Below are positions 1 to 60,969 of a DNA stretch of 60,969 nt, one piece after another. The position numbers and the translations under genes are program-made. Source of the stretch: Pseudodesulfovibrio sp. (lineage in GTDB: Bacteria > Desulfobacterota > Desulfovibrionia > Desulfovibrionales > Desulfovibrionaceae); contig JAEINO010000019.1 of assembly GCA_016342345.1 (NCBI GenBank), positions 1 through 60,969 of the forward strand, written 5' to 3'. The notes below the pieces were generated by a model. That model worked only from the letters and a program-made list of their open reading frames with translations, did no database searches and was not told the origin of the DNA. The number at the start of each line of letters is the position of its first letter. Within the stretch, counting starts at the first letter, position 1.

Positions 1-371
1 GCCAATTTGCTGTTGTCTCCCTTGAGAGCCGCTTCCACTGGCTTGACCATGAGTGGCAGTCCTGCAACGACTGAAGCCAGTACGATTCCCGGAAAACTGA
101 AGATCAATTCCATGCCGGTGAGTCTGCCCACGGGACCGTCACGTCCCAACACCAACATTAACGCAAACCCTGTGGCAATGGGCGGGAAGACCAAAGGCAA
201 AGTGACCAGAAAGTCAATCAGGGGCTTCAATCTTGAACGACTATAGGCAAGGTAGTACGCCAGAAATACGCCTAATACAAGAAGCAGGACGCCAGACACG
301 GCCAATACCTTGGCTGTGAGCATTAATGGTCCCAGTGTGGCCTTGTCACACAGTATCCCCAGCCAATCCAT
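1..371 (-). CDS. Second molybdate-type ABC permease, partial at window edge
   Basis: The reading frame opens at an ATG at 371, 3 bp beyond the stop of the upstream binding-protein gene, and runs off the window after about 123 codons, so the C-terminus and the EAA loop are missing. The visible part is strongly hydrophobic. It contains PLVFPPIATGFALMLVLG, which matches in position and character PMVLPPTVLGFGLLVVMG of the ModB at 1798-2451. It is therefore a ModB-family inner-membrane permease subunit for molybdate or tungstate. As last gene of the modA-modB-modC-binding protein-permease series it probably pairs with the binding protein just upstream and may share the single ModC ATPase. Family call firm; substrate inferred. 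Confidence 0.85.
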   Translation of the reverse strand, partial: MDWLGILCDKATLGPLMLTAKVLAVSGVLLLVLGVFLAYYLAYSRSRLKPLIDFLVTLPLVFPPIATGFALMLVLGRDGPVGRLTGMELIFSFPGIVLASVVAGLPLMVKPVEAALKGDNSKL

Positions 372-374
372 TTG

Positions 375-1106
375 CTAGAGACCGTTGTCCCTGATTATTT
401 CCCTGGCCTTTTCGGAAGCGAGGAAATGGAAGAAATCTGCCGTTTTATCGGAATGAGGCGCACCGTTCATTTCTCCGATTACAATATTGATGGGATCATA
501 GTCACTTTCAGGGATCATTGAGTAGCCTCCCAGAGACTTCTTGACGTTCAGGGCATGGGTGAGATTCAGGAATCCCAAATCCACTTCGTTGATGCTCAGA
601 TAGGAAAAAACCTGTGGCACGGTTGCTACAATCAGAAGCTTGTCCTGAAGTTCAGGGAGCAGCCCGGTTCGTTCAAGGTACTGCTGTGAAGCTCGGCCAT
701 AAATGGCCTTTTGAGTGTCAGGCAGGGCGATTCTTTTGGTTGCTTTTGATTGCAGATCTGTTTTTGCATCGTTTTGGGATTTGAAGGCCTTTGACCATGC
801 GAGAACAAGACGTCCCTGACCCAGTTTCTCGACCTGCTTGAATGACAACCCTGCGCGTTTGAAAAAGAATTCTGCACCCAAGACCATATCAACAGCACCG
901 CTGGTTTTGGCCTGAGCCGTGACTCGGCCCATGTTGCCATATATGAGTTGCAGAGAATTTCCGGTTTCGGTTTCATATGTCTTGGCCAAGGCATTGACCA
1001 TTTTCTTGTAGCCGCCGCCGGATGCCAGGATCAAGGACTGATCATCAGCCAGGGCAGGGACAGTAAAAAACATGAATGAGATGATTAGGCATAGAATCTG
1101 TTTCAT
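375..1106 (-). CDS. Second ModA-like periplasmic oxyanion-binding protein
   Basis: 243 residues. A signal peptide (MKQILCLIISFMFFTVPALA) is followed by LILASGGGYKKMVNALAKTY and LQLIYGNMGRVTAQAKTSGA, the fold signature of ModA/tungstate-type binding proteins. The start at 1106 is chosen over an upstream in-frame ATG at 1172 because it begins the signal peptide and has AGGAG 8-9 bases before it. Its start overlaps the end of modC by 4 bp (ATGA), showing translational coupling, and the next permease begins 3 bp after its stop. It is clearly diverged from the first ModA of the operon, so it may bind a different oxyanion (tungstate versus molybdate), but the sequence alone cannot decide. Confidence 0.85.
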   Translation of the reverse strand: MKQILCLIISFMFFTVPALADDQSLILASGGGYKKMVNALAKTYETETGNSLQLIYGNMGRVTAQAKTSGAVDMVLGAEFFFKRAGLSFKQVEKLGQGRLVLAWSKAFKSQNDAKTDLQSKATKRIALPDTQKAIYGRASQQYLERTGLLPELQDKLLIVATVPQVFSYLSINEVDLGFLNLTHALNVKKSLGGYSMIPESDYDPINIVIGEMNGAPHSDKTADFFHFLASEKAREIIRDNGL

Positions 1107-1798
1107 AATGAGTTCTCCTGGAGTGTCTGATTGTGCATGGCAAATGATGAGCGAATCTGGCAGCCAAACCAATCGGGTGAGACTGTGCCGTTGTCCACGG
1201 CCAGAATTGAATCGCCAAGAAATTGAGCTTCTTCCAGATCGTGAGTCACGTGTAGTATCGGGATATCAAGATCGTTTTTAAGGTCTCGAAGCTCGTGCCG
1301 CAGACTGCGTCGCGTGCCTGCATCCAGAGCTGAAAATGGTTCGTCCAGAAGCAGAAGTACCGGGTCTCGCGCCAGCGCCTGACAAAAGGCGGCCCGTTGA
1401 CGTTCGCCACCAGAGATGGCCGTGGGGCGTTTGTCCTGCAGATGATGGATGCCGAACATTGTCATGAGTTCGTCCACCCGGTCAGGGTCTGTGGCGGCAA
1501 AGGCAACATTTTTGCGTACATTCAAGTGCGGGAAAAGGGTGTATTCCTGAAATACCAGCCCCAATCTGCGTTTGCGGGCATGAACAAATACTTTTGAATC
1601 AGTGTCTGCCCAGCACTCATCGCCCAGGCAAACGCGTCCCGAGTCGGGTTTTTCAAGCCCGGCGATGATGCGGATGAGTGTTGTCTTGCCTGCTCCTGAT
1701 GGGCCCACGACGGCTGTGAGGCTTCCTGGTTTGCATTGAAAATTGACGTCCAGGCAGAAGTGGGAAAGCTGTTTGCGTACTGCAACTGTTAAAGTCAT
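1103..1798 (-). CDS. modC: Molybdate ABC transporter ATP-binding subunit, short form
   Basis: Cytoplasmic ATPase that powers molybdate/tungstate uptake. Visible motifs are Walker A GPSGAGKTT, signature ISGGERQR, Walker B VLLLLDEPFSALD and the switch histidine in HVTHD. At 231 residues it is only the nucleotide-binding domain; the C-terminal Mop/TOBE regulatory domain of classical ModC (about 350 residues in E. coli) is absent. The start codon overlaps the modB stop (TAATG) and the stop overlaps the following binding-protein start, so the operon is tightly coupled. It is the only ATPase visible, so it may serve both permeases. Confidence 0.9.
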   Translation of the reverse strand: MTLTVAVRKQLSHFCLDVNFQCKPGSLTAVVGPSGAGKTTLIRIIAGLEKPDSGRVCLGDECWADTDSKVFVHARKRRLGLVFQEYTLFPHLNVRKNVAFAATDPDRVDELMTMFGIHHLQDKRPTAISGGERQRAAFCQALARDPVLLLLDEPFSALDAGTRRSLRHELRDLKNDLDIPILHVTHDLEEAQFLGDSILAVDNGTVSPDWFGCQIRSSFAMHNQTLQENSL

Positions 1799-2451
1799 TA
1801 TCGCCTCTCGTTGATCTTGTTGATAATGAAAAGAACCATGAAGCTGACTGGGACCAGTATTGTTGACAGAAGAAATGCATCATCATAGCGCAGCGCTTCC
1901 ACAGCCTCGAAGATGGCGATGGAGGCAACACGGGTCTCTCCCGGTATGGAGCCTCCAACCATGAGGATCACGCCGAATTCGCCAAGGCTGTGGGCGAAAA
2001 CCAGAATGGATGCAGCGGTAAGCCCTCCGATGCAATTTGGAAGGATCACACGCAGAAAGGTTTGTGTTGGTGATAGTCCTAGAATTGCGGCACTTTCCAG
2101 TAGGCGAGGGTCAAGCTTTTCAAAGGAGGCTCGCAGGGGTTGAACCGCAAAGGGCAGATTGAAAACCAGTGATGCCAGCAAGATGCCGGCAAAGCTGAAT
2201 ACAAGTCGGTTTCCTGTCATGTTCTCCCAAAACATTCCGGCTACGCCTCTGGGCCCCATGACCACGAGTAATCCGAATCCGAGAACAGTGGGTGGCAGGA
2301 CCATGGGCAGGGATACCAATGCGTCAACCACGCTCTTGCCCGCGAATCGGCCATAGGCCAACAGGCAGGCAATGGGCGCGGCTAGCACAGGAATGAGTAC
2401 CATGGTCCAGAAAGCAAGTTTCGTGGAAAGGTAAAACGGTTCCCAGTTCAT
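1798..2451 (-). CDS. modB: Molybdate ABC transporter permease
   Basis: 217-residue inner-membrane permease, the usual ModB length, with about five hydrophobic segments, PMVLPPTVLGFGLLVVMG near residue 50 and an EAA-like cytoplasmic loop around LLESAAILGLSPTQTF that docks ModC. The start lies 3 bp after the modA stop and the stop overlaps the modC start, so modABC is one transcription unit. It accepts oxyanion from ModA. No anomaly seen. Confidence 0.92.
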   Translation of the reverse strand: MNWEPFYLSTKLAFWTMVLIPVLAAPIACLLAYGRFAGKSVVDALVSLPMVLPPTVLGFGLLVVMGPRGVAGMFWENMTGNRLVFSFAGILLASLVFNLPFAVQPLRASFEKLDPRLLESAAILGLSPTQTFLRVILPNCIGGLTAASILVFAHSLGEFGVILMVGGSIPGETRVASIAIFEAVEALRYDDAFLLSTILVPVSFMVLFIINKINERR

Positions 2452-2454
2452 GAA

Positions 2455-3189
2455 TTATTTGTATCCATAGGCGTTTTTGATGGTGGACACTTCGTCTGAA
2501 GCGAGAAACTCCACGAATTTGGCGGCAGTGTCTCTATTGGGCGCGTCCTTGAGCACACATGCTGCCTGTATGATTTCCGGGGCTTGTTCCATGATGATGA
2601 AACATCCTTTTTTGCCTTCCTCGGTGAAGACCGATGAATAGGCGCACAGGCCCACGTCGGCAGCACCGGTGGAAGCAAATTGGAACACCTGGGAAATGGA
2701 TTGACCAAACACCAACTTTGGCTGCAATGCGTCCCAGAGCCCTGCGGATTGCAATGCTTTCATGGCCGAAGTGCCGTAGGGAGCGGTTTCAGTGTTGGCA
2801 ATGCCCACTTTTTGAACTTCCTTGGCTTGTACGATCTGTCTCCAGTCCTGCTCACAGAACTGTTTATTGTTGGTCCACAATACGACTTGACCCTTGGCAT
2901 ATTCGAAAGGCTTGTCGCTCAGCCCCTTGTCATACAGGGCCTCAGGGCGTCGTTGGTCAGCGGCCAGAAACAGGTCGAAAGGTGCGCCGTTGACGATCTG
3001 GCCGTAGAGTTTGCCCGTGGAGGCGTATGTTGCCTGAACCTTCAGTCCTGTCTTCTTTTCAAATGCGGGAATGATTTCCTTCATGGCAGGCATGAAGTTG
3101 GCGGCTTGAGCCACCAGAAGGTCAGCAGCGAGGACTGTTGAAGGCAGCAGTAGCATGGCAGCCAGCACGAGAGAGAAAAGGCGTTTCAT
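2455..3189 (-). CDS. modA: Molybdate/tungstate ABC transporter periplasmic binding protein
   Basis: 244 residues with a signal peptide ending in VLAADLL, then typical ModA text: VAQAANFMPAMKEIIPAFEK and YASTGKLYGQIVNGAPFDLF. It captures molybdate or tungstate in the periplasm and delivers it to ModB. It is first gene of the five-gene operon. A strong Shine-Dalgarno AGGAG precedes the ATG. A poor -35 region lies upstream and a 26-bp dyad (3283-3308) sits about 95-120 bp before the start, the arrangement expected for an activator-dependent promoter. TunR proteins are known to activate modABC in Desulfovibrio. Confidence 0.93.
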   Translation of the reverse strand: MKRLFSLVLAAMLLLPSTVLAADLLVAQAANFMPAMKEIIPAFEKKTGLKVQATYASTGKLYGQIVNGAPFDLFLAADQRRPEALYDKGLSDKPFEYAKGQVVLWTNNKQFCEQDWRQIVQAKEVQKVGIANTETAPYGTSAMKALQSAGLWDALQPKLVFGQSISQVFQFASTGAADVGLCAYSSVFTEEGKKGCFIIMEQAPEIIQAACVLKDAPNRDTAAKFVEFLASDEVSTIKNAYGYK

Positions 3190-3282
3190 ATCCGATGTCT
3201 CCTATGATTTGTTGGGTGTATTTTACAAGTAAAAGCTCAACTGTTATGCACATTAGGGTCGCAGTCAGACAACCACAACCAG

Positions 3283-3308
3283 GTCACGCCATTACTAAAA
3301 AGCGTGAC
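3283..3308. promoter_or_regulatory. Probable TunR operator (7-12-7 inverted repeat)
   Basis: GTCACGC (3283-3289) and GCGTGAC (3302-3308) form a perfect inverted repeat with a 12-base AT-rich spacer. The geometry resembles a Xer/dif-type recombinase site. It lies in the 133-bp divergent region between modA and tunR, close to the tunR start. Published work on the TunR family describes a site of about 30 bp. Activation of modA and autoregulation of tunR are inferred from position. Confidence 0.7.
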
Positions 3309-3322
3309 TGTCCGGACGAGTC

Positions 3323-4375
3323 ATGAATAAAGTTGAAAAACGAATGTCCCCCAGTGAACTTTTTACGGTTCCTGAAGGCATACGCTTGCTTTCTTTTGAT
3401 CAAGTTGTTCTGCTGGAGCAGTCTTTTGATTCATGGCGGGATGCGGCTGTGCGCGCTGATCACACGCTTTCGCGCGAGCGCATTCGTCTTGTGTTTTTGC
3501 TGTTGCGTCACACTGGGGCACGACTGGGCGAAGTGCTCGGTTTGAATGATGAAATGGATTTGAACATGGAACAGGCCGTTGTCCGACTGGGTAAAAATGG
3601 TGCGAAGCGTGAAGTTCCTTTGCCCTTGAAATTGAATCGTGACTTGCGTCGCGTGTTGCAGGGACCCTTGGCTGCCGGGTCCAACGGTCATTTTCTGCAT
3701 TCGGACCAGGGTTTCGTGCGCCGGGCTTTCTATGCTCGGGCCGATGCCTGCGGTGTTCCCCGGGAACTTGCTACGGCCCGCATCTTGCGTAATTCTCGTG
3801 CCGTGGAGATGCTGCGTAGTGGCGTGCCGTTGTCCGTGGTGCAAAATGTATTGGGGCAGTCCTCGCCGGAACTGACCGTCGTTTTACAACAGTTTTCCAA
3901 TCAAGATACCACTTCCATTGTTCGCCGTCTGGCCATGGGTGACTTATCCGAGCGGACCAGTGCACGTAACAGTTTTGCCGGTCGTGTGACCTCCATCATC
4001 AAGGATCAGGTCATGGCCGAAGTACTGATGCAAACAGAACACGGACAAGAACTGTGTGCAGTCATCACTGCGGAAAGTCTGCACGCTTTGGGTCTTGAAT
4101 CGGGTTCTCCCGTGACAGCCACCATCAAGGCTCCGCTTGTCGCGGTCCATACCTGCGTTCCCTGCAGTCAGGATAGCCGCCGCAACAGGATGCAAGGGAA
4201 AGTTTCCGCTGTGCGTACCACTCCGGTCATTACAGAAATTTCCGCGCAGACTTGTCATGGTCAGAACCTGTGCGCCCTGGTCTCGACTCGCACGGCACAT
4301 CACCTGAATTTCAAACCTGGTGATTGTGCCCAGTTCTCTTTCAAGGGATTGTCTGTTGTCCTGAACACGCTGTAA
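3323..4375 (+). CDS. tunR: TunR-type tungstate/molybdate-responsive regulator
   Basis: 350 residues in two parts. Residues about 20-195 have the fold of a XerC/D tyrosine recombinase: RHTGARLGEVLGL resembles box I. The catalytic residues are gone: the HxxR position reads RNSR, the later histidine is Gln (VLGQSS) and no tyrosine follows. Residues about 213-280 and 288-350 are two Mop/TOBE-like oxyanion-binding domains (SFAGRVTSIIKDQVMAEV and MQGKVSAVRTTPVITEI). This is the published TunR architecture, a DNA-binding protein derived from a recombinase that controls modABC according to tungstate or molybdate. It is divergent from modA with a candidate operator between. An alternative start is the Met at 3344. 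The Shine-Dalgarno is weak. Confidence 0.9.
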   Translation: MNKVEKRMSPSELFTVPEGIRLLSFDQVVLLEQSFDSWRDAAVRADHTLSRERIRLVFLLLRHTGARLGEVLGLNDEMDLNMEQAVVRLGKNGAKREVPLPLKLNRDLRRVLQGPLAAGSNGHFLHSDQGFVRRAFYARADACGVPRELATARILRNSRAVEMLRSGVPLSVVQNVLGQSSPELTVVLQQFSNQDTTSIVRRLAMGDLSERTSARNSFAGRVTSIIKDQVMAEVLMQTEHGQELCAVITAESLHALGLESGSPVTATIKAPLVAVHTCVPCSQDSRRNRMQGKVSAVRTTPVITEISAQTCHGQNLCALVSTRTAHHLNFKPGDCAQFSFKGLSVVLNTL

Positions 4376-4438
4376 TCGATAGGCTACGGAGTTTCTGGAT
4401 AAAGCGTCATAAACAGATTTGGGATGTCATGGGAAAGA

Positions 4439-4480
4439 GAAACGCTTTTAGCTTGTCGGCTTAAAGCGTTTCAATTTTAT
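4439..4480 (+). terminator. Rho-independent terminator after tunR
   Basis: A perfect 10-bp stem GAAACGCTTT / AAAGCGTTTC (4439-4448, 4463-4472), extended by an inner AGC/GCT pair, is followed by AATTTTATTT. It lies about 65 bp after the tunR stop. Confidence 0.75.
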
Positions 4481-4624
4481 TTCGAGTGATATCTAAGAAA
4501 AAAAGCATGAATTTTCTGGTTCAGTGAGTCGCGATAAAAGGGTTTTTTCAGATATTTTTCAGAATTTAGCCTTTTGCTCCTTCGTCGGCAAGAGAGGGGA
4601 TGGGGGCAAACAACAGTTCGTTTA

Positions 4625-7600
4625 TTACTTCTCATCAAGTTGTTTGGCTACTTCATTCAATCGTGTTGCAAGCGTTCTGCGTTCTTCAGTCGTTAGAAGT
4701 TCCAGGTCGATGGATAAGTCGAATCCTTTTTCTTTATGCTTAATAGTTCGTTTGAGATCGGTGCAAGAGTCAGCGTTGTCATATAATGAAATAACGGCAT
4801 ATGGGCGAATTTTTCTGCGTATACCTTTGACATGAATGGTTTCTCGTTCTTCTGCGTTTACAATATTTTGAACAAGGACATAAGTTTCAGACGATATGAG
4901 AACACCACCCGGATCAGCCTGACCTTCGAGGCGGGCTGCCAGATTTACCTCTCCGCCTATGATGGTGTAGTCCATTCGGGCTTCAGAACCAAAGTTGCCC
5001 ACGTTGCAATATCCTGTATTGATACCAATCCGCATTTTGAAGGGTTTGTCATACCCCATCGTCTGCCATTCTTTTTCTAATTCTGCCATCCGCTTTTGCA
5101 TGGCAAAGGCCATGCACACACATAGCTCGGCATCTTTTTTGACCCCTTTGGTTTCGGGATCGCCGAAGAACATAAGCATGGCATCTCCAATGAATTTGTC
5201 GATGGTGGCTCCAAATTCCAGCGCGATTGCGGACATCTCAGAGAAATAGTTGTTGAGTAGCGCGGTTAAATCTTCTGGCTGCATGTCGTCAGTCGTTTGG
5301 GTGAAGTCTTTTATGTCGGAAAAAAACACAGTAAGTTTTTTGCGCTCAGTGGAAAGTGCTACATCCCGGTTTCCCATGAAAATGGAATCGTATACTTGTG
5401 GAGACAGGTATTTTGCCAATTTTGAGGACAAGCCTTCCAACATATGATTTTTTTCATCAAGCGATTCCATCGTGTCAGCAAGAACTGCTTGTGCTTTTTT
5501 CCTTTCAGCTATTTCGCTGCCGAGTTTACGATTCCAAAGCATTATAAGGCCGATGACAAGAAGTACTCCGCAGGTAATCGGGAGAGCCCATTTGAACACC
5601 GTTGCCATGTCTAGGCCGTGTTCGAATTTTACAGCGAGCCATTTACCTTTAAAATCGGCAGCTTGGTCGTCTGTGACTACGTTCAAAGCTTTGTTTAGAA
5701 TTCCAACCAGCTCAGGGAAGTCTTTGCGAACGGCCATCCTTAGAGATATTTTGTACTCTGTGGAAGCGGCCACCTTGAGTGTTGTGAGACCGTTCTGTTC
5801 AATGGCGTAGCTTCCTGTGGCCAAGTCGTTGATGAACCAATCCACCTCTTCCAGTGCAAGAGCATTGATGGCTTCATTGACAGTCGGATAGGGTTTTAGC
5901 GTCAGGTCTGGATGATCTGAAGCAACGAATTCCTGTGCGGCGTATCCCTCGACAACGGCTATGCGCCCATTGGCAATATCAGAGAACTCGTTAACCAGAG
6001 GAGCTTCTTTGGGAGAGAAAATGACAATAGGGAATTCGATGTATGGTTCGGTGAACAGCAAAAACTCTTCGCGGGCAGGGGTTTTTGTAACAGAGGTAAT
6101 AACGTCAAGCCGCTCTTGTTCGGCGAAGCGGAGAACCTCGTTCCAACTTAAACCATCAACCGGGGTCATTTCAATCTTGAGTTTGTCTTTTATAAAATTA
6201 AGATATTCTGCTGAGATGCCTTGCGGTTCACCTTGGGCGTCTATGAATTCAAAAGGTGCACTTTGTGGGTCAATGCCTAAGTTTAACTTGGGGTGTGCTT
6301 TCAGCCAGTCCCATTCCTCTTGTGTGAGTGAGAATATTTTTTGCTGGAAACCGGAGGAGTCGATGTATGTTGACAGGATGGCTTCCCGTTCCTTCTTGGT
6401 GATGGCGTCGAGTCCTTTTTGCAGAATATCTCTTAGGACAGGATTGTCTTTGTCTACTGCAAAGCGGAGTTGCCCAGGAAGGTCCGTGCGCCAGAGGCTG
6501 GTAAGTTTCAAATTGGGAAGAGTGAATTTTTTGATCAAATAGGATGCAACCACCTGATTACCAATGTAGGCGTCTACCTTGCCTGTAGATACGGCCTCAA
6601 GAGCTTCCTGCGTTGATTTTACAAGTATTATTTTAATGTCAGGGCGGTCGGTCGGCAGGTTCTTGGCGATGGCGTACCCCTCTTCCAAAGCCACTGTTTT
6701 GCCTTCAAGGTCTGCAGGGGTGTTGATATCTTCGCGGTCATTTTTGGTGAATATTGCAGAGTAGTACTCGATGTATGGCTTTGTGAAGATGTAGTCCTTG
6801 AGGCGCTTTGTGGTTGTGTTGAGCCCGGGGGCGACATCCAGAGTCCCATCCTTGAGCTTCTTCATGTGAGTAGCCCAGTTAGTGTCGAACACCGGCTTGA
6901 TATCAAGTCCAACTTTGTTCGCAGCAACCCTGATATAGTCCGCAGCTATACCCGTATAGGAACCATCGGCCTGTTGCATTTCAAAGGGAGGCCAATTGGG
7001 TGTGGACGTTAATGTTATCGAAGTCTTTTCGTTCAGGAACTGTTTTTCTTCGTTCGTCAACTCAATTTTTAGTCCTTCCGTCATATCGTGGTAGTATCGA
7101 TCTGCAGGATGAACGATCCAGCATTTGTCAATGGCTGCCAGAAGAGCTGGGTTCAGACTTCGGAATCCTTCATCAATTCGTTTGATGAGAGCGGTGCGTG
7201 TCTTCAATACGGCTGCGTGCATTGTATTCGTGATTTCACTGTTTGAGGCTCGTGAAACCAGTCCTTGCCAGCCAAGTTTTGCCAAATTACGTGAAACGGT
7301 AGGGACTTCATCGAAAATGGCATCAACTTCACCAGTGATGAGTCCCGTCAGCAATGCCTGGTGATCTCCATAGGTAAAAATGTTGATAGCTGAATACTTT
7401 TCGGTGAGGTAAGTGTTCTGATACGTGTCGACTACAACGCCAATCTTTTGTCCTTTGAGTGTTTTGAATGACGGAGCTTTCGAGCTTGTTCGGTGGTACA
7501 GAGCGCTTTTGACGGTGTGTAGCGTATCGGAAAAAGCGAATATTTTTGCTCTTTGGGGGTTTTTGAATAACCCGGAGTGAACATCTGCTTTGCCCGACCT

Positions 7601-7864
7601 GACCATTTCAAGAGTTTCTTCCCAGTCTCCAGAAGCGAATTTTACTTCGATACCTGTCTGCTCGGACCACAGTTGCCATATTCTTACGAGCAGTCCCGCT
7701 GGTTTTCCCGCTGGAGTGACTAAGGAAAATGGTGCATAGTTTCTGTCGATGGTCACCACAAGCGTATCTTCGGCCTGAGCTGGTGCAGAAAATAGCAGTA
7801 GAAACAGATAGCAGGTAATGATTGCTATGTGTGACGGGCGAATAAGAGGCACGGGATGCTCCAT
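4625..7864 (-). CDS. Membrane nucleotide cyclase with three tandem periplasmic solute-binding domains
   Basis: 1079 residues. A signal peptide (to about 31) precedes three SBP_bac_3-type domains at about 33-260, 275-510 and 525-755, each with the YAPFSLV / WPPFEMQ / SAPFEFI start of the fold. A single membrane segment (about 765-787, WALPITCGVLLVIGLIMLW) and a coiled coil lead to a class III cyclase domain at about 845-1020. The cyclase keeps both metal aspartates (FFSDIKDF, DKFIGDAM), the Lys of DKF and the MDYTIIG and NLAARLE motifs, so it should be active. The Lys/Asp(Thr) pair fits ATP rather than GTP. Inferred role: periplasmic ligands, perhaps polar amino acids, control cAMP synthesis. 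It is monocistronic and no clear ribosome site was seen. Confidence 0.88.
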   Translation of the reverse strand: MEHPVPLIRPSHIAIITCYLFLLLFSAPAQAEDTLVVTIDRNYAPFSLVTPAGKPAGLLVRIWQLWSEQTGIEVKFASGDWEETLEMVRSGKADVHSGLFKNPQRAKIFAFSDTLHTVKSALYHRTSSKAPSFKTLKGQKIGVVVDTYQNTYLTEKYSAINIFTYGDHQALLTGLITGEVDAIFDEVPTVSRNLAKLGWQGLVSRASNSEITNTMHAAVLKTRTALIKRIDEGFRSLNPALLAAIDKCWIVHPADRYYHDMTEGLKIELTNEEKQFLNEKTSITLTSTPNWPPFEMQQADGSYTGIAADYIRVAANKVGLDIKPVFDTNWATHMKKLKDGTLDVAPGLNTTTKRLKDYIFTKPYIEYYSAIFTKNDREDINTPADLEGKTVALEEGYAIAKNLPTDRPDIKIILVKSTQEALEAVSTGKVDAYIGNQVVASYLIKKFTLPNLKLTSLWRTDLPGQLRFAVDKDNPVLRDILQKGLDAITKKEREAILSTYIDSSGFQQKIFSLTQEEWDWLKAHPKLNLGIDPQSAPFEFIDAQGEPQGISAEYLNFIKDKLKIEMTPVDGLSWNEVLRFAEQERLDVITSVTKTPAREEFLLFTEPYIEFPIVIFSPKEAPLVNEFSDIANGRIAVVEGYAAQEFVASDHPDLTLKPYPTVNEAINALALEEVDWFINDLATGSYAIEQNGLTTLKVAASTEYKISLRMAVRKDFPELVGILNKALNVVTDDQAADFKGKWLAVKFEHGLDMATVFKWALPITCGVLLVIGLIMLWNRKLGSEIAERKKAQAVLADTMESLDEKNHMLEGLSSKLAKYLSPQVYDSIFMGNRDVALSTERKKLTVFFSDIKDFTQTTDDMQPEDLTALLNNYFSEMSAIALEFGATIDKFIGDAMLMFFGDPETKGVKKDAELCVCMAFAMQKRMAELEKEWQTMGYDKPFKMRIGINTGYCNVGNFGSEARMDYTIIGGEVNLAARLEGQADPGGVLISSETYVLVQNIVNAEERETIHVKGIRRKIRPYAVISLYDNADSCTDLKRTIKHKEKGFDLSIDLELLTTEERRTLATRLNEVAKQLDEK

Positions 7865-8189
7865 GTTAGTATTAAGGATTTTAAATTTTGATTGTTTATT
7901 TGTGATATGTATTTATCAGCTAGTACTCAAAAAGTGAATAGCGAATGAGTTTATTGATAATAGAAAATAAATCTGTTGTTGTTGAAATTTCCCTATTGTC
8001 ACTGAACTATGCGCAGGGCAAATAAGTCTGTCTAGTGACTCTCTTTATTGAATGGCATCTCAAAATATTTTCTTTTGTGGGAAACCGGGCATTTAATTGT
8101 TCCGTGAATGGTTGTTGTGTGGTGCACCTTTGCGCCATAGGTAGGTCTTTTCTTGACTAATGGGAAAAGTTCTGTAGTCGCCGAATAAA

Positions 8190-8232
8190 AAAGAACAAGG
8201 GTTGCAGTTATATGCTACACCCCTTGTTCTTT
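8190..8232. terminator. Terminator-like hairpin at junction A
   Basis: A perfect 12-bp stem AAAGAACAAGGG / CCCTTGTTCTTT with a 19-base loop. It occupies the same place relative to a tRNA-Leu 3' relic as the terminators at 11881 and 23690, so it probably descends from the tRNA-Leu terminator. It may now end transcription from the chemoreceptor gene. Confidence 0.6.
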
Positions 8233-8263
8233 ATTGGTGCCGAAGAAAAGATTTGAAAGTTCC
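8231..8263 (-). repeat. Degenerate tRNA-Leu 3'-end relic (att-like copy A)
   Basis: TTGGTGCCGAAGAAAAGATT and the following bases match the 3' end of tRNA-Leu(CAG) at 23734 with several substitutions. It keeps CCA and the acceptor strand but decays into the T arm. With copies B (11910) and C (23721) it marks a third, oldest integration junction. Confidence 0.6.
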
Positions 8264-8508
8264 AGGATTTTGAAGTTTTGGCAATAGGTTGATTTTATTT
8301 AAATAGTTCATAGTGGCGTGTTGTTCTTGTTTGATGAGTGACCGGTTTTTTATCGGTTTCATATGGTCAAATTCATGAACGCCAAAGTCCCCAGATATGG
8401 CGGTAGCTGTTTAGAAAAAACCCCTTTATCAACAGGAGAGCTCCCCCGCTATGCCAAGAATCAATCAATCATCCTTGGCACAGGGAGGGCAAGCTGCTTA
8501 ATCTTTTT

Positions 8509-10470
8509 TTACGTCAAGATTTTTGGCTTGGGGGCAGAGGGTACCACCTTCACCATTGAACGGTTTTTTTCCTGAGAGCCTAGATTAAAGAAGGCGATAG
8601 TGGTTTGCAATTGCACGGCCTGACTGGAAAGCTGTTCCGAGGTCGAGGCCATTTCTTCCGAAGCCGAGGCGTTTTGTTGTATGACGCGATCCAGCTGCTG
8701 GATGGCCTCGTTTATTTGGCTGGCACCAGCACTTTGCTCTCTGCTGGCAGCGGTAATTTCCTGCACCAATGCTGCGGTCTCCTGAATATCCGGCACTATT
8801 TGAGTCAGCATCTCACCTGCTTTTTCTGCAATTTGGACGCTGGTCGAAGACAACTCACTGATTTCTGATGCAGCTGTACCGCTTCGTTCAGCCAGCTTGC
8901 GAACCTCGGCGGCTACGACTGCGAAGCCCTTGCCGGCTTCGCCTGCTCGTGCTGCTTCAATGGCCGCGTTCAAGGCAAGCAAGTTAGTCTGCCTAGCTAT
9001 TTCCTCAATAATTGATATTTTTTCTGCGATGCTCTTCATGGCTTTTACTGTTTGAGAGACAGCCTTACTGCCTTCCTGTGCATCTTCAGCAGACTTGGAT
9101 GCTATGCCATCGGTCTTCACGGCATTTTCCGCATTCTGATTGATACTTGAGGCCATCTCTTCCATTGAAGCCGAAACTTGCTCAATAGACGAGGCCTGCT
9201 CGGTTGCTCCCTGAGAAAGGGTTATGGATGACGAGCTCAGCTCCCCGCTGCCTGAGGCAACGTTATCTGAGACTGACTGCACGTCGGTCACGACCTCACC
9301 GAGTTTATTCACCATGACGTTGAGGGAGTTGGCGAGTTGTCCGATTTCATCATTCTGATCAATATTCAGTGTCTGGTTCAAGTCGCCTTGAGCTATCGCA
9401 TCTGCAAATGTAACACCTTGAACAATAGGCGCTACGATCGCCTTTGAAATGAAGAAGACCACCACGGCTACCAGAAGAATGGCTCCTATGCAGAGCATTA
9501 TGGCAATGAACATGATCTTTTGTGAATTCTCTAGAACCTTGGCTTCGGGGATAACCGTACCGAAGCTCCATGAGAAATCGACACTACCGACCTTGAACGG
9601 AACAGTTTTGCCAATAAACTCCTCACCATTTTGGGTCATGATGTATGAAAACGGCTGGCCCTGTTTCAAGGCGGTCTTGAATGGTCCGACAACCTCCTGC
9701 GGGACTGTGTCGAATAAACTTTTTCCAGTCAGATTCTGATTGAAGTGGGCAACGATGGACCCTGTATTGGTCACAAGAAAGCTATAGCCTGTTTCGAACG
9801 GATGGATCTTGGCAAGCATTTCATTGAATGTAGCCAAGGACAGATCGACTCCCGCAACGCCGACGGCTTTTCCATTATATATAATGGGAACGCACACGCT
9901 TGTCATGAGGACATCTTTTCCGGAAATAGTATAAAAATATGGATCAAGAATGTACTCCTTGCCCGTCCTCAGTGGTTTGAGATAGTAATCTCCGGCACCT
10001 TCGGTCTGGTAATCGACAAGGGCATCAACGGCTATGCTTCCACCGTCCCGATACCAGTAAGGAATATAACGTCCGGTTGCATCGTGTCCGGCAGTTCCCG
10101 CATATTTTTCATCAAGCCCATCAAGCGTGTTGGGTTCCAAGCAGGTCCATACGCCGAGAAATGAAGGATTGCCTTTAAGAATACCGATTTGCACCTTGTC
10201 AAGAATGCTTCGATCCAGGCTTTGTTCAGATGCTTTTATGCCTTCATACGTCTGGGCAAGAGTCCGGGCTGCATCCATGCCCAATTCAATCTCGGATTTG
10301 ACTTGAAGCCCGTATCGTGTGGCAGTCTCATCTACGAACCGGGTGGCGTCCTGTTCCGAGACATCGGAGACTCTCATGACAATTATTGCAATGGTAATAA
10401 GGAAAACCAAAGTTACAACCGTGCATACTGGAATAAGTATTTTGTTTCGCAAACTCAGATTCTTGAACAT
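8509..10470 (-). CDS. Methyl-accepting chemotaxis protein with dCache-type sensor
   Basis: 653 residues: N-terminal membrane segment (about 10-32), a large periplasmic double-Cache region (about 35-290, with the [15 protein letters not shown] and [19 protein letters not shown] text typical of dCache_1), a second membrane segment (about 305-330), HAMP, and a cytoplasmic signalling domain. The signalling hairpin tip is intact ([20 protein letters not shown]). It should bind CheW/CheA and steer motility toward or away from a small ligand; the ligand is unknown. GAGGGAG precedes the ATG. It lies between two tRNA-Leu relics (8.2 and 11.9 kb), so it may belong to an older island. Confidence 0.92.
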
Positions 10471-10594
10471 ACAATCTCCCTCAAATTACTAGGTTCATCA
10501 CGTCAAAGCGTACTTTTGACAAAAGGGAATAGCCTGGCGTTTAGCCGCTATTTGCGCCAAGGAGAATCGGAAATAAGATTCTTCATGACCACGA

Positions 10595-11277
10595 TTATTG
10601 TAGGAGAAGTTTTTCCAACAATTTAATCGATTTCAGATTTTTCGAGCTATTTTTGAATGCAAAGACAAGTGCTTTTTTTTCAAGTATTTTCAGCATTTTA
10701 ATATTGTCGACTCCCTCTTTCGCAGCAAGATGGAGCATGACTGTTGGATCTGTAATGGCCGTTGTGAAACGTCCTTTGGAAAGTTTTCTCATAAGCGACA
10801 ACTCATTGGGAGTGGAATCGACATTTTGCGGCATTGCTTTTGCCATGTTTGCAATGTCCTTTGGGTATTTATAGTTTGAAATCAGACCGATTCTGTCATT
10901 AAAAAGAGCTTCTAGGCTGGTCCATTTCAAGCCGGAACACACTGTAAGCACGCCAATTTCTGACCAGTCTACGGGCAAAGAGGCTGTGAAATCTTCGGCT
11001 ACCTCCTCGGGCCAAGCTGGGAAATAGCCTACGTAGCCTTCCTGCTTTGCGACCTCTTAGCTCGAGCCCATGGGTAGAACTCAACAACGAGCTCAATACC
11101 TTCCTTCTTCAACAAAGTCCGCAGCTTTTGAATTGATTTGCCTTGCGAAGTCATGTTGCTGTCTGAATAGGGAGGCCAATCAAGGGATGTTATCTTCCAT
11201 ATGTTGTCCGCCATGGCGGTTGTGGCGAATGTAATTGACAATGCCAGGATGCAGAGCATCTTGCCGAGTTGTTTCAT
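10595..11277 (-). pseudogene. Frameshifted periplasmic solute-binding protein (SBP_bac_3 family)
   Basis: The first 70 or so codons from 11277 give a signal peptide and ITSLDWPPYSDSNMTSQGKS, ending in EFYPWARAKR before the frame closes. From about 11045 the reading continues in another frame as VAKQEGYVGYFPAWPEEVAE and on to a stop at 10595. Joined, these make one normal-length (about 225 residues) amino-acid-binding-type protein, so a single-base indel near 11045-11060 has split it. Either a young pseudogene or a sequencing error. It resembles the intact binding protein at 42960-43694 in family. No transporter genes are adjacent. Confidence 0.8.
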
Positions 11278-11580
11278 AAGCCATCCCTTTTTTTAAGAGC
11301 CAATATTGACCTGAGAAATTCCAATTGATGACATTTTCCACAGCAGATAGTCCTTATGATTAATAAGAAATATGTTCAAAAGAATAGTTGTTGTCAACTG
11401 TGATGATTAAATAATAATGCGAAGGAGTAAAGTTTATCCGGCCTGAAACAAATGAAGTCTGACGTGTACAAGTTCGGTGGTATTTGAACGTTTGTCTGTA
11501 GAAAAAACTGGCGAGCAAAGCAGAAAAAGGCCGTTAAAATTTGTTTAAGCCGTCGGCCTTATACGTTTGAACATATTTAA

Positions 11581-11800
11581 AGGGTACTTCAGTAACAGGA
11601 AGAAGGTAAAAAACCACTTCAGGTGCGTTCATAAGTTTCGACGATAGTCTAAACTGATGAACGCATAAACTGGCACTAACATACCGTAAGACCGAACGTT
11701 TCTTTGCCTTTCATTTCCAAATGGCAGACTTTCACATCTAAACGCCAGCTGAAATGCAGCACCCATCATCGTGCAAACGGAGACACCTATAAAGCTGTTG
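11581..11800. repeat. ~200-bp dispersed repeat, copy 1
   Basis: The segment matches 20332-20545 over its length with scattered substitutions. It includes the near-identical core CGATAGTCTAAACTGATGAA and a dyad GTTCATAAGTTT...AAACTGATGAAC (one mismatch). Copy 2 sits directly upstream of a recombinase gene, so these may be ends or recombinase-binding regions of related integrating elements. Confidence 0.75.
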
Positions 11801-11880
11801 TTGTGTGGTGCATTTTTGCGCCATAGGCAGGTCTTTTCTTGGCGAACGGGAAAAGTTTTGTAACTTGCCGAACAAAAAAG

Positions 11881-11912
11881 AAAAAGGGTTGTAGCTATTT
11901 AGCCACAACCCT
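11881..11912 (-). terminator. Relic tRNA-Leu terminator at junction B
   Basis: AAGGGTTGTAGCTATTTAGC and the bases up to 11912 form a stem-loop whose minus-strand reading ends in a T-run. It is nearly identical to the true tRNA-Leu terminator at 23690-23722, so the terminator was duplicated along with the tRNA 3' end. Confidence 0.65.
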
Positions 11913-11943
11913 TGTTTCATTCTGGTGCCGAAGAGAAGACTCG
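11910..11943 (-). repeat. 34-bp direct repeat of the tRNA-Leu 3' end (att copy B)
   Basis: These 34 bases are identical to 23721-23754 and include the tRNA 3' CCA, the acceptor strand and part of the T arm. Together the two copies bracket 11.8 kb and act as the expected attL/attR of an element that integrates in the 3' end of tRNA-Leu. Confidence 0.85.
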
Positions 11944-12251
11944 GAACTCTTCAGATTTCGACAGTGTGGCAATGTGCTGATTTTATTTAAGTATTTCTTT
12001 TTGGCGTGTTCTTCCTGTTTGAAGAGTGACCTAGCATTTTGACCCGGTTGAGGCAAGGGACAGTTGTGTGTTTTCGAGTCGGTTTGTTTATGTTAGGTGT
12101 CGTGCATACTTTTGGACAATCTATATTTTGGAGTTGCGCTTGTGATAAATTTTTTTTCGAAAAAGAATAGTCAAGATGATTGTGCGGTATTATGTAGTAT
12201 TCGCACAATCGCCCTCTTCCCCCACCCCGTCACGCAGCGTATAATGGCTGC

Positions 12252-12743
12252 ATGAGTAAGAACACACATCCACACACCACATCGGCACTGGCCAAGCGCA
12301 GGGCAGACATGATCGCTGACAACCAACAGATGCGGGAACGCATCCGTTTGAATGATGGCTATATCAAAGCCCTGGACACTGCTATCGCCCTAATGAACCC
12401 TGATTTTGATCCCGGCACAGTCCTACCCAAACGGCAGTACACCCGGAAGTTCGAACGGGGTGAACTCAAATCGATGGTCATCCAGATATTGAAAATGGCT
12501 GAAGGTGGTCCACTGTCCACCGGGGACATCACCACCCAGGTCATGGAACGCAAGGGGCTGGACGATGATTGCAGGGCAGAAGTCCGCCGGGCATTACTGA
12601 ACTACGACACCGTGGAAAAGGTCGAAGGTGAAACCGACGATCATATGGAATGGTGGATTTTGAAAGGCTATGCCGCCAAGCCCATGGATGACGGTACACC
12701 AGAAGAAGCGACTGCCGGGTTGCGATTGCTTCGGGACCAATAG
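12252..12743 (+). CDS. Hypothetical protein next to IS1595-type transposase
   Basis: 163 residues, not recognised. The N-terminal half is charged and likely helical (residues 12-45). The centre (about 70-125, MVIQILKMAEGGPLSTGDIT) looks like a small winged-helix unit. There is no signal peptide or membrane segment. Its last 76 bp overlap the 3' end of the transposase gene in convergent orientation, so it may be a passenger of the same insertion element. TATAAT ends 7 bp before the ATG and no Shine-Dalgarno is seen, so a leaderless message is possible. The coding call is moderate because of the overlap. Confidence 0.6.
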   Translation: MSKNTHPHTTSALAKRRADMIADNQQMRERIRLNDGYIKALDTAIALMNPDFDPGTVLPKRQYTRKFERGELKSMVIQILKMAEGGPLSTGDITTQVMERKGLDDDCRAEVRRALLNYDTVEKVEGETDDHMEWWILKGYAAKPMDDGTPEEATAGLRLLRDQ

Positions 12744-13726
12744 CCCCTGAAGGGTGAATCGTTCTCCATGGTCAGCATCCGCGTGAGCATGTCGAAGGCG
12801 ATTTGACCGTTTGGAGTTGATCGCATGTCTTCCCTGTAGGCCACTTCGTTGGCATACAGGTCCAGGTACTCACGACTGGCCTTGTGGATCTGCCCCTTGA
12901 ACATGCGCCTGAACCGGGCGAAGAAACTTTCCGCCTGGTTGGTATTTTCACCCTCCGGGCCGACATAGCAGATGGAGTGGTTGACCACGATCCGTTCGAA
13001 GTTGACCTCCAGGTCGCCATAGGCCTGATGCTCATCCGAGATGATTGTGGCATTTGAGTTAACGTTACTCTCCACATGGTGCCGAATGTCGTTGGCATTT
13101 TCCGTATCGATAACGTAGGTGAGCGTCCTGGATGCCCCTTCCCCCTTTTTCCCTGCCTGTCTGATGACGAGGATGCAAGTCTCCTCCATGGAAGACTTGC
13201 GATTGCCAGCGGGCCTGTCTTCGGCCTTGTTGGCAACCCTGATGTATGGGTTCAGGTATGCCCCGTCGACTTGGACTTCACCCTTCATCGAGGGCTTATC
13301 ATACCTGGTCTTCAGAAGTGCGCTTCGCAGCTTGTGATACAGCGTGAAGGCAGTCTTGTATTGGACCCCGATGTGTCGCATGAGTTGCGAAGCGGATATA
13401 CCCTTGGCCGCATCTGCCAGGAGCAAGATTGCCATCAGGATGGTTTTCAATGGCAGATTGGTTGAATGCAACCATGTGCCACTGGTGACGGAGAAAGTAT
13501 GTCTGCAGTCCGGATCTTCCTCACACCCCTTGCATCGCCACTGCTGTCTGGCCTTGATGTGGTAGAGATCAGCTCCTTTACATTTCGGACATATGGGAAC
13601 CCCATCCGTCTTAGGCCATCTGAGTTCACAGAAGGTCTTGAAGACGGTTTCTTCATCCCATTCCGCGATTTGCGGAAGGGATAGACTGCGTGCTTTCGCT
13701 GAAAGCAGAAAATGGGATTCGTGCAT
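12668..13726 (-). CDS. IS1595-family (ISXO2-like) transposase
   Basis: 352 residues, full length for the family. An N-terminal zinc ribbon (CPKCKG...CKGCEEDPDC, about residues 47-80) is followed by a DDE-type catalytic domain: GEVQVDGAYLNPY (first Asp), TIISDEHQAYGDL (second Asp) and TNQAESFFARFRRMFKGQ (Glu/Asn region). It catalyses cut-and-paste transposition of its own element. No frameshift or stop, so it may be active. The terminal inverted repeats could not be placed with confidence. Confidence 0.9.
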   Translation of the reverse strand: MHESHFLLSAKARSLSLPQIAEWDEETVFKTFCELRWPKTDGVPICPKCKGADLYHIKARQQWRCKGCEEDPDCRHTFSVTSGTWLHSTNLPLKTILMAILLLADAAKGISASQLMRHIGVQYKTAFTLYHKLRSALLKTRYDKPSMKGEVQVDGAYLNPYIRVANKAEDRPAGNRKSSMEETCILVIRQAGKKGEGASRTLTYVIDTENANDIRHHVESNVNSNATIISDEHQAYGDLEVNFERIVVNHSICYVGPEGENTNQAESFFARFRRMFKGQIHKASREYLDLYANEVAYREDMRSTPNGQIAFDMLTRMLTMENDSPFRGYWSRSNRNPAVASSGVPSSMGLAA

Positions 13727-13764
13727 ATTTCACTCGTGACTTTGATGACTATTGTATAACACAA

Positions 13765-14128
13765 AAGTCAACTATTGTCAACTATCTTGAGGCTTTGCAT
13801 CTGTGTACATTGTGAAATGTAGAACTTGACTGTAAATGTTTGAGATGTCGGTGAAGAGTTTATCTTTTCTTCTTTGCGGCTTGTAGGAATGGAATGCGTT
13901 ATGACATTGGCATCCGGATATCCCTGACAACAAAATGGTCAAGGGAAGCATGAAATCCCTGAGACAAATCGGCCAGTACGAGGACTTTAATATTTTTCCT
14001 ATGGAGATAGATTGACTCCACGACATGTAGCATCGTATTTTATGATTGATTTCGAGATGTTGACTATTTGTTTGACATCTTGTTTATGACCTGAGCATAT
14101 AGCCTCACGATACCCTAAGGAAATAAGA
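13765..14128. other. Intergenic region upstream of the restriction-modification operon
   Basis: No gene seen in 364 bp. The region is AT-rich. A plausible sigma-70 promoter (TTGACA 14072-14077, 18-bp spacer, CATATA 14096-14101) precedes the methyltransferase gene, with AAGGA at 14116-14120 as ribosome site. A TCAACTATTGTCAACTAT direct repeat is at about 13768-13786. Confidence 0.5.
14072..14101 (+). promoter_or_regulatory. Candidate sigma-70 promoter of the restriction-modification operon
   Basis: TTGACA at 14072-14077 and CATATA at 14096-14101 with an 18-bp spacer, 28 bp before the methyltransferase ATG at 14129. The -35 is perfect and the -10 only fair. Confidence 0.45.
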
Positions 14129-15163
14129 ATGACGAAAGCCTCCCGGAACCACGATTTTCAAAAAGCAAAGCGAGCAAAGAAGGACGAATTCTATACCTCG
14201 CTTAACGATATTGAGCTTGAGTTGAAGCACTATACGAGCCACTTCGTGGGCAAAGTCGTCTACTGTAATTGCGACGACCCGCGAGCCAGTAACTTCTTTA
14301 AATATTTTTTCACCAACTTCGAAAAGCTCGGCCTAAAGAAGATCATCACTACCTGCTACCGAAGCCAAGATGCTACTCACTTCGGACTGGATGACTCCGA
14401 TCAGGCTGTTTACTTGGAGTACTCTGGCGACATAGACGGCGACAATTCCCCAGATGTCGAAGAGATTGGTATCAAACCACTCAATGGTGACGGTGATTTT
14501 CGCAGTGCTGAAAGTGTCGATTTGCTTCAGCAGGCCGATATCGTGGTCACCAACCCGCCTTTCTCGCTTTTCCGTGAATATGTTGCCCAGCTAGTCAAAT
14601 ACGAGAAGAAGTTCTTGATCATCGGAAATATGAACGCCGTGACTTACAATGAGATCTTCCCGCTCATACAGGACAACCAGATGTGGTATGGCCCTAGCAT
14701 TCGTAGTGGTGACCGAGAGTTTCGAGTGCCAGACGATTATCCAATCACGGCCGCCGGGTCGAGGGTTGATGAGTTAGGAAACAAGTACATCCGGGTAAAA
14801 GGGGTTCGATGGTTCACCAACCTCGACTATTCCAGTCGGTATAAAGATTTAGATCTCCAGAAAACTTACTGTCCAAGCGTATACCCGAAGTATGCAAACT
14901 TTGATGCGATTGAGGTGGGTAAGACGATGGATATTCCGTTCGACTACGAGGATCCCATGGGAGTGCCCATTTCCTTTCTCGACAAATACAATCCAAGGCA
15001 ATTCGACATCATCGGATCCAGCAAGAGTCTTGGTCAACCAATGTCACAGATAGCGAAGAAGGGTTCCTATCAACAGGGGGGACCACGTTTCTACCTTACA
15101 AAAGGCGACGGCACCTACCGTCGGATGTATGAGCGTATCGTCATTAGGAAGAAGCAGTCATGA
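14129..15163 (+). CDS. EcoRI-type adenine-specific DNA methyltransferase
   Basis: 344 residues with the layout of the M.EcoRI family. KRAKKDEFYTSLNDIELEL is the conserved N-terminal block, HFVGKVVYCNCDDPRASNFF is the S-adenosylmethionine-binding region, and IVVTNPPFSLFREY (about residues 136-149) is the catalytic NPPF motif of N6-adenine methylases. It should methylate adenine in a short recognition sequence; the target is unknown. First of five same-strand genes with gaps of 33, 2 and 11 bp and a final 4-bp overlap, so it is very likely the protecting modification enzyme of a restriction system. Confidence 0.9.
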   Translation: MTKASRNHDFQKAKRAKKDEFYTSLNDIELELKHYTSHFVGKVVYCNCDDPRASNFFKYFFTNFEKLGLKKIITTCYRSQDATHFGLDDSDQAVYLEYSGDIDGDNSPDVEEIGIKPLNGDGDFRSAESVDLLQQADIVVTNPPFSLFREYVAQLVKYEKKFLIIGNMNAVTYNEIFPLIQDNQMWYGPSIRSGDREFRVPDDYPITAAGSRVDELGNKYIRVKGVRWFTNLDYSSRYKDLDLQKTYCPSVYPKYANFDAIEVGKTMDIPFDYEDPMGVPISFLDKYNPRQFDIIGSSKSLGQPMSQIAKKGSYQQGGPRFYLTKGDGTYRRMYERIVIRKKQS

Positions 15164-15196
15164 TCTCCAGAATAACAGAACAGCAGGGGGGTGATC

Positions 15197-16219
15197 ATGT
15201 CGTATCGCTACCTCGGTAACAAGACACGATTGAATGACTGGATTGTCGGCGAAATCGCACGTGTTCTTCCTTTGGGTTCATCAGTCGCTGACCCAATGTG
15301 TGGCACAGCCTCTGTTTCTATGGCATTAGCCCGCGCAGGCTACTCTGTTATCGCAGCTGATGCTCTAACTTTCCCCGTAATCCACGCACGGACCCGCTTG
15401 CTTGCCAAGCAAGCACCAGCCTTTAAGGCACTTGGCGGCTACGATAAGGCTCTGGAGTGGATGCGCTTGGCTACGCCCGTAGAAGGTTACTTTTTCCAAG
15501 AGTTTGGAGAGGCGGGCAAACCTGCGAATGGTCGCGCTCCGCGGCTCTACTTCTCTGCAACCAACGCTGCACATATCGACGGTATCCGGGCTGGTATCCG
15601 TAAGCTATCCACATCCGGTGCCATTACTAAAATCGAGCATAGCGTGTTACTACATCATTTGATTATGGCCACCAACAAGGTGGCTAACATCAGTGGCACC
15701 TACGGGTACTTCTTGCGCAAGCTCTCCCGCCCTGCACTTCAGTCGCTCACGTTCGATCCGATCGAGTTCGAGTGGACATCGGGATGTCATGAGGTGATCC
15801 AAGGGACTGTGGAGGAACATGCGTCAACCCTCCGTGTCGATGCGGTGTACCTTGATCCACCATACACCAAGCGGCAGTATGCCGGAAACTACCATATTCT
15901 GGAGACACTTGCCCGCGAGGACGAACCTATCGCAGCCGGCGACGGTGGACTCCGGCCATGGACCGATCAAGCGTCTGACTTTTGCTACCGGCGCAAAGCT
16001 GGCCAAGCCTTCCGCGAGACGCTTGAGCGCCTCACGGTGCCACACGTGTTCATTTCGTATAGTGAGGACGGTCAAGTTCAAGAGGATGAACTACTGTCCA
16101 TTCTGAATGATTATGGCAAGGTCACACTGCTCGAGCAGCCCTATACACGATACCGCAGTAATGGCCGAGTCAAGAATGGCTCTGTCTTGGAACGACTTTA
16201 CCACGTGGAGGCTTATTAA
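15197..16219 (+). CDS. D12-class N6-adenine DNA methyltransferase
   Basis: 340 residues. SYRYLGNKTRLNDWIVGEI at the N-terminus and VADPMCGTASVSMALA (motif I, SAM binding) are typical of Dam/D12 methylases. VYLDPPYTKRQYAGNYH is catalytic motif IV (DPPY). The ATG at 15197 is preferred over a GTG at 15191 because AGGGGG ends 6 bases before it. It is the second methylase of the operon; systems with two methylases often have asymmetric targets or one enzyme per strand, which is an inference here. Confidence 0.88.
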   Translation: MSYRYLGNKTRLNDWIVGEIARVLPLGSSVADPMCGTASVSMALARAGYSVIAADALTFPVIHARTRLLAKQAPAFKALGGYDKALEWMRLATPVEGYFFQEFGEAGKPANGRAPRLYFSATNAAHIDGIRAGIRKLSTSGAITKIEHSVLLHHLIMATNKVANISGTYGYFLRKLSRPALQSLTFDPIEFEWTSGCHEVIQGTVEEHASTLRVDAVYLDPPYTKRQYAGNYHILETLAREDEPIAAGDGGLRPWTDQASDFCYRRKAGQAFRETLERLTVPHVFISYSEDGQVQEDELLSILNDYGKVTLLEQPYTRYRSNGRVKNGSVLERLYHVEAY

Positions 16220-16221
16220 CT

Positions 16222-16779
16222 ATGACGCAGAAAAAGACAATAACAACCGATAGTATCTGGTGGCGAAACGTCCAACCAGGCGAGTTCTACAATATTGAGC
16301 GGTACCACCGGATCGGCGGTGGCGGCGGATCTCTCTACATAGAAATTCCAGGTTCTATGGTTGCTGCCACCCTAGACTTCCTTGATGTAACCAGTGGCAA
16401 CCTAAATGAACTTCCGGTTACCATCAATGCTGGAACCATTGGTAAACTAGGTATTTTCAGCCCGATCGAGTTCCAGAAGAAATCAGGTGGCCGGATGCGG
16501 ATCGTGAATCAGAACCGCCAGCAACCGAACTCCCAGCGGCACCCGGCGTGGACAGCGGATCTAGGCTTTCCGACAGCACCGGACGACGTACGCAACAAAG
16601 AAGAGGCTCTTCCATACTTTCCAAAGGGAGGATTGCGCATTTATATAAGCAAAACCGCTGAAGGTGAATATTTCGCCGGATTCACACAAGGAACTTTGCC
16701 TGCCCGTTTAGAGTCAAACTCCCTGATGAAGGCCCTTTATCCACAACGAAATATTCCAGGCGGTGTAATTAATGCATAA
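16222..16779 (+). CDS. Unknown protein embedded in the restriction-modification operon
   Basis: 185 residues, not recognised. It starts 2 bp after the second methylase stop and ends 11 bp before the McrB-like gene, so it is surely co-expressed. There are no membrane segments or signal peptide. The N-terminus has SIWWRNVQPGEFYNIERYH followed by a run of five glycines, then alternating hydrophobic residues suggesting beta structure. The following McrB-like protein has no N-terminal DNA-recognition domain, so this protein may supply target recognition as a separate subunit. That is an inference from position and missing domain only. Confidence 0.75.
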   Translation: MTQKKTITTDSIWWRNVQPGEFYNIERYHRIGGGGGSLYIEIPGSMVAATLDFLDVTSGNLNELPVTINAGTIGKLGIFSPIEFQKKSGGRMRIVNQNRQQPNSQRHPAWTADLGFPTAPDDVRNKEEALPYFPKGGLRIYISKTAEGEYFAGFTQGTLPARLESNSLMKALYPQRNIPGGVINA

Positions 16780-16790
16780 TGAGGTGAAAC

Positions 16791-17972
16791 ATGGCTGATA
16801 TAATCAATGACATCCTATCGTCTTGGAGTGATGGCAGAAACGCTTTGCTATATGGTCCGCCAGCAACTGGCAAAACTAGATTAATTAGCGAGTTATTTGC
16901 TACCCTGAACAACCCACAGAAGGCAAAACAAGGCATCGAGATGGACGTCTCCGATGCCGAAGAGCCATTCAGCAGACCCGAGCAAGAGATCACGATCCCG
17001 TACCCCATCAAAGTGGTGTGGACGACATTCCATCAGTCATATGGCTACGAGGATTTCGTATTGGGATTGAAGCCTGAAATCACCGCTGATGGCACTCGTC
17101 TTCAACCTTGTGCCGGGATCTTCCTTGAGGCGGCTCTTGAGCTTTCTGATCCCGAGTCTGAATACAAATCTGTTGTAATCTTTATTGACGAGATCAATCG
17201 CGGCAACGCAGCCCGTATTTTCGGTGAATTCATGACGTTCCTGGATTTTGACTACCGCGATAACGGACTCGTTCCCCTGCCCCTCCCATTGAGACAACTG
17301 GGCTACGAGAAAGGGCAAAGTGAGGAAATTCTCCGGCCCGGTGGCAAAGTAACTAGGATTCCTGAGGGCTTCAAGTTTCCAAAGCATGTTTACATCGTTT
17401 CGACAATGAACAGTGTTGATCGGGCAGCTGTGCCAATCGACAGCGCCCTAGCACGTCGATTCGACCGAATCGAGATGCGTCCCGACCTTACTGTTCTCGC
17501 CGAACTATGGGGGCTTGACAATACTGCGATCCCTACACCGACCGAGGACAACTGGGAAACTCTCGGCCCGTTCGAAACCGGCTACCTTCTTCTTGACCGA
17601 CTGAACGCCGCTATCGCTTCCGACATGGGGCCGGAATTCGAACTTGGCCATGGCCTTCTTGCATCGATGCAGGCCAACAAGACGGCAGCTGACGGCTCCT
17701 TGAAACCTGTTGCGGAAACGGACGCATGGCATAGCCTTGCCAAAGCCTGGGACGGTGTCCTGTTCCCCCAACTTCTGGACAGATACGCTGGTCGCCCCGG
17801 ACAACTAATGGACCTTCTGCACGTTGACAATGCACCGCCAACCGGCGATTACGCCTGGACGTTGCGAACTGTGATGGGCGGCACCGTCTCAACCAGAACT
17901 CTCGCCCCCGTCCGGGTCAGTGAACTCGAACTCGAAGTCATCATGAGATCTCTCCGGTGGTTGACGCGATGA
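16791..17972 (+). CDS. McrB-like AAA+ motor of a restriction complex
   Basis: 393 residues. Walker A GPPATGKT begins at residue 22. TFHQSYGYEDFVLGLKP is the McrB-family signature, VVIFIDEINRGNAARIFGEF is Walker B, and STMNSVDRAAVPIDSALARR supplies sensor and arginine-finger residues. McrB uses GTP to drive translocation and activate McrC. Unlike E. coli McrB it starts directly at the motor: the usual 150-200-residue N-terminal DNA-binding domain is absent. GAGGTG precedes the ATG. It overlaps the McrC-like gene by 4 bp. Confidence 0.9.
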   Translation: MADIINDILSSWSDGRNALLYGPPATGKTRLISELFATLNNPQKAKQGIEMDVSDAEEPFSRPEQEITIPYPIKVVWTTFHQSYGYEDFVLGLKPEITADGTRLQPCAGIFLEAALELSDPESEYKSVVIFIDEINRGNAARIFGEFMTFLDFDYRDNGLVPLPLPLRQLGYEKGQSEEILRPGGKVTRIPEGFKFPKHVYIVSTMNSVDRAAVPIDSALARRFDRIEMRPDLTVLAELWGLDNTAIPTPTEDNWETLGPFETGYLLLDRLNAAIASDMGPEFELGHGLLASMQANKTAADGSLKPVAETDAWHSLAKAWDGVLFPQLLDRYAGRPGQLMDLLHVDNAPPTGDYAWTLRTVMGGTVSTRTLAPVRVSELELEVIMRSLRWLTR

Positions 17973-19261
17973 CGACCCCGGTGCGCATCGAACTCCAAGA
18001 GTACGGCAAACCGATTACCCGCCAAGCTAAGGATATCGATCTCCGAGCACTGGTTGAGGCGAACAAGCACTGGAAAAGGATGCTCGGGCTCTCAGTTGAC
18101 CCAATCAGGATAAAAGACCTCGGCAATGGATTTGTAAAGCTTCGAGCCGAGGCCGTTACTGGTATTGTCCGTATCGGCGATACGGACATTGAGATTGCCC
18201 CAAAGTTCCTAAATGTTGCCAACGGCAGTTGGCAGGCGGTGCTGTGGCGAATCCTCACAGTAGTTGAAGGTGGGCATGTCGACGACAATCTGACGACAGC
18301 CCATCACCTGGACTCACTTTCCATGCCCGACCTTCTTGCTGAAATATTCATCGCCTCCTACGCCAAGGGCGCTGCGCGCGGTTTACCGCGTGGTTATCAA
18401 GTAGAGCAGGCCACTGACAGCACACTTCGAGGAAGTCTGGATATATCTCGTCTTGCTGAGTGGATGGCACGCCCCTGGGAACTTCCATACGTCACAGATA
18501 TCTTGACGGATGATACAGCGTTGGCCCGACTGCTTCGCTGGACAGCTGAATGTTTGGCTACAACCGTGAAGTCCCCTGGACGAGCGCAGGCAATACGCGA
18601 GATAGCATCCGGCCTCGCCCATGTCGGTAGACAGCCACCTCACCTTCTTGACGCTCAACGGATCACCCTTGGCGTGCAACATCAGGGTCTCGAGGCCGCT
18701 CGGATAGTTGGACTTTTGGTTTTAGAAGGAGCTGGTGTCCACCACGCCATTGGCGACCATGCGTTGCCTGGGTTCCTGTGGGACTCTGACAAAATCTATG
18801 AAAAATACGTCTATTGGCTGTGCCAACGTGCAGCCAGCCATTGTGGGAAACGGGTCAATAAAAGCACGACTGAGTTTGGCGAGATAATATGTGGTGTCGG
18901 GACTAAGCTAAAGACGGTACCCGATGTGGTTTTCCGTAACTCCAAAGGAGTTCCAGTCGCAGTTACTGACGCTAAGTACAAGCGATTTGGCTCACGGCCG
19001 AAGTCATCGGACACTTATCAGGTGCTAACTGCGGGACATGTTCTAGGTTGCCAGCGGGTCTCTCTGACCTATCCGGTTTCCTCGAAACGCAATCCTACGG
19101 TCTGGCGGGTTTCATCAGCTTTGGGGGGAGATGACATCGAGTTAACCGCGCTCCCACTTAACTTGATGGAATTGACGCGGCCCGAGGGTCCAAAAGTTTT
19201 GATCGACACTATCTGTGCCTGGCTGGACAATGAACTGTTCCCCCAATATTCCGAACACTAG
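17969..19261 (+). CDS. McrC-like restriction endonuclease subunit
   Basis: 430 residues. The long N-terminal part couples to McrB. The C-terminus holds a PD-(D/E)xK-type nuclease, TVPDVVFRNSKGVPVAVTDA followed directly by KYK, about residues 312-334. The start at 17969 is taken because its ATG overlaps the McrB TGA (ATGA); a GTG at 17957 is the alternative. With the AAA+ partner it should cut DNA. Presence of two dedicated methylases suggests the complex cleaves unmodified DNA, as in the LlaJI system, rather than methylated DNA as in classical McrBC; this is inference. Confidence 0.88.
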   Translation: MTTPVRIELQEYGKPITRQAKDIDLRALVEANKHWKRMLGLSVDPIRIKDLGNGFVKLRAEAVTGIVRIGDTDIEIAPKFLNVANGSWQAVLWRILTVVEGGHVDDNLTTAHHLDSLSMPDLLAEIFIASYAKGAARGLPRGYQVEQATDSTLRGSLDISRLAEWMARPWELPYVTDILTDDTALARLLRWTAECLATTVKSPGRAQAIREIASGLAHVGRQPPHLLDAQRITLGVQHQGLEAARIVGLLVLEGAGVHHAIGDHALPGFLWDSDKIYEKYVYWLCQRAASHCGKRVNKSTTEFGEIICGVGTKLKTVPDVVFRNSKGVPVAVTDAKYKRFGSRPKSSDTYQVLTAGHVLGCQRVSLTYPVSSKRNPTVWRVSSALGGDDIELTALPLNLMELTRPEGPKVLIDTICAWLDNELFPQYSEH

Positions 19262-19476
19262 TCATTTCGAATAAAATCAAGACCGGAGCGATGGGGTCAG
19301 GAACAGGATTCCTTTCGGACTTTCTTTTCTTATCGCTCGACTCTACTTCATGGTCGAGCTAGGATCCGTCTTATGCGTGGGGAAGGCGAAAAAATAACGA
19401 CAACCTACCGTTATCATTGATTTGTGCAAACCCTACATAATACCGTGATTGTGTAAAGTTTTTAACAACTCAAGGT

Positions 19477-20259
19477 ATGAGTTATCATCTGGAGAATATA
19501 TTTCAGAATGCTAAAAGCAAGATCATTATTATAACCCCATATGTCAAAATCCATGCAAAGTTGAAAGCAATACTGACAGATAAAGCAAAGTCGGGTGTTG
19601 ATATTGTGTTTGTTTGCAGAAAAAGTGATCTGAAGGATGATCTCAGCCAAATATCTAGTGTAGTCGTTGATAATCCAAAGCTTCACGCAAAATGTTATTT
19701 AACCGATCAATCTGCGTTGATTGGTAGTCTTAATCTTTATGATTATAGTCAAATAAATAATGATGAAATGGGGATACTTGTTGAGAATCGTGGCGATGGG
19801 AAATACCTTTATGAGCAAATATTTGCGGAGTCTAAAAGACTATGCGGAAATACTCCTCAAGGTGATGTTACGAGAGTTTTAAAAACTAGTATTAAAAACG
19901 AACTTCCTATTGGGCAAAAATTTTCATTGCAAGAGTTAGATAGTTTTTTCGATTTTGATTATAAAAAGATGTCAGGAATTAAGAAAGCAGCTTGTGGAGA
20001 TTTGGTCCTTTTGAGCAGCTCGACAAGTCATTATGCTAATAGAGTTGTCGAGGGGGTAATCCACTTTCAGGGGCAAAAAACTGGCGCAGGGCCGCAAAAG
20101 TTAATCTTTGGGAATAAGGATTTATTTGGCTGTTATAAAAAGAAGCATGTCAAAATTCATTTGTTTACTGATTTCGTTTATACTGGCCAAGTCTTTATTT
20201 CCTCAGAGCCATATACTGAGAATGGGGTTTGGTTTTTTCCACTTTCTAAGCAGGGATAA
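19477..20259 (+). CDS. PLD-family nuclease with a C-terminal reader-like domain
   Basis: 260 residues. Residues about 1-115 form one phospholipase-D/nuclease unit with the HKD motif LHAKCYLTDQSALIGSLNL (H-x-K-x4-D-x6-GS-x-N). Such single-motif proteins act as dimers, as in the restriction enzymes BfiI and NgoFVII. The C-terminal half contains GVIHFQGQKTGAGPQKLIFG followed by NKDLF, which looks like the beta-rich DNA-reader domains attached to some restriction nucleases; that resemblance is from memory and weak. The gene is clearly more AT-rich than the operon before it, suggesting separate origin. Likely a small restriction-type effector. Confidence 0.7.
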   Translation: MSYHLENIFQNAKSKIIIITPYVKIHAKLKAILTDKAKSGVDIVFVCRKSDLKDDLSQISSVVVDNPKLHAKCYLTDQSALIGSLNLYDYSQINNDEMGILVENRGDGKYLYEQIFAESKRLCGNTPQGDVTRVLKTSIKNELPIGQKFSLQELDSFFDFDYKKMSGIKKAACGDLVLLSSSTSHYANRVVEGVIHFQGQKTGAGPQKLIFGNKDLFGCYKKKHVKIHLFTDFVYTGQVFISSEPYTENGVWFFPLSKQG

Positions 20260-20331
20260 TGAGTTGTAAATAATGTCCTTCAAAACTTGCTTAAGCTTTT
20301 CACGGCGTGATATGCTTAATGCATAACCACA

Positions 20332-20545
20332 GGTTACTTTAGTAATAAATAGGAGGTAAAACGCACTTCAGGCGCGTTCATAAGTTTTGACGATAGTCTA
20401 AACTGATGAACGCATAAACTGGCACTAACGTGCTGAAACATCTAGCAATTCTTTGCCGTTCACTTCCAAACGGCAGACTTTCACATCCAAACGCCAGCTG
20501 AATCGCAGCATCCATCATCGTGCAAACTGCAGATACCTATAAATC
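20332..20545. repeat. ~200-bp dispersed repeat, copy 2
   Basis: It matches 11581-11800, including the block from GCGTTCATAAGTTT through TGAACGCATAAACTGGCACT. The sequence that follows (20540-20720) matches 7965-8145 instead, so three related end regions exist in the window. It lies directly upstream of the recombinase at 20775. Confidence 0.75.
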
Positions 20546-20774
20546 TGTCGTTGTCGAAATTCCCCCATTGTCACCATCTTTTATACGCAGGACGAATGAG
20601 CCTGCGTGGTGACCCCCTTTATTGAATAGATTTTCAGGAAATTTTCCTTCTGTGGGAAACCGGACATTTATTTGTTCCGTAATGGTTGTTGTGCGCACTT
20701 CGCGCATAAGCATGTCTTTTCGACGTGCTTTGTCCTGGGGCATTGCCCCAAACTTTTAGCGAAGGAGAAATCCG

Positions 20775-21731
20775 ATGAAATCTATCAGCTTGGCACGAAG
20801 CGCGAATGGGGCAACATTGTCCGGTCCGCGCTCGAAACAGTACAGAGTCCGGCAGAACGCAAAGGTCTTTGCAAAAAGACTGCGTGAAGCAGGATTCGGG
20901 GTCCGAAAATGGACCAACATTTCTAACAAACATTTTGCTGCAGTTGCTGACAAAATGAAAGAAAATGACGTGGGTGACGGGCGTATAGCTGAAGTTTTTT
21001 CAGCTGCGCGTCACCTGTGCGAAACCTATGGCAATACCAGTATTAGCCCGACAAATGATGTATTCAATGTCAGGCGCGGAAGCATTGCCAACAGCAACAG
21101 CAAGGCGGTTGCCCCTGACTTCGTTCAGGGGGCAATCGACAAGCTAACAAACGATGTAAAATACGAATATGGCCCACGGGCCGCTGCACAGATCAGATTG
21201 CAGTACGAGCTCGGATTACGTCGAGAAGAATCTGCCAAGCTTGATCTGGTCGCAGATTGGAACCGTGAAGCCCGTAGTATTCATATACAGTATGGGACGA
21301 AGGGCGGCAGACCTAGAACGTTGCACAATCTATCGTGGCAGCAGCAAGAAGCATTGGAAAAAGCAATGCCATTTATCAGTCAATCCGACAGGCCGGGGAT
21401 ACACAATCTCCAGCCTGAAAATATGGGTGATAAGTGGCAGGAAAAACTATCCCACGCAGCCCGTCTGTGTGGGTTTACGAAGAAGGACAGTGGATGGACA
21501 CTTCATAGCAATAGGCATGAAAGGTTCCATCGCATGTACGTCGATCATGCAGGGTTTCAGCCCCCTAACCAGCACGAGTCTGTCGAAGCCTTCCAGAAGG
21601 CCGCACAGCATGTAGCAGGACAGAAATGGCCCCAGTTGGATGCAGAAGCCCGTGATGATATTGAACAGACTGCAGGACATTCTGCAGGACGACGCGATGT
21701 GTCTGATGCCTACCTAGGTAGCAGTCATTAA
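20775..21731 (+). CDS. Tyrosine recombinase (integrase-like)
   Basis: 318 residues. The N-terminal core-binding domain (about 20-110) is followed by a catalytic domain keeping the box I arginine in QYELGLRREESAKLDL, HxxR within TLHSNRHERF, a later histidine in TAGHSAGRRD and tyrosine in VSDAYLG. It should cut and rejoin DNA at short sites. AAGGAG lies 8 bases before the ATG. Upstream is the dispersed repeat and downstream a terminator, so it forms a self-contained unit. Whether it acts at the tRNA or at another site is unknown. Confidence 0.82.
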   Translation: MKSISLARSANGATLSGPRSKQYRVRQNAKVFAKRLREAGFGVRKWTNISNKHFAAVADKMKENDVGDGRIAEVFSAARHLCETYGNTSISPTNDVFNVRRGSIANSNSKAVAPDFVQGAIDKLTNDVKYEYGPRAAAQIRLQYELGLRREESAKLDLVADWNREARSIHIQYGTKGGRPRTLHNLSWQQQEALEKAMPFISQSDRPGIHNLQPENMGDKWQEKLSHAARLCGFTKKDSGWTLHSNRHERFHRMYVDHAGFQPPNQHESVEAFQKAAQHVAGQKWPQLDAEARDDIEQTAGHSAGRRDVSDAYLGSSH

Positions 21732-21737
21732 TCCATA

Positions 21738-21761
21738 CCCCGCCTTTGTGCGGGGTTTTTT
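21738..21761 (+). terminator. Rho-independent terminator after the recombinase
   Basis: CCCCGC and GCGGGG flank a 6-base loop, followed by six T. It lies just after the stop at 21731. Confidence 0.85.
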
Positions 21762-21773
21762 CTGTGGGCAAGA

Positions 21774-21827
21774 GGTTCCATGAAGGTGGATAAATCAACT
21801 AGTTGATTTATCCACCTTCATGGAACC
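21774..21827. repeat. 54-bp perfect palindrome between two recombinase genes
   Basis: Each 27-base arm begins GGTTCCATGAAGGTGGATAA (21774-21800) and the second arm (21801-21827) is its exact reverse complement, with no spacer. Imperfect pairing (GTGGGcAaGa / reverse of GCCTTCCCAC) extends it a further 10 bases each side. It lies between two convergent recombinase genes. It has no T-run, so it is not a normal terminator. Confidence 0.9.
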
Positions 21828-21874
21828 GCCTTCCCACATGTCGGCTTGGGGCCGACAAGCGGGAAGGCTTTTCT
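21828..21874 (+). terminator. Second hairpin, terminator-like
   Basis: GCCTTCCC (21828-21835) pairs with GGGAAGGC (21861-21868) around an inner stem TGTCGGC/GCCGACA, followed by TTTTCT. It abuts the palindrome and may be a backup terminator between convergent genes. Confidence 0.6.
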
Positions 21875-21889
21875 GCTGATGAGAAAGGA

Positions 21890-23581
21890 TTATTTAGAAA
21901 CGTATTTGGAGTTTGCCAGATGAGACAGGTCTACCTCGTAATCGAGATGAGATATGATCTTTTCGAAACACAGTGAAGCTGGGAATCGACCGCCGTAGGT
22001 AGAGGCTGCCAACTTTTTCAGCTTGTGTCCGAATGTTTGCGTAAAAATGTCGGTCTGCATTTCCCGTTGCTTGAAGAAATTCGAGAACGTATGTCGGAAG
22101 CTGTGGAATACCTTTACGCCCTCGGCCTCCTCCAGTTCGATAGTTTTCTTGAAATGGCCGAACCGTTCCCCGAACTTGTGGCCGTATTTTTCATTGATGC
22201 GGACCAGTTCCGGGAAGACACGAAGATGCCCTTTTGCCTCTTGCTGTCTGGCGAATTGTGGGAAGCGCAACACGTCTACAAGGAAGGGGTGAAGAGGGAC
22301 GAGTCGTTTTGTGTGCTTTCTTTTGACTCCCTTGCGATCAAAGCCGTTGATGTTTGGGTTGTCGTTGATGTCCAACACCCACAATCCGTCTTCCTGTCTC
22401 ACGTCTTCGATGTGCAGCTGGCAGAGTTCTTCACGCCGAGCCCCGGTATAAAGTCCAAGAATGGGACCCCAGAAATCGGAAGGGTGTTTGAAGCTGTCTT
22501 GCACGTATTCCGGGGCGTGGAAGATGTTGTGCAGGTCTTGGATGGTGAAAGGCGAGCGGTGGTCTATGTCGTCTTTGTCTTCCTTGATCTTCAACCGTCT
22601 GCATGGATTACGGTCAATGAGTCCTTCGTCTTCGCACCATGTGAAAAACGTAGAGCAGTTGGTCAAGTTGTTGTTGACGGTACGGACCGAGATTGTTTTG
22701 TCTGGTTCTAGGGCCACGAGTTCGGCAATGGTTTTGTCTCTGAAGATGACTTTGTTGCGATGAGTGGGCAACTGTAGGAGCGTGTCCCGCATGTGGCGGA
22801 GAGACTGCCGATCGATTGTATCAACTGGAATGTCCTCACCAAGAATATCAGTGAGGCATTTCAGGGTGGACATGATGTCATTTGCGCTTGATTTCGACTT
22901 CCAGTCTTTTTTGGCTATTTTGTCAGCCTTGTATTGTTTCAAGGCTTCTTTCAATGTCACGAGTTTCTTTTTCGGTTCAGGCGGAGCTGTATAAGTTGCT
23001 TGCGGCGGCATGACGGAGTTTTCGTAGTTATAATCACCTTCGGCCCGGTGGCTGATTATTCTGTAATACGAAAGCAAGGTTTTCGTGAATTCGTGGGCGA
23101 ACTCATCGGTGAGGTCGAAGGCCTGAGGTGGCCCGAAAGCACCGTCTTCGGTGGCCATGATCGCATATTCCCGCATGGTGTTGTAGTCGCGGGAGAGCAG
23201 AAGCCCTTTCAGGTGTTCAATGAGTTGTTCGGTTTCACCCGGTACGTACTGGAAAGTTTGTGTTGGTGGGGTCAAGCCATGAATGGCAATCTGTTCGTGT
23301 TCCTTAAGAAAACGTTCAAGGAAATCGCGCAGGAAAAACTTTATGCGGTCAAAATCGTCCATCGGAATATCTCCGTTTCGCATCTGGGTCAGTATTCGTT
23401 TCATGCCGGAGGCCAATATTCGGGCCTTCGGCCTTGCTTCGGCCAGGTATCCTGTTTGAAGAGACATTCTGACCTCGGAGCGTCCTAATGTCTCCCGCAT
23501 GTTGTGCGGAATCGAATGGCGAAAATAGTAAACTGTGCCCTTCAAGTAAAGGTGGTTTGCTGAACGTGCGATTTGCGGCAT
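21890..23581 (-). CDS. Tyrosine recombinase, probable island integrase
   Basis: 563 residues. The conserved N-terminus MPQIARSANHLYLKGTVYYF is typical of long integrases with a DUF6538-type head. The middle (about 230-360) is the core-binding domain. The catalytic domain shows YTGARREELCQL (Arg), HSFRHTFSNFF (HxxR), FGHKLKKLAASTYGG (His and Tyr). The start at 23581 has GGGAG 8 bases upstream and begins the conserved head; an ATG at 23626 has none. It lies about 150 bp from the tRNA-Leu 3' end, so it most likely catalyses integration there. Confidence 0.9.
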   Translation of the reverse strand: MPQIARSANHLYLKGTVYYFRHSIPHNMRETLGRSEVRMSLQTGYLAEARPKARILASGMKRILTQMRNGDIPMDDFDRIKFFLRDFLERFLKEHEQIAIHGLTPPTQTFQYVPGETEQLIEHLKGLLLSRDYNTMREYAIMATEDGAFGPPQAFDLTDEFAHEFTKTLLSYYRIISHRAEGDYNYENSVMPPQATYTAPPEPKKKLVTLKEALKQYKADKIAKKDWKSKSSANDIMSTLKCLTDILGEDIPVDTIDRQSLRHMRDTLLQLPTHRNKVIFRDKTIAELVALEPDKTISVRTVNNNLTNCSTFFTWCEDEGLIDRNPCRRLKIKEDKDDIDHRSPFTIQDLHNIFHAPEYVQDSFKHPSDFWGPILGLYTGARREELCQLHIEDVRQEDGLWVLDINDNPNINGFDRKGVKRKHTKRLVPLHPFLVDVLRFPQFARQQEAKGHLRVFPELVRINEKYGHKFGERFGHFKKTIELEEAEGVKVFHSFRHTFSNFFKQREMQTDIFTQTFGHKLKKLAASTYGGRFPASLCFEKIISHLDYEVDLSHLANSKYVSK

Positions 23582-23689
23582 GAGATTCTCCCGGTGGTAG
23601 AGAATTTCGGGTCTTTGACCCATCACTTTGACCCAGAGGGGTCAAACCACGCAAAAAGAAGGAAAATCATGTAAGCCACTGAAACAAAA

Positions 23690-23722
23690 AGAAAAAGGTT
23701 TGCAGCTGTTTAGCCACAAACC
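23690..23722 (-). terminator. tRNA-Leu terminator
   Basis: On the minus strand AAGGTTTGTGGCTAAACAGC and following bases fold with GCAAACCTT and run into TTTCTTTTT, a classical terminator just after the tRNA. Confidence 0.8.
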
Positions 23723-23754
23723 TTGTTTCATTCTGGTGCCGAAGAGAAGACTCG
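23721..23754 (-). repeat. 34-bp direct repeat overlapping tRNA-Leu 3' end (att copy C)
   Basis: Identical to 11910-11943. It covers the last 21 bases of the tRNA including CCA plus 13 bases downstream, the usual target of tRNA-specific integrases. Confidence 0.85.
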
Positions 23755-23820
23755 AACTTCCACGGCGATAAAGCCACATGGTCCTGAACCATGCGTGTCT
23801 ACCAATTCCACCACTTCGGC
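23734..23820 (-). tRNA. tRNA-Leu (anticodon CAG)
   Basis: 87 bases including encoded CCA. Acceptor stem GCCGAAG pairs with CTTCGGC. The D-arm has TGGTAGACACGC, the anticodon arm is CATGG-TTCAGGA-CCATG, a leucine-type long variable arm follows, and the T-arm has GTTCGAGTC. It reads CUG codons. The 3' end doubles as attachment site for the island. Confidence 0.97.
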
Positions 23821-23963
23821 ACGTTCAGGAGAATGGCTTATATATTGACATCAGGACGTTGGCAAGAGCTTTTTTGGGGATGTCGCTTTATCTGGCTGAG
23901 GAAAGTGCCTGTTTTGCCATGGTTGCTGTCTTCATGCTTGGCGCGGGGTTGGCGTAACAGGCT

Positions 23964-25553
23964 TCATATGTTTTCGCGGAACGCGTGGTAGTCATCAATA
24001 CTGACAAAATAATCCGGGTCGGTCAGGATGTTGACATCGCAAATCTTTTCTGCCTTTTTGATTAGGCGGACGCAGTCGGGGCTGAGGTGGCGCAGGTGAA
24101 TTGTTTTTCCTGATCGTTGATACAATTCGGCAACCTTGTTGATTATCTCAATGGCCGATTGGTCCATGATGCGTGACTCCTCAAAGTCGATAATGACTTC
24201 CTGCGGGTCGTTTTCAACGTCGAATTTACTCAGGAACAGCGTTGTGGAAGCAAAAAATAACGGGCCATAAATCTGGTAATGTTTGATGCCGCGTTCATCC
24301 ACAATTTTACGGGCACGAATACGCAAGGCGTTTTCCCAGGCGAAGATCAGTGCCGAGATAATGACTCCGCAGATTACGGCGATGGCCAGATCGTATTTGA
24401 CGGTGAGAAAGGTCACCAGCAGAATGACAGCCACGTCCCATTTGGGAATCTTGTTGATGATGTTGAATGTGCTCCAGGCAAAAGTCTTTATTACGACAAT
24501 GAACATGACACCGATCAGAGCAGCAATAGGAATGGTTTCTATGTACTGTGAGGTGAACAGAATGAAGAAGAGCAGCGCGGCAGCGGCCATAATGCCAGAG
24601 AGGCGGCCTCGTCCTCCTGACGTGATGTTGATGATGCTTTGGCCGATCATGGCACAGCCTCCCATGCCTCCAAACAGACCGTTGATGAAGTTGGCAAAAC
24701 CTTGAGCGACACACTCCCGATTTCCATGCCCATGAGTGTTGGTCAGTTCATCGATGAGTGTCAGGGTCATCAGGGATTCAATGAGTCCTATGGCAGCCAG
24801 GATGAGTGCGTAGGGTGTGACAAAAACGAGAGTTTCCCAGGTGAAGGGTACTTGGGGAAATGCAAAAGTGGGAAGTCCTGCCTGAATTCCTGTTCCGCCG
24901 TTGGTTTGAATGAATGAGAGAACGGTTGCCGTATCGATTCCGGTAAAAACAACAAGCAGGGAGACGGCTATAATGGCGGTGAGGGCCCCTGGAATTTTCT
25001 TGTTGATCATAGGGATGATATACAAGATAGCCATGGTCAGGGCGACAAGGCCGACCATGGTCCAAAGATGCTGGCCTTGAATCCAGACTCCGTTGGATTG
25101 AAACATCTTCAATTGGGAAATGAATATGACAATTGCCAGTCCGTTGACAAATCCCATCATGACGGATCGGGGAACCATTCGTATGAATTTTCCCAAACGG
25201 AATATTCCAGCCAGGCTCTGAAAGACACCAACCAGAAGCAAAGTGAAAAACAGGTATTGGACTCCAGCATGGGACCCGCTTCCACCCAGTGCATTTCCTT
25301 CCATGACGAGATTGACCATTACTACAGCCATGGCACCAGTGGCTCCTGAGATCATGCCGGGTCTGCCTCCGAAAATGGATGTGATAATGCACATCATGAA
25401 GGCACCATAGAGTCCTATGACGGGAGAAATGCCTGCAACAAACGAGAACGCGACAGCTTCAGGGACCAGTGCAAGAGCAACGGTGATTCCCGAAAAGATA
25501 TCACTTTGAATGCTGCCTTTTGAGTCCGATACGATAAAATGGTTTGATTCCAC
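23964..25553 (-). CDS. SulP-family anion transporter with STAS domain
   Basis: 529 residues: about 10-12 membrane segments with the SulP signature region IFSGITVALALVPEAVAFSF and ISGATGAMAVVMVNLVMEG, then a cytoplasmic STAS domain (about 415-529, EVIIDFEESRIMDQSAIEII). Members carry sulfate, bicarbonate or other anions; this subgroup looks like BicA-type bicarbonate or sulfate carriers but the substrate cannot be fixed by eye. In a sulfate reducer either substrate is useful. Monocistronic; nothing odd seen. Confidence 0.9.
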   Translation of the reverse strand: MESNHFIVSDSKGSIQSDIFSGITVALALVPEAVAFSFVAGISPVIGLYGAFMMCIITSIFGGRPGMISGATGAMAVVMVNLVMEGNALGGSGSHAGVQYLFFTLLLVGVFQSLAGIFRLGKFIRMVPRSVMMGFVNGLAIVIFISQLKMFQSNGVWIQGQHLWTMVGLVALTMAILYIIPMINKKIPGALTAIIAVSLLVVFTGIDTATVLSFIQTNGGTGIQAGLPTFAFPQVPFTWETLVFVTPYALILAAIGLIESLMTLTLIDELTNTHGHGNRECVAQGFANFINGLFGGMGGCAMIGQSIINITSGGRGRLSGIMAAAALLFFILFTSQYIETIPIAALIGVMFIVVIKTFAWSTFNIINKIPKWDVAVILLVTFLTVKYDLAIAVICGVIISALIFAWENALRIRARKIVDERGIKHYQIYGPLFFASTTLFLSKFDVENDPQEVIIDFEESRIMDQSAIEIINKVAELYQRSGKTIHLRHLSPDCVRLIKKAEKICDVNILTDPDYFVSIDDYHAFRENI

Positions 25554-26171
25554 AAAAATCCCTTATGTTACTGATGATTAATCTTATTGAGCAGAAGCTC
25601 GCTGGTGCTATCCTTTTCAGGAATCGGCAGCAGAGAAGTTGCGGCGTTAGGTTTTTCGTTGTTTAGGACAACAGAAAATACTTAGGCTTTCATGATGCCG
25701 TACCGGCATGGTACAGCCATATCCCCTACGAACAGCAATCGTTGTTGAAGCCTTTCTGCTAGGCTATCTGGCTGGAATGGTTGCTAGTACTTATGAAGAA
25801 CAAGACGAGGTGTAAAGGAGGAGGACATCGAAATGGTGCGCATAAATATAAAAACGACTTTCAAGCGGGTCGACGTATGAACACTTTTTGCGTTGCAGTC
25901 AACTCATATTTCATTCAATTCATTCAAGGACCGTAGATGCTTGTTTCTGGTATTTTCAAGGATGGTTCAAGCTGGTTGAGGGTTCTGAATTGATATGGGA
26001 AAAGAATGTGTGCTACGGTTTAAAAAATTGAACCCCTGGAGACGATTACGGTGGAGTGTTCAAAAAATTTTACTTTATTGGCGTGAACAGTCTTTTCTTG
26101 AGCGGGTACTTCGTTTGTGTATATGTTTGAAATCTTTGATTTAAAAAAATATATTTATTTTCAGACGTGTT
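25554..26171 (+). other. Long intergenic region with two tiny overlapping ORFs
   Basis: No ordinary gene. At 25833-25880 a 15-codon ORF (MVRINIKTTFKRVDV) follows an AGGAGGAGG ribosome site. A 19-codon ORF (25877-25936) overlaps its stop in an ATGA arrangement. Nothing shows they are expressed. A small dyad ATGCCG/CGGCAT is at about 25692-25706. The rest is AT-rich and unexplained. Confidence 0.35.
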
Positions 26172-26188
26172 TGGCACGCGGGTTGCTA
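26172..26188 (+). promoter_or_regulatory. Sigma-54 promoter, near-consensus
   Basis: TGGCACGCGGGTTGCTA matches the -24/-12 consensus TGGCACG-N4-TTGC exactly in sequence and spacing. The predicted start is about 26198. It lies 290 bp before a histidine kinase/NtrC-type operon, with a strong hairpin in between. Confidence 0.85.
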
Positions 26189-26197
26189 TAAACAAAG

Positions 26198-26290
26198 CAT
26201 CATTCTTCCTTTATTTTGCACACGAGAAACAAAAGGCTTCACCGGACGGTCCGTTGAAGCCTTTCTCGCGTTGTATGGTCTTTTGTCTTT
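26198..26290 (+). ncRNA. Candidate sigma-54-driven small RNA or leader with hairpin
   Basis: About 25 bases after the predicted start, 26223-26268 folds into a long hairpin (AAGGCTTCA / TGAAGCCTT with an inner CGGA/TCCG and outer CGAGA/TCTCG), followed by T-rich sequence (26279-26300). This could be a 70-90-base small RNA, or a leader hairpin that conditions expression of the kinase operon starting at 26480. No homology is recognised. Confidence 0.4.
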
Positions 26291-26479
26291 TTTGGATTTT
26301 CTTTTTCTTTATTATATTTATTTGTAAAGAGTATGGGTTTCGGTTTATTCGTCATTGGCAGGAACATGAAGGATCATGGATCTTGGGATAAAGGAAGACT
26401 GTATGATTTGAACAGATCCTTTTGGGTTAATATATGCAGATCGGGTAATTAATGGAAAGTTCAAGCCGAGTGATTGTTC

Positions 26480-27982
26480 ATGACTAAAAGTAATAATATG
26501 CGTCCACGTTTTTTTTCCTTGCGTGTGAAGTTGCTGCTGCTGCTGGCAGTACTTGTTCTGTCCACTTTGGCCGGTGCCGGGACAACGTTGTGGTATGTGG
26601 GTGCAACTCAGAATCTGTTTCAGCGCATGGAAAAATATGACATAGAGGCTTTGCTTTTTGCGCAAGAGTTGGAAAAGGAATTGATGGCTCAGCAGGGCCT
26701 GACTACCTACTATTCCCTTGATTATGATGAGGTCTGGCTGACGCGTTTGCAGGATCACAACAAACAATTCGAGAATCTGTTGAACCGAGCCAGGGAATCG
26801 AATTATTTGAACCAGGGGCGGCATATACTGAATCGTATCGAATCCGGCTATATCCGGTACATACATTCCAGAGATGAAGTTATTTATTTGTATAAAAACA
26901 ATCTAGTCGAGCAAGCGGTTGCATTGCACGGCGATATTCGCGAGAAGTTCCAATCCCTTTTTGATCTTTGCGAACAATACAAGAAATTGCATCAGGAACG
27001 GATCAATACCGATGCTGCTTTTTATAAGGATCAGGCCCGCGTCCTGACCGTATTTTCTCTCGCGGCCATGGCCGCAACCGTTATGCTTGCCTTTTGTCTG
27101 GGGTATATCCTTTTCAAGCGTATTCTCGACCCGATTCGGAGGTTGGCCAAGCTGGAAGAGAGCTCAGTTCCTGCCGTACTTTCCGGTGAAATGGGAGAGC
27201 TTTCAGAACGTATACAAGGGCTACTAGATGATGCGGAACATGCTCACAAAATGCTTCAGGAGAGTAGGGATCAGGTACTTCAATCCGAAAAACTGGCGAC
27301 TGTCGGCAAGTTGGCGGCAGGAGTTGCCCACTCCATACGCAATCCGCTGACATCGGTAAAAATGCGGCTCTTTTCTCTTGAGCGTAGTTTGAATCTTGAT
27401 TCCATTCAGAAAGAGGATTTTGATGTCATCTCCGAAGAAATTCGTCATCTGGATACCATCATACGCAATTTTCTGGAATTTTCCCGTCCACCCAAGCTCA
27501 AGCCGCAACTCGTGTCTCCGTCCGATCTTGTTGACGGTACGTTGACATTGCTTAGTCATCGGCTCGAATCGTCGGGTGTGACGGTGACCATTTGCCGAAA
27601 GAATGTACTGCCGGTTGTCAATGCTGACCCCGAGCAGTTCAAGGAAGTGCTCATGAATTTGATTCTTAATGCTTGTGATTCCATGGTTGATGGAGGCAAG
27701 GTCTCCATCACCGAGGATGTTGTATCAGTTGTTCCTCACGGAAAGATGGCAATATTGGCCGTGGCAGATAATGGACCTGGAATTCCTGCTTCCTTCAAGG
27801 ATGATGTATTCAAGCCGTTTCACTCCACAAAGGAGGAAGGGACGGGACTTGGTTTGTCTATTGCCAATCGTATTATGACCGAGCATGGCGGCTGGCTGCA
27901 CCTTAAATCATCCGGACCGCAGGGAACGACATTTGTTCTCGCTCTTCCTTTAAAGGAATCAAGTACATGGCTGAGATCCTGA
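26480..27982 (+). CDS. Membrane sensor histidine kinase (NtrB-like partner of sigma-54 activator)
   Basis: 500 residues. Membrane segment at about 18-38, a periplasmic helical domain of about 150 residues, a second segment at about 190-215, HAMP, then HisKA with GVAHSIRNPLTSVKMRL and HATPase with NLILNACDSM, DNGPGIP and [12 protein letters not shown]. Note HS in place of the usual HE after the phosphorylated histidine. It overlaps the NtrC-type regulator by 16 bp, so the two form a pair. The ATG at 26480 is preferred over a TTG at 26474. The signal is unknown. Confidence 0.9.
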   Translation: MTKSNNMRPRFFSLRVKLLLLLAVLVLSTLAGAGTTLWYVGATQNLFQRMEKYDIEALLFAQELEKELMAQQGLTTYYSLDYDEVWLTRLQDHNKQFENLLNRARESNYLNQGRHILNRIESGYIRYIHSRDEVIYLYKNNLVEQAVALHGDIREKFQSLFDLCEQYKKLHQERINTDAAFYKDQARVLTVFSLAAMAATVMLAFCLGYILFKRILDPIRRLAKLEESSVPAVLSGEMGELSERIQGLLDDAEHAHKMLQESRDQVLQSEKLATVGKLAAGVAHSIRNPLTSVKMRLFSLERSLNLDSIQKEDFDVISEEIRHLDTIIRNFLEFSRPPKLKPQLVSPSDLVDGTLTLLSHRLESSGVTVTICRKNVLPVVNADPEQFKEVLMNLILNACDSMVDGGKVSITEDVVSVVPHGKMAILAVADNGPGIPASFKDDVFKPFHSTKEEGTGLGLSIANRIMTEHGGWLHLKSSGPQGTTFVLALPLKESSTWLRS

Positions 27983-29385
27983 TTGTTGATGATGATGCAC
28001 AACTGAGGCAGAGCTTTGAAAAGCTCCTGAAGCAGGAAGGGCATCAGGTGCGTGTCGCTTCTTCTGGCGAGGCGGGCGTGGCAGCCGTGACCCTTGCTGT
28101 CCCCGATTTGGTCATAATGGACATGCGCATGTCAGGCATGACCGGTCTGGAAGCGTTTCAGTTCATGCGCGATATCGATTCTCGTGTTGTCGTGATTATC
28201 ATGACTGCATACGGCACTACCGAGACAGCGATTGAGGCCACCAAAATGGGGGCCTTTGATTACATACTCAAGCCATTTGACATCCCTGAAATGCTTGCCC
28301 TGATCAAACTCGCGCTTGAAACATCCAAGCGGAGCAGGGAACATGCCGAGGATCGGGAACAGGTCTCGTTGGTTACAGGCCAACTGGTGGGCAACAGTCG
28401 CCCCATGCAAGAGGTGTATAAGGCGATTGGTCGTGTCGCAGCTACGGACGCACTGGTGCTTATTCGAGGTGAATCAGGCACGGGCAAGGAATTGGTGGCT
28501 CAGGCTCTTCACAAGCACAGTCTGCGTCAGGACAGGCCATTCATGACCATTAACTGTGTTGCAATTCCTGATACGCTGCTTGAGTCGGAATTGTTCGGTT
28601 ATGAACGTGGTGCCTTTACCGGTGCCAATCGGAGTCGGGTGGGGCGTATTGAACAAGCGGCTGGGGGGACCGTGTTTCTGGACGAAATAGGAGACATGCC
28701 GCTTAATATTCAGGCTAAAATTCTTCGGCTTCTACAGGAAAAGCAGTTTGAAAGGTTGGGGGGAGGCAGTTCGATTCCAGTGGATGTGCGTATATTGGCT
28801 GCCACTAATCGAGACCTTGAAAAGGCTGTGGCAGACGGCTCGTTTCGTGAGGATTTGTATTATCGTCTCAATGTCGTGACCATAGGGCTTCCCCGGTTGT
28901 GCGAGCGTGATGATGATGTGTTCGAGCTTGCTGATCATATTCTGACGTTCCTGAGTGCCGAGATGGAAATGGCCAATCCAGGATTGGCCGATGATGGAAA
29001 GAAATTTCTTTATACACATGCCTGGCCCGGCAATGTTCGCGAGTTGTCAAATACGCTTCAGAAGGCTTTGATTTTCAATAGGGGCGCTCCCATAACTCGT
29101 GATGAATTGACTCAGGCAGTTGGACTTGGTGCTGACCGGAACAGTCCTTCTGATGAATCTGACAAGGCGTTTCGTCTGGAAATTCGTCAAGTGCTTACCC
29201 AGCATGCTGGCGAAAACGGGTTTGAAATGCTTATGGATTATGCTGGCCGTCTTGTGGTGGGTGAGGCCTTGGAAATAACCGATGGCAATCGCACTCGTGC
29301 GGCCAAGCTTCTGGGAATGTCTCGTCCGACACTGGCTGCACGCATTGAAAAATACGGCCTGAAAACGCAAACAAAATTTATCTAA
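27967..29385 (+). CDS. NtrC-family sigma-54-dependent response regulator
   Basis: 472 residues. Receiver domain 1-120 with the phospho-acceptor in LVIMDMRMSGMTG. The AAA+ domain (about 145-385) has Walker A GESGTGKE, the sigma-54 contact loop RGAFTGA and Walker B GGTVFLDEIGDM. A Fis-type helix-turn-helix ends the protein (NRTRAAKLLGMSRPTLAARI). It activates sigma-54 promoters when phosphorylated by the overlapping kinase. Candidate targets within reach are the sigma-54 promoters at 26172 and 29565. Confidence 0.93.
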   Translation: MAEILIVDDDAQLRQSFEKLLKQEGHQVRVASSGEAGVAAVTLAVPDLVIMDMRMSGMTGLEAFQFMRDIDSRVVVIIMTAYGTTETAIEATKMGAFDYILKPFDIPEMLALIKLALETSKRSREHAEDREQVSLVTGQLVGNSRPMQEVYKAIGRVAATDALVLIRGESGTGKELVAQALHKHSLRQDRPFMTINCVAIPDTLLESELFGYERGAFTGANRSRVGRIEQAAGGTVFLDEIGDMPLNIQAKILRLLQEKQFERLGGGSSIPVDVRILAATNRDLEKAVADGSFREDLYYRLNVVTIGLPRLCERDDDVFELADHILTFLSAEMEMANPGLADDGKKFLYTHAWPGNVRELSNTLQKALIFNRGAPITRDELTQAVGLGADRNSPSDESDKAFRLEIRQVLTQHAGENGFEMLMDYAGRLVVGEALEITDGNRTRAAKLLGMSRPTLAARIEKYGLKTQTKFI

Positions 29386-29405
29386 TAGTTGAATCGTTTT
29401 TTTTG

Positions 29406-29448
29406 AAAGAAACCGTCGCCCAATGATTTGGGCGACGGTTTCTTTTTC
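29406..29448 (+). terminator. Strong rho-independent terminator
   Basis: A 16-bp perfect stem AGAAACCGTCGCCCAA (29408-29423) with a 4-base loop and its complement, followed by TTTT. It ends the kinase/regulator operon. Confidence 0.92.
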
Positions 29449-29564
29449 TAGTTGTAAAAGAAATGGACGGTTCTGTTGGTCCTCGGCCTGTGATCTCTTC
29501 TGAACAAATTTAAATTAATTCGTAAATTCAATGACTTGGTGTTGCTGAGCCATGTGTTGAATTA

Positions 29565-29579
29565 TGGCATGGCTATTGC
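29565..29579 (+). promoter_or_regulatory. Sigma-54 promoter of the receiver/kinase cluster
   Basis: TGGCATGGCTATTGC has the invariant GG and GC at correct spacing with one departure (T for C). The predicted start is about 29591, 26 bases before the first ATG at 29617. Confidence 0.75.
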
Positions 29580-29616
29580 CAAGGAGGTCTTGAGATCAAA
29601 TTAATTGGAGGATTGG

Positions 29617-30033
29617 ATGGAAAGGCCGAAAGTCAGAGTTCTTATTGTCGAACCCAACCCGCGCATGCGTGATTTTTTGCGGCGTGAATTCTCCAAGTTG
29701 AATTTTTTGGTCGAAGGTGTCGCCAGCGGAGAGGATCTTTTTTTAAGACTCGATTCAGGTGAGAAAGTTCATGTTGTTGTTTTTGCCATGGATATTCCTG
29801 GAAATACGGAAGGGGTACTTCAGCAGCAACTTGTAACGAATTATCCTGATATTCCTGTGATCCTCAACGCCTATCTCGAAGATTTACCCGATAGTCCTTT
29901 CCTGCGAAAAGTTGCTGCCATGGTTGAAAAGAGCGGAAATCCTGAAAATCTGATTCGCATGGTTTCCCGTGTCCTGGAGCGATACTATCCGGATCTGGTG
30001 GAAAACGGTGCGCAGGGAGGCAGCAATGTCTGA
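29617..30033 (+). CDS. Degenerate receiver-domain protein (pseudo-receiver)
   Basis: 138 residues, a single receiver-like fold. It begins VRVLIVEPNPRMRDFLRREF, but the phospho-acceptor site reads VVVFAMDIPG, placing Ala where Asp should be. One of the acidic pair is lost (VEPN). The conserved Lys survives (MVEKSGNPENL). It is therefore unlikely to be phosphorylated normally. GGAGG lies 5 bases before the ATG at 29617. Its end overlaps the next kinase gene by 8 bp, so it may act on that kinase as a fixed-state partner. Confidence 0.8.
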   Translation: MERPKVRVLIVEPNPRMRDFLRREFSKLNFLVEGVASGEDLFLRLDSGEKVHVVVFAMDIPGNTEGVLQQQLVTNYPDIPVILNAYLEDLPDSPFLRKVAAMVEKSGNPENLIRMVSRVLERYYPDLVENGAQGGSNV

Positions 30034-31771
30034 CGTTCATTACTATCACGGATTGGCTAAGAGCATGATGTTCACGATTGTTCTGGTCTCCTTTACTCCG
30101 TTGATGCTGATTACGTTGATCGCAGGGTATCAGTATAGCGTGGCATACAAGGAAAAGATCGTGGATCACTTGCGCGAGATAGTGCTCAAGCACGATCAGA
30201 GTGTCGATTCCTATTTGGAAGAAAAGGTCGCAGAATTACAAGTGCTGGCAGACGTTGAGGGCGTACTCAGCTTTCGGAATGAGGAAAGCCTTGTGCGGTT
30301 GCACAGTGCTCTTGTTCGTCGTCACGGTGGAGATTTCGTGGATCTCGGTCTGGTGAACAGCAAGGGGATACAGGTTGCCTATTCCGGGCCGTTCAAGCTT
30401 CAGGAAGCCAACTACACCGAGGCTGAATGGTTCAAGGCTGTAAAGAAGCGCCAGGTTTATGTCAGTGATGTGTTCCTCGGCCTTCGAGGTGTGCCGCATT
30501 TTATTATAGCCCTGCGGCTTGAGGCAGACGGACAGGAATGGGTTTTGAGAACCACTTTGGATTTCATCGCCTTCAATAAGCTGGTGGAAGATATCCGTAT
30601 TGGTGAAACCGGAATGGCTTTCATCATCAATCGTGAGGGAGAGTTTCAGACGACCCCTCGCAGGGATATGACTGCGGAAGTTCCGTTCCTCAGACAGTTG
30701 GCTTCTGGAATGCATCTTAATACCGGATTGGTGCGAGGGCGCGCTACAATGGTTACCGCAGTCAACCCGTCTACTGGTCGAGACACGATCTTTGTGACCA
30801 GCCTCATCAAGAATGGCGATTGGCTCATGGTCTATCAGCAGGACGAGAGTGATGCCTTTTCAGCCCTTAATCAAGCGAGAAATCTGGCGACAGTCGTTCT
30901 TTTGCTGGGCGGTATCGGAATTGCCGTCATGGCATACCTTATGTCCAAGAGGATGGCTCGCAAGGTCGAGATGTCTGATTTGGAAAAGGAAATGATGAAT
31001 GAGCAGGTCATTGAAACAGGAAAGTTGGCTTCCGTAGGCGAATTGGCCGCAGGTATTGCCCATGAGATTAATAATCCTGTTGCCATAATGGTGGAGGAAG
31101 CGGGTTGGATTCAGGATCTGCTTGATGAAGGCCTGGGTGTGGATGACAACAACAGGGAAGTTCAACGCGCATTAACCCAGATTCGCAATCAAGGCATTCG
31201 CTGTAAGGATATTACCCATAAATTATTGAGTTTTGCTCGCAAGATTGATCCTACGGTCAAACCTGTATTTTTGAACGAACTGGTTCAGGAAATTGTGGAC
31301 TTGTGTGAGCAACGTTCCAAGTTCGCCAGCGTGCATATTGAAACCAGTCTGTCTGGAAGCATTCCTCAAGTAGCGGCCAGTCCGTCCGAGTTGCAGCAGG
31401 TGTTTTTGAATCTGATCAATAACGCCATCGATGCAATGGAGCCTGGTGGGGGGAATCTCGACATCAAAACCAGAAATGATGACGGCATGGTGATGGTGTC
31501 TATCGAGGATACAGGATGCGGCATTCCCAAGGCCAATCTGCAACGAATTTTTGATCCGTTTTTTACCACCAAAGCTGTGGGAAAGGGAACCGGACTGGGA
31601 TTGTCCATTATCTATGGCATCGTCAACAAAATGGGGGGCGAGATTACCGTGAAATCTGCTGTTGGCAAGGGATCGATCTTTTCCATTCGGCTGCCTACGG
31701 CTTGTTCGGCTGGATTGGAACCGGAAAAGGATAAACCAGTTGGAGATCCGAACTCCGACTCCTTGGTCTAA
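30026..31771 (+). CDS. Cache-domain sensor histidine kinase
   Basis: 581 residues. Membrane segment about 15-37, periplasmic dCache-like domain to about 280 ([34 protein letters not shown]), second segment about 290-312, HisKA with [20 protein letters not shown] and HATPase with [22 protein letters not shown] and [14 protein letters not shown]. The start at 30026 has AGGGAGG upstream. It is followed by three single-receiver genes, which are its likely targets. This kinase type usually senses small organic ligands; ligand unknown. Confidence 0.92.
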
Positions 31772-31793
31772 ATAGTAAAAAAAAGGGGGCAAC

Positions 31794-32225
31794 ATGCCAG
31801 CAACTATTCTTCTTATCGACGACGAACAGGGGTTCGTTGACACCATGGCCAAGCGTTTAGGCAAGCGTGGTCTTACAGTGAGTACCGCGTATGGCGGAGA
31901 GGAAGGACTCAAGCTTCTTGATAATGACAGGGCCATTGATGTGGTTGTCCTGGATGTGAAGATGCCCGGCATCAACGGCATCGATGTGCTCAAGACGATC
32001 AAGGCGGCTCATCCTCTTGTGGAAGTCATTATGCTTACAGGTCATGCCACGGTTGAAAGTGCCATTGAAGGCATGAAGTTCGGGGCATTCGATTACATGC
32101 TGAAGCCTTGTGATATGGAAGATCTCATTTCAAAAGTGGGTGAAGCCTATGAGAAGAAGGATGCTCAGGAGACCAAGATAATTGAAGCGAGAGCTCGACA
32201 CATAGAATTGCGTAGAGGGGATTAA
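31794..32225 (+). CDS. Single-domain response regulator 1
   Basis: 143 residues, receiver only. Acidic pair in LLIDDEQGFVDTMAKRLGKR, phospho-acceptor in VVVLDVKMPGINGIDVL, Thr in MLTGHATVESA and Lys in DYMLKPCDMEDL are all present, so it should accept phosphate. It has no output domain and so acts by protein contact or as phosphate relay. GGGGG precedes the ATG. First of three tandem paralogues that share the KRLGKRGL segment. Confidence 0.92.
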   Translation: MPATILLIDDEQGFVDTMAKRLGKRGLTVSTAYGGEEGLKLLDNDRAIDVVVLDVKMPGINGIDVLKTIKAAHPLVEVIMLTGHATVESAIEGMKFGAFDYMLKPCDMEDLISKVGEAYEKKDAQETKIIEARARHIELRRGD

Positions 32226-32235
32226 GGGGCCTGCC

Positions 32236-32607
32236 ATGAGCAATGAACCAATTCGAGTCCTGCTGGTGGATGACGAAGCCGGATTTGTTGAAGTCCTGCA
32301 AAAACGTCTGGGAAAGCGTGGTTTGGAAATAACCTCAGCTGTCAGCGGCACGAATGCGCTCCAGGTCTTGAGAAGGGGCAATTTTGATGTCGCTATTCTC
32401 GACCTCAAGATGGAGGACATGGATGGCATTGAGGTCTTGCAGATATTCAAGAAGATGGACCCGGAGATGCCGGTCATAATGCTTACAGGTCACGGTTCGG
32501 AAAAGGCGGCTCAGGAAGGCATGGCAAACGGGGCTTTCGATTATCTCCTGAAGCCTTGCGATCTGGAAGACTTGATCGATAAAATTCGTCAGGCCATCGC
32601 TGACTGA
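32236..32607 (+). CDS. Single-domain response regulator 2
   Basis: 123 residues, receiver only, with VLLVDDEAGFVEVLQKRLGK, VAILDLKMEDMDGIEVL, MLTGHGSEKAA and DYLLKPCDLEDL. All phosphorylation residues are present. The usual Pro after the phospho-site (MP) is replaced (MED). It starts 10 bp after the first paralogue. Confidence 0.92.
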   Translation: MSNEPIRVLLVDDEAGFVEVLQKRLGKRGLEITSAVSGTNALQVLRRGNFDVAILDLKMEDMDGIEVLQIFKKMDPEMPVIMLTGHGSEKAAQEGMANGAFDYLLKPCDLEDLIDKIRQAIAD

Positions 32608-32623
32608 AGTGAGGAGGATTGCA

Positions 32624-33061
32624 ATGGCTGCCATCAAGGTGCTTCTTGTGGATGACGAGCATGATTTTATCAATACGCTCAGCAAGCGACTCGTCAAGCG
32701 TGGCATGGCGGTGGAACAGGCAAACTCTGGTGAAGCGGCTCTTGTGATGCTTGAAACATACAATGCGGACGTGGTTCTGCTTGATGTCAAGATGCCTGGC
32801 ATTGATGGGTTAACCATTCTCAATATGATCAAGCAGAAATGGCCGCTCATCGAAGTCATAATGCTTACGGGGCATGCCAGTATTGAGGCGGCTATCAGGG
32901 GCATGGAGCTTGGAGCATTCGACTACATGATGAAGCCCGTGAATTTTGAGGAGCTTCATTACAAATTGGAAGACGCCTCCACGCGCAAAGCGCAGCAGGA
33001 GGAAAAAATAGTGGCGAGGGAACAAATTGGGGAGCGACTTAACCAAACAAGTACGCACTAA
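32624..33061 (+). CDS. Single-domain response regulator 3
   Basis: 145 residues, receiver with an extra basic/acidic C-terminal helix. IKVLLVDDEHDFINTLSKRL, VVLLDVKMPGIDGLTIL, MLTGHASIEAA and DYMMKPVNFEEL keep all key residues. The start at 32624 is chosen because GAGGAGG lies just upstream; a GTG at 32609 is unlikely. It probably shares the Cache kinase with its two neighbours. Confidence 0.92.
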   Translation: MAAIKVLLVDDEHDFINTLSKRLVKRGMAVEQANSGEAALVMLETYNADVVLLDVKMPGIDGLTILNMIKQKWPLIEVIMLTGHASIEAAIRGMELGAFDYMMKPVNFEELHYKLEDASTRKAQQEEKIVAREQIGERLNQTSTH

Positions 33062-33097
33062 GTACCTGTATCGAAAACTTAAATTAAGGACAGTCTC

Positions 33098-34360
33098 ATG
33101 AACTTAGCAAGAAAATTCTATGTATCGCTGCGGGAGGCGGCCAGGGCACATGCAATGTGGGATCTGGAAGTCTCGACCAGCATCATCAAGGACAAGCGCA
33201 AAGTGTGGCTTATTGCTGCCCTGACTGCAATTGGTCTTTTCGTATCCATCGCGTTTGCGGGTGATCTTGATTTGCCGAGCGTACTCGGAGGCAAGAAAGC
33301 CTATACACCTGCCTTTTACACCACTGGTATTTTCGTAGCTTCCATTGGTATTGGCTTGTGTGCTGGCCTGATTACCGGTTGCATCGGAGCTGGTGGTGGT
33401 TTCATCATTACTCCTGCCCTGATGTCTGCAGGTATTAAAGGTATTCTGGCGGTTGGAACCGATCTGTTCCACATTTTTGCCAAGGCCATCATGGGAACTG
33501 CGGTCCATAAGAAACTCGGCAACGTGTCAACACGCTTGGCCGTGGCTTTTCTTGTCGGATCGGGTGCTGGTGTTCTCGGTGGCGGTATCCTGAATAGGCT
33601 TATTTATGAGGCTAACCCTGTTGCCTCTGATGCCTTTATCTCGGTTATTTATGTTGTTCTGCTGGGATTCCTGGGCACCTATGCCATGATCGACTTCCTG
33701 CGTCTCCGCAAGCTCGGAAACACTGTTGATGCCCATGGTGGAGGTCAGCAGGAGACCGGTGGATTGGCTGCTAAGCTTCAGAAAGCCAACATCCCGCCGA
33801 TGATTACCTTTGACGAGGATTTGATCCCAGGCGGCAAGAAAATATCCGGTTGGTTTGTCGCCGCATGTGGCGTTATTGTCGGATTCATGGCTGCCATCAT
33901 GGGTGTTGGCGGCGGATTCCTGACTTTCCCCATGTTCGTATATGTGCTGGGTGTCAGTTCTTTCACGACGGTGGGAACTGATATTCTTCAGATCATCTTT
34001 ACAGCTGGTTTTGCTGCCATCAGTCAGTATGCCATCTATGGGTTTATTTTCTACACCCTGGCCATGGGCATGCTTCTTGGCTCGTTGCTCGGTATTCAGA
34101 TCGGTGCGCTTGTAACCAAGCTTGTCCCTGGTATCTATATTCGAGGTTTCTACGCTCTGGCCATCCTGGCCGGTTTCGTGAACAGATTGTTTGCCATGCC
34201 CAGCAAGCTCAAGGATATGAAGCTCCTTGCCGTGAGTCAGGAATATGCCGACATATTCACTAGTATCGGCAACTGGCTGTTCTTTGTGGTCATAGGAATC
34301 TTTGCGGTGTGGGTAATTGGTACGTTCCTGTCCAAAATCAAGGTGCTCAGAGAGGGCTAG
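33098..34360 (+). CDS. TSUP (TauE/SafE) family transporter
   Basis: 420 residues with a cytoplasmic N-terminal tail of about 35 residues and 8-9 membrane segments. The family repeats are clear: GLITGCIGAGGGFIITPALM (about residue 90) and AAIMGVGGGFLTFPMFVYVL (about 270). TSUP proteins carry sulfite, sulfonates or related anions. Some TSUP genes of sulfate reducers are TunR targets, but no dyad like that at 3283 is seen upstream here. Its place behind a kinase and receivers suggests that anion flux is the controlled process. Confidence 0.88.
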   Translation: MNLARKFYVSLREAARAHAMWDLEVSTSIIKDKRKVWLIAALTAIGLFVSIAFAGDLDLPSVLGGKKAYTPAFYTTGIFVASIGIGLCAGLITGCIGAGGGFIITPALMSAGIKGILAVGTDLFHIFAKAIMGTAVHKKLGNVSTRLAVAFLVGSGAGVLGGGILNRLIYEANPVASDAFISVIYVVLLGFLGTYAMIDFLRLRKLGNTVDAHGGGQQETGGLAAKLQKANIPPMITFDEDLIPGGKKISGWFVAACGVIVGFMAAIMGVGGGFLTFPMFVYVLGVSSFTTVGTDILQIIFTAGFAAISQYAIYGFIFYTLAMGMLLGSLLGIQIGALVTKLVPGIYIRGFYALAILAGFVNRLFAMPSKLKDMKLLAVSQEYADIFTSIGNWLFFVVIGIFAVWVIGTFLSKIKVLREG

Positions 34361-34363
34361 ACA

Positions 34364-35074
34364 ATGATAGTGCGAAATAGAAAGGTATTTTACCAAGGTT
34401 TGATTCTTGCCATGGGGTTTGTCGCGGTGCTTTATTACATGTTCACCCCAAGCTTCAACGGTGTGAATGCATTCCATGCATCGGATGATTTGTTCAATTC
34501 CATTTCCAAAGGATCGACCTATTATATTCCTCAGGTTAAGGAAGGAATCAAAAAGTATGACGGCAAACTCTTTGAGTTGACGATCTTCAGTGACGACGAG
34601 AAGATGGTTCCATATGCCTCGACTCTTCTGAGTGCGAACGGTATTACGGTGAGTGATGCGGCAAAGGGCATAAAGATTTCTGGTGATCTGGGGGTCCTCA
34701 TGACCAAGGTCACTGATGATTCTGATGCCATGTTCAAGAACAACGGGCAGGTTCTGGTTCAAAAGTATGGAATGGACGAAAAGCAGGCCATGTACGTATG
34801 GTGGCTGACCATGAAGGAAGTCAAAAGTGCGCTGGATCAGCAGAAAGTCTTTGCTCCGGCGACCTTTATTGACAAGAATGTTGTCAAGCGGGCCATCGAG
34901 GTCGGATACAATTACTATGGCATAGAAGGGCAGGCCGCTGCAGACAGATGGGGTACCATTGCATTCTCTCTGGTCTTCTATGTCGTATATACCATGTGGT
35001 GGGGCTACGCCATTTTCTTCATGTTTGAAGGGGTTGGACTTGAGATGACGTCGAGCAGGAAAAAGGAAATGTAA
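34364..35074 (+). CDS. Membrane-anchored protein of unknown function
   Basis: 236 residues, not recognised. Membrane segments at about 10-28 and 198-222 enclose a soluble, likely periplasmic domain of about 165 residues without cysteines or known motifs. It begins 4 bp after the TSUP stop and ends just before the PEP-synthase-like gene, so it is probably a dedicated partner of the transporter. Confidence 0.75.
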   Translation: MIVRNRKVFYQGLILAMGFVAVLYYMFTPSFNGVNAFHASDDLFNSISKGSTYYIPQVKEGIKKYDGKLFELTIFSDDEKMVPYASTLLSANGITVSDAAKGIKISGDLGVLMTKVTDDSDAMFKNNGQVLVQKYGMDEKQAMYVWWLTMKEVKSALDQQKVFAPATFIDKNVVKRAIEVGYNYYGIEGQAAADRWGTIAFSLVFYVVYTMWWGYAIFFMFEGVGLEMTSSRKKEM

Positions 35075-35119
35075 CTTGCCTCGCAAATGAAAAGGCAATT
35101 AAAAGCGAGTTGTGAACGT

Positions 35120-37711
35120 ATGGGATTATTCGACTGGTTCTCGTTCGGGAAGAAAAAGTCCGAAAAGACTCAAGAAGAACTGGCTGTTATTCGCCAGACG
35201 TTCGCAACTCGCTACAATAATTTCAGATTGCTTATTCAGGCCAATACCAGAGCCCATGAATTGATGAGCGAGTTGGAAGAGGCCTTGCGGGGCTTCCACC
35301 CCTACGGCATGCACTATGTGCGCGCCTTGTCTACCAGAATTTCCACTTCCATTTATCAGATGGTTCGGCATTTGAATGAACTTGAGCCTGGTTATTACGA
35401 GGATCTTTATGTTCAATTTGATGCCATTCAAGATCGTATCCAGGCACATCTTGCCCCTCTTCAGCATGTAGAAAAAGGCGAATTCGTTTTTGATCTTTCC
35501 GAAGTCGGGCGAAATCATGCGGATCTTTGTGGGCCCAAGATGGCTATGCTTGGTGAGGCTGGTGCAAAACTCGGCTTGAGAATTCCTGCCGGATTTGTGA
35601 TTTCCTCCGAGTCCTTCTACAAATTTATGGAAAAAGATGGGCTTGGAGAAGAGGTGGATCGGTTGATTCAGGTTGTTGATATGGAGAGCCGTGAGGCCAT
35701 GTTTCAGGTTTCTTCCAAGGTCATGCAACTTATTATTCAGTCCCCTCTGCCGGATGAACTGGCTGATGAAATATTGCGAGCCTATGATTCCCTGTGTGCG
35801 AAGCAGGGGGGCGAGGTAAAGCTGGCTGTCCGTTCCAGTGCTCTTGGAGAGGATATTGCCGGCACTGCCTTTGCGGGGCAGTACCGTTCGGTACTTAATG
35901 TGGACCGCAGTTCCCTGCTTGGAGCGTACAAGGAAGTGATGGCTTCCAAGTATTCTCTTCAGGCCATGGCCTATCGTGTCAATCGAGGAATAAAGGATGA
36001 AGAAGTGGCCATGTGCGTTGGATGCATGGTCATGATTCAAGCGTATTCCAGCGGTGTTATCTATTCGCGTAATCCATTGAATATCCGAGATGAAAATATT
36101 TCTATTCAATCCGTATGGGGGTTGCCCAAGGCCGTTGTGGATGGGGCCGTTGATACGGATGAATTTGTTGTCAGTCGTTCTGATCCCAATGAAGTTGTCA
36201 GCCGTCGTGTGGCGAACAAAACGAAAAAATACGTTTGCCGGGCAGGTGAAGGCGTTTGTAGCATGGCCTTGCTTGATAGCATGCAAAACGTGCCGTCCCT
36301 TACGGATGACCAAGCTGTGAACATGGCGCGTGAAGCCATGCGTATCGAAGACCATATGGGGTTGCCTCAGGATATTGAATGGGCTTTGACGGAAGACGGT
36401 CAGTTCTATCTTTTGCAATGTCGCCCGCTGTCTCAAATTGAACACGAGCAGGATGTTCGGCCACCTAATTCAAATTTGCCCGAGCCACGACTTGTCGGGG
36501 GCATGATTGCCAGTCCTGGGGTGGCTGCTGGTCCGGTCTATGTGGTGCGAAAGGATGCGGATGCGCTGACGTTTCCGAAAGGGGCGGTTCTGGTTCTCAA
36601 ACAGGCTCTGCCAAGTCGTGCCGTTCTGCTTGACCGGTGTTGCGCTGTTATCACTGAGCAGGGTGGTATTGCCGGGCATCTGGCTAATGTGGCGAGAGAG
36701 TTCGGCGTTCCTGCCCTGTTTGGTGTTAAGGGAGCACTTGATAGTTTTGAAGCGGGCCGGATAGTCACTGTGGATGTCGATGGAATGGCTGTTTATAATG
36801 GTTTGATTGAATCATTGCTTTCGGAAAAACCTCGGCAACGGCTCATGAGTGGAAGCCCTGTTCAGGCAACGTTGAGAGACGCAGCAAGGCATATTGTTCG
36901 TTTGAATCTTACTGACCCGGATTCCAGGAAATTCAACTCTGCGCATTGCCGGACGCTTCACGACATCATGCGGTTCTGTCATGAAATGGCAGTACGTGTA
37001 ATGTTTGAATTCGGCACGAATGACAGTTTTATTCAGGCTGCGTCTCGCCAACTTATCTGTAATGTTCCCAAGCAGTTCTGGATTCTCAATTTGGATGATG
37101 GCATTGATCCAGAAGGGGAGAAACGCAAGGATGGATGTGTGCTTCTTGAGCATGTCAATTCGGTTCCCATGCGGGCCTTGTGGGAGGGCATGCAGGCTGT
37201 TCCATGGGAAGGTCCGCCCGCCATGCATGCCCAGGGGCTGATGTCCGTAATGTTTGAGGCAACGGTTAATCCCGAATTGAATGTTACTGGGCGGTCGAAG
37301 TTTTCTCAAAAGAATTATTTCATGATTTCAAAGAATTATTGCAGCCTGCAATCTCGTTTCGGGTTTCATTTTTGTGGCGTCGAGGCTTTGGTTGGGACTC
37401 GTGCTTCCGAGAACTATGCAAGTTTTCAATTCAAGGGCGGGGCAGCCAACCTGGCGCGTCGAATTCTTCGTGCCCGTTTTGTCGGTCAGATATTGGAAGA
37501 GTTTGATTATAGGGTCAGGGTTCGCGAAGATAACATGTTTGCACGACTGGAAGGCCTGGATCGTGTCGAGATGGAGCACCATCTAAAAATCCTGGGATAT
37601 CTCATTACTCACACTCGACAGTTGGATATGATCATGACCAATAGTGGGGAAGTTGAAAGCCGCAGGAAAAAGTTTTTTGAAGATTTCAAACTGTTCGAGA
37701 TCGAAACCTGA
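35120..37711 (+). CDS. PEP-synthase-like dikinase protein with unfamiliar C-terminal domain
   Basis: 863 residues from 35120 (MGLFDWFSFGKK; an ATG at 35087 is the alternative, neither has a strong ribosome site). After a helical head (about 1-130) comes a PEP/pyruvate-dikinase nucleotide-binding domain (about 145-450, with VKLAVRSSALGEDIAGTAFA and IEWALTEDGQFYLLQCRPL). The phosphohistidine swivel domain (about 480-575) keeps its active histidine in TEQGGIAGHLANVAREFGVP. The last 280 residues are not the usual PEP-binding barrel and are not recognised, so the phosphate acceptor is unknown. It sits among kinases and receivers and may be a signalling phosphotransferase. Confidence 0.85.
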   Translation: MGLFDWFSFGKKKSEKTQEELAVIRQTFATRYNNFRLLIQANTRAHELMSELEEALRGFHPYGMHYVRALSTRISTSIYQMVRHLNELEPGYYEDLYVQFDAIQDRIQAHLAPLQHVEKGEFVFDLSEVGRNHADLCGPKMAMLGEAGAKLGLRIPAGFVISSESFYKFMEKDGLGEEVDRLIQVVDMESREAMFQVSSKVMQLIIQSPLPDELADEILRAYDSLCAKQGGEVKLAVRSSALGEDIAGTAFAGQYRSVLNVDRSSLLGAYKEVMASKYSLQAMAYRVNRGIKDEEVAMCVGCMVMIQAYSSGVIYSRNPLNIRDENISIQSVWGLPKAVVDGAVDTDEFVVSRSDPNEVVSRRVANKTKKYVCRAGEGVCSMALLDSMQNVPSLTDDQAVNMAREAMRIEDHMGLPQDIEWALTEDGQFYLLQCRPLSQIEHEQDVRPPNSNLPEPRLVGGMIASPGVAAGPVYVVRKDADALTFPKGAVLVLKQALPSRAVLLDRCCAVITEQGGIAGHLANVAREFGVPALFGVKGALDSFEAGRIVTVDVDGMAVYNGLIESLLSEKPRQRLMSGSPVQATLRDAARHIVRLNLTDPDSRKFNSAHCRTLHDIMRFCHEMAVRVMFEFGTNDSFIQAASRQLICNVPKQFWILNLDDGIDPEGEKRKDGCVLLEHVNSVPMRALWEGMQAVPWEGPPAMHAQGLMSVMFEATVNPELNVTGRSKFSQKNYFMISKNYCSLQSRFGFHFCGVEALVGTRASENYASFQFKGGAANLARRILRARFVGQILEEFDYRVRVREDNMFARLEGLDRVEMEHHLKILGYLITHTRQLDMIMTNSGEVESRRKKFFEDFKLFEIET

Positions 37712-37813
37712 CAGTGCGACAATGGTGCCGTTTCATTCATCTCGTTTGAGGACAGCAAGCACTGATCAGTAGTCTGTTTAAACAGAAACCTTGCAGTCAT
37801 GAGGAGGCGAGAG

Positions 37814-39316
37814 GTGCCTGATTTTTCATATGAAAATTTGGGGATATGCTATTGGAACGGGACTTTGGGACCGTTTGTCGTCGGCATTGTCGGGGTCGGA
37901 TCGGGTTTGAATGCTCTCATGGATATAATTTACGACGAGATATTCCGGGAATTCCTTCCTGAGATGAAGTTGGTTGCAGTGAGCAATGTCAATGATGGTG
38001 ATGACATTGACTCCCTGATCGAGATCAATATTCCGGTTTACGATACCTGCGAAATTATGCTTGAGCTGCATCCTGACATCAATTTGATTGTCGAGATGAC
38101 CGGTAGTCAGCAATCTATTTCATGGCTCAGGAATTTGCTGCCTGATTCCATATCCCTCATTGACCATCGGGAAGTGGTGTTTTTTTGTGGTTTGCATGAC
38201 ATGGCGCTGGTAAAGGGGCATTTCAAGAGTAATCTTGATCAGCAACGAACATTGATGCAGTTCATAATGGATGAAGTTCGGGAAGATATATTCTTGCTGG
38301 ACAAGGCCGGGATGATTGTTGACTGCAATCGCATTATTTGTGAGCGATCAGGGCTTCGACGCATGGAATTGGTCGGGAAACCCTGTTGGTATGCGGCTCG
38401 ACTCAGAGATGGTTCCTGTTTTTGTGATAAGCTTGATCCGGTGTGTCCTTTTCATAAGACTCTTGAAAGCGGGCGCAAGGAGGAAACGCTTGTCACGAGA
38501 GTCAACAAGGATGGGTTGCTTCAATATTACCGGCTTTACGCATATCCGATTCTGGATCTTCAGAGCAACATGTCACATGTCATGGTCATGCATCGGGATA
38601 TCACGAAGCGGACGTATTCCGAAAAGCACCAGCATCAGAGGGACAAGCTCACCATTATAGGTGAAATGTCAACATATCTGGCCCATGAAATTCGTAATCC
38701 CCTTTTTGCCATAGGAGGATTTGCCAATTCCCTCTTCAAGTCGCCTAGCCTGAGTGAAAAGGACAGGGAAAAGGCACAAATCCTGGTCGAGGAAACAAAG
38801 CGGTTGGACAAGATGCTCACGAGCATGCTCAATTTTTCTCGTCCTTCTCATATCTTGGGAAAAGAAGTGAACCTCCTGGCTGTGAGTCAAAGTGCTGCGG
38901 AGTTGATGTCCATTGGGTATGGTAGGAACGGATATGATATTGAGGTTTCTTCGGCTCCCCATTTGCCTAATGTGTTCGGGGATGAAGACGCGTTGAAGCA
39001 GTGCGTTATCAATCTTATCAAGAATGGCATTGAAGCCATGCCCGGAGGAGGCAGGATATTGTTGAATCTGGACTTGGATAGTGACTATGTTGTTCTGGAA
39101 GTGACCGATACGGGCCTCGGGATGAATGAACACGAACAGGATCGGGTCTTCAACCCATTTTATTCGACCAAGGAAGCAGGCGATGGTCTCGGGTTGGCCA
39201 TGATCAAGAAGATAATTGAAGAGCATGGAGGCAAGGTTGAACTGATGAGCAGGTCGGGACAAGGCACAACTGTCTCCTTGTTTCTTCCCCCGGCTCTTGA
39301 TTTGCGGGTAGATTGA
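37814..39316 (+). CDS. Histidine kinase with N-terminal Rossmann-like domain and PAS domain
   Basis: About 500 residues, soluble. The N-terminus (about 1-130) looks like a dinucleotide-binding fold: FVVGIVGVGSGLNALMDIIY with GxGxxxN, then LVAVSNVN and INLIVEMTGSQQSISWL, as in homoserine-dehydrogenase-like proteins. A PAS domain follows (about 150-275, with cysteine-rich CFCDKLDPVCPF), then HisKA (TYLAHEIRNPLFAIGG) and HATPase (NLIKNGIEAMPGGGR, GDGLGLAMIKKI). The GTG at 37814 is preferred because AGGAGG lies 6 bases upstream, inside the alternative ATG start at 37799. It may sense a nucleotide cofactor or metabolite. Confidence 0.85.
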   Translation: MPDFSYENLGICYWNGTLGPFVVGIVGVGSGLNALMDIIYDEIFREFLPEMKLVAVSNVNDGDDIDSLIEINIPVYDTCEIMLELHPDINLIVEMTGSQQSISWLRNLLPDSISLIDHREVVFFCGLHDMALVKGHFKSNLDQQRTLMQFIMDEVREDIFLLDKAGMIVDCNRIICERSGLRRMELVGKPCWYAARLRDGSCFCDKLDPVCPFHKTLESGRKEETLVTRVNKDGLLQYYRLYAYPILDLQSNMSHVMVMHRDITKRTYSEKHQHQRDKLTIIGEMSTYLAHEIRNPLFAIGGFANSLFKSPSLSEKDREKAQILVEETKRLDKMLTSMLNFSRPSHILGKEVNLLAVSQSAAELMSIGYGRNGYDIEVSSAPHLPNVFGDEDALKQCVINLIKNGIEAMPGGGRILLNLDLDSDYVVLEVTDTGLGMNEHEQDRVFNPFYSTKEAGDGLGLAMIKKIIEEHGGKVELMSRSGQGTTVSLFLPPALDLRVD

Positions 39317-39366
39317 TTTGGTGTCGCAGACAATAACGTTATGGGGATGCTCAAGAAGGTAATTCC

Positions 39367-41103
39367 ATGTACCTGATAAACATTGCTTCTATTGTCTTGC
39401 AGTTGGCTGCATCCGTGTTTTGTTTGCGGCTTATTCCCCAGACGGACCGTCGCTGGCCGTGGATACTGATTTTTATCGGACTCGCGGGCATGGTCTTGCG
39501 TCGCATTCATGTCCTGATTCTGATGTTCCTTGGTGCGCATGATCCCAGCCTGGTGTTCGAATTGCTGGGGCTTGTGGTCTCAGCCATGATGTTTTTTGGC
39601 ATAGCGCAAATCTGGCCGGTGTTCAGGCGACTCAAGGAGTCCAGGGAAAAACTGGCCGAGAGCGAGGAACGATTCAGGACTGTCGCTGATTTTACTCATG
39701 ACTGGGAATACTGGCGCGGTCCTGATGGGGCGTTTCTCTACATGTCGCCATCCTGTGAGCGTGTGACCGGGTATTCCCGTTCGGAGTTTATGGCTGACCC
39801 CGGGCTGATGGAGCGTATTGTGTATCCTGGAGACAGAGAGGCCGTGGCGGCGCATATGGCTGTGGAGATGGATGAGCAGGGAGTGAAGTATCTCGATTTT
39901 CGTATTGTAACGGCAGACGGGAATCTTCATTGGTTAGCCCATTGCTGCGTACCGGTTTTCAATGATCTTGGTCAGTATGTTGGAGTTCGGGGGAGTAACC
40001 GCATCATCGACAATCGCAAATTGGCTGAATCTCGGCTTGAGAACAGTCGTAAGCAGTATCGTGATCTGGTGGAGCAGGCCCAAGCTATAATTCTGGAATT
40101 GAATGAGGCTGGGGAAATAGTTTTTCTCAACGACTTCGCTCAAGGTTTTTTCGGTTATACACTTGAAGAACTTCAGGGATGCCGGATCACTGGAACTTTG
40201 ATTCCGGAAAAGGACAGCAAGGGGCGGGACCTGGATACTATGCTACAGGATTACATCCACAACAAGGATGCCCCAATTTATGATGAGCTTGAAGTTGTTC
40301 GTAAAAATGGAAGCCGGGCTTGGGTGTCATGGGCCAGTTCCCAGGTTCTGAGCGAATTCAATACACCTAATGGTGTGTTGTTTGTGGGTATCGACATCTC
40401 GGAAGGCAAGGCCGCTGAAAAGCTCAAGGAAGATGTGGAACGTATAGTCCGGCACGATATCAAGTCGCCGCTCATGGGAGTTATAGGGCTGCCTCGTCTC
40501 CTTCAATCCGACGAAAATCTTACCCCGCGACAGAAGGAAATACTCAAAGGGGTGGAGGACGCGGGTGTGCAGATGATGGATCTGATCAACAAGTCCCTGA
40601 ATTTGTACAAGTTGGAAACTGGTATGTATGAATGCAATCCACAGTCCGTCGACTGGTTGGAAATTGTTCGTCACGCTATTCGAGATTTGTCTACGCAGCA
40701 CCCGGGCTATTCCCTTTTCGAGATAGGCCTGGATGGTCGTCCAGCTTTGGATGACGATCATGTCACCAGTCATGGAGATTCAACTCTGCTTTATGGCATG
40801 GCCGCCAATTTGCTCAAAAACGGACTGGAGGCATCGGGCGGAAAACCAGTCTGCATCGATTTTCAAACCGGTTCTCCGTGTGTCATGGAAATCAGGAATC
40901 GTCTGCCGGTTTCGCCGGAAATGACTGATACATTCTTCGAAAAATACGCAACCCATGGCAAAAGTAGCGGAACCGGGCTGGGCACATACAGTGCTCGTCT
41001 TGCTGTCCGAGCCCATCATGGTGAGATTTCCATGCACAGTTCGGATTCCGAGGGAACAGTCGTGCGAGTTGAGTTGCCAGGACTTGATGAGTCTGGTGCA
41101 TAA
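39367..41103 (+). CDS. PAS-PAS sensor histidine kinase with short membrane anchor
   Basis: 578 residues. Membrane segments at about 5-23, 30-52 and 63-83. PAS 1 (about 100-220, TVADFTHDWEYWRGPDGAFL) and PAS 2 (about 230-345, EQAQAIILELNEAGEIVFLN) precede an unusual HisKA (VRHDIKSPLMGVIGLPRLL, with HD instead of HE) and a weak HATPase (NLLKNGLEAS, GKSSGTGLGTYSARLA). It lies 50 bp after the previous kinase. No receiver follows, so its partner is elsewhere or among the three upstream receivers. Confidence 0.88.
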   Translation: MYLINIASIVLQLAASVFCLRLIPQTDRRWPWILIFIGLAGMVLRRIHVLILMFLGAHDPSLVFELLGLVVSAMMFFGIAQIWPVFRRLKESREKLAESEERFRTVADFTHDWEYWRGPDGAFLYMSPSCERVTGYSRSEFMADPGLMERIVYPGDREAVAAHMAVEMDEQGVKYLDFRIVTADGNLHWLAHCCVPVFNDLGQYVGVRGSNRIIDNRKLAESRLENSRKQYRDLVEQAQAIILELNEAGEIVFLNDFAQGFFGYTLEELQGCRITGTLIPEKDSKGRDLDTMLQDYIHNKDAPIYDELEVVRKNGSRAWVSWASSQVLSEFNTPNGVLFVGIDISEGKAAEKLKEDVERIVRHDIKSPLMGVIGLPRLLQSDENLTPRQKEILKGVEDAGVQMMDLINKSLNLYKLETGMYECNPQSVDWLEIVRHAIRDLSTQHPGYSLFEIGLDGRPALDDDHVTSHGDSTLLYGMAANLLKNGLEASGGKPVCIDFQTGSPCVMEIRNRLPVSPEMTDTFFEKYATHGKSSGTGLGTYSARLAVRAHHGEISMHSSDSEGTVVRVELPGLDESGA

Positions 41104-41649
41104 ATATATTCATGTCTGTCGTTACGGTTTGGTGATTCCGATTGTCAGAAGTATATCTGAGCTGGGTGAACTGCTTTTTACGGTGGGGCTGGTTCGAGGA
41201 GGAGGGTGTGTTGACAGAATGTAGCCATGGAAGTATGAATCTTTATGTGGATTCAAATTATTTTAAGGAGATTTTATGTTTACGAGATCATTGGAGAATG
41301 TGCCACACGTTGCCGACAACGGGTAACGCGTTGACAACAGAATGATCTGGTTTTGCCTTGGGTAGAATACCATGATTTCGCAAGCGGAGTTTTCTGTTCT
41401 CTTTCCGGCTTTTGCCGCATTGGAACTTCTGTTCAGAGTTCCGTCTACTATGTTGTCCCCATTATGTCGGCGATGTACCATTACCTGCGATTCATGATAT
41501 ATGTATCGTTCAGGTTGCTGAGCAGTTGTATCCTTTGGATCTGTTCGCAACCGAGTACATTATTTCAGTTGAACATTCCTGATATACGGCAGTTTTGCTG
41601 CATGCAGAATTGCCATGGTATTCAGGGTAACTAGAATTGGTGACACCAA
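41104..41649. other. Intergenic region, nothing recognised
   Basis: 546 bp without a convincing gene, strong hairpin or promoter motif. Short open frames here have no ribosome sites and no familiar sequence. Confidence 0.5.
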
Positions 41650-42765
41650 ATGAGTACGACTTTCGAATCAAAAGAAGATTTTTCAAATCAAACAAAGCTT
41701 ATATCCATGGGATGGGATGTTTCTTTCCAGGAATACGTTGACGGGACAGGAACTCCTGCCAGAATTATTGGCTTAAACACGGGGGTGTTCCATCTGAGTC
41801 AGGGCGGCGGGGATTGGCAGGCCAAGGTTTCCGGAAAAGTACGGCATATGGCCGCCTCTTCGGATTCTGGGGGATTGTATCCTGTCATCGGTGATTGGGT
41901 TCTTGTGCAGAATTCGGTCATTACAAAGGTTTTGCCTCGGCGGAATGCGTTGTCGCGTGGTGCTGCCGGAGGTCGTGGAAAGAATAATGCCACTGCAGCA
42001 GAAGAGCAGGTAATGGCTGCCAATCTGGATACGGTGTTTATTGTTTGCGGCCTGGACCGGGACTTTAATGTACGTCGTATCGAGCGGTATCTGGCTCTTG
42101 TCTACAATTGCGGTTTGATCCCTGTGATAGTTCTGACCAAGGCAGACCTGCATGATGAGCCAGAGGTTTGTGTGGATGAGGTCAAGGCAGTCGCTTTAGG
42201 TGTTCCTGTGCACCTTGTGTCTGCAGAAGATGCAACCGGAGTACTCGAACTTGAACAGTATCTGACTTCGGGAAAAACAGCCTCCATGATTGGTTCGTCC
42301 GGAGCAGGAAAATCCACGCTGCTGAACAGGCTCTATGGCGAATCTGTTCAGGCAACGGGGGCAGTCAGTCAGAGTGTGGGAAAAGGCAAACACACCACAA
42401 CGAGTCGTGATCTGATTTTCATGCCCCAGGGCGGGATGTTGATAGACAATCCTGGTATTCGCGAGATCGCATTTCATGAAAATGAAGGCGGAGTGGAAAG
42501 TGCTTTTGCTGATATCGAATCTCTTGCTCAGGGATGCAGTTTTTCCAATTGCAGCCATATGCATGAACCCGGCTGTCGTGTTCTCGAAGCCGCCACAAAT
42601 CGAGATATCCCGCCGGAGAGACTCGAAAGCTATTACAAAATGAAGCGTGAACTTGGCTACCTCTCGGAACGACAACACAAAAGTGCAGATCGAGTAGAAA
42701 AAGAACGCTGGCGAGATGTTGCCCTGCATATAAAGAAAGGGAAGAAGATCAAGCGGAACAAATAA
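41650..42765 (+). CDS. rsgA: Ribosome small-subunit-dependent GTPase
   Basis: 371 residues. The order of GTPase motifs is circularly permuted as in RsgA/YjeQ: LTKAD (G4) and VSAED (G5) precede SSGAGKSTLLNRL (G1) and DNPGIRE (G3). An N-terminal OB-like domain and a C-terminal zinc knuckle (CSFSNCSHMHEPGC) are present. It assists late maturation of the 30S subunit. Length is normal. The Shine-Dalgarno is weak (GGTGAC). Confidence 0.95.
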   Translation: MSTTFESKEDFSNQTKLISMGWDVSFQEYVDGTGTPARIIGLNTGVFHLSQGGGDWQAKVSGKVRHMAASSDSGGLYPVIGDWVLVQNSVITKVLPRRNALSRGAAGGRGKNNATAAEEQVMAANLDTVFIVCGLDRDFNVRRIERYLALVYNCGLIPVIVLTKADLHDEPEVCVDEVKAVALGVPVHLVSAEDATGVLELEQYLTSGKTASMIGSSGAGKSTLLNRLYGESVQATGAVSQSVGKGKHTTTSRDLIFMPQGGMLIDNPGIREIAFHENEGGVESAFADIESLAQGCSFSNCSHMHEPGCRVLEAATNRDIPPERLESYYKMKRELGYLSERQHKSADRVEKERWRDVALHIKKGKKIKRNK

Positions 42766-42900
42766 TAACTCCATAGGACATACGAAAAGTAATAGCAGCC
42801 GGCAATCCTTTCCCAATAGTATATCCAGTCAGAGTATACATTGTCCCCTGGCTGGAGTCAGATACTTATTGTCAGTAGTACTTTCATCTAGATGAAACTA

Positions 42901-42935
42901 AAAGGCCCTGTCGTGAAATTCACGGCAGGGCCTTT
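42901..42935. terminator. Bidirectional terminator between rsgA and a convergent gene
   Basis: AAAGGCCCTGTCGTGAA pairs with TTCACGGCAGGGCCTTT with one mismatch, and T-rich sequence follows on both strands. It serves rsgA (+) and the binding-protein gene (-). Confidence 0.85.
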
Positions 42936-42959
42936 CTGTATTTTAAAAACAGTCAGTTT

Positions 42960-43694
42960 TTAATGCTTAAAATTGCGCTCCATGATTTCGTCATAAACAC
43001 CGTTAATTTTCAATTGTTCCAATGCTGTTTGCCATTTTTGAATAGTCGAATCCGGTACATCCAGAGAAAAAGCTATCCACGCTGTGGAGCCTGCGAATTT
43101 ACATGTTGTCCGCTCAAAAGAATCAGAATCAATTCCTGCTCTTTTAACCATGTAATAATGGGTTTTTTTTCCCATTAAGACGAGATCGACACGGCCCTCG
43201 GCGAGCTTTTTGAAACTTGTGGAATAGGTCGGGCCGACATCAAGATTCGTGAATCCAGCCGCTGCAAGTGCTTGGTGAGTGTAGCCATCCTTGCGAACCG
43301 CGATTCTTTTCACTTTTTTTGCATCATCAAGAGTCTTTACAACAAGAGGGTTTCCCTTGCGTTTGAAGAAATAGTCATCTTCACCAAAAATTGGTCCAAC
43401 CCATTTGAAGAGGTTTTCACGTTCAGGAATACGAACTATGGCAAAAAGAGCGTGCATGGGTTGCGACTGAGTGTCTTTGAAAGCACGAAGCCATGGGGTG
43501 AGTTCCTGTGTATTTGTATCCTGAACCATAGCTTGAATTTTTGCGACAATTTCCGGAGCAACTCCCTTCAAGTTCCCTGCTTCTTCATAGGCAAGTGGAG
43601 GATACTGAACAACTTTCAAATGCATTTGCTCAGCAAAACTTTGAGTAGGTACGAGAAAAAAGCATAAAGTCAAAAAAACTGACCAGATAGACAC
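42960..43694 (-). CDS. Periplasmic solute-binding protein (SBP_bac_3 family)
   Basis: 244 residues from a GTG at 43694 preceded by GGAGG. A signal peptide ends near SFAEQM. The fold text includes LKVVQYPPLAYEEAGNLKGV, IPERENLFKWVGPI, KRIAVRKDGYTHQALAAAGF and EGRVDLVLMGK. No permease or ATPase gene is adjacent, so it is either an orphan receptor for a remote transporter or a sensing protein. It lies downstream of amiF on the same strand, separated by a terminator, so it is not part of that unit. Confidence 0.85.
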   Translation of the reverse strand: MSIWSVFLTLCFFLVPTQSFAEQMHLKVVQYPPLAYEEAGNLKGVAPEIVAKIQAMVQDTNTQELTPWLRAFKDTQSQPMHALFAIVRIPERENLFKWVGPIFGEDDYFFKRKGNPLVVKTLDDAKKVKRIAVRKDGYTHQALAAAGFTNLDVGPTYSTSFKKLAEGRVDLVLMGKKTHYYMVKRAGIDSDSFERTTCKFAGSTAWIAFSLDVPDSTIQKWQTALEQLKINGVYDEIMERNFKH

Positions 43695-44023
43695 AAAACC
43701 TCCGATTCCCGATCAATATAGTCTGAAAAGGTGCGAGCCATTGATGGAGTTCGTACACCTATTCGTCGTCAGTATAAATGATAAAAACATAAAAATGAAA
43801 CACCTTGCAAAAAGACGTATCCTGTTTTTCCTATGTTCTCAATTTGGATAAATCAAAAAAACACCCGCGAATGACCAGTTCGCGGGCGTCCGTGCAGGAT
43901 GCAGACAAGCAGCATGCACTCAGTAGCTATGCCATATTATTATTATTCGCTTGTTGCCAACCGGGATATGGGGAGATGGTTTATCATCGTCATCCCTTTT
44001 GCACAAACGATACACTGTGAGGT
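43695..44023. other. Intergenic region between the binding-protein gene and amiF
   Basis: 329 bp holding the amiF terminator at 43850-43889 and presumably the promoter of the binding-protein gene. No gene or other motif seen. Confidence 0.5.
43850..43889 (-). terminator. Terminator downstream of amiF
   Basis: CCCGCGAA / TTCGCGGG with a 7-base loop, extended by ACGC pairing outward. On the minus strand it is followed by a run of T. It lies about 135 bp beyond the amiF stop. Confidence 0.8.
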
Positions 44024-45028
44024 CTAGAGGCCGAAGCGTCCACCAGTGGTCGGGTAGCCGTAAATGGAACCGTCTTTGATCTTGATGTCGTCTTCCCAAG
44101 GCAACTCGTATTCACCCTTGGCGAAATCCTTGATCCAGGTGTAGGGGCATTCTTTTACTCCACCGGGAACGGCCACATAACCGCGGGTACCGACGTTGTA
44201 AAGGTTGTTTTCCAGGCCCCAGTCCTTGCGTGCTTGGTCGGCCATCTTCGGGAAAACTTCAGCGGTGACGATTTCCCAAGGATTGCGATGACCCTGTTGA
44301 ATGGTGGTGCCGTCGAAGTTGCAGACCTGACCTTCACCAAAGTAGTAGAAGACGCCATCGTAACCGGCGAGGTTGACGGAAGCGGTGTACATCAGGTTTT
44401 GCCAAGCGTTGGAACGGTTGGTCAATACCCACTGGTCGTTGACCTGAGTGCTGTAACCTGAGATGCGGATGTAGACGTTGCAGCCTTTATAAGCGGCTTC
44501 ACGAGCCTGCTCTGGGAACATGCCGTCATGACAAATGCAGACGGCAAGCTTACTGCCACCGGGACCTTCGCATACGGGCACGCCGAGATCGCCGGGCATC
44601 CAGGGCTCGATGGGAACCCATGGGTTCAGCTTGCGATATTTCAGGGCAAGCTCACCCTTGTTGTTGAAGATTACAGCTGTGTTGTAAGGCATCTGATCTT
44701 TGTTGGGGTTGCGTTCCATGAGAGAGAACAGGCCCCAGATGTCGTTTTCCTTGCAGGTCTGAGCATAGCGCTGGAACAAAGGACCTTCGACATCAAGCAG
44801 GAATTCGTCGCTTACCCACTTCTTTGTGTTCAGGCCTTGCGAGCTGTATTCCGGCCATACGATCAGATCCATGCCAGGATAACCGGCCTTGGTATTAACT
44901 GTAGCTTCGCAAATTCTGTCGATATTTGCTTCGATGTCGCGGCGCGAGTTAACAATGGGCACAGGGTATTGGACCAATCCCATGAGCATACCTTCAGTCG
45001 GTCGATTCATGCTGCCGATGCTTCCCAT
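44024..45028 (-). CDS. amiF: Formamidase
   Basis: 334 residues, exactly the size of Helicobacter AmiF. A nitrilase-superfamily enzyme that hydrolyses formamide to formate and ammonia in the cytoplasm. The catalytic triad falls at the same numbers as AmiF: Glu60 ([11 protein letters not shown]), Lys133 (LKYRKLNPW) and Cys166 ([11 protein letters not shown]). GGAGG precedes the ATG. A sigma-54-like promoter lies at 45121-45135 and tandem activator-type repeats at 45281-45316. The divergent permease-kinase and the downstream FmdB, channel and formate dehydrogenase genes fit formamide use. Confidence 0.95.
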
Positions 45029-45120
45029 TTTAAACCTCCAATTAAATAATGAATTGTTATGAAGATTGCTATCAAGAGCAATCCCTTATACTTGGACTCT
45101 CGAGCGCTCAGCATTTAAAA

Positions 45121-45135
45121 GCCATTATCGTGCCA
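45121..45135 (-). promoter_or_regulatory. Sigma-54 promoter of amiF
   Basis: On the minus strand TGGCACGATAATGGC matches TGGCACG-N4-TTGC with one departure. The predicted start is about 45109, giving an 80-base leader. The sigma-54 partner would be the NtrC-type regulator at 48930. Confidence 0.75.
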
Positions 45136-45280
45136 ACCCGTGTAATTATATTTAATCATCTGATAATATTGAGTTTAATATAAAGCGGTGCTATTCCAGC
45201 AAGCGTTCAGCTTACAAGTATTGTGGTGCAGCCATTGGTCTGGTTTGGAAAAATCCCCGCAGCGAAAGAGATTTTTCAGG

Positions 45281-45316
45281 CTACAATGGTAGTTGTGGCT
45301 ACAACGAAGTTTGTAG
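45281..45316. promoter_or_regulatory. Tandem 18-bp dyad, likely activator binding sites for amiF
   Basis: CTACAA-TGGTAG-TTGTGG (45281-45298) abuts CTACAA-CGAAGT-TTGTAG (45299-45316), two inverted repeats with exact 18-bp period. They lie 172-207 bp upstream of the predicted amiF start, the usual place for NtrC-type enhancer sites. A matching pair lies upstream of fmdB at 50727-50762. Confidence 0.7.
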
Positions 45317-45686
45317 GAGTTCTGACTGACGGGGGCGAAAGAAACATTTTCTCCAGACGAAAAATATGAAAAGTGACCAGATTCAAATAATAAAGCTGCG
45401 AATTTTTTTATCAATAATTCAAGCTGTTTTAATTAATTAAAGCCGATTTGAATCGAGATTGGTAACATGGAATGATTTTTATTTTTTGCAAATATGAGTG
45501 TCAGGTTTGTCTTGTGAATTGTTGGGTTGTCTTTTGCATATGAGGAAACATCGTCAGAATGGAATGCCATAGGCATATTATAGATGACTACCCATCATAA
45601 TGGCGAACTGCACGGTTGTGTATGGAATGCTCTGTGAAGTTGGGAATCAGACTCGCAATTTGGCGGGACAGCATGAAGAAACCAGA

Positions 45687-45740
45687 CTCCTTCGGTGAAG
45701 GAGGCATATGGTTGTCAGTGAGAGCAAGGAGAGAGCGTGA
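45687..45740 (+). promoter_or_regulatory. Hairpin and 10-codon leader ORF controlling the permease-kinase start
   Basis: CTCCTTC-GGT-GAAGGAG (45687-45703) is a perfect 7-bp hairpin that hides the ribosome site GAAGGAGG of a 10-codon ORF (ATG 45708, MVVSESKERA). That ORF's TGA (45738-45740) overlaps the GTG start of the kinase at 45737. The layout suggests translational coupling and possibly RNA-level control. No expression evidence is available. Confidence 0.5.
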
Positions 45741-48700
45741 AGACGTCCAGACAACAGCGTACATATAATTTGCTGGTCACCAATTCGGCCATTGAAGATT
45801 TTTCCCTGCGACGTGTGAGCAAGTCCTTCAGGCGTTGGCCTGAATGGCAGATTGCCAACACCGCACTCGGGGGAATCTCATTTCTTGCCCTGGAAGCAAT
45901 TGGTGCATTACTAATAATCAATTACGGCTTTACCAACTCGGCCTGGGCAATTCTGTCCTTGGGGGTCGTGATTTTTCTAACAGGTATTCCGATTGCTTAT
46001 CACGCATCAAAAGAAAATATTGATATCGACCTGCTAACCCGGGGAGCCGGTTTCGGTTATATCGGGTCCACAATCACATCACTCATATATGCATTTTTCA
46101 CGATAATATTTTTTGCCATTGAAACAACCATAATGGCTCAGGCTGTGTACCTTTGTTTCGGGATTCCCTTGCCGATAGGGTATTTGCTCTGTTCATTGGT
46201 GATCATCCCATTTTCATTTTATGGAATAACCGTCATTAACAAACTGCATAATTATACGCAGTTCCTTTGGTTGTTCCTCTGGATTGTGCCCATAGCCATT
46301 ATTGTTTTCAAAGATCCTGAAAGCATCACCAGATGGATGTCATATGAGAACCATGTCGGTGCTGGGGGATTCGATCCCTTCCTGTTTGGTTCTGCTCTTT
46401 CCGTTCTTTTTTCATTGATTCCACAAATTGGGGAACAGGTTGATTACCTGCGATTTCTTCCAGACAAAACAGATGAAAACAAATTCAAATGGTGGTTGGC
46501 AGTATTGGCCGCCGGACCTGGTTGGATCATAATTGGTGCGTTGAAAATACTTTGCGGAGCCTTTTTGGTCGTCTTGTTCATTGAGTCCGGGAACATAGTT
46601 AGCGGCGAAAACATTGATACAGTTCAGTTATATCTTAATGTATATAAAATGGTTATTGACAATCCGCAGTATGCATTGATGCTTGTGACAGCATATATCA
46701 TTATATGTCAGGTTAAAATAAATGCCACAAATGCCTACGCAGGGTCACTTGCATGGTCGAATTTCTTTTCAAGAATAACGGGTAGCCATCCTGGAAGGGC
46801 TGTCTGGCTTTTGTTCAATATCCTTATGTCGATACTTTTTGCTCAGTTAGGCGTATTCAGAACAATGCATTCAATGCTTTTTATATATGCAATATTTGCA
46901 TTGTCATGGATAGGTACTATTGTTGCTGATCTTACTGTAATAAAACCACTTAAAATAGCCCCTAACATTATCGAATACAAGAGAGCATACCTTTATAACA
47001 TTAATCCAGTTGGAGTTGTTTCTCTTTTTGTTTCTCTTGCAATCGCTATTCCTGCGTATTTCGGATTATTTGGAATTTATGGAAAGTCCTTTTCAACGCT
47101 GATTGCGTTTACTGTTGCATTTATAACCGCTCCATTGGTCGCAATCTTGACAAAAGGAAAATATTACATACGACGTGAAAACAATGTGACAGAGAGTGAT
47201 GATCTTATGTCATGTCCAATTTGTGATAAACAATATGGACAAAGAGAAATGGTATATTGTCCTGTTCGCAAAAATCATATTTGTTCTTTGTGCTGTGTAC
47301 TTGATAGTATTTGTGGTGGAAAGTGTGAAGGTGTGGACTTAAAACGGAAAAAAAGTCGTATCATTTCCTCAAATGAATCTTTAATTAATAAAACAAAAAG
47401 GTTTCTTCAGCACTATTTGGTTATTGCGGTTGTTCTTGGTGTTGTTTTTTCTTCAAGCGTGTTTCTTTCAGAGCATACGGATTATCAGATTTGGCGTAAT
47501 TTCAAATGGTACGTCATTACTCTCTATATTTTTACACTTCTTATTGTTGCTGTATGGGTTTGGTGGTTTACGTTGATCCAAGAGCGTAGAATTGAAGTAG
47601 AGGAAGAGCTCGCTATTCAAATCGAAGAATTGGAACAGGAAGTTCTCGCACGTAAAAGGATTAGCGAAAAGCTGAACAAGACGAGTAGACAACAGAAAAT
47701 GATCTTGGAAAATGCCACAATAGGCATTGCGTTTATCGTTAACTCGACATTGAAGTGGTGCAACAATAGATTTCTTGACATCTGTTTCGTTCCAAGAGGC
47801 ACAAAAAGGCCAATAGCTACAAAGGACCTTTTTCTTGATAAGACCCTGTATTCCAATATTGAACGCGAATCTGAACAGTTTCTCAGGAATGGAGGACATT
47901 TCAATTGTGAAATATCCTTGAAATCAAACCAATCAGTGAGCGAATGGCGCAAGCTCTCCATCAGTGCCATTGATCCTGGTAACCTCAATCAGGGCGTCAT
48001 CTGGCTTCTCAACGATATCAACCGGCAGAAAAATGCAGATAAGGCTTTGAAGGAAAACAGAGAGCGACTAAAGGAATTAAACGAAAACCTTGAGGGTAAA
48101 ATATATCAACGAACCAGGGAGTTGGAGCGAAGCTACAGGTCCTTGCACCAAGCGGACAAAATGGCTTCTCTCGGTATTCTTGTGTCTGGCATGGCGCATG
48201 AAATCAATAATCCATTGAACCTGATTAGTCTTAATTCGCAAACGATGGATGTAATCTGGCAAGGCATGATGGAGTACCTCAAACAACAGAGGCGGGACGA
48301 TGAGGAAATCTGGATTGGAAACATGCCTTTGAGCTATGTGCAGGAAAGTTTGCCCAAGCTTCTTCTTGGTATCAATGAAGGGTCCGAGCGTGTTTCCACC
48401 ATCGTTCGAAATTTGAAGGATTATTCCAAGCAGTCTCCGGTCAAGATGGGAGGCGAGGTGGATCTCAATAAAGCCTTCAAGTCTGCCCACATGCTGCTTA
48501 CCAATCTCATAAAAAACAGTACGGATACTTTTGTCATTAGCATTGATGAGCCTCTTCCTCTTTTTAAAGGCGATTTGCGTCGGATCGAGCAGGTGCTTGT
48601 CAATTTGATTCAGAATTCCTGTCAGGCATTGAAAACGAAAGCAGATTCGATTCTCGTAAAGACCTATGCCGTAGAGGAAAAAGTGTATTTCAAGATTATA

Positions 48701-48901
48701 GACCAGGGAATCGGCATAGCGAAAAGAGATTTGAAGCATGTCCACGACCCATTCTATACGACAAAGCGTGAATGGGGCGGTACAGGTCTCGGGCTATCCG
48801 TTTCAGCCGGAATTATTAAGGAACATGCCGGGGATATCTTTATTGAATCGGAAGAAGGTCAAGGGACAAGTGTAACCCTGTCCTTTACAAGCTCCAATTG
48901 A
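45737..48901 (+). CDS. NCS1-type permease fused to a sensor histidine kinase
   Basis: 1054 residues. Residues about 25-480 form a 12-segment transporter of the NCS1 (cytosine/allantoin/hydantoin) type (YGFTNSAWAILSLGVVIFLT, SLIPQIGEQVDYLRFLPDKT, INATNAYAGSLAWSNFFSRI). A cytoplasmic cysteine cluster (about 490-530, CPICDKQYGQ, CPVRKNHICSLCC, CGGKC) follows, then two more membrane segments (about 555-620), a coiled coil, a PAS-like domain, HisKA (GMAHEINNPLNLISLN) and HATPase (NLIQNSCQAL, GGTGLGLSVSAGI). It probably senses a transported or bound nitrogen compound and phosphorylates the regulator 28 bp downstream. The GTG start has AAGGAG upstream and overlaps a leader ORF. Confidence 0.92.
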   Translation: MKTSRQQRTYNLLVTNSAIEDFSLRRVSKSFRRWPEWQIANTALGGISFLALEAIGALLIINYGFTNSAWAILSLGVVIFLTGIPIAYHASKENIDIDLLTRGAGFGYIGSTITSLIYAFFTIIFFAIETTIMAQAVYLCFGIPLPIGYLLCSLVIIPFSFYGITVINKLHNYTQFLWLFLWIVPIAIIVFKDPESITRWMSYENHVGAGGFDPFLFGSALSVLFSLIPQIGEQVDYLRFLPDKTDENKFKWWLAVLAAGPGWIIIGALKILCGAFLVVLFIESGNIVSGENIDTVQLYLNVYKMVIDNPQYALMLVTAYIIICQVKINATNAYAGSLAWSNFFSRITGSHPGRAVWLLFNILMSILFAQLGVFRTMHSMLFIYAIFALSWIGTIVADLTVIKPLKIAPNIIEYKRAYLYNINPVGVVSLFVSLAIAIPAYFGLFGIYGKSFSTLIAFTVAFITAPLVAILTKGKYYIRRENNVTESDDLMSCPICDKQYGQREMVYCPVRKNHICSLCCVLDSICGGKCEGVDLKRKKSRIISSNESLINKTKRFLQHYLVIAVVLGVVFSSSVFLSEHTDYQIWRNFKWYVITLYIFTLLIVAVWVWWFTLIQERRIEVEEELAIQIEELEQEVLARKRISEKLNKTSRQQKMILENATIGIAFIVNSTLKWCNNRFLDICFVPRGTKRPIATKDLFLDKTLYSNIERESEQFLRNGGHFNCEISLKSNQSVSEWRKLSISAIDPGNLNQGVIWLLNDINRQKNADKALKENRERLKELNENLEGKIYQRTRELERSYRSLHQADKMASLGILVSGMAHEINNPLNLISLNSQTMDVIWQGMMEYLKQQRRDDEEIWIGNMPLSYVQESLPKLLLGINEGSERVSTIVRNLKDYSKQSPVKMGGEVDLNKAFKSAHMLLTNLIKNSTDTFVISIDEPLPLFKGDLRRIEQVLVNLIQNSCQALKTKADSILVKTYAVEEKVYFKIIDQGIGIAKRDLKHVHDPFYTTKREWGGTGLGLSVSAGIIKEHAGDIFIESEEGQGTSVTLSFTSSN

Positions 48902-48929
48902 CTACAATAGATTGTAAATGAGGTGAGTT

Positions 48930-50363
48930 ATGGAAAATCATTTGTACCCTTCCCATCCGATTCTTGTTGTTGATGATGAGAAGTCAGCGTTGCAGAGTTT
49001 TGAAATTGCCTTATACGCGTCTGGTTATTCAAATGTAATTACATGTGAAGACAGTAGACATGTCATGTCTTTGATGGACAAGAAAGAATTCAGTCTTGTC
49101 CTCCTGGACTTGGTGATGCCACACATTGGCGGGCCGGATCTGCTCAAGATGATCAAAGAGAAATTTCCCTGGATTCCTATCATTATTATTTCGGCCGTCA
49201 GCGATGGAAAGTCGGTTATTCAATGCATGAGAGATGGGGCCAGGGACTACCTGTTCAAGCCTGTAGACAAGAATGAACTATCCAACAGGGTGCGCAGCAC
49301 TCTTGAGTTCAAGGATATGGAGCAGGAAAACTCCAGACTTCGCGAACAAATTCTTGAGACTAAGCTGAAGCACCCTGCAAAATTTTCAAGCATTCTCACT
49401 CAAAATCCTAAAATGATTTCCATTTTCAAATATTGCGAAGCTGTGGCCGGTAGTCTGAATCCTATTCTGGTTACTGGAGAAACCGGTACTGGAAAGGAAT
49501 TGATAGCCCAGGCTATTCATAGTTTGAGCATGCGCAGCGGTGAATTTGTCGCGGTTAATGTAGCCGCATTTGATGATCCGATTTTTGCGGATTCATTGTT
49601 TGGGCATGTGCGAGGAGCCTTTACTGGTGCCGACAAGCCGCGCAAGGGGTTGGTTGAGCAGGCTAATGGAGGCACTCTGTTTCTTGATGAAATTGGAGAT
49701 TTGAGTCTGAGTTCGCAGGTCAAACTATTGCGATTGTTGCAGGAGCAGGAGTATTTTCCGGTCGGTTCTGATTTTCCCAAAAAGGCCAATGTGCGTGTGG
49801 TGACTTCAACATTCAGAAATTTGGCAGCCCTGAAGAAAGACGGGAAATTCAGGGAAGATCTGTATTACAGACTTGTAGGGCATCAGGTAAGCCTTCCTCC
49901 GTTGCGTGAAAGGCTTGATGATCTCCCCTTGCTTCTGGATTATTTTCTGGAATGCGAAGCCATTGATCAGGGAAAGGCTAAACCGGCATATCATCCTGAA
50001 CTCAATAATCTTTTACGAACATATTCATTCCCTGGAAATGTGCGTGAGTTGAAGGCCATGGCATGTGATGCGGTGAGCTTGCACAGTTCTCGAATGTTGT
50101 CTTCATCCAGCTTTATGAACCACATTCAATGCGAAGATTCCGTTGGGAGAGTGGTTCCTCACGAAGAAGAAATGGTTTCTTGGGATAATGTGAATTTTCC
50201 GCCTGAAAGTCTCCCCCCCCTCAAGGATGTCGTAACCAGGATATCCACTACACTTATAACTACGGCCATGGAACGAGCAGGAGGAAACCAGAGCGCAGCA
50301 GCGCGAATACTTGGTATTTCGCAGCAGTCCTTGAGCCTTAAACTCAAGAAAATAAAAATCTAA
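48930..50363 (+). CDS. NtrC-family regulator paired with the permease-kinase
   Basis: 477 residues. Receiver 1-125 with LVLLDLVMPHIGGPDLL. AAA+ domain (about 150-385) with Walker A GETGTGKE, the sigma-54 loop RGAFTGA and Walker B GGTLFLDEIGDL. Fis-type helix-turn-helix at the end (NQSAAARILGISQQSLSLKL). GAGGTG precedes the ATG. Likely targets are the sigma-54 promoters of amiF (45121) and fmdB (50902), through the tandem repeats at 45281 and 50727. Confidence 0.93.
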   Translation: MENHLYPSHPILVVDDEKSALQSFEIALYASGYSNVITCEDSRHVMSLMDKKEFSLVLLDLVMPHIGGPDLLKMIKEKFPWIPIIIISAVSDGKSVIQCMRDGARDYLFKPVDKNELSNRVRSTLEFKDMEQENSRLREQILETKLKHPAKFSSILTQNPKMISIFKYCEAVAGSLNPILVTGETGTGKELIAQAIHSLSMRSGEFVAVNVAAFDDPIFADSLFGHVRGAFTGADKPRKGLVEQANGGTLFLDEIGDLSLSSQVKLLRLLQEQEYFPVGSDFPKKANVRVVTSTFRNLAALKKDGKFREDLYYRLVGHQVSLPPLRERLDDLPLLLDYFLECEAIDQGKAKPAYHPELNNLLRTYSFPGNVRELKAMACDAVSLHSSRMLSSSSFMNHIQCEDSVGRVVPHEEEMVSWDNVNFPPESLPPLKDVVTRISTTLITTAMERAGGNQSAAARILGISQQSLSLKLKKIKI

Positions 50364-50457
50364 GCTTTTCCCCTGTGTCTTTGAAAAAGAATGGGCCACC
50401 GCGAGCTTCCATATCTATTCAGAATGGCTTCAGGGTCTGTTTGAGACGTTTTTAGTA

Positions 50458-50486
50458 GGGCAATCCATCTTTCGCGGATGGATTGC
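50458..50486 (+). terminator. Hairpin after the NtrC-type gene
   Basis: GCAATCCATC / GATGGATTGC around a short loop, without a long T-run. Probably ends the permease-kinase/regulator unit. Confidence 0.5.
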
Positions 50487-50726
50487 TCTGTCGCATTATC
50501 CCATCAAGAGAAATTCTGCCAGTTCCTAAGCTTCTTTGATATTCATCAGCATCAATCTTGCGGGTGATTTATCTCCAAGCCTGAAAATTATCCTTAGTTG
50601 ACCAATTTCCATAATCGTATGGGGAGATTGTTGTCGTTCCGAATGCCTGGTGATCATATTATGTCGTCTAATCCGTTTTTTAATGACATTTTTATTTCAA
50701 ATCGGTGGATAGAGCGACTCAACTCC

Positions 50727-50762
50727 TACAAGTATAATTGTAATCACTGTTTTCATTGTGGG
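50727..50762. promoter_or_regulatory. Tandem 18-bp dyad, likely activator binding sites for the fmdB operon
   Basis: CTACAA-GTATAA-TTGTAA (50727-50744) abuts a degenerate copy whose right half TTGTGG is kept (50745-50762). It lies 166-201 bp upstream of the predicted start at 50928, almost the same distance as the pair at amiF. In both places the distal unit is the better dyad. Confidence 0.6.
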
Positions 50763-50901
50763 GGATTAGTCCCTTCAATCCACGCTCGATCCCCTTCCGT
50801 CCTTAAAGCAACAATCCACGTTGTACCCCTTCTTTTGGAAATCAGCCGTATAAATCTTTTTTTATACTTAATAAACAGTATGTTATCAAATTAATTAAAG
50901 T

Positions 50902-50916
50902 TGGTATGGTTGTCGC
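50902..50916 (+). promoter_or_regulatory. Sigma-54-like promoter of the fmdB operon
   Basis: TGGTATGGTTGTCGC keeps GG and GC with exact 10-bp spacing but departs from consensus at three other positions. The predicted start, 50928, is 25 bases before the ATG at 50953. Weak alone, strengthened by the upstream dyads. Confidence 0.5.
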
Positions 50917-50952
50917 AAAGGAGAACAAACAACATCTTTCATGGAGAAGAAT

Positions 50953-51186
50953 ATGCCAATCTACGAGTTGCACTGTAATGGCTGCGGTACAGATTTTGAG
51001 ACACTCGCCTCTTGTAGCGAAGTAACAATTCCATGTGTTCATTGCGGATCAGCCGAAACGCATAGGTACATTTCTCTCTCGTCGTATCGTCACGCGGACC
51101 ATTGGATGAAGAATATGATGGGCGCAATGCACAAGTCTCAAGAACGCGACAAGCTCAAAAAGGAACTGGAAGCTCAAACGTTGTAA
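50953..51186 (+). CDS. FmdB-type zinc ribbon protein
   Basis: 77 residues. MPIYELHCNGCGTDFETLAS with a second CVHCGS gives the CxxC...CxxC ribbon of the FmdB family, named for a gene beside a formamidase in Methylophilus. A charged helical tail follows. The start at 50953 is the conserved Met and has GGAGAAG 6 bases upstream (an ATG at 50941 is unlikely). Proposed regulator or assembly factor; true role unknown. First gene of the channel/FDH operon. Confidence 0.85.
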   Translation: MPIYELHCNGCGTDFETLASCSEVTIPCVHCGSAETHRYISLSSYRHADHWMKNMMGAMHKSQERDKLKKELEAQTL

Positions 51187-51231
51187 ATGCGAATTGCGTA
51201 AACCACTATCTTTTAAGGAGATGTAACGATT

Positions 51232-52224
51232 ATGGACGTGCTGAAAAAAAATCCGTTGTTTGAATTTGTAGACTCGTGCCTGCGCGGATGTGGGCAGGTC
51301 ATGTTTCAGAACAATCCTGTTACAGGATGTATATTTTTCATAGGAATATTCTATAATTCCTGGGAATTGGGAATTTGTGCCGTTCTTGGAACCGCTGCTG
51401 CAACCTTGACTGCAATTGTACTTGGTGCAGAAAAAGGGCTTATCCGGGCTGGGCTGTTCGGATTCAACGGAACTCTCGCAGGTATCGCGTTGCCCTTTTA
51501 CTTTATATATAGCCCTGATTTGTTGATTTACGTGGTTATCAATGCTGCGTTGAGCACTATTATCATGAGTGCGCTCATGAATTTTCTTGGGAAATGGGGC
51601 ATGCCTGCCTTGACTGCACCCTTTGTTCTCGCAACATGGGTTCTCATGTTCTGTGCCTCCAAATTCGGCTTCCTGCAAGCAGGGTCGTTGTTGGCAACAT
51701 CGATTCCCGACCCTCATTCCATGATTGAAGTTGGTACCATTTCGGCGGCCACATTCATGGATGGCGTGACCAAGGGCATAGGCGAGGTCATGTTTGAAGA
51801 CAACGTTGTCACTGGGATCATTTTTGTCATAGCCATTCTCATAAATTCCAGAATATCTGCATTGTTTGCAGTCTTTGGTTCCCTGATCGGCCTGCTCACC
51901 GCTTTGGTCATGCAATCTCCCGAAGCACCTCTTCGCCTTGGGTTGTATGGCTACAACTCAGTTCTTTGTGCCATCGCACTGGGTGGTCTTTTTTATTATC
52001 TCAATTGGAAAACATTTCTCTATGCAACGTTTTGCATGATCATCGGTTCCATAGCTCAGGCATCCATCAGTGTTCTTCTCGCACCAATCGGCATGCCGTC
52101 GCTTACGTGGCCATTTGTTATCGTCACATGGATGTTCATGTTTGCAAGCAAGGGCTTTGTTCACATAGCCGCGGTCCCGGCAGATATGCTCGGAACTCCT
52201 GAAAGCAATCTGAAGCACCCTTAG
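51232..52224 (+). CDS. Urea-transporter (UT) family channel
   Basis: 330 residues made of two homologous halves: [20 protein letters not shown] and [20 protein letters not shown] start them, [18 protein letters not shown] and [18 protein letters not shown] line the pore region, and [13 protein letters not shown] / [13 protein letters not shown] are the paired signature. UT proteins pass urea and small amides down their gradient. No urease genes are visible here; beside formamidase the likely cargo is formamide, perhaps also urea. GGAGATG precedes the ATG. Confidence 0.92.
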
Positions 52225-52365
52225 CATTCGGAGAGAGAGTTTTTGGGGTGAACAGCATGTCTGCAAGAAAGAGTATCGTTCGGCTACAACAAAGGGTTGG
52301 AGATTGATCACCTCATCCAATTTCCAGCCCTTTTTCATCAACTTACTAGAAAGATCAGATGTGCC

Positions 52366-52893
52366 ATGGAAAAAAAACAGTTGACCTACATGTATTGTCC
52401 CAATCCTCGATGTGCTCATTTGAACACGAAGTACGAACCTGAATCGTATTACAACGTGTACTCAATCGAGATGGAAGAGTCGTTGGGTTCGTGTGCCTGT
52501 CCTCATTGCAAAACTGCAATGCGTTCAAGTTGTCCGCACTGCCATCATACTCTTGAGTCCAGGCCTTCAAATTTTTGTCCCTTGTGCGGCGGTTCTTTGA
52601 ATACTGCTCCAGATACTTCTGTTCAGGCTTTGTACTGCCATGAATGTGGCAGGCGTATGTACGGAGATGTTCAGGGGGATATCCCGTTGTGTTCAGAAAA
52701 ATGCATCAGTACTTTTATTACAAAAAACATAAAAACATGTGATCAATGTGGAATGCGGTTTAATTCCAAAGACAACCAATCGCAGAGCTTTACCAAAGTT
52801 CCTGCTGGAGGTGGAATTGATGAATGTTTTGATTTTTGTTCGAAACACTGCATGGAAAAGTACTTTTTGGTTCCCACAAAACAGGCATCTTAG
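52366..52893 (+). CDS. Multi-zinc-ribbon protein of unknown function
   Basis: 175 residues with many CxxC pairs: YCPNPRC, CACPHC, CPHCHH, CPLCGG, CHECGRR with CSEKC, and CDQCGM. The third and fourth quarters look like TRASH/MYM-type metal-binding fingers. No enzyme motif. It lies between the channel and formate dehydrogenase genes in one direction, so it could be a metal or cofactor handling protein for the dehydrogenase, or a regulator like FmdB. The start at 52366 is chosen as first ATG; a TTG farther upstream is possible. Confidence 0.75.
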   Translation: MEKKQLTYMYCPNPRCAHLNTKYEPESYYNVYSIEMEESLGSCACPHCKTAMRSSCPHCHHTLESRPSNFCPLCGGSLNTAPDTSVQALYCHECGRRMYGDVQGDIPLCSEKCISTFITKNIKTCDQCGMRFNSKDNQSQSFTKVPAGGGIDECFDFCSKHCMEKYFLVPTKQAS

Positions 52894-52949
52894 TCGGATA
52901 CTGTAATCTCAAAAGTAAATATATATTCAGATAATACAAAGGACAGCCA

Positions 52950-55712
52950 ATGCGACATGTTATATTTAATAATAAGAAAGTGGAATTTACAGAGAATCAG
53001 ACGCTTTTGGACACCGCATCCGTTGCGGGAATCAACATACCAACGCTGTGTCAGGGTGATACCTGTTATTGTAGTAGCAGCTGTGGGTTGGGAATTGCCG
53101 AGAATGTTGACACAGGAGAACTGATCTCCACATGTACGACATTGGCCACGGAAGGAATGAATATTTCAACCGAGTCCACCAAGGTCTTTGAAGCCCGAAG
53201 AGAAAAGCTTATTTCCATATTCTCCAAAGGAGCCCACAACTGTTTCACAGCTCGGCTTCCGGAAGGAAAATGTGCTCCAGGGCATCTTGAAGCCAGGGAA
53301 TTGGAATGGCACGAGCAGGAGTGCCCTGCAAAGGGAACCTGTACTCTTCAGAAATTGGCAGGGAAACACAAAGTTCCTGTAATGGATATTCCCCTGAAGA
53401 TCGAGACACCGGTTGTTGATAATCGTTCTCCCTTCATTGCCCGCGACTATAGTCGTTGCATCAAATGCGGCCAATGCATCTCTGTTTGTCAGGATATTGG
53501 GCAGAATGCCATTTCTCGATGTTCCTACAATGGCACCTGGCATCCGACGGTTGACATTGAAAAATGTACCCATTGTGGACAATGCCTTGAAGCGTGCCCT
53601 GTTGGTGCTCTTTTTGACAAGAAAGCATTCGGCATAGCCAAGAAGAAGGTCACGAAGGTCCAGACGACGTGCCCATATTGCGGAACTGGCTGCCAACTAC
53701 AACTTCACGTCAAGGATGAAAAGATCATCAAGGTCACGGCAGATGAAGATGTTGCCCCAAACATGGGACGATTGTGCGTAAAGGGTCGTTTCGGCTATGA
53801 CTTCATTTATTCGGAAAACCGTCTCAAGACACCCCTTATCAAGGAAGATGGTAAATTCAGGGAGGCATCCTGGGACGAAGCTCTTGATTTGGTGGCCTCC
53901 AAATTTATTGAGGTACGTGAAGAATATGGCCCAGACGCCATTGCAGGCCTCAGTTGTGCTCGGAGCATAACCGAAGACTCATACAACATGCAGAAACTCT
54001 TCAGGGCAACGATAGGTACCAATAATATCGATCATTGCGCACGAACCTGACACGCTCCTTCTGTCGTCGGTCTGACGACAATGCTGGGTTCTGGTGCAAT
54101 GTCCAATAGTTTTGAAGATATTGAAAAAGCGAAAACAATTCTTGTCATTGGTTCGAACATGACTGTGGCCCATCCTGTGGTTGCAACGTTTGTTCATAAT
54201 GCTGTCCAAAATGGTTCAAAGCTGGTTGTCATTGATCCTCGGGCAACCAAGCTTACGGAATGGGCGGACATGCATTTGCGGTTAAAGGTTGGCTCTGATG
54301 TTGCGTTGATCAATTCCATCATGAATGTTTTGATAGCGGAAGGTCTGTACGACAAACAATATGTAGAACAGTGGGCAGATGGATTTGCCGAACTCAAGGA
54401 AACCGTACTTCGATATCCTCCGGAAGATACGGAAAAGATCACCGGAGTTCCGGCTGAACAGGTTGTCAGTCTTGCGAGGCTGTTGGCTCAATCCAAACCC
54501 GCGATGCTTATGTATACCCTTGGCATAACCGAGCATACTTCTGGCGTTCACAACGTGTTCAGTTGTGCAAATCTGCAACTTCTGCTTGGAAATATTGGTG
54601 TACCAGGTGGTGGTGTCAACCCTTTGCGAGGTCAAAATAATGTCCAGGGAGCCTGTGACGCCGGCGCTTTGCCGGATTCCTTTCCCGGATATGAAAAGGT
54701 CGATGACCCGGTTGCCCGCAGGAAGTTTCAGAAAGCGTGGAATGTCAGCAATCTCCTTGGCTATGAGGGGTTGCGGCTTCCTGCGATGCTTGAAGGTCTT
54801 AAAACGAAAAAAGTCCGTGCATTTTATGTTTTTGGTGAAGATCCGGCTACAACCGAGCCTGACATGCATCATGTCCACGACTGCCTTTCGTCCGCGGAGT
54901 TCATGGTTTGCAACGATATCTTCCCGACGAAAACTACTGAGTTTGCGGATGTGGTGTTCCCTTCGGCTGCCTGGAGCGAAGACGATGGGACTTTCACCAA
55001 TACGGAACGTCGAGTGAATCGGGTACGAAAGGTGTCACCTCCTCCAGGGGTAGCGCGGCCGAACTGGTGGATTTTCCGTGAGTTGGCCAAACGCATGGGA
55101 GACACCTGGGCTTCCTCCTGTGCCAAGGATATCTGGGACAATGAAATGGCTCCACAATGTTCGATGCTTAATGGAATCACGTATGACCGGTTGGAGAAGG
55201 AGTCCTTGCAATGGCCGGTTCCTCATGCTCTTCATCCCGGTACGCCACATCTCTTCAAAGACACGGCACATCTGTATCGTGATGTCAGATTTACGCAGGG
55301 GCGGGCCCATTTTAAAGCCATCGACTGGACTCCGTCAGCAGAAATTCCTGACGAGCAGTATCCGTTTGTACTGAGTACCGGCAGAAGACTTTACCATTAC
55401 AATTGTAGTTCGCAAACAGCCAACGCGGTGGGACTCAACGACTTGTTGAGTGAGGAGATTGTCGACATCTCACCTGAAGATGCCAAGCGATTTGGTTTTG
55501 GAACAGATGATATGATTCAACTCACAACAAGGCGCGGCAGTATTACAGTCCGGGCAAAAGTGACGGATGAGGTTCCCAAAGGAATGGTTTGGATGGCTTT
55601 CCATTTCTATAAGAATAATTCGAACTGGCTGACGAACTCCGCAGCAGATCCGATTTCGGACACGGCTGAGTATAAGTCCTGCGCCGTCAGAATCGATTAT
55701 CCTGCGGTCTGA
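52950..55712 (+). CDS. fdhA: Selenocysteine formate dehydrogenase, NuoG-like type
   Basis: 920 residues read through an in-frame TGA at 54048-54050 decoded as selenocysteine (HCART-U-HAPSVVG, the active-site context of FDH). Order: [2Fe-2S] ferredoxin-like head (CQGDTCYCSSSC), a NuoG-type cluster region (HEQECPAKGTC), two [4Fe-4S] sites (CIKCGQCISVC, CTHCGQCLEAC), the FDH cluster (CPYCGTGC), then the molybdopterin domains and C-terminal cap. No signal peptide, so cytoplasmic. It oxidises formate to CO2 with Mo or W-bis-MGD. The electron partner is not encoded beside it. A standard gene caller will split or truncate it at the TGA. Confidence 0.93.
54048..54083 (+). promoter_or_regulatory. SECIS element directing selenocysteine insertion
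   Basis: Eleven bases after the TGA, TGTCGTC (54062-54068) and GACGACA (54074-54080) pair around the loop GGTCT, the same loop motif as the E. coli fdhF SECIS. Distance and loop fit SelB binding. Confidence 0.92.
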
Positions 55713-55812
55713 AGACGCGGATCTGTTCGAAAGGATTGGCTTCACGCGCATTGGTACAGTGCAGGAAAACTCAAGGTGAGCAGTGCCACAGGCAGGGTCG
55801 CCTTTAATATAT

Positions 55813-55848
55813 CCAAGCCAGAGGGGTGCCCCTCTGGCTTGGCTTTTG
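55813..55848. terminator. Terminator after the formate dehydrogenase gene
   Basis: A 14-bp perfect stem CCAAGCCAGAGGGG / CCCCTCTGGCTTGG with a 2-base centre, followed by CTTTTG. It separates fdhA from the convergent TPR gene. Confidence 0.85.
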
Positions 55849-55926
55849 TTTGGAGATTGAAGAGCAAGAGAGGAGAATATTCTTCTTTTCAAGAGGGCTG
55901 GTATAAACAGCAGAAATTTAAACGCA

Positions 55927-57267
55927 TTAACGGCCTTTCCCAACGCCGTTTTGCTTCTTGCAACGCTTTAATTTTTTTTTCGTCTTGTCGTTGTCAGGGT
56001 TTAATTCCAGAGCATGTTCCAGAAAAGGGGTGGCGAGTTTCGTGTCGTCATACTCCAGAAAGATTGAACCAATGTTGTAGGATGCTCCCTCATTTCCCTT
56101 ATAAAATTCAGGATCAAGGTCAAAGGCCTTGCCAAGGCATCTTTTCACATCGCTCTGCACTTTGCCGTCATGGTAGGCGAGTGCCATATTGTAGTACAAT
56201 GCTGGATCGTTGGGTGCTATATCCAGAGCCTTCTTGTACACTTCGATTGCTTCCTTCCATTCTTTCTTGTTCCTGTGGATCATTCCGAGTTTGTTGAACA
56301 TGTGAAGATCGAGCATGGTGAAAGTCTTTTTCGTCCTGATCGCTTTTGCAAGATATTCCTCGGCTAAATCCGGGATTTTGTTTGATATAAGGACTGAAAT
56401 TCTTTCGGCCATGTCGCCAAGGGAGAGGGAGAATTCTTGAGAGGCTTGTTTGAAACCCCTTTCAAGCAGCAGGGTAGCCTTATCCGTGTTTCCCTTGCGA
56501 AGATGAATTTCGGCCATTTCAATTTTTCTTTCAGGATTAAAGGGACTGATTGAGTCTACTTTTTGTAGTAATTCAAGGGCCTTGTCGTCGTCGGTGTATT
56601 TGTAGATGGCAGCCAGGCGTTTAAGTGGTTCAGTGTAGTACCGGGTTATTCCGATGGCTCGCTCATATGCCTTTGTGGCCTGTTGAAGGTTTCCCTCAGA
56701 GAGAAAAGTGTCTCCTTTCAGGCAATAAGCCAAGCTGCTGTCCGGGGTCAGAACGAGGTATTTATTGATCGCTTCCAGAGCTTCCGTGGAGTTGGCTGAT
56801 GAGATCAGCTCCCGTACATAGGATGTAAGATTCTGCTCCTTGGAAGTCGTCATGCACGCGGTTAATTTTTTCAAGAGTGTATCGGCGGATACAGGTTTGT
56901 TTATTATGGCCTTGGTGCCTATTTCGTAAAAAAAAGCCGCGAGATCTTTGGTGATGTTTGATCCGACAACAAGCAAACAGGCCAGGGGATACAGGCGACT
57001 TATGCGGAGAATGATGTCTGTAGTTTTTTCTCCATTGATTTTCCGCTCGATGAGCACAATAAACGGAGTTTTGTCTTTATGGAGCTTATCAAGTGTTTGT
57101 GTTGCCGTTTCAGGTTTTGGGAAGAAATGAATTAGATCGTCAGGTGCCTTTGACTGGGATGCAATGGAATATCGTAATGTCCGGACCATGGAGAGGTCGT
57201 TTGTAATACATACGATCTGTCCTTTTTGTTCCGAAAAGAAGTCATGAAGAACGTCGTTGTCGAGCAT
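55927..57267 (-). CDS. Degenerate receiver plus TPR protein
   Basis: 446 residues. The N-terminal 125 form a receiver-like fold (KGQIVCITNDLSMVRTLRYS) in which the phospho-site reads VLIERKI, Glu in place of Asp, while the Lys remains (INKPVSADTL). About seven TPR repeats follow (for example WKEAIEVYKKALDIAPNDPA and SLAYCLKGDTFLSEGNLQQA). Such proteins act as scaffolds. The start at 57267 has AGGAGGAG upstream; an ATG at 57345 has none. Confidence 0.82.
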   Translation of the reverse strand: MLDNDVLHDFFSEQKGQIVCITNDLSMVRTLRYSIASQSKAPDDLIHFFPKPETATQTLDKLHKDKTPFIVLIERKINGEKTTDIILRISRLYPLACLLVVGSNITKDLAAFFYEIGTKAIINKPVSADTLLKKLTACMTTSKEQNLTSYVRELISSANSTEALEAINKYLVLTPDSSLAYCLKGDTFLSEGNLQQATKAYERAIGITRYYTEPLKRLAAIYKYTDDDKALELLQKVDSISPFNPERKIEMAEIHLRKGNTDKATLLLERGFKQASQEFSLSLGDMAERISVLISNKIPDLAEEYLAKAIRTKKTFTMLDLHMFNKLGMIHRNKKEWKEAIEVYKKALDIAPNDPALYYNMALAYHDGKVQSDVKRCLGKAFDLDPEFYKGNEGASYNIGSIFLEYDDTKLATPFLEHALELNPDNDKTKKKLKRCKKQNGVGKGR

Positions 57268-57481
57268 TGGCAAACTCCTCCTGTTTCCTTGTAACCAGCA
57301 ATGCAGTATTTTTTCAAGCTCCAAACGACTTGGTACATGAGTCATGAGTCCGTTGTTGTATATAAAATGAGTGTGTCTTTCTGGGATATGTATTTTTTAC
57401 CATAGGGGTTGGTCATATGGTTTAATTAATGTTTAAATGATAAAGTATAAAAAAGTTGTCTGGTTGCTAAGGAGAGAGAAT

Positions 57482-60400
57482 ATGGTCCGCCTTGAATCCA
57501 TGACCAAGAAAGCGTTGATTGCCGAGATTGAGGAACTTCGTGCGAAAATGCGGAAGTTTGAAGTTTCGGGTTGTCTGTTCGATAGCACTGACATTGCTAA
57601 TGGTGTGCCTCGAGTCGGGATAGACTATCTCGTTGAAGGTTTGTGGATAATCGACAAGGACAATAAAACCGTTTTCGTCAATCCTCCAATGGCCGAAATG
57701 CTTGAGTACTCGGCGGATGAGATGATTGGGCGACATCTGTTTGAATTCATGACTGCAGAGGATAAAGCATACTGCGAAGAATGTCTGGCCAAACGGCTAA
57801 GTGGCGTTAGGGAAGTGCATGATTTTGTTTTTCAGAGCAAAGTCGGGAAAAGTGTTTATACTCGAGTCGCGACTTCCCCCATCATGGATGACACTGGTGA
57901 GTATTCCGGTGCCATCGCTTGTGTTACAGACCTGAGTGATCTGCAGAGCGAGAAGGGGAAACTCCAGTCATATTTTGAGAAGGCTCCCATCGGGATGGCT
58001 CATATGAATCTGGATGGACAAATTGTTCTCGTAAACAAGATGTTCTGTGATTGCACCGGTTATTCTTCAGAGGAATTGCGAGCAATGTCCTTTTTGTCGA
58101 TCACCTATCCTGACGACAAGAATCTCAGTATTGCGTACAAAAACGATATCCTTGCAGGGACTGATCGGCAAAAGTTGGAAAAACGGTTTATTACGAAGAG
58201 CGGCGATGTAATATGGGTCGCTTTTTCCCTGTCTCTTGTCAGGGACAGATATGGGAAGCCCCAGCATTTCATTGCCACAATGGAAGACATCTGTGCCACC
58301 AAACGGGTCGAGAAAAGCATGCAGTCACGACTTCATCTCATGGAGTTCGCCAGAAAACATTCTCTTGATGACTTGTTGGTGGAGATCCTTGACGTGGTGG
58401 AAGAACTGACAAATAGCCAAATTGGTTATTCCTGTTTACTTGAATCAGACCAGAAAACTATTTCACATCAGACATGGTCTACGCGAACAACCCGAGAAAT
58501 GTGCAAAACGGAAGCAATGGGCATGCACTACGCCGTGAGTGAGGCAGGTGTATGGGCGGACTGCATTCGTGAACGAAAAGCGGTCGTTCATAACGATTAC
58601 GAGGCGTTGCAGCACAAAAAAGGATTGCCATCAGGGCATGTTCCAATTGTTCGAGAAATGGGTGTGCCGGTGTTTCGAGATGACGCTATCGTAGCCGTTC
58701 TTGGTGTCGGCAACAACCCGTCTTCATATAGCAGTGCAGATGTCGATACCCTCACTCTTTTCGCAGATGTGGCGTGGGATGTCATCACTCATAAGCGAAG
58801 CGAAGACAACTTACAACGATTGACGCAGTTTCTGAATGAAACCCAGTACGTAGGCCAAATAGGCGGCTGGGAGATTGACTACACTACAGGGAAATCGTTC
58901 TGGAGTGACAACCTGTACCGTATTTTTGGATATACCCCGGATGAAATACAGGATGTGCATACGTTCTTTATGGAGAACATCGTTCACCCCAACGATCGGA
59001 TGAGGTTGTCCGACTTGTTTCAAGGTCTGTTTAAAGAGAAGAAAACACGTGCAACTGAATTTCTGGTTATACGCAAAGATGGTCAGGAGCGAGTCTTTCA
59101 TAGTGTTCTGATGTCACAGGTTGATGGTCGAGGTATTGTCAAACGTGTGTTTGGTGTGAATCAGGATATAACCGACCGCAAGAAAGCTGAAGAACAGTTG
59201 CGAGCGAGCGAACGGCGATTCAGGAAGCATTTTGAATTGGGTCTTGTCGGGATGGTGCTGGTGAGCCTGGATAAATCTTGGGTACTTTATAACGATAAAT
59301 TCTGCGAAATGTTGGGCTATAGCCGCGAAGAACTAGAAAATATGCAATGGCCTGACTTTACCCATCCTGATGATGTGAAGGAAAACAAGCATCTCTTTGA
59401 TCAGCTCTTGGCTGGTGAAAGGGATAGTTATTCCGTGGATAAACGATACATCCACAAGAGTGGGGAAATTGTATACGTGTCAATTAAGTCCAAATGCATC
59501 AGCAGGGACGATGGCACTCCTGAATTCATTGTCACTCATATCCTGGATATAACCAAACGGGTCGAAGTCGAGCAGGAAGTGGCCTGGAATCTGAAGGTCA
59601 ACACGTCCCTTGCCCTTCTATATGCTCCGATTGTCTCGCCAGAGGCAAATTTGAGGAATATCTCGAAAGTCGTTCTTGGTGAGGCCATGGAAGTGACTGA
59701 CAGCACGCATGGATACGCATGCACCATTAATCAGGACGGAGCCGCAATACAGGCCTTCAGTGACATGATGGATAGTTGTTTTGTGGCAGCCGAGCATGAT
59801 GGCATTTTTTTCCGCAAGGGGTCGAATGGTCGTTATTCATCTCTTTGGGGACAATCCTTGAATACGAGGAAACCATTCTTCACCAACAGTCCAATGGCTC
59901 ATCCTTCTTCACAAGGGGTGCCTGAAGGGCACGTGTTGTTGGAGTGCTTTTTGTCGGTTCCCGTTATTCTGGGAGACAAACTGGTTGGGCAAATTGCTGT
60001 TGCCAACAAGGCTGGTGGATATTCAGCTCGTCAAATGGATGCACTGATGCGTATTGGAGAGTGTTACTCCCTAGCTATTCAGCGTGTTAATTCCAAGAAG
60101 GAACTGATTGACAGCCGGGTACTGATGGAAAATATTCTGAACGGCATTAAAGCGGGAATCGTGATTATTGACCCTGAAACAAGAGTGATTGAATCAATCA
60201 ATTCCATCGCATTAGAGATGCTGCAAGCAAAGGAAGTGGATATCTTGGGCGAGGTTTGTGATTTCTTTTGTTGGGAGAAGTTCGACGGCGATGAGATCGT
60301 GGGATGCCCGGCAATGACTGAAGAAATACGCGACTGGGATCTTCGGTTGCGACGTAAGGACAAAACAATCCTGCCAATTTCAAAAACTGTCATTACAGAG

Positions 60401-60904
60401 AGCATTGATGGCAAGTCGAAGTTTGTTGAAATATTCTTCGATATTACGAAAAGGAAGGACCTTGAACGTCGTTTGAGTCTTGCGCAAAAAATGCAATCCA
60501 TAGGACAACTTTCGGCAGGGATCGCCCATGAGATCAATACGCCAGCTCAGTACCTGGGAGACAATATCAAGTTTTTTGCCAGCGCGTTTGAGGGTATCCT
60601 GGATTTTATTCAAGCATATCATACGTGTTGTTCCATTACAGATAGCGAGAAAAACATGGTTGAATGTAAAGATGTACGAAAACTGTGGGATGAGGCTGAT
60701 ATGAGTTATTTCATTAAGGAGGTCCCGTCCGCACTGTCCCAGTCCCAGGAGGGCATCAAGCGTATTGCCAGTATCGTGAAGGCCATGAAGCAATTCTCAC
60801 ATCCTGGCGTTGATCATAAACAGTATGCCGATATCAATATGATGCTGAAAAATACGGTCACTGTGTGCAGAGGTGAATGGAAATATAATTCAAACCTAAT
60901 CTGA
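57482..60904 (+). CDS. Multi-PAS/GAF sensor histidine kinase, C-terminally truncated
   Basis: 1140 residues, soluble: PAS (about 45-160), PAS (165-285), GAF (290-445), PAS (450-570), PAS (575-700), GAF (705-885), PAS (885-1000), then HisKA with [20 protein letters not shown] and the following helix. It stops after TVTVCRGEWKYNSNLI, just where related kinases continue into the HATPase domain. The next 65 bases show no continuation in any frame I checked. The ATP-binding domain is thus missing, through insertion, deletion or rearrangement near 60890. The start at 57482 has AAGGAG upstream. It could still act as a phosphoacceptor for another kinase. Confidence 0.85.
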   Translation: MVRLESMTKKALIAEIEELRAKMRKFEVSGCLFDSTDIANGVPRVGIDYLVEGLWIIDKDNKTVFVNPPMAEMLEYSADEMIGRHLFEFMTAEDKAYCEECLAKRLSGVREVHDFVFQSKVGKSVYTRVATSPIMDDTGEYSGAIACVTDLSDLQSEKGKLQSYFEKAPIGMAHMNLDGQIVLVNKMFCDCTGYSSEELRAMSFLSITYPDDKNLSIAYKNDILAGTDRQKLEKRFITKSGDVIWVAFSLSLVRDRYGKPQHFIATMEDICATKRVEKSMQSRLHLMEFARKHSLDDLLVEILDVVEELTNSQIGYSCLLESDQKTISHQTWSTRTTREMCKTEAMGMHYAVSEAGVWADCIRERKAVVHNDYEALQHKKGLPSGHVPIVREMGVPVFRDDAIVAVLGVGNNPSSYSSADVDTLTLFADVAWDVITHKRSEDNLQRLTQFLNETQYVGQIGGWEIDYTTGKSFWSDNLYRIFGYTPDEIQDVHTFFMENIVHPNDRMRLSDLFQGLFKEKKTRATEFLVIRKDGQERVFHSVLMSQVDGRGIVKRVFGVNQDITDRKKAEEQLRASERRFRKHFELGLVGMVLVSLDKSWVLYNDKFCEMLGYSREELENMQWPDFTHPDDVKENKHLFDQLLAGERDSYSVDKRYIHKSGEIVYVSIKSKCISRDDGTPEFIVTHILDITKRVEVEQEVAWNLKVNTSLALLYAPIVSPEANLRNISKVVLGEAMEVTDSTHGYACTINQDGAAIQAFSDMMDSCFVAAEHDGIFFRKGSNGRYSSLWGQSLNTRKPFFTNSPMAHPSSQGVPEGHVLLECFLSVPVILGDKLVGQIAVANKAGGYSARQMDALMRIGECYSLAIQRVNSKKELIDSRVLMENILNGIKAGIVIIDPETRVIESINSIALEMLQAKEVDILGEVCDFFCWEKFDGDEIVGCPAMTEEIRDWDLRLRRKDKTILPISKTVITESIDGKSKFVEIFFDITKRKDLERRLSLAQKMQSIGQLSAGIAHEINTPAQYLGDNIKFFASAFEGILDFIQAYHTCCSITDSEKNMVECKDVRKLWDEADMSYFIKEVPSALSQSQEGIKRIASIVKAMKQFSHPGVDHKQYADINMMLKNTVTVCRGEWKYNSNLI

Positions 60905-60969
60905 GCGATTCTCCAGCTAAAAGTTACATTTTATCTGGCATATCACACTGTTTTTGTTTACAATAACAT

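Follow-up and report, generated by a model that had tools for sequence, protein, structure and literature searches.

Among the closest described counterparts of the locus studied here is that of Desulfovibrio vulgaris Hildenborough, in which the two-component sigma-54 regulator DVU1156 was assigned to DVU1164, an annotated formamidase, under 'amide metabolism', and for which no orthologue in Desulfovibrio was known at the time of publication (PMC4641369). The pairing of such a regulator with a formamidase gene is shared with our locus, but the available part of that paper lists the pair alone and gives no kinase, channel, FmdB, formate dehydrogenase (FDH) or operator sequence. Formamide is a reported nitrogen source of D. 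vulgaris, and urea, also tested, is absent from the nine nitrogen sources listed (PMC10102598). Since DVU1164 mutants had no phenotype in the same paper that tested formamide, the D. vulgaris formamidase may be redundant.

A second group of relatives is formed by thirteen urt, urease or formamidase loci from Alphaproteobacteria, Moraxellaceae and Klebsiella plasmids (L133-L145), which carry the same permease domain (41-49%). The Cys-rich segment of our fusion recurs in ten of the 12 that could be aligned, kinase and regulator are present in the fused ones, and two loci carry an AmiF that is 65-66% identical. They differ from our locus in having an ABC transporter (9/13), no UT match in any and no FDH match, LuxR-type regulators in the five that were read by eye, and a kinase part that is 23-28% identical where matched and has no match in L140. 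Fusion of a transporter domain to a sensor kinase with a paired response regulator is also described for CbrA of Pseudomonas putida, although the available part of the source names an SLC5 domain and L-histidine (PMC7096432); the permease domain here is without similarity to two SSF proteins. The crystallised dvUT (3k3f, 3me1), which is 66% identical to our UT and 80-81% to the UTs of genomes G149 and G082, all of the same clade, was named and studied for urea, whereas here its class is tied to a formamidase, in genomes without a urease over cut-off. In the fmd operon of Methylophilus FmdB reportedly accompanies a formamidase, as it does here, the enzyme there being of the unrelated FmdA type.

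Here we analyse a window of 60,969 nucleotides from a Pseudodesulfovibrio, a sulfate reducer. Judged by its sequence, the locus appears to be an inducible module for the use of formamide and possibly other short amides, a reading to which we give a probability of about 0.78. It would represent a complete, testable formamide regulon, from the sensor through to formate disposal. New here are the extent of the module, the operator, a formamidase-linked UT class that includes the crystallised dvUT, and a swap of FDH for a transporter. The sequence-only reading knew of no description of the combination; no description of the full set was found in open-access literature at the level of titles and abstract openings, but the regulator-formamidase pair had already appeared in print for D. 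vulgaris, in the available part of PMC4641369.

Gene content and conservation

All genes named in the sequence-only reading, i.e. amiF, the kinase fusion, the regulator, FmdB, the UT, the zinc-ribbon protein and the FDH, were found where it had placed them:

44024..45028, minus strand: amiF, formamidase (nitrilase superfamily, AmiF type; NF009803, 605 bits, cut-off 406)
45120..45135, minus strand: sigma-54-type -24/-12 site of amiF, TGGCACGATAATGGCT (11/12 consensus positions)
45282-45297 and 45300-45315: two adjacent operator-like palindromes upstream of amiF (ACAA-N6-TTGT)
45737..48901, plus strand: permease/histidine kinase fusion with NCS1-like permease domain, Cys-rich linker, HisKA and HATPase_c (domain matches)
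48930..50363, plus strand: NtrC/AtoC-type sigma-54 response regulator (PF00072, PF00158 Sigma54_activat, PF02954 HTH_8; GAFTGA motif in the translation)
50727..50742: operator-like palindrome upstream of fmdB, TACAAGTATAATTGTA (ACAA-N6-TTGT)
50810..50825: second operator-like palindrome upstream of fmdB, AACAATCCACGTTGTA (ACAA-N6-TTGT)
50902..50917, plus strand: sigma-54-type site of the fmdB operon, TGGTATGGTTGTCGCA
50953..51186, plus strand: fmdB-type zinc ribbon protein (TIGR02605, 42 bits, cut-off 31; PF09723)
51232..52224, plus strand: UT-family channel, dvUT class (TIGR03441, 290 bits, cut-off 275; PF03253, 330 bits)
52297..52893, plus strand: zinc-ribbon protein, role unassigned by family (first ATG 52366)
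52950..55712, plus strand: selenocysteine FDH without visible export signal (TIGR01591, 806 bits, cut-off 666)
54063..54079, plus strand: SECIS-like hairpin with GGUCU loop after the UGA, predicted in a five-sequence alignment

By equivalog cut-off the predicted product of amiF is an AmiF formamidase; it matches the solved formamidases 2dyu and 5g3o over its full length and has E60, K133 and C166, which we take to be the catalytic residues. The predicted regulator is a sigma-54 enhancer-binding response regulator, with receiver, AAA+ domain with GAFTGA, and HTH all present, and the predicted channel is a full-length UT family member above cut-off. For fmdB, present in 8/8 loci, the likely start is 50953, in agreement with the earlier proposal, the longest frame opening at 50941. 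The proposed zinc-finger protein exists as a gene, but it matched no family above cut-off in Pfam and NCBIfam profile searches; each of the 7 other loci has a relative of it, at 30-71% identity.

Within the order Desulfovibrionales, 8 of 199 genomes have amiF, and the same 8 have the permease domain as well as a dvUT-like channel; in 8/8 amiF genomes amiF, the permease domain and the dvUT-class UT are adjacent, the eight genomes being related and two of them (G178 and G198) nearly identical at the locus. Because the neighbours recur in every genome with amiF, the arrangement exceeds chance, and the co-occurrence among relatives on which the earlier reading had staked its case is borne out. The SBP at 42960-43694 was rejected as part of the module, not being conserved at the locus.

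Regulatory sequences and the sensor domain

Sigma-54-like sites had been proposed on both arms and are found before amiF, 81-92 nt ahead of the ATG, as well as before fmdB, 22-35 nt ahead of the start used, with positions conserved in 8/8 genomes. The fmdB site matches 9/12 consensus positions in the window (shuffle 0.068, in a crude test with two-letter blocks) and 9-11/12 across the eight genomes. In the window the consensus occurs 20 times against 20.4 expected and is thus no commoner than chance, so that support for the sites comes from their conserved position. A sigma-54 promoter before the permease-kinase gene finds no support, with at best 9/12 positions in the five same-genus loci (shuffle 0.09-0.13) and 8/12 or none in the other three.

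In 8/8 genomes both amiF and fmdB are preceded by a sigma-54-like site and a palindrome of the form ACAA-N6-TTGT, each of the 16 upstream regions holding at least one palindrome. The pattern, which was derived from the very sequences in which it was counted and from related genomes, has 28 sites in the 7,746 nt that precede these two genes versus 5 in 187,230 nt elsewhere. The exact form TACAA-N6-TTGTA occurs at five places in the 4.15 Mb genome, two of them the amiF and fmdB promoters; two of the remaining three fall within open frames and one lies 24 nt before an unrelated frame. Across the genome the reversed control pattern has 12 sites, more than the five of the operator pattern. No convincing further regulon member emerged from the genome: one of the three other exact sites has a sigma-54-like match (9/12) no more than 600 nt away, inside an open frame. 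The regulator may act on the palindromes to switch on two sigma-54 promoters, one for amiF and one for a putative operon of fmdB, UT, zinc ribbon and FDH.

The signal to the regulator would come from the permease/kinase fusion upon binding of an amide by its permease domain. The earlier description of this domain as an NCS1 permease holds at the level of profile-profile comparison, not at that of Pfam: neither PF02133 nor any other Pfam transporter family matched in the window even at E 10, and PF02133 was absent from three relatives at E 1, from five plasmid relatives at E 0.1 and from a search of the own genome. With a profile built from 14 NCS1 sequences, the comparison gave a probability of 93.8-96.2% over 315-373 columns, i.e. 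most of the domain, versus less than 1% for control profiles of SSF (2 rows), MFS (3 rows) and UT (14 rows); with single NCS1 sequences it was 0.1-9.1% in 14/14. The AlphaFold2 model has a pLDDT of 43.5, too low for judging a LeuT-type fold.

Across Desulfobacterota the domain was found in 2 of 395 genomes, both Desulfovibrionaceae, and it occurs in 527 plasmid records (342 Klebsiella, 78 Sinorhizobium). Because 12 of the 13 plasmid loci read have genes for a urea ABC transporter, urease or formamidase next to the relative, the domain probably senses urea or short amides, which gives a likely function to a domain without a name in Pfam and NCBIfam. By annotation, urtABCDE accompanies the family in 9/13 loci and urease in 4/13; the single negative, L136, is without annotated feature and without UrtA, UreC, FmdA or AmiF match. 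As urease also stands beside relatives of the sensor domain, the ligand could be urea.

Formate disposal and the amide substrate

AmiF would convert formamide into ammonia, a nitrogen source, and formate. The formate step is swapped between loci, FDH being present in 5/8 (one genus) and a monocarboxylate-type MFS transporter gene in the other three, never both, so that two alternative formate solutions exist inside one conserved module. The earlier proposal of a dedicated formamide system is upheld by genome evidence for probable sensing, entry and hydrolysis of formamide, or a short amide, and for a link to formate handling, but only one genus has the FDH as part of the module, and the role of the amide as electron donor, also part of that proposal, is hypothetical. 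In the loci of this genus the FDH, probably co-transcribed, would turn formate into CO2, which would both dispose of a toxic product and provide electrons, and in the sister genera the transporter would move formate instead.

The predicted enzyme is a selenocysteine FDH by its TIGR01591 match, a conserved UGA, the SECIS-like hairpin and a tRNA-Sec in the genome (76 bits, gathering 47). The one in-frame TGA is codon 367 (UGA at 54048-54050) and the UGA is found in all five loci with the gene; the hairpin stem is invariant in these five sequences, which leaves no covariation to test. An NAD(P)-linked FDH is not indicated, no flavin or NAD(P) subunit gene lying beside it in the window, and its N-terminal [2Fe-2S] Cys set is altered, Cys48 being absent in 5/5 and Cys62 in 4/5. 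As electron partner elsewhere in the genome, NAD(P)-subunit relatives were considered and rejected, the best lying in an Rnf-like cluster without link to the FDH.

The FDH may serve formate detoxification during nitrogen scavenging and not energy, a possibility which we place somewhat short of an even chance. All that a transporter like that of the sister genera could do is move formate, and in engineered bacteria formate from formamide inhibits growth, which FDH relieves, according to the available part of PMC10781810. The missing neighbouring electron-transfer partner and the altered Cys pattern point the same way. On the other side, oxidation of formate would yield electrons anyway, and formate is a common electron donor of sulfate reducers.

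Another short amide, e.g. acetamide, is unlikely to be the natural substrate, and so is a mixture in which formamide is just one component. An aliphatic amidase does occur in the linked locus L137 elsewhere, and slow cleavage of other short amides is described for some formamidases (PMC10781810, available part), but our AmiF scores far above the formamidase cut-off (605 vs 406 bits) and far below that for aliphatic amidase (234 vs 427 bits), and the attached FDH is consistent with formate as product.

That the FDH lies downstream by chance and serves general formate metabolism is more doubtful still. Three of the eight loci lack it, and the family is common (70/199 genomes at E 1e-150). However, when up to four candidates per genome are compared, orthologues at 83-87% are confined to the four remaining module genomes of the genus, where they hold the same position, and the next best reaches 55%. 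Besides, the gap from the zinc-ribbon frame to the FDH is 56 nt, the consensus scan gave no plus-strand sigma-54-like match between UT and FDH, and the MFS transporter gene of the three other loci could serve formate.

The UT channel and urea

Under the formamide reading the UT channel would be the entry route of formamide. A urea module, with urea as the substrate of both sensor and channel and AmiF present only incidentally, is very improbable: the UT family name, the TIGR03441 equivalog and the urt and urease neighbours of the permease family in other bacteria point to urea, but urease alpha over cut-off is found in 0/8 genomes with a dvUT-class UT, where a functional urea transporter would be expected to have this partner, the nitrogen sources listed for D. 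vulgaris do not include urea (PMC10102598), and amiF accompanies the channel in 8/8. For the five more distant UT genes of the order, urease alpha is present in 5/5 genomes, 3-4 kb from the UT. A channel known from its structure as a urea transporter may thus serve formamide. We tentatively extend this, at slightly below even odds, to a joint reading in which dvUT-class UTs, including the crystallised D. vulgaris protein, would be natural formamide channels, and an NCS1-like urea/short-amide permease family would have been recruited separately as sensor domain of two kinase kinds, here with a sigma-54 regulator and in other Proteobacteria with LuxR-type regulators.

Position 187 (dvUT numbering) is a pore position according to the available part of PMC4357013, and E187 separates the nine dvUT-class members from the five urease-linked Desulfovibrionaceae UTs. 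With seven further UTs, from 7 of 15 plasmid records, the non-class UTs number 12. Single pore residues were rejected as a substrate test, E187 being present also in a urease-linked Providencia UT and F190 in 5/12 non-class UTs; two of the 12 (L146 and L151) have neither urease nor formamidase nearby. The pair E187 and F190 is confined to the dvUT class (9/9 vs 0/12 non-class), which may reflect ancestry.

Gene content and distribution of the module

All genes named in the sequence-only reading are present in the window, in the following order:

44024..45028, minus strand: formamidase gene amiF
45737..48901, plus strand: permease/histidine-kinase fusion
48930..50363, plus strand: sigma-54 regulator
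50953..51186, plus strand: fmdB
51232..52224, plus strand: UT-family channel
52297..52893, plus strand: zinc-ribbon protein
52950..55712, plus strand: selenocysteine formate dehydrogenase (Sec-FDH)

The host is a Pseudodesulfovibrio-like bacterium; the nearest named locus is that of MAG OB3, with a kinase fusion of 88% identity. Co-occurrence was determined in an even sample of 199 genomes of the order, 180 of which have a completeness of 90% or more and a contamination of 5% or less. Eight genomes contain amiF (E-value 1e-60 or better) and the same eight contain the permease domain (1e-5 or better). UTs were identified in 13 genomes (1e-20 or better), with 65-100% identity to the window's in the eight amiF genomes and 36-40% in the remaining five. 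In all eight fetched stretches amiF, fmdB, UT, zinc ribbon, permease-kinase and regulator are found together, hence the co-occurrence in relatives expected from the sequence-only reading holds for these six genes, FDH excepted. Layout 1, that of the window with FDH included, occurs in five of 25 genomes of the window's genus, its own counted; layout 2, with all genes on one strand, occurs in G049, G082 and G149, which represent two other genera. Since the genomes are related these are not eight independent events; despite this kinship, the co-occurrence spans three genera and two layouts. The locus is a real, conserved and inducible-looking module, probably for formamide. The zinc-ribbon protein was assigned to no family and has a relative in all seven other modules. 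Downstream of amiF lies a family-3 solute-binding protein gene (42960..43694), unmatched in the relatives' stretches. In G168 the permease-kinase is split over two overlapping frames (stretch L041, near 13755), by either a frameshift or a sequencing error.

Part of the system is in print for Desulfovibrio vulgaris. Kazakov et al. 2015, in the part of the article available, list two-component sigma-54 regulator DVU1156 for the annotated formamidase DVU1164 under 'amide metabolism' and give it no orthologues in Desulfovibrio (PMC4641369); the available part of Rajeev et al. 2011 holds no functional prediction for DVU1156 (PMC3333781). According to the accessible portion of a further study, D. 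vulgaris can take its nitrogen from formamide, urea, although tested, is absent from the list of nine nitrogen sources, and no phenotype was seen for DVU1164 (PMC10102598). The regulator-formamidase pair was thus already published, and no open paper was found that by title or start of abstract describes the whole combination. The strongest new points are the assignment to short amides of both the permease-kinase family and the dvUT class (UTs of the eight module genomes plus crystallised urea transporter dvUT), the putative shared operator and the FDH/transporter swap.

Sensor and regulation

The permease domain obtained no Pfam name at E-value limits of 10 (window) and 1 or 0.1 (relatives), nor an NCBIfam name in the sequences scanned; one standalone relative grazes the NCBIfam cytosine permease model, far below cut-off. 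Compared profile to profile with 14 NCS1 sequences, the domain reached probabilities of 93.8-96.2%, versus less than 1% for SSF, UT and MFS (only two SSF and three MFS rows), though single NCS1 sequences gave 0.1-9.1%. The proposed NCS1 identity is thus supported at the profile level and not by Pfam.

Among 72,556 plasmid records 527 match the permease domain, 522 over at least 80% of its length; 342 of the 527 are from Klebsiella. Thirteen loci, one with two copies, were selected for annotation and variety. Because urt, urease or formamidase genes flank the permease in 12, urea or short amides are the domain's most likely ligands; in the remaining locus, which lacks annotation, none of these genes was found. 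Standalone permeases have formamidase and fmdB as neighbours twice and urease once, and AmiF is 65-66% identical to the window's in two loci (Thioclava, Klebsiella). On a Klebsiella variicola plasmid (L141, 3894-13366) the permease-kinase adjoins urtABCDE and an AmiF of 66% identity; on a Methylovirgula plasmid (L137, 3287-9620) a fused and a standalone permease are flanked by fmdB-formamidase on one side and an aliphatic amidase gene on the other.

In an unrooted tree the Desulfovibrionaceae permease domain groups with standalone permeases (support 1.000) rather than with the kinase-fused domains of the proteobacterial relatives. Where kinase parts could be matched to those of plasmid relatives, identity is just 23-28%, and the five partner regulators examined in plasmid loci look LuxR-type whereas the window's is a sigma-54 regulator. 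Two separate fusions are likely; as the tree is unrooted, kinase loss may also explain the grouping. Permease and kinase are joined by a cysteine segment (residues 493-530; CxxC...C...CSLCC...C...C), with eight cysteines invariant in six aligned sequences and the CxxC-to-CSLC core kept in 10 of 12 aligned relatives, that may bind metal and act as second sensor input.

The predicted sigma-54-like promoters before both arms were recovered at conserved positions in all eight genomes. The -24/-12 site of amiF is located 81-92 nt upstream of the gene; it matches the consensus at 11 of 12 positions in seven genomes and at 10 in G049, with shuffle values from 0 to 0.028. That of fmdB is 22-35 nt upstream of the start taken for this gene and matches at 9-11 of 12 positions, most weakly in the window and G168 (shuffle 0.068). 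No convincing site was found upstream of the kinase in the eight genomes. The window as a whole contains 20 such matches where chance predicts 20.4, hence the argument rests on conserved position. Further upstream, palindrome ACAA-N6-TTGT occurs 28 times in 16 upstream regions (7,746 nt), at least once in each, versus five times in the remaining 187,230 nt of the eight stretches; other spacings (2-13) gave 0-4 upstream occurrences. Stricter TACAA-N6-TTGTA is found at five places in the whole genome, two of them the amiF and fmdB promoters; a reversed control occurs at 12, so the genome count by itself is not unusual. Two of the other three sites are inside open frames, one of which has a sigma-54-like match (9 of 12) at a distance of roughly 500 nt; the third precedes a 151-aa frame by 24 nt, with no sigma-54-like match there. 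We infer that the palindrome is the regulator's putative operator and that the regulon would comprise two units, amiF and the fmdB operon.

The UT channel

Urease alpha scores over cut-off in 21 of the 199 genomes, including all five with distant UTs, 3-4 kb from the UT, and none of the eight module genomes (in G157 a single match scores 26 bits against a cut-off of 680). Transporter dvUT, which we take to be DVU1160, would lie within the same gene run as DVU1156-DVU1164; the DVU1160 tag was not found in open papers. In the tree dvUT (3me1) falls inside the module UT clade; it shares 80-81% identity with the G149 and G082 channels and 66% with that of the window. Of 12 UTs examined outside the dvUT class, ten are near urease and two near neither urease nor formamidase. 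Residues E187 and F190, described as part of dvUT's outer pore site in the available text of PMC4357013, occur together in 9/9 members of the dvUT class versus 0/12 others; neither is diagnostic alone. Judged by genome context, the channel probably serves formamide.

Formate dehydrogenase and its replacement

The enzyme is a TIGR01591 member whose N-terminus shows no export signal by eye. Its assignment as a selenoprotein is corroborated by a UGA kept in 5/5 loci, a SECIS-like hairpin after it and a tRNA-Sec over gathering score in the own genome. With at most four candidates scored per genome, orthologues (83-87%) came only from the module loci of the four other same-genus genomes; the homologue ranking after these has 55% identity. 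FDH as module part thus holds for the window's genus (five loci) and not for G049, G082 and G149, where it is absent from the locus in the fetched stretches. There an MFS transporter gene directly follows amiF; neither the window nor the other four stretches with FDH contain a match to it. Two of the three transporters were scanned and score 409-417 on L-lactate transporter model NF049980 (cut-off 320) and below the oxalate/formate family cut-off; the third shares 94% identity with one of these. Formate is their putative cargo.

The surroundings of five FDH homologues of 41-55% identity (G193, G099, G166, G046, G171) were compared, with a clear reading of the neighbouring frames in all but G166. 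In G193 and G099 a protein of 624-628 aa, combining NuoF-type 4Fe-4S, Fer4_20 and pyridine-nucleotide oxidoreductase domains, is encoded ahead of the FDH; in G046 two frames, NuoE/NuoF-like by eye, follow; in G171 no NuoE/NuoF-type or oxidoreductase neighbour was seen. The window FDH has no such NuoF-type or NAD(P)-subunit gene beside it, and its N-terminal [2Fe-2S] cysteines are altered: Cys48 is missing in 5/5 loci and Cys62 in 4/5, with two extra cysteines at positions 39 and 41 in all five. Given the lack of a partner gene and the altered cysteines, its electron acceptor is probably a different one. Formamide as electron donor is kept as a working hypothesis. The pattern at residues 34-62 differs from that of homologues of about 54% identity, two of which adjoin an NAD(P) subunit gene. 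Within the own genome, that subunit is best matched by a stretch of L132 (4841-7063) holding a 740-aa frame in an Rnf-like cluster; the frame looks RnfB-like at its start by eye and is a possible fusion.
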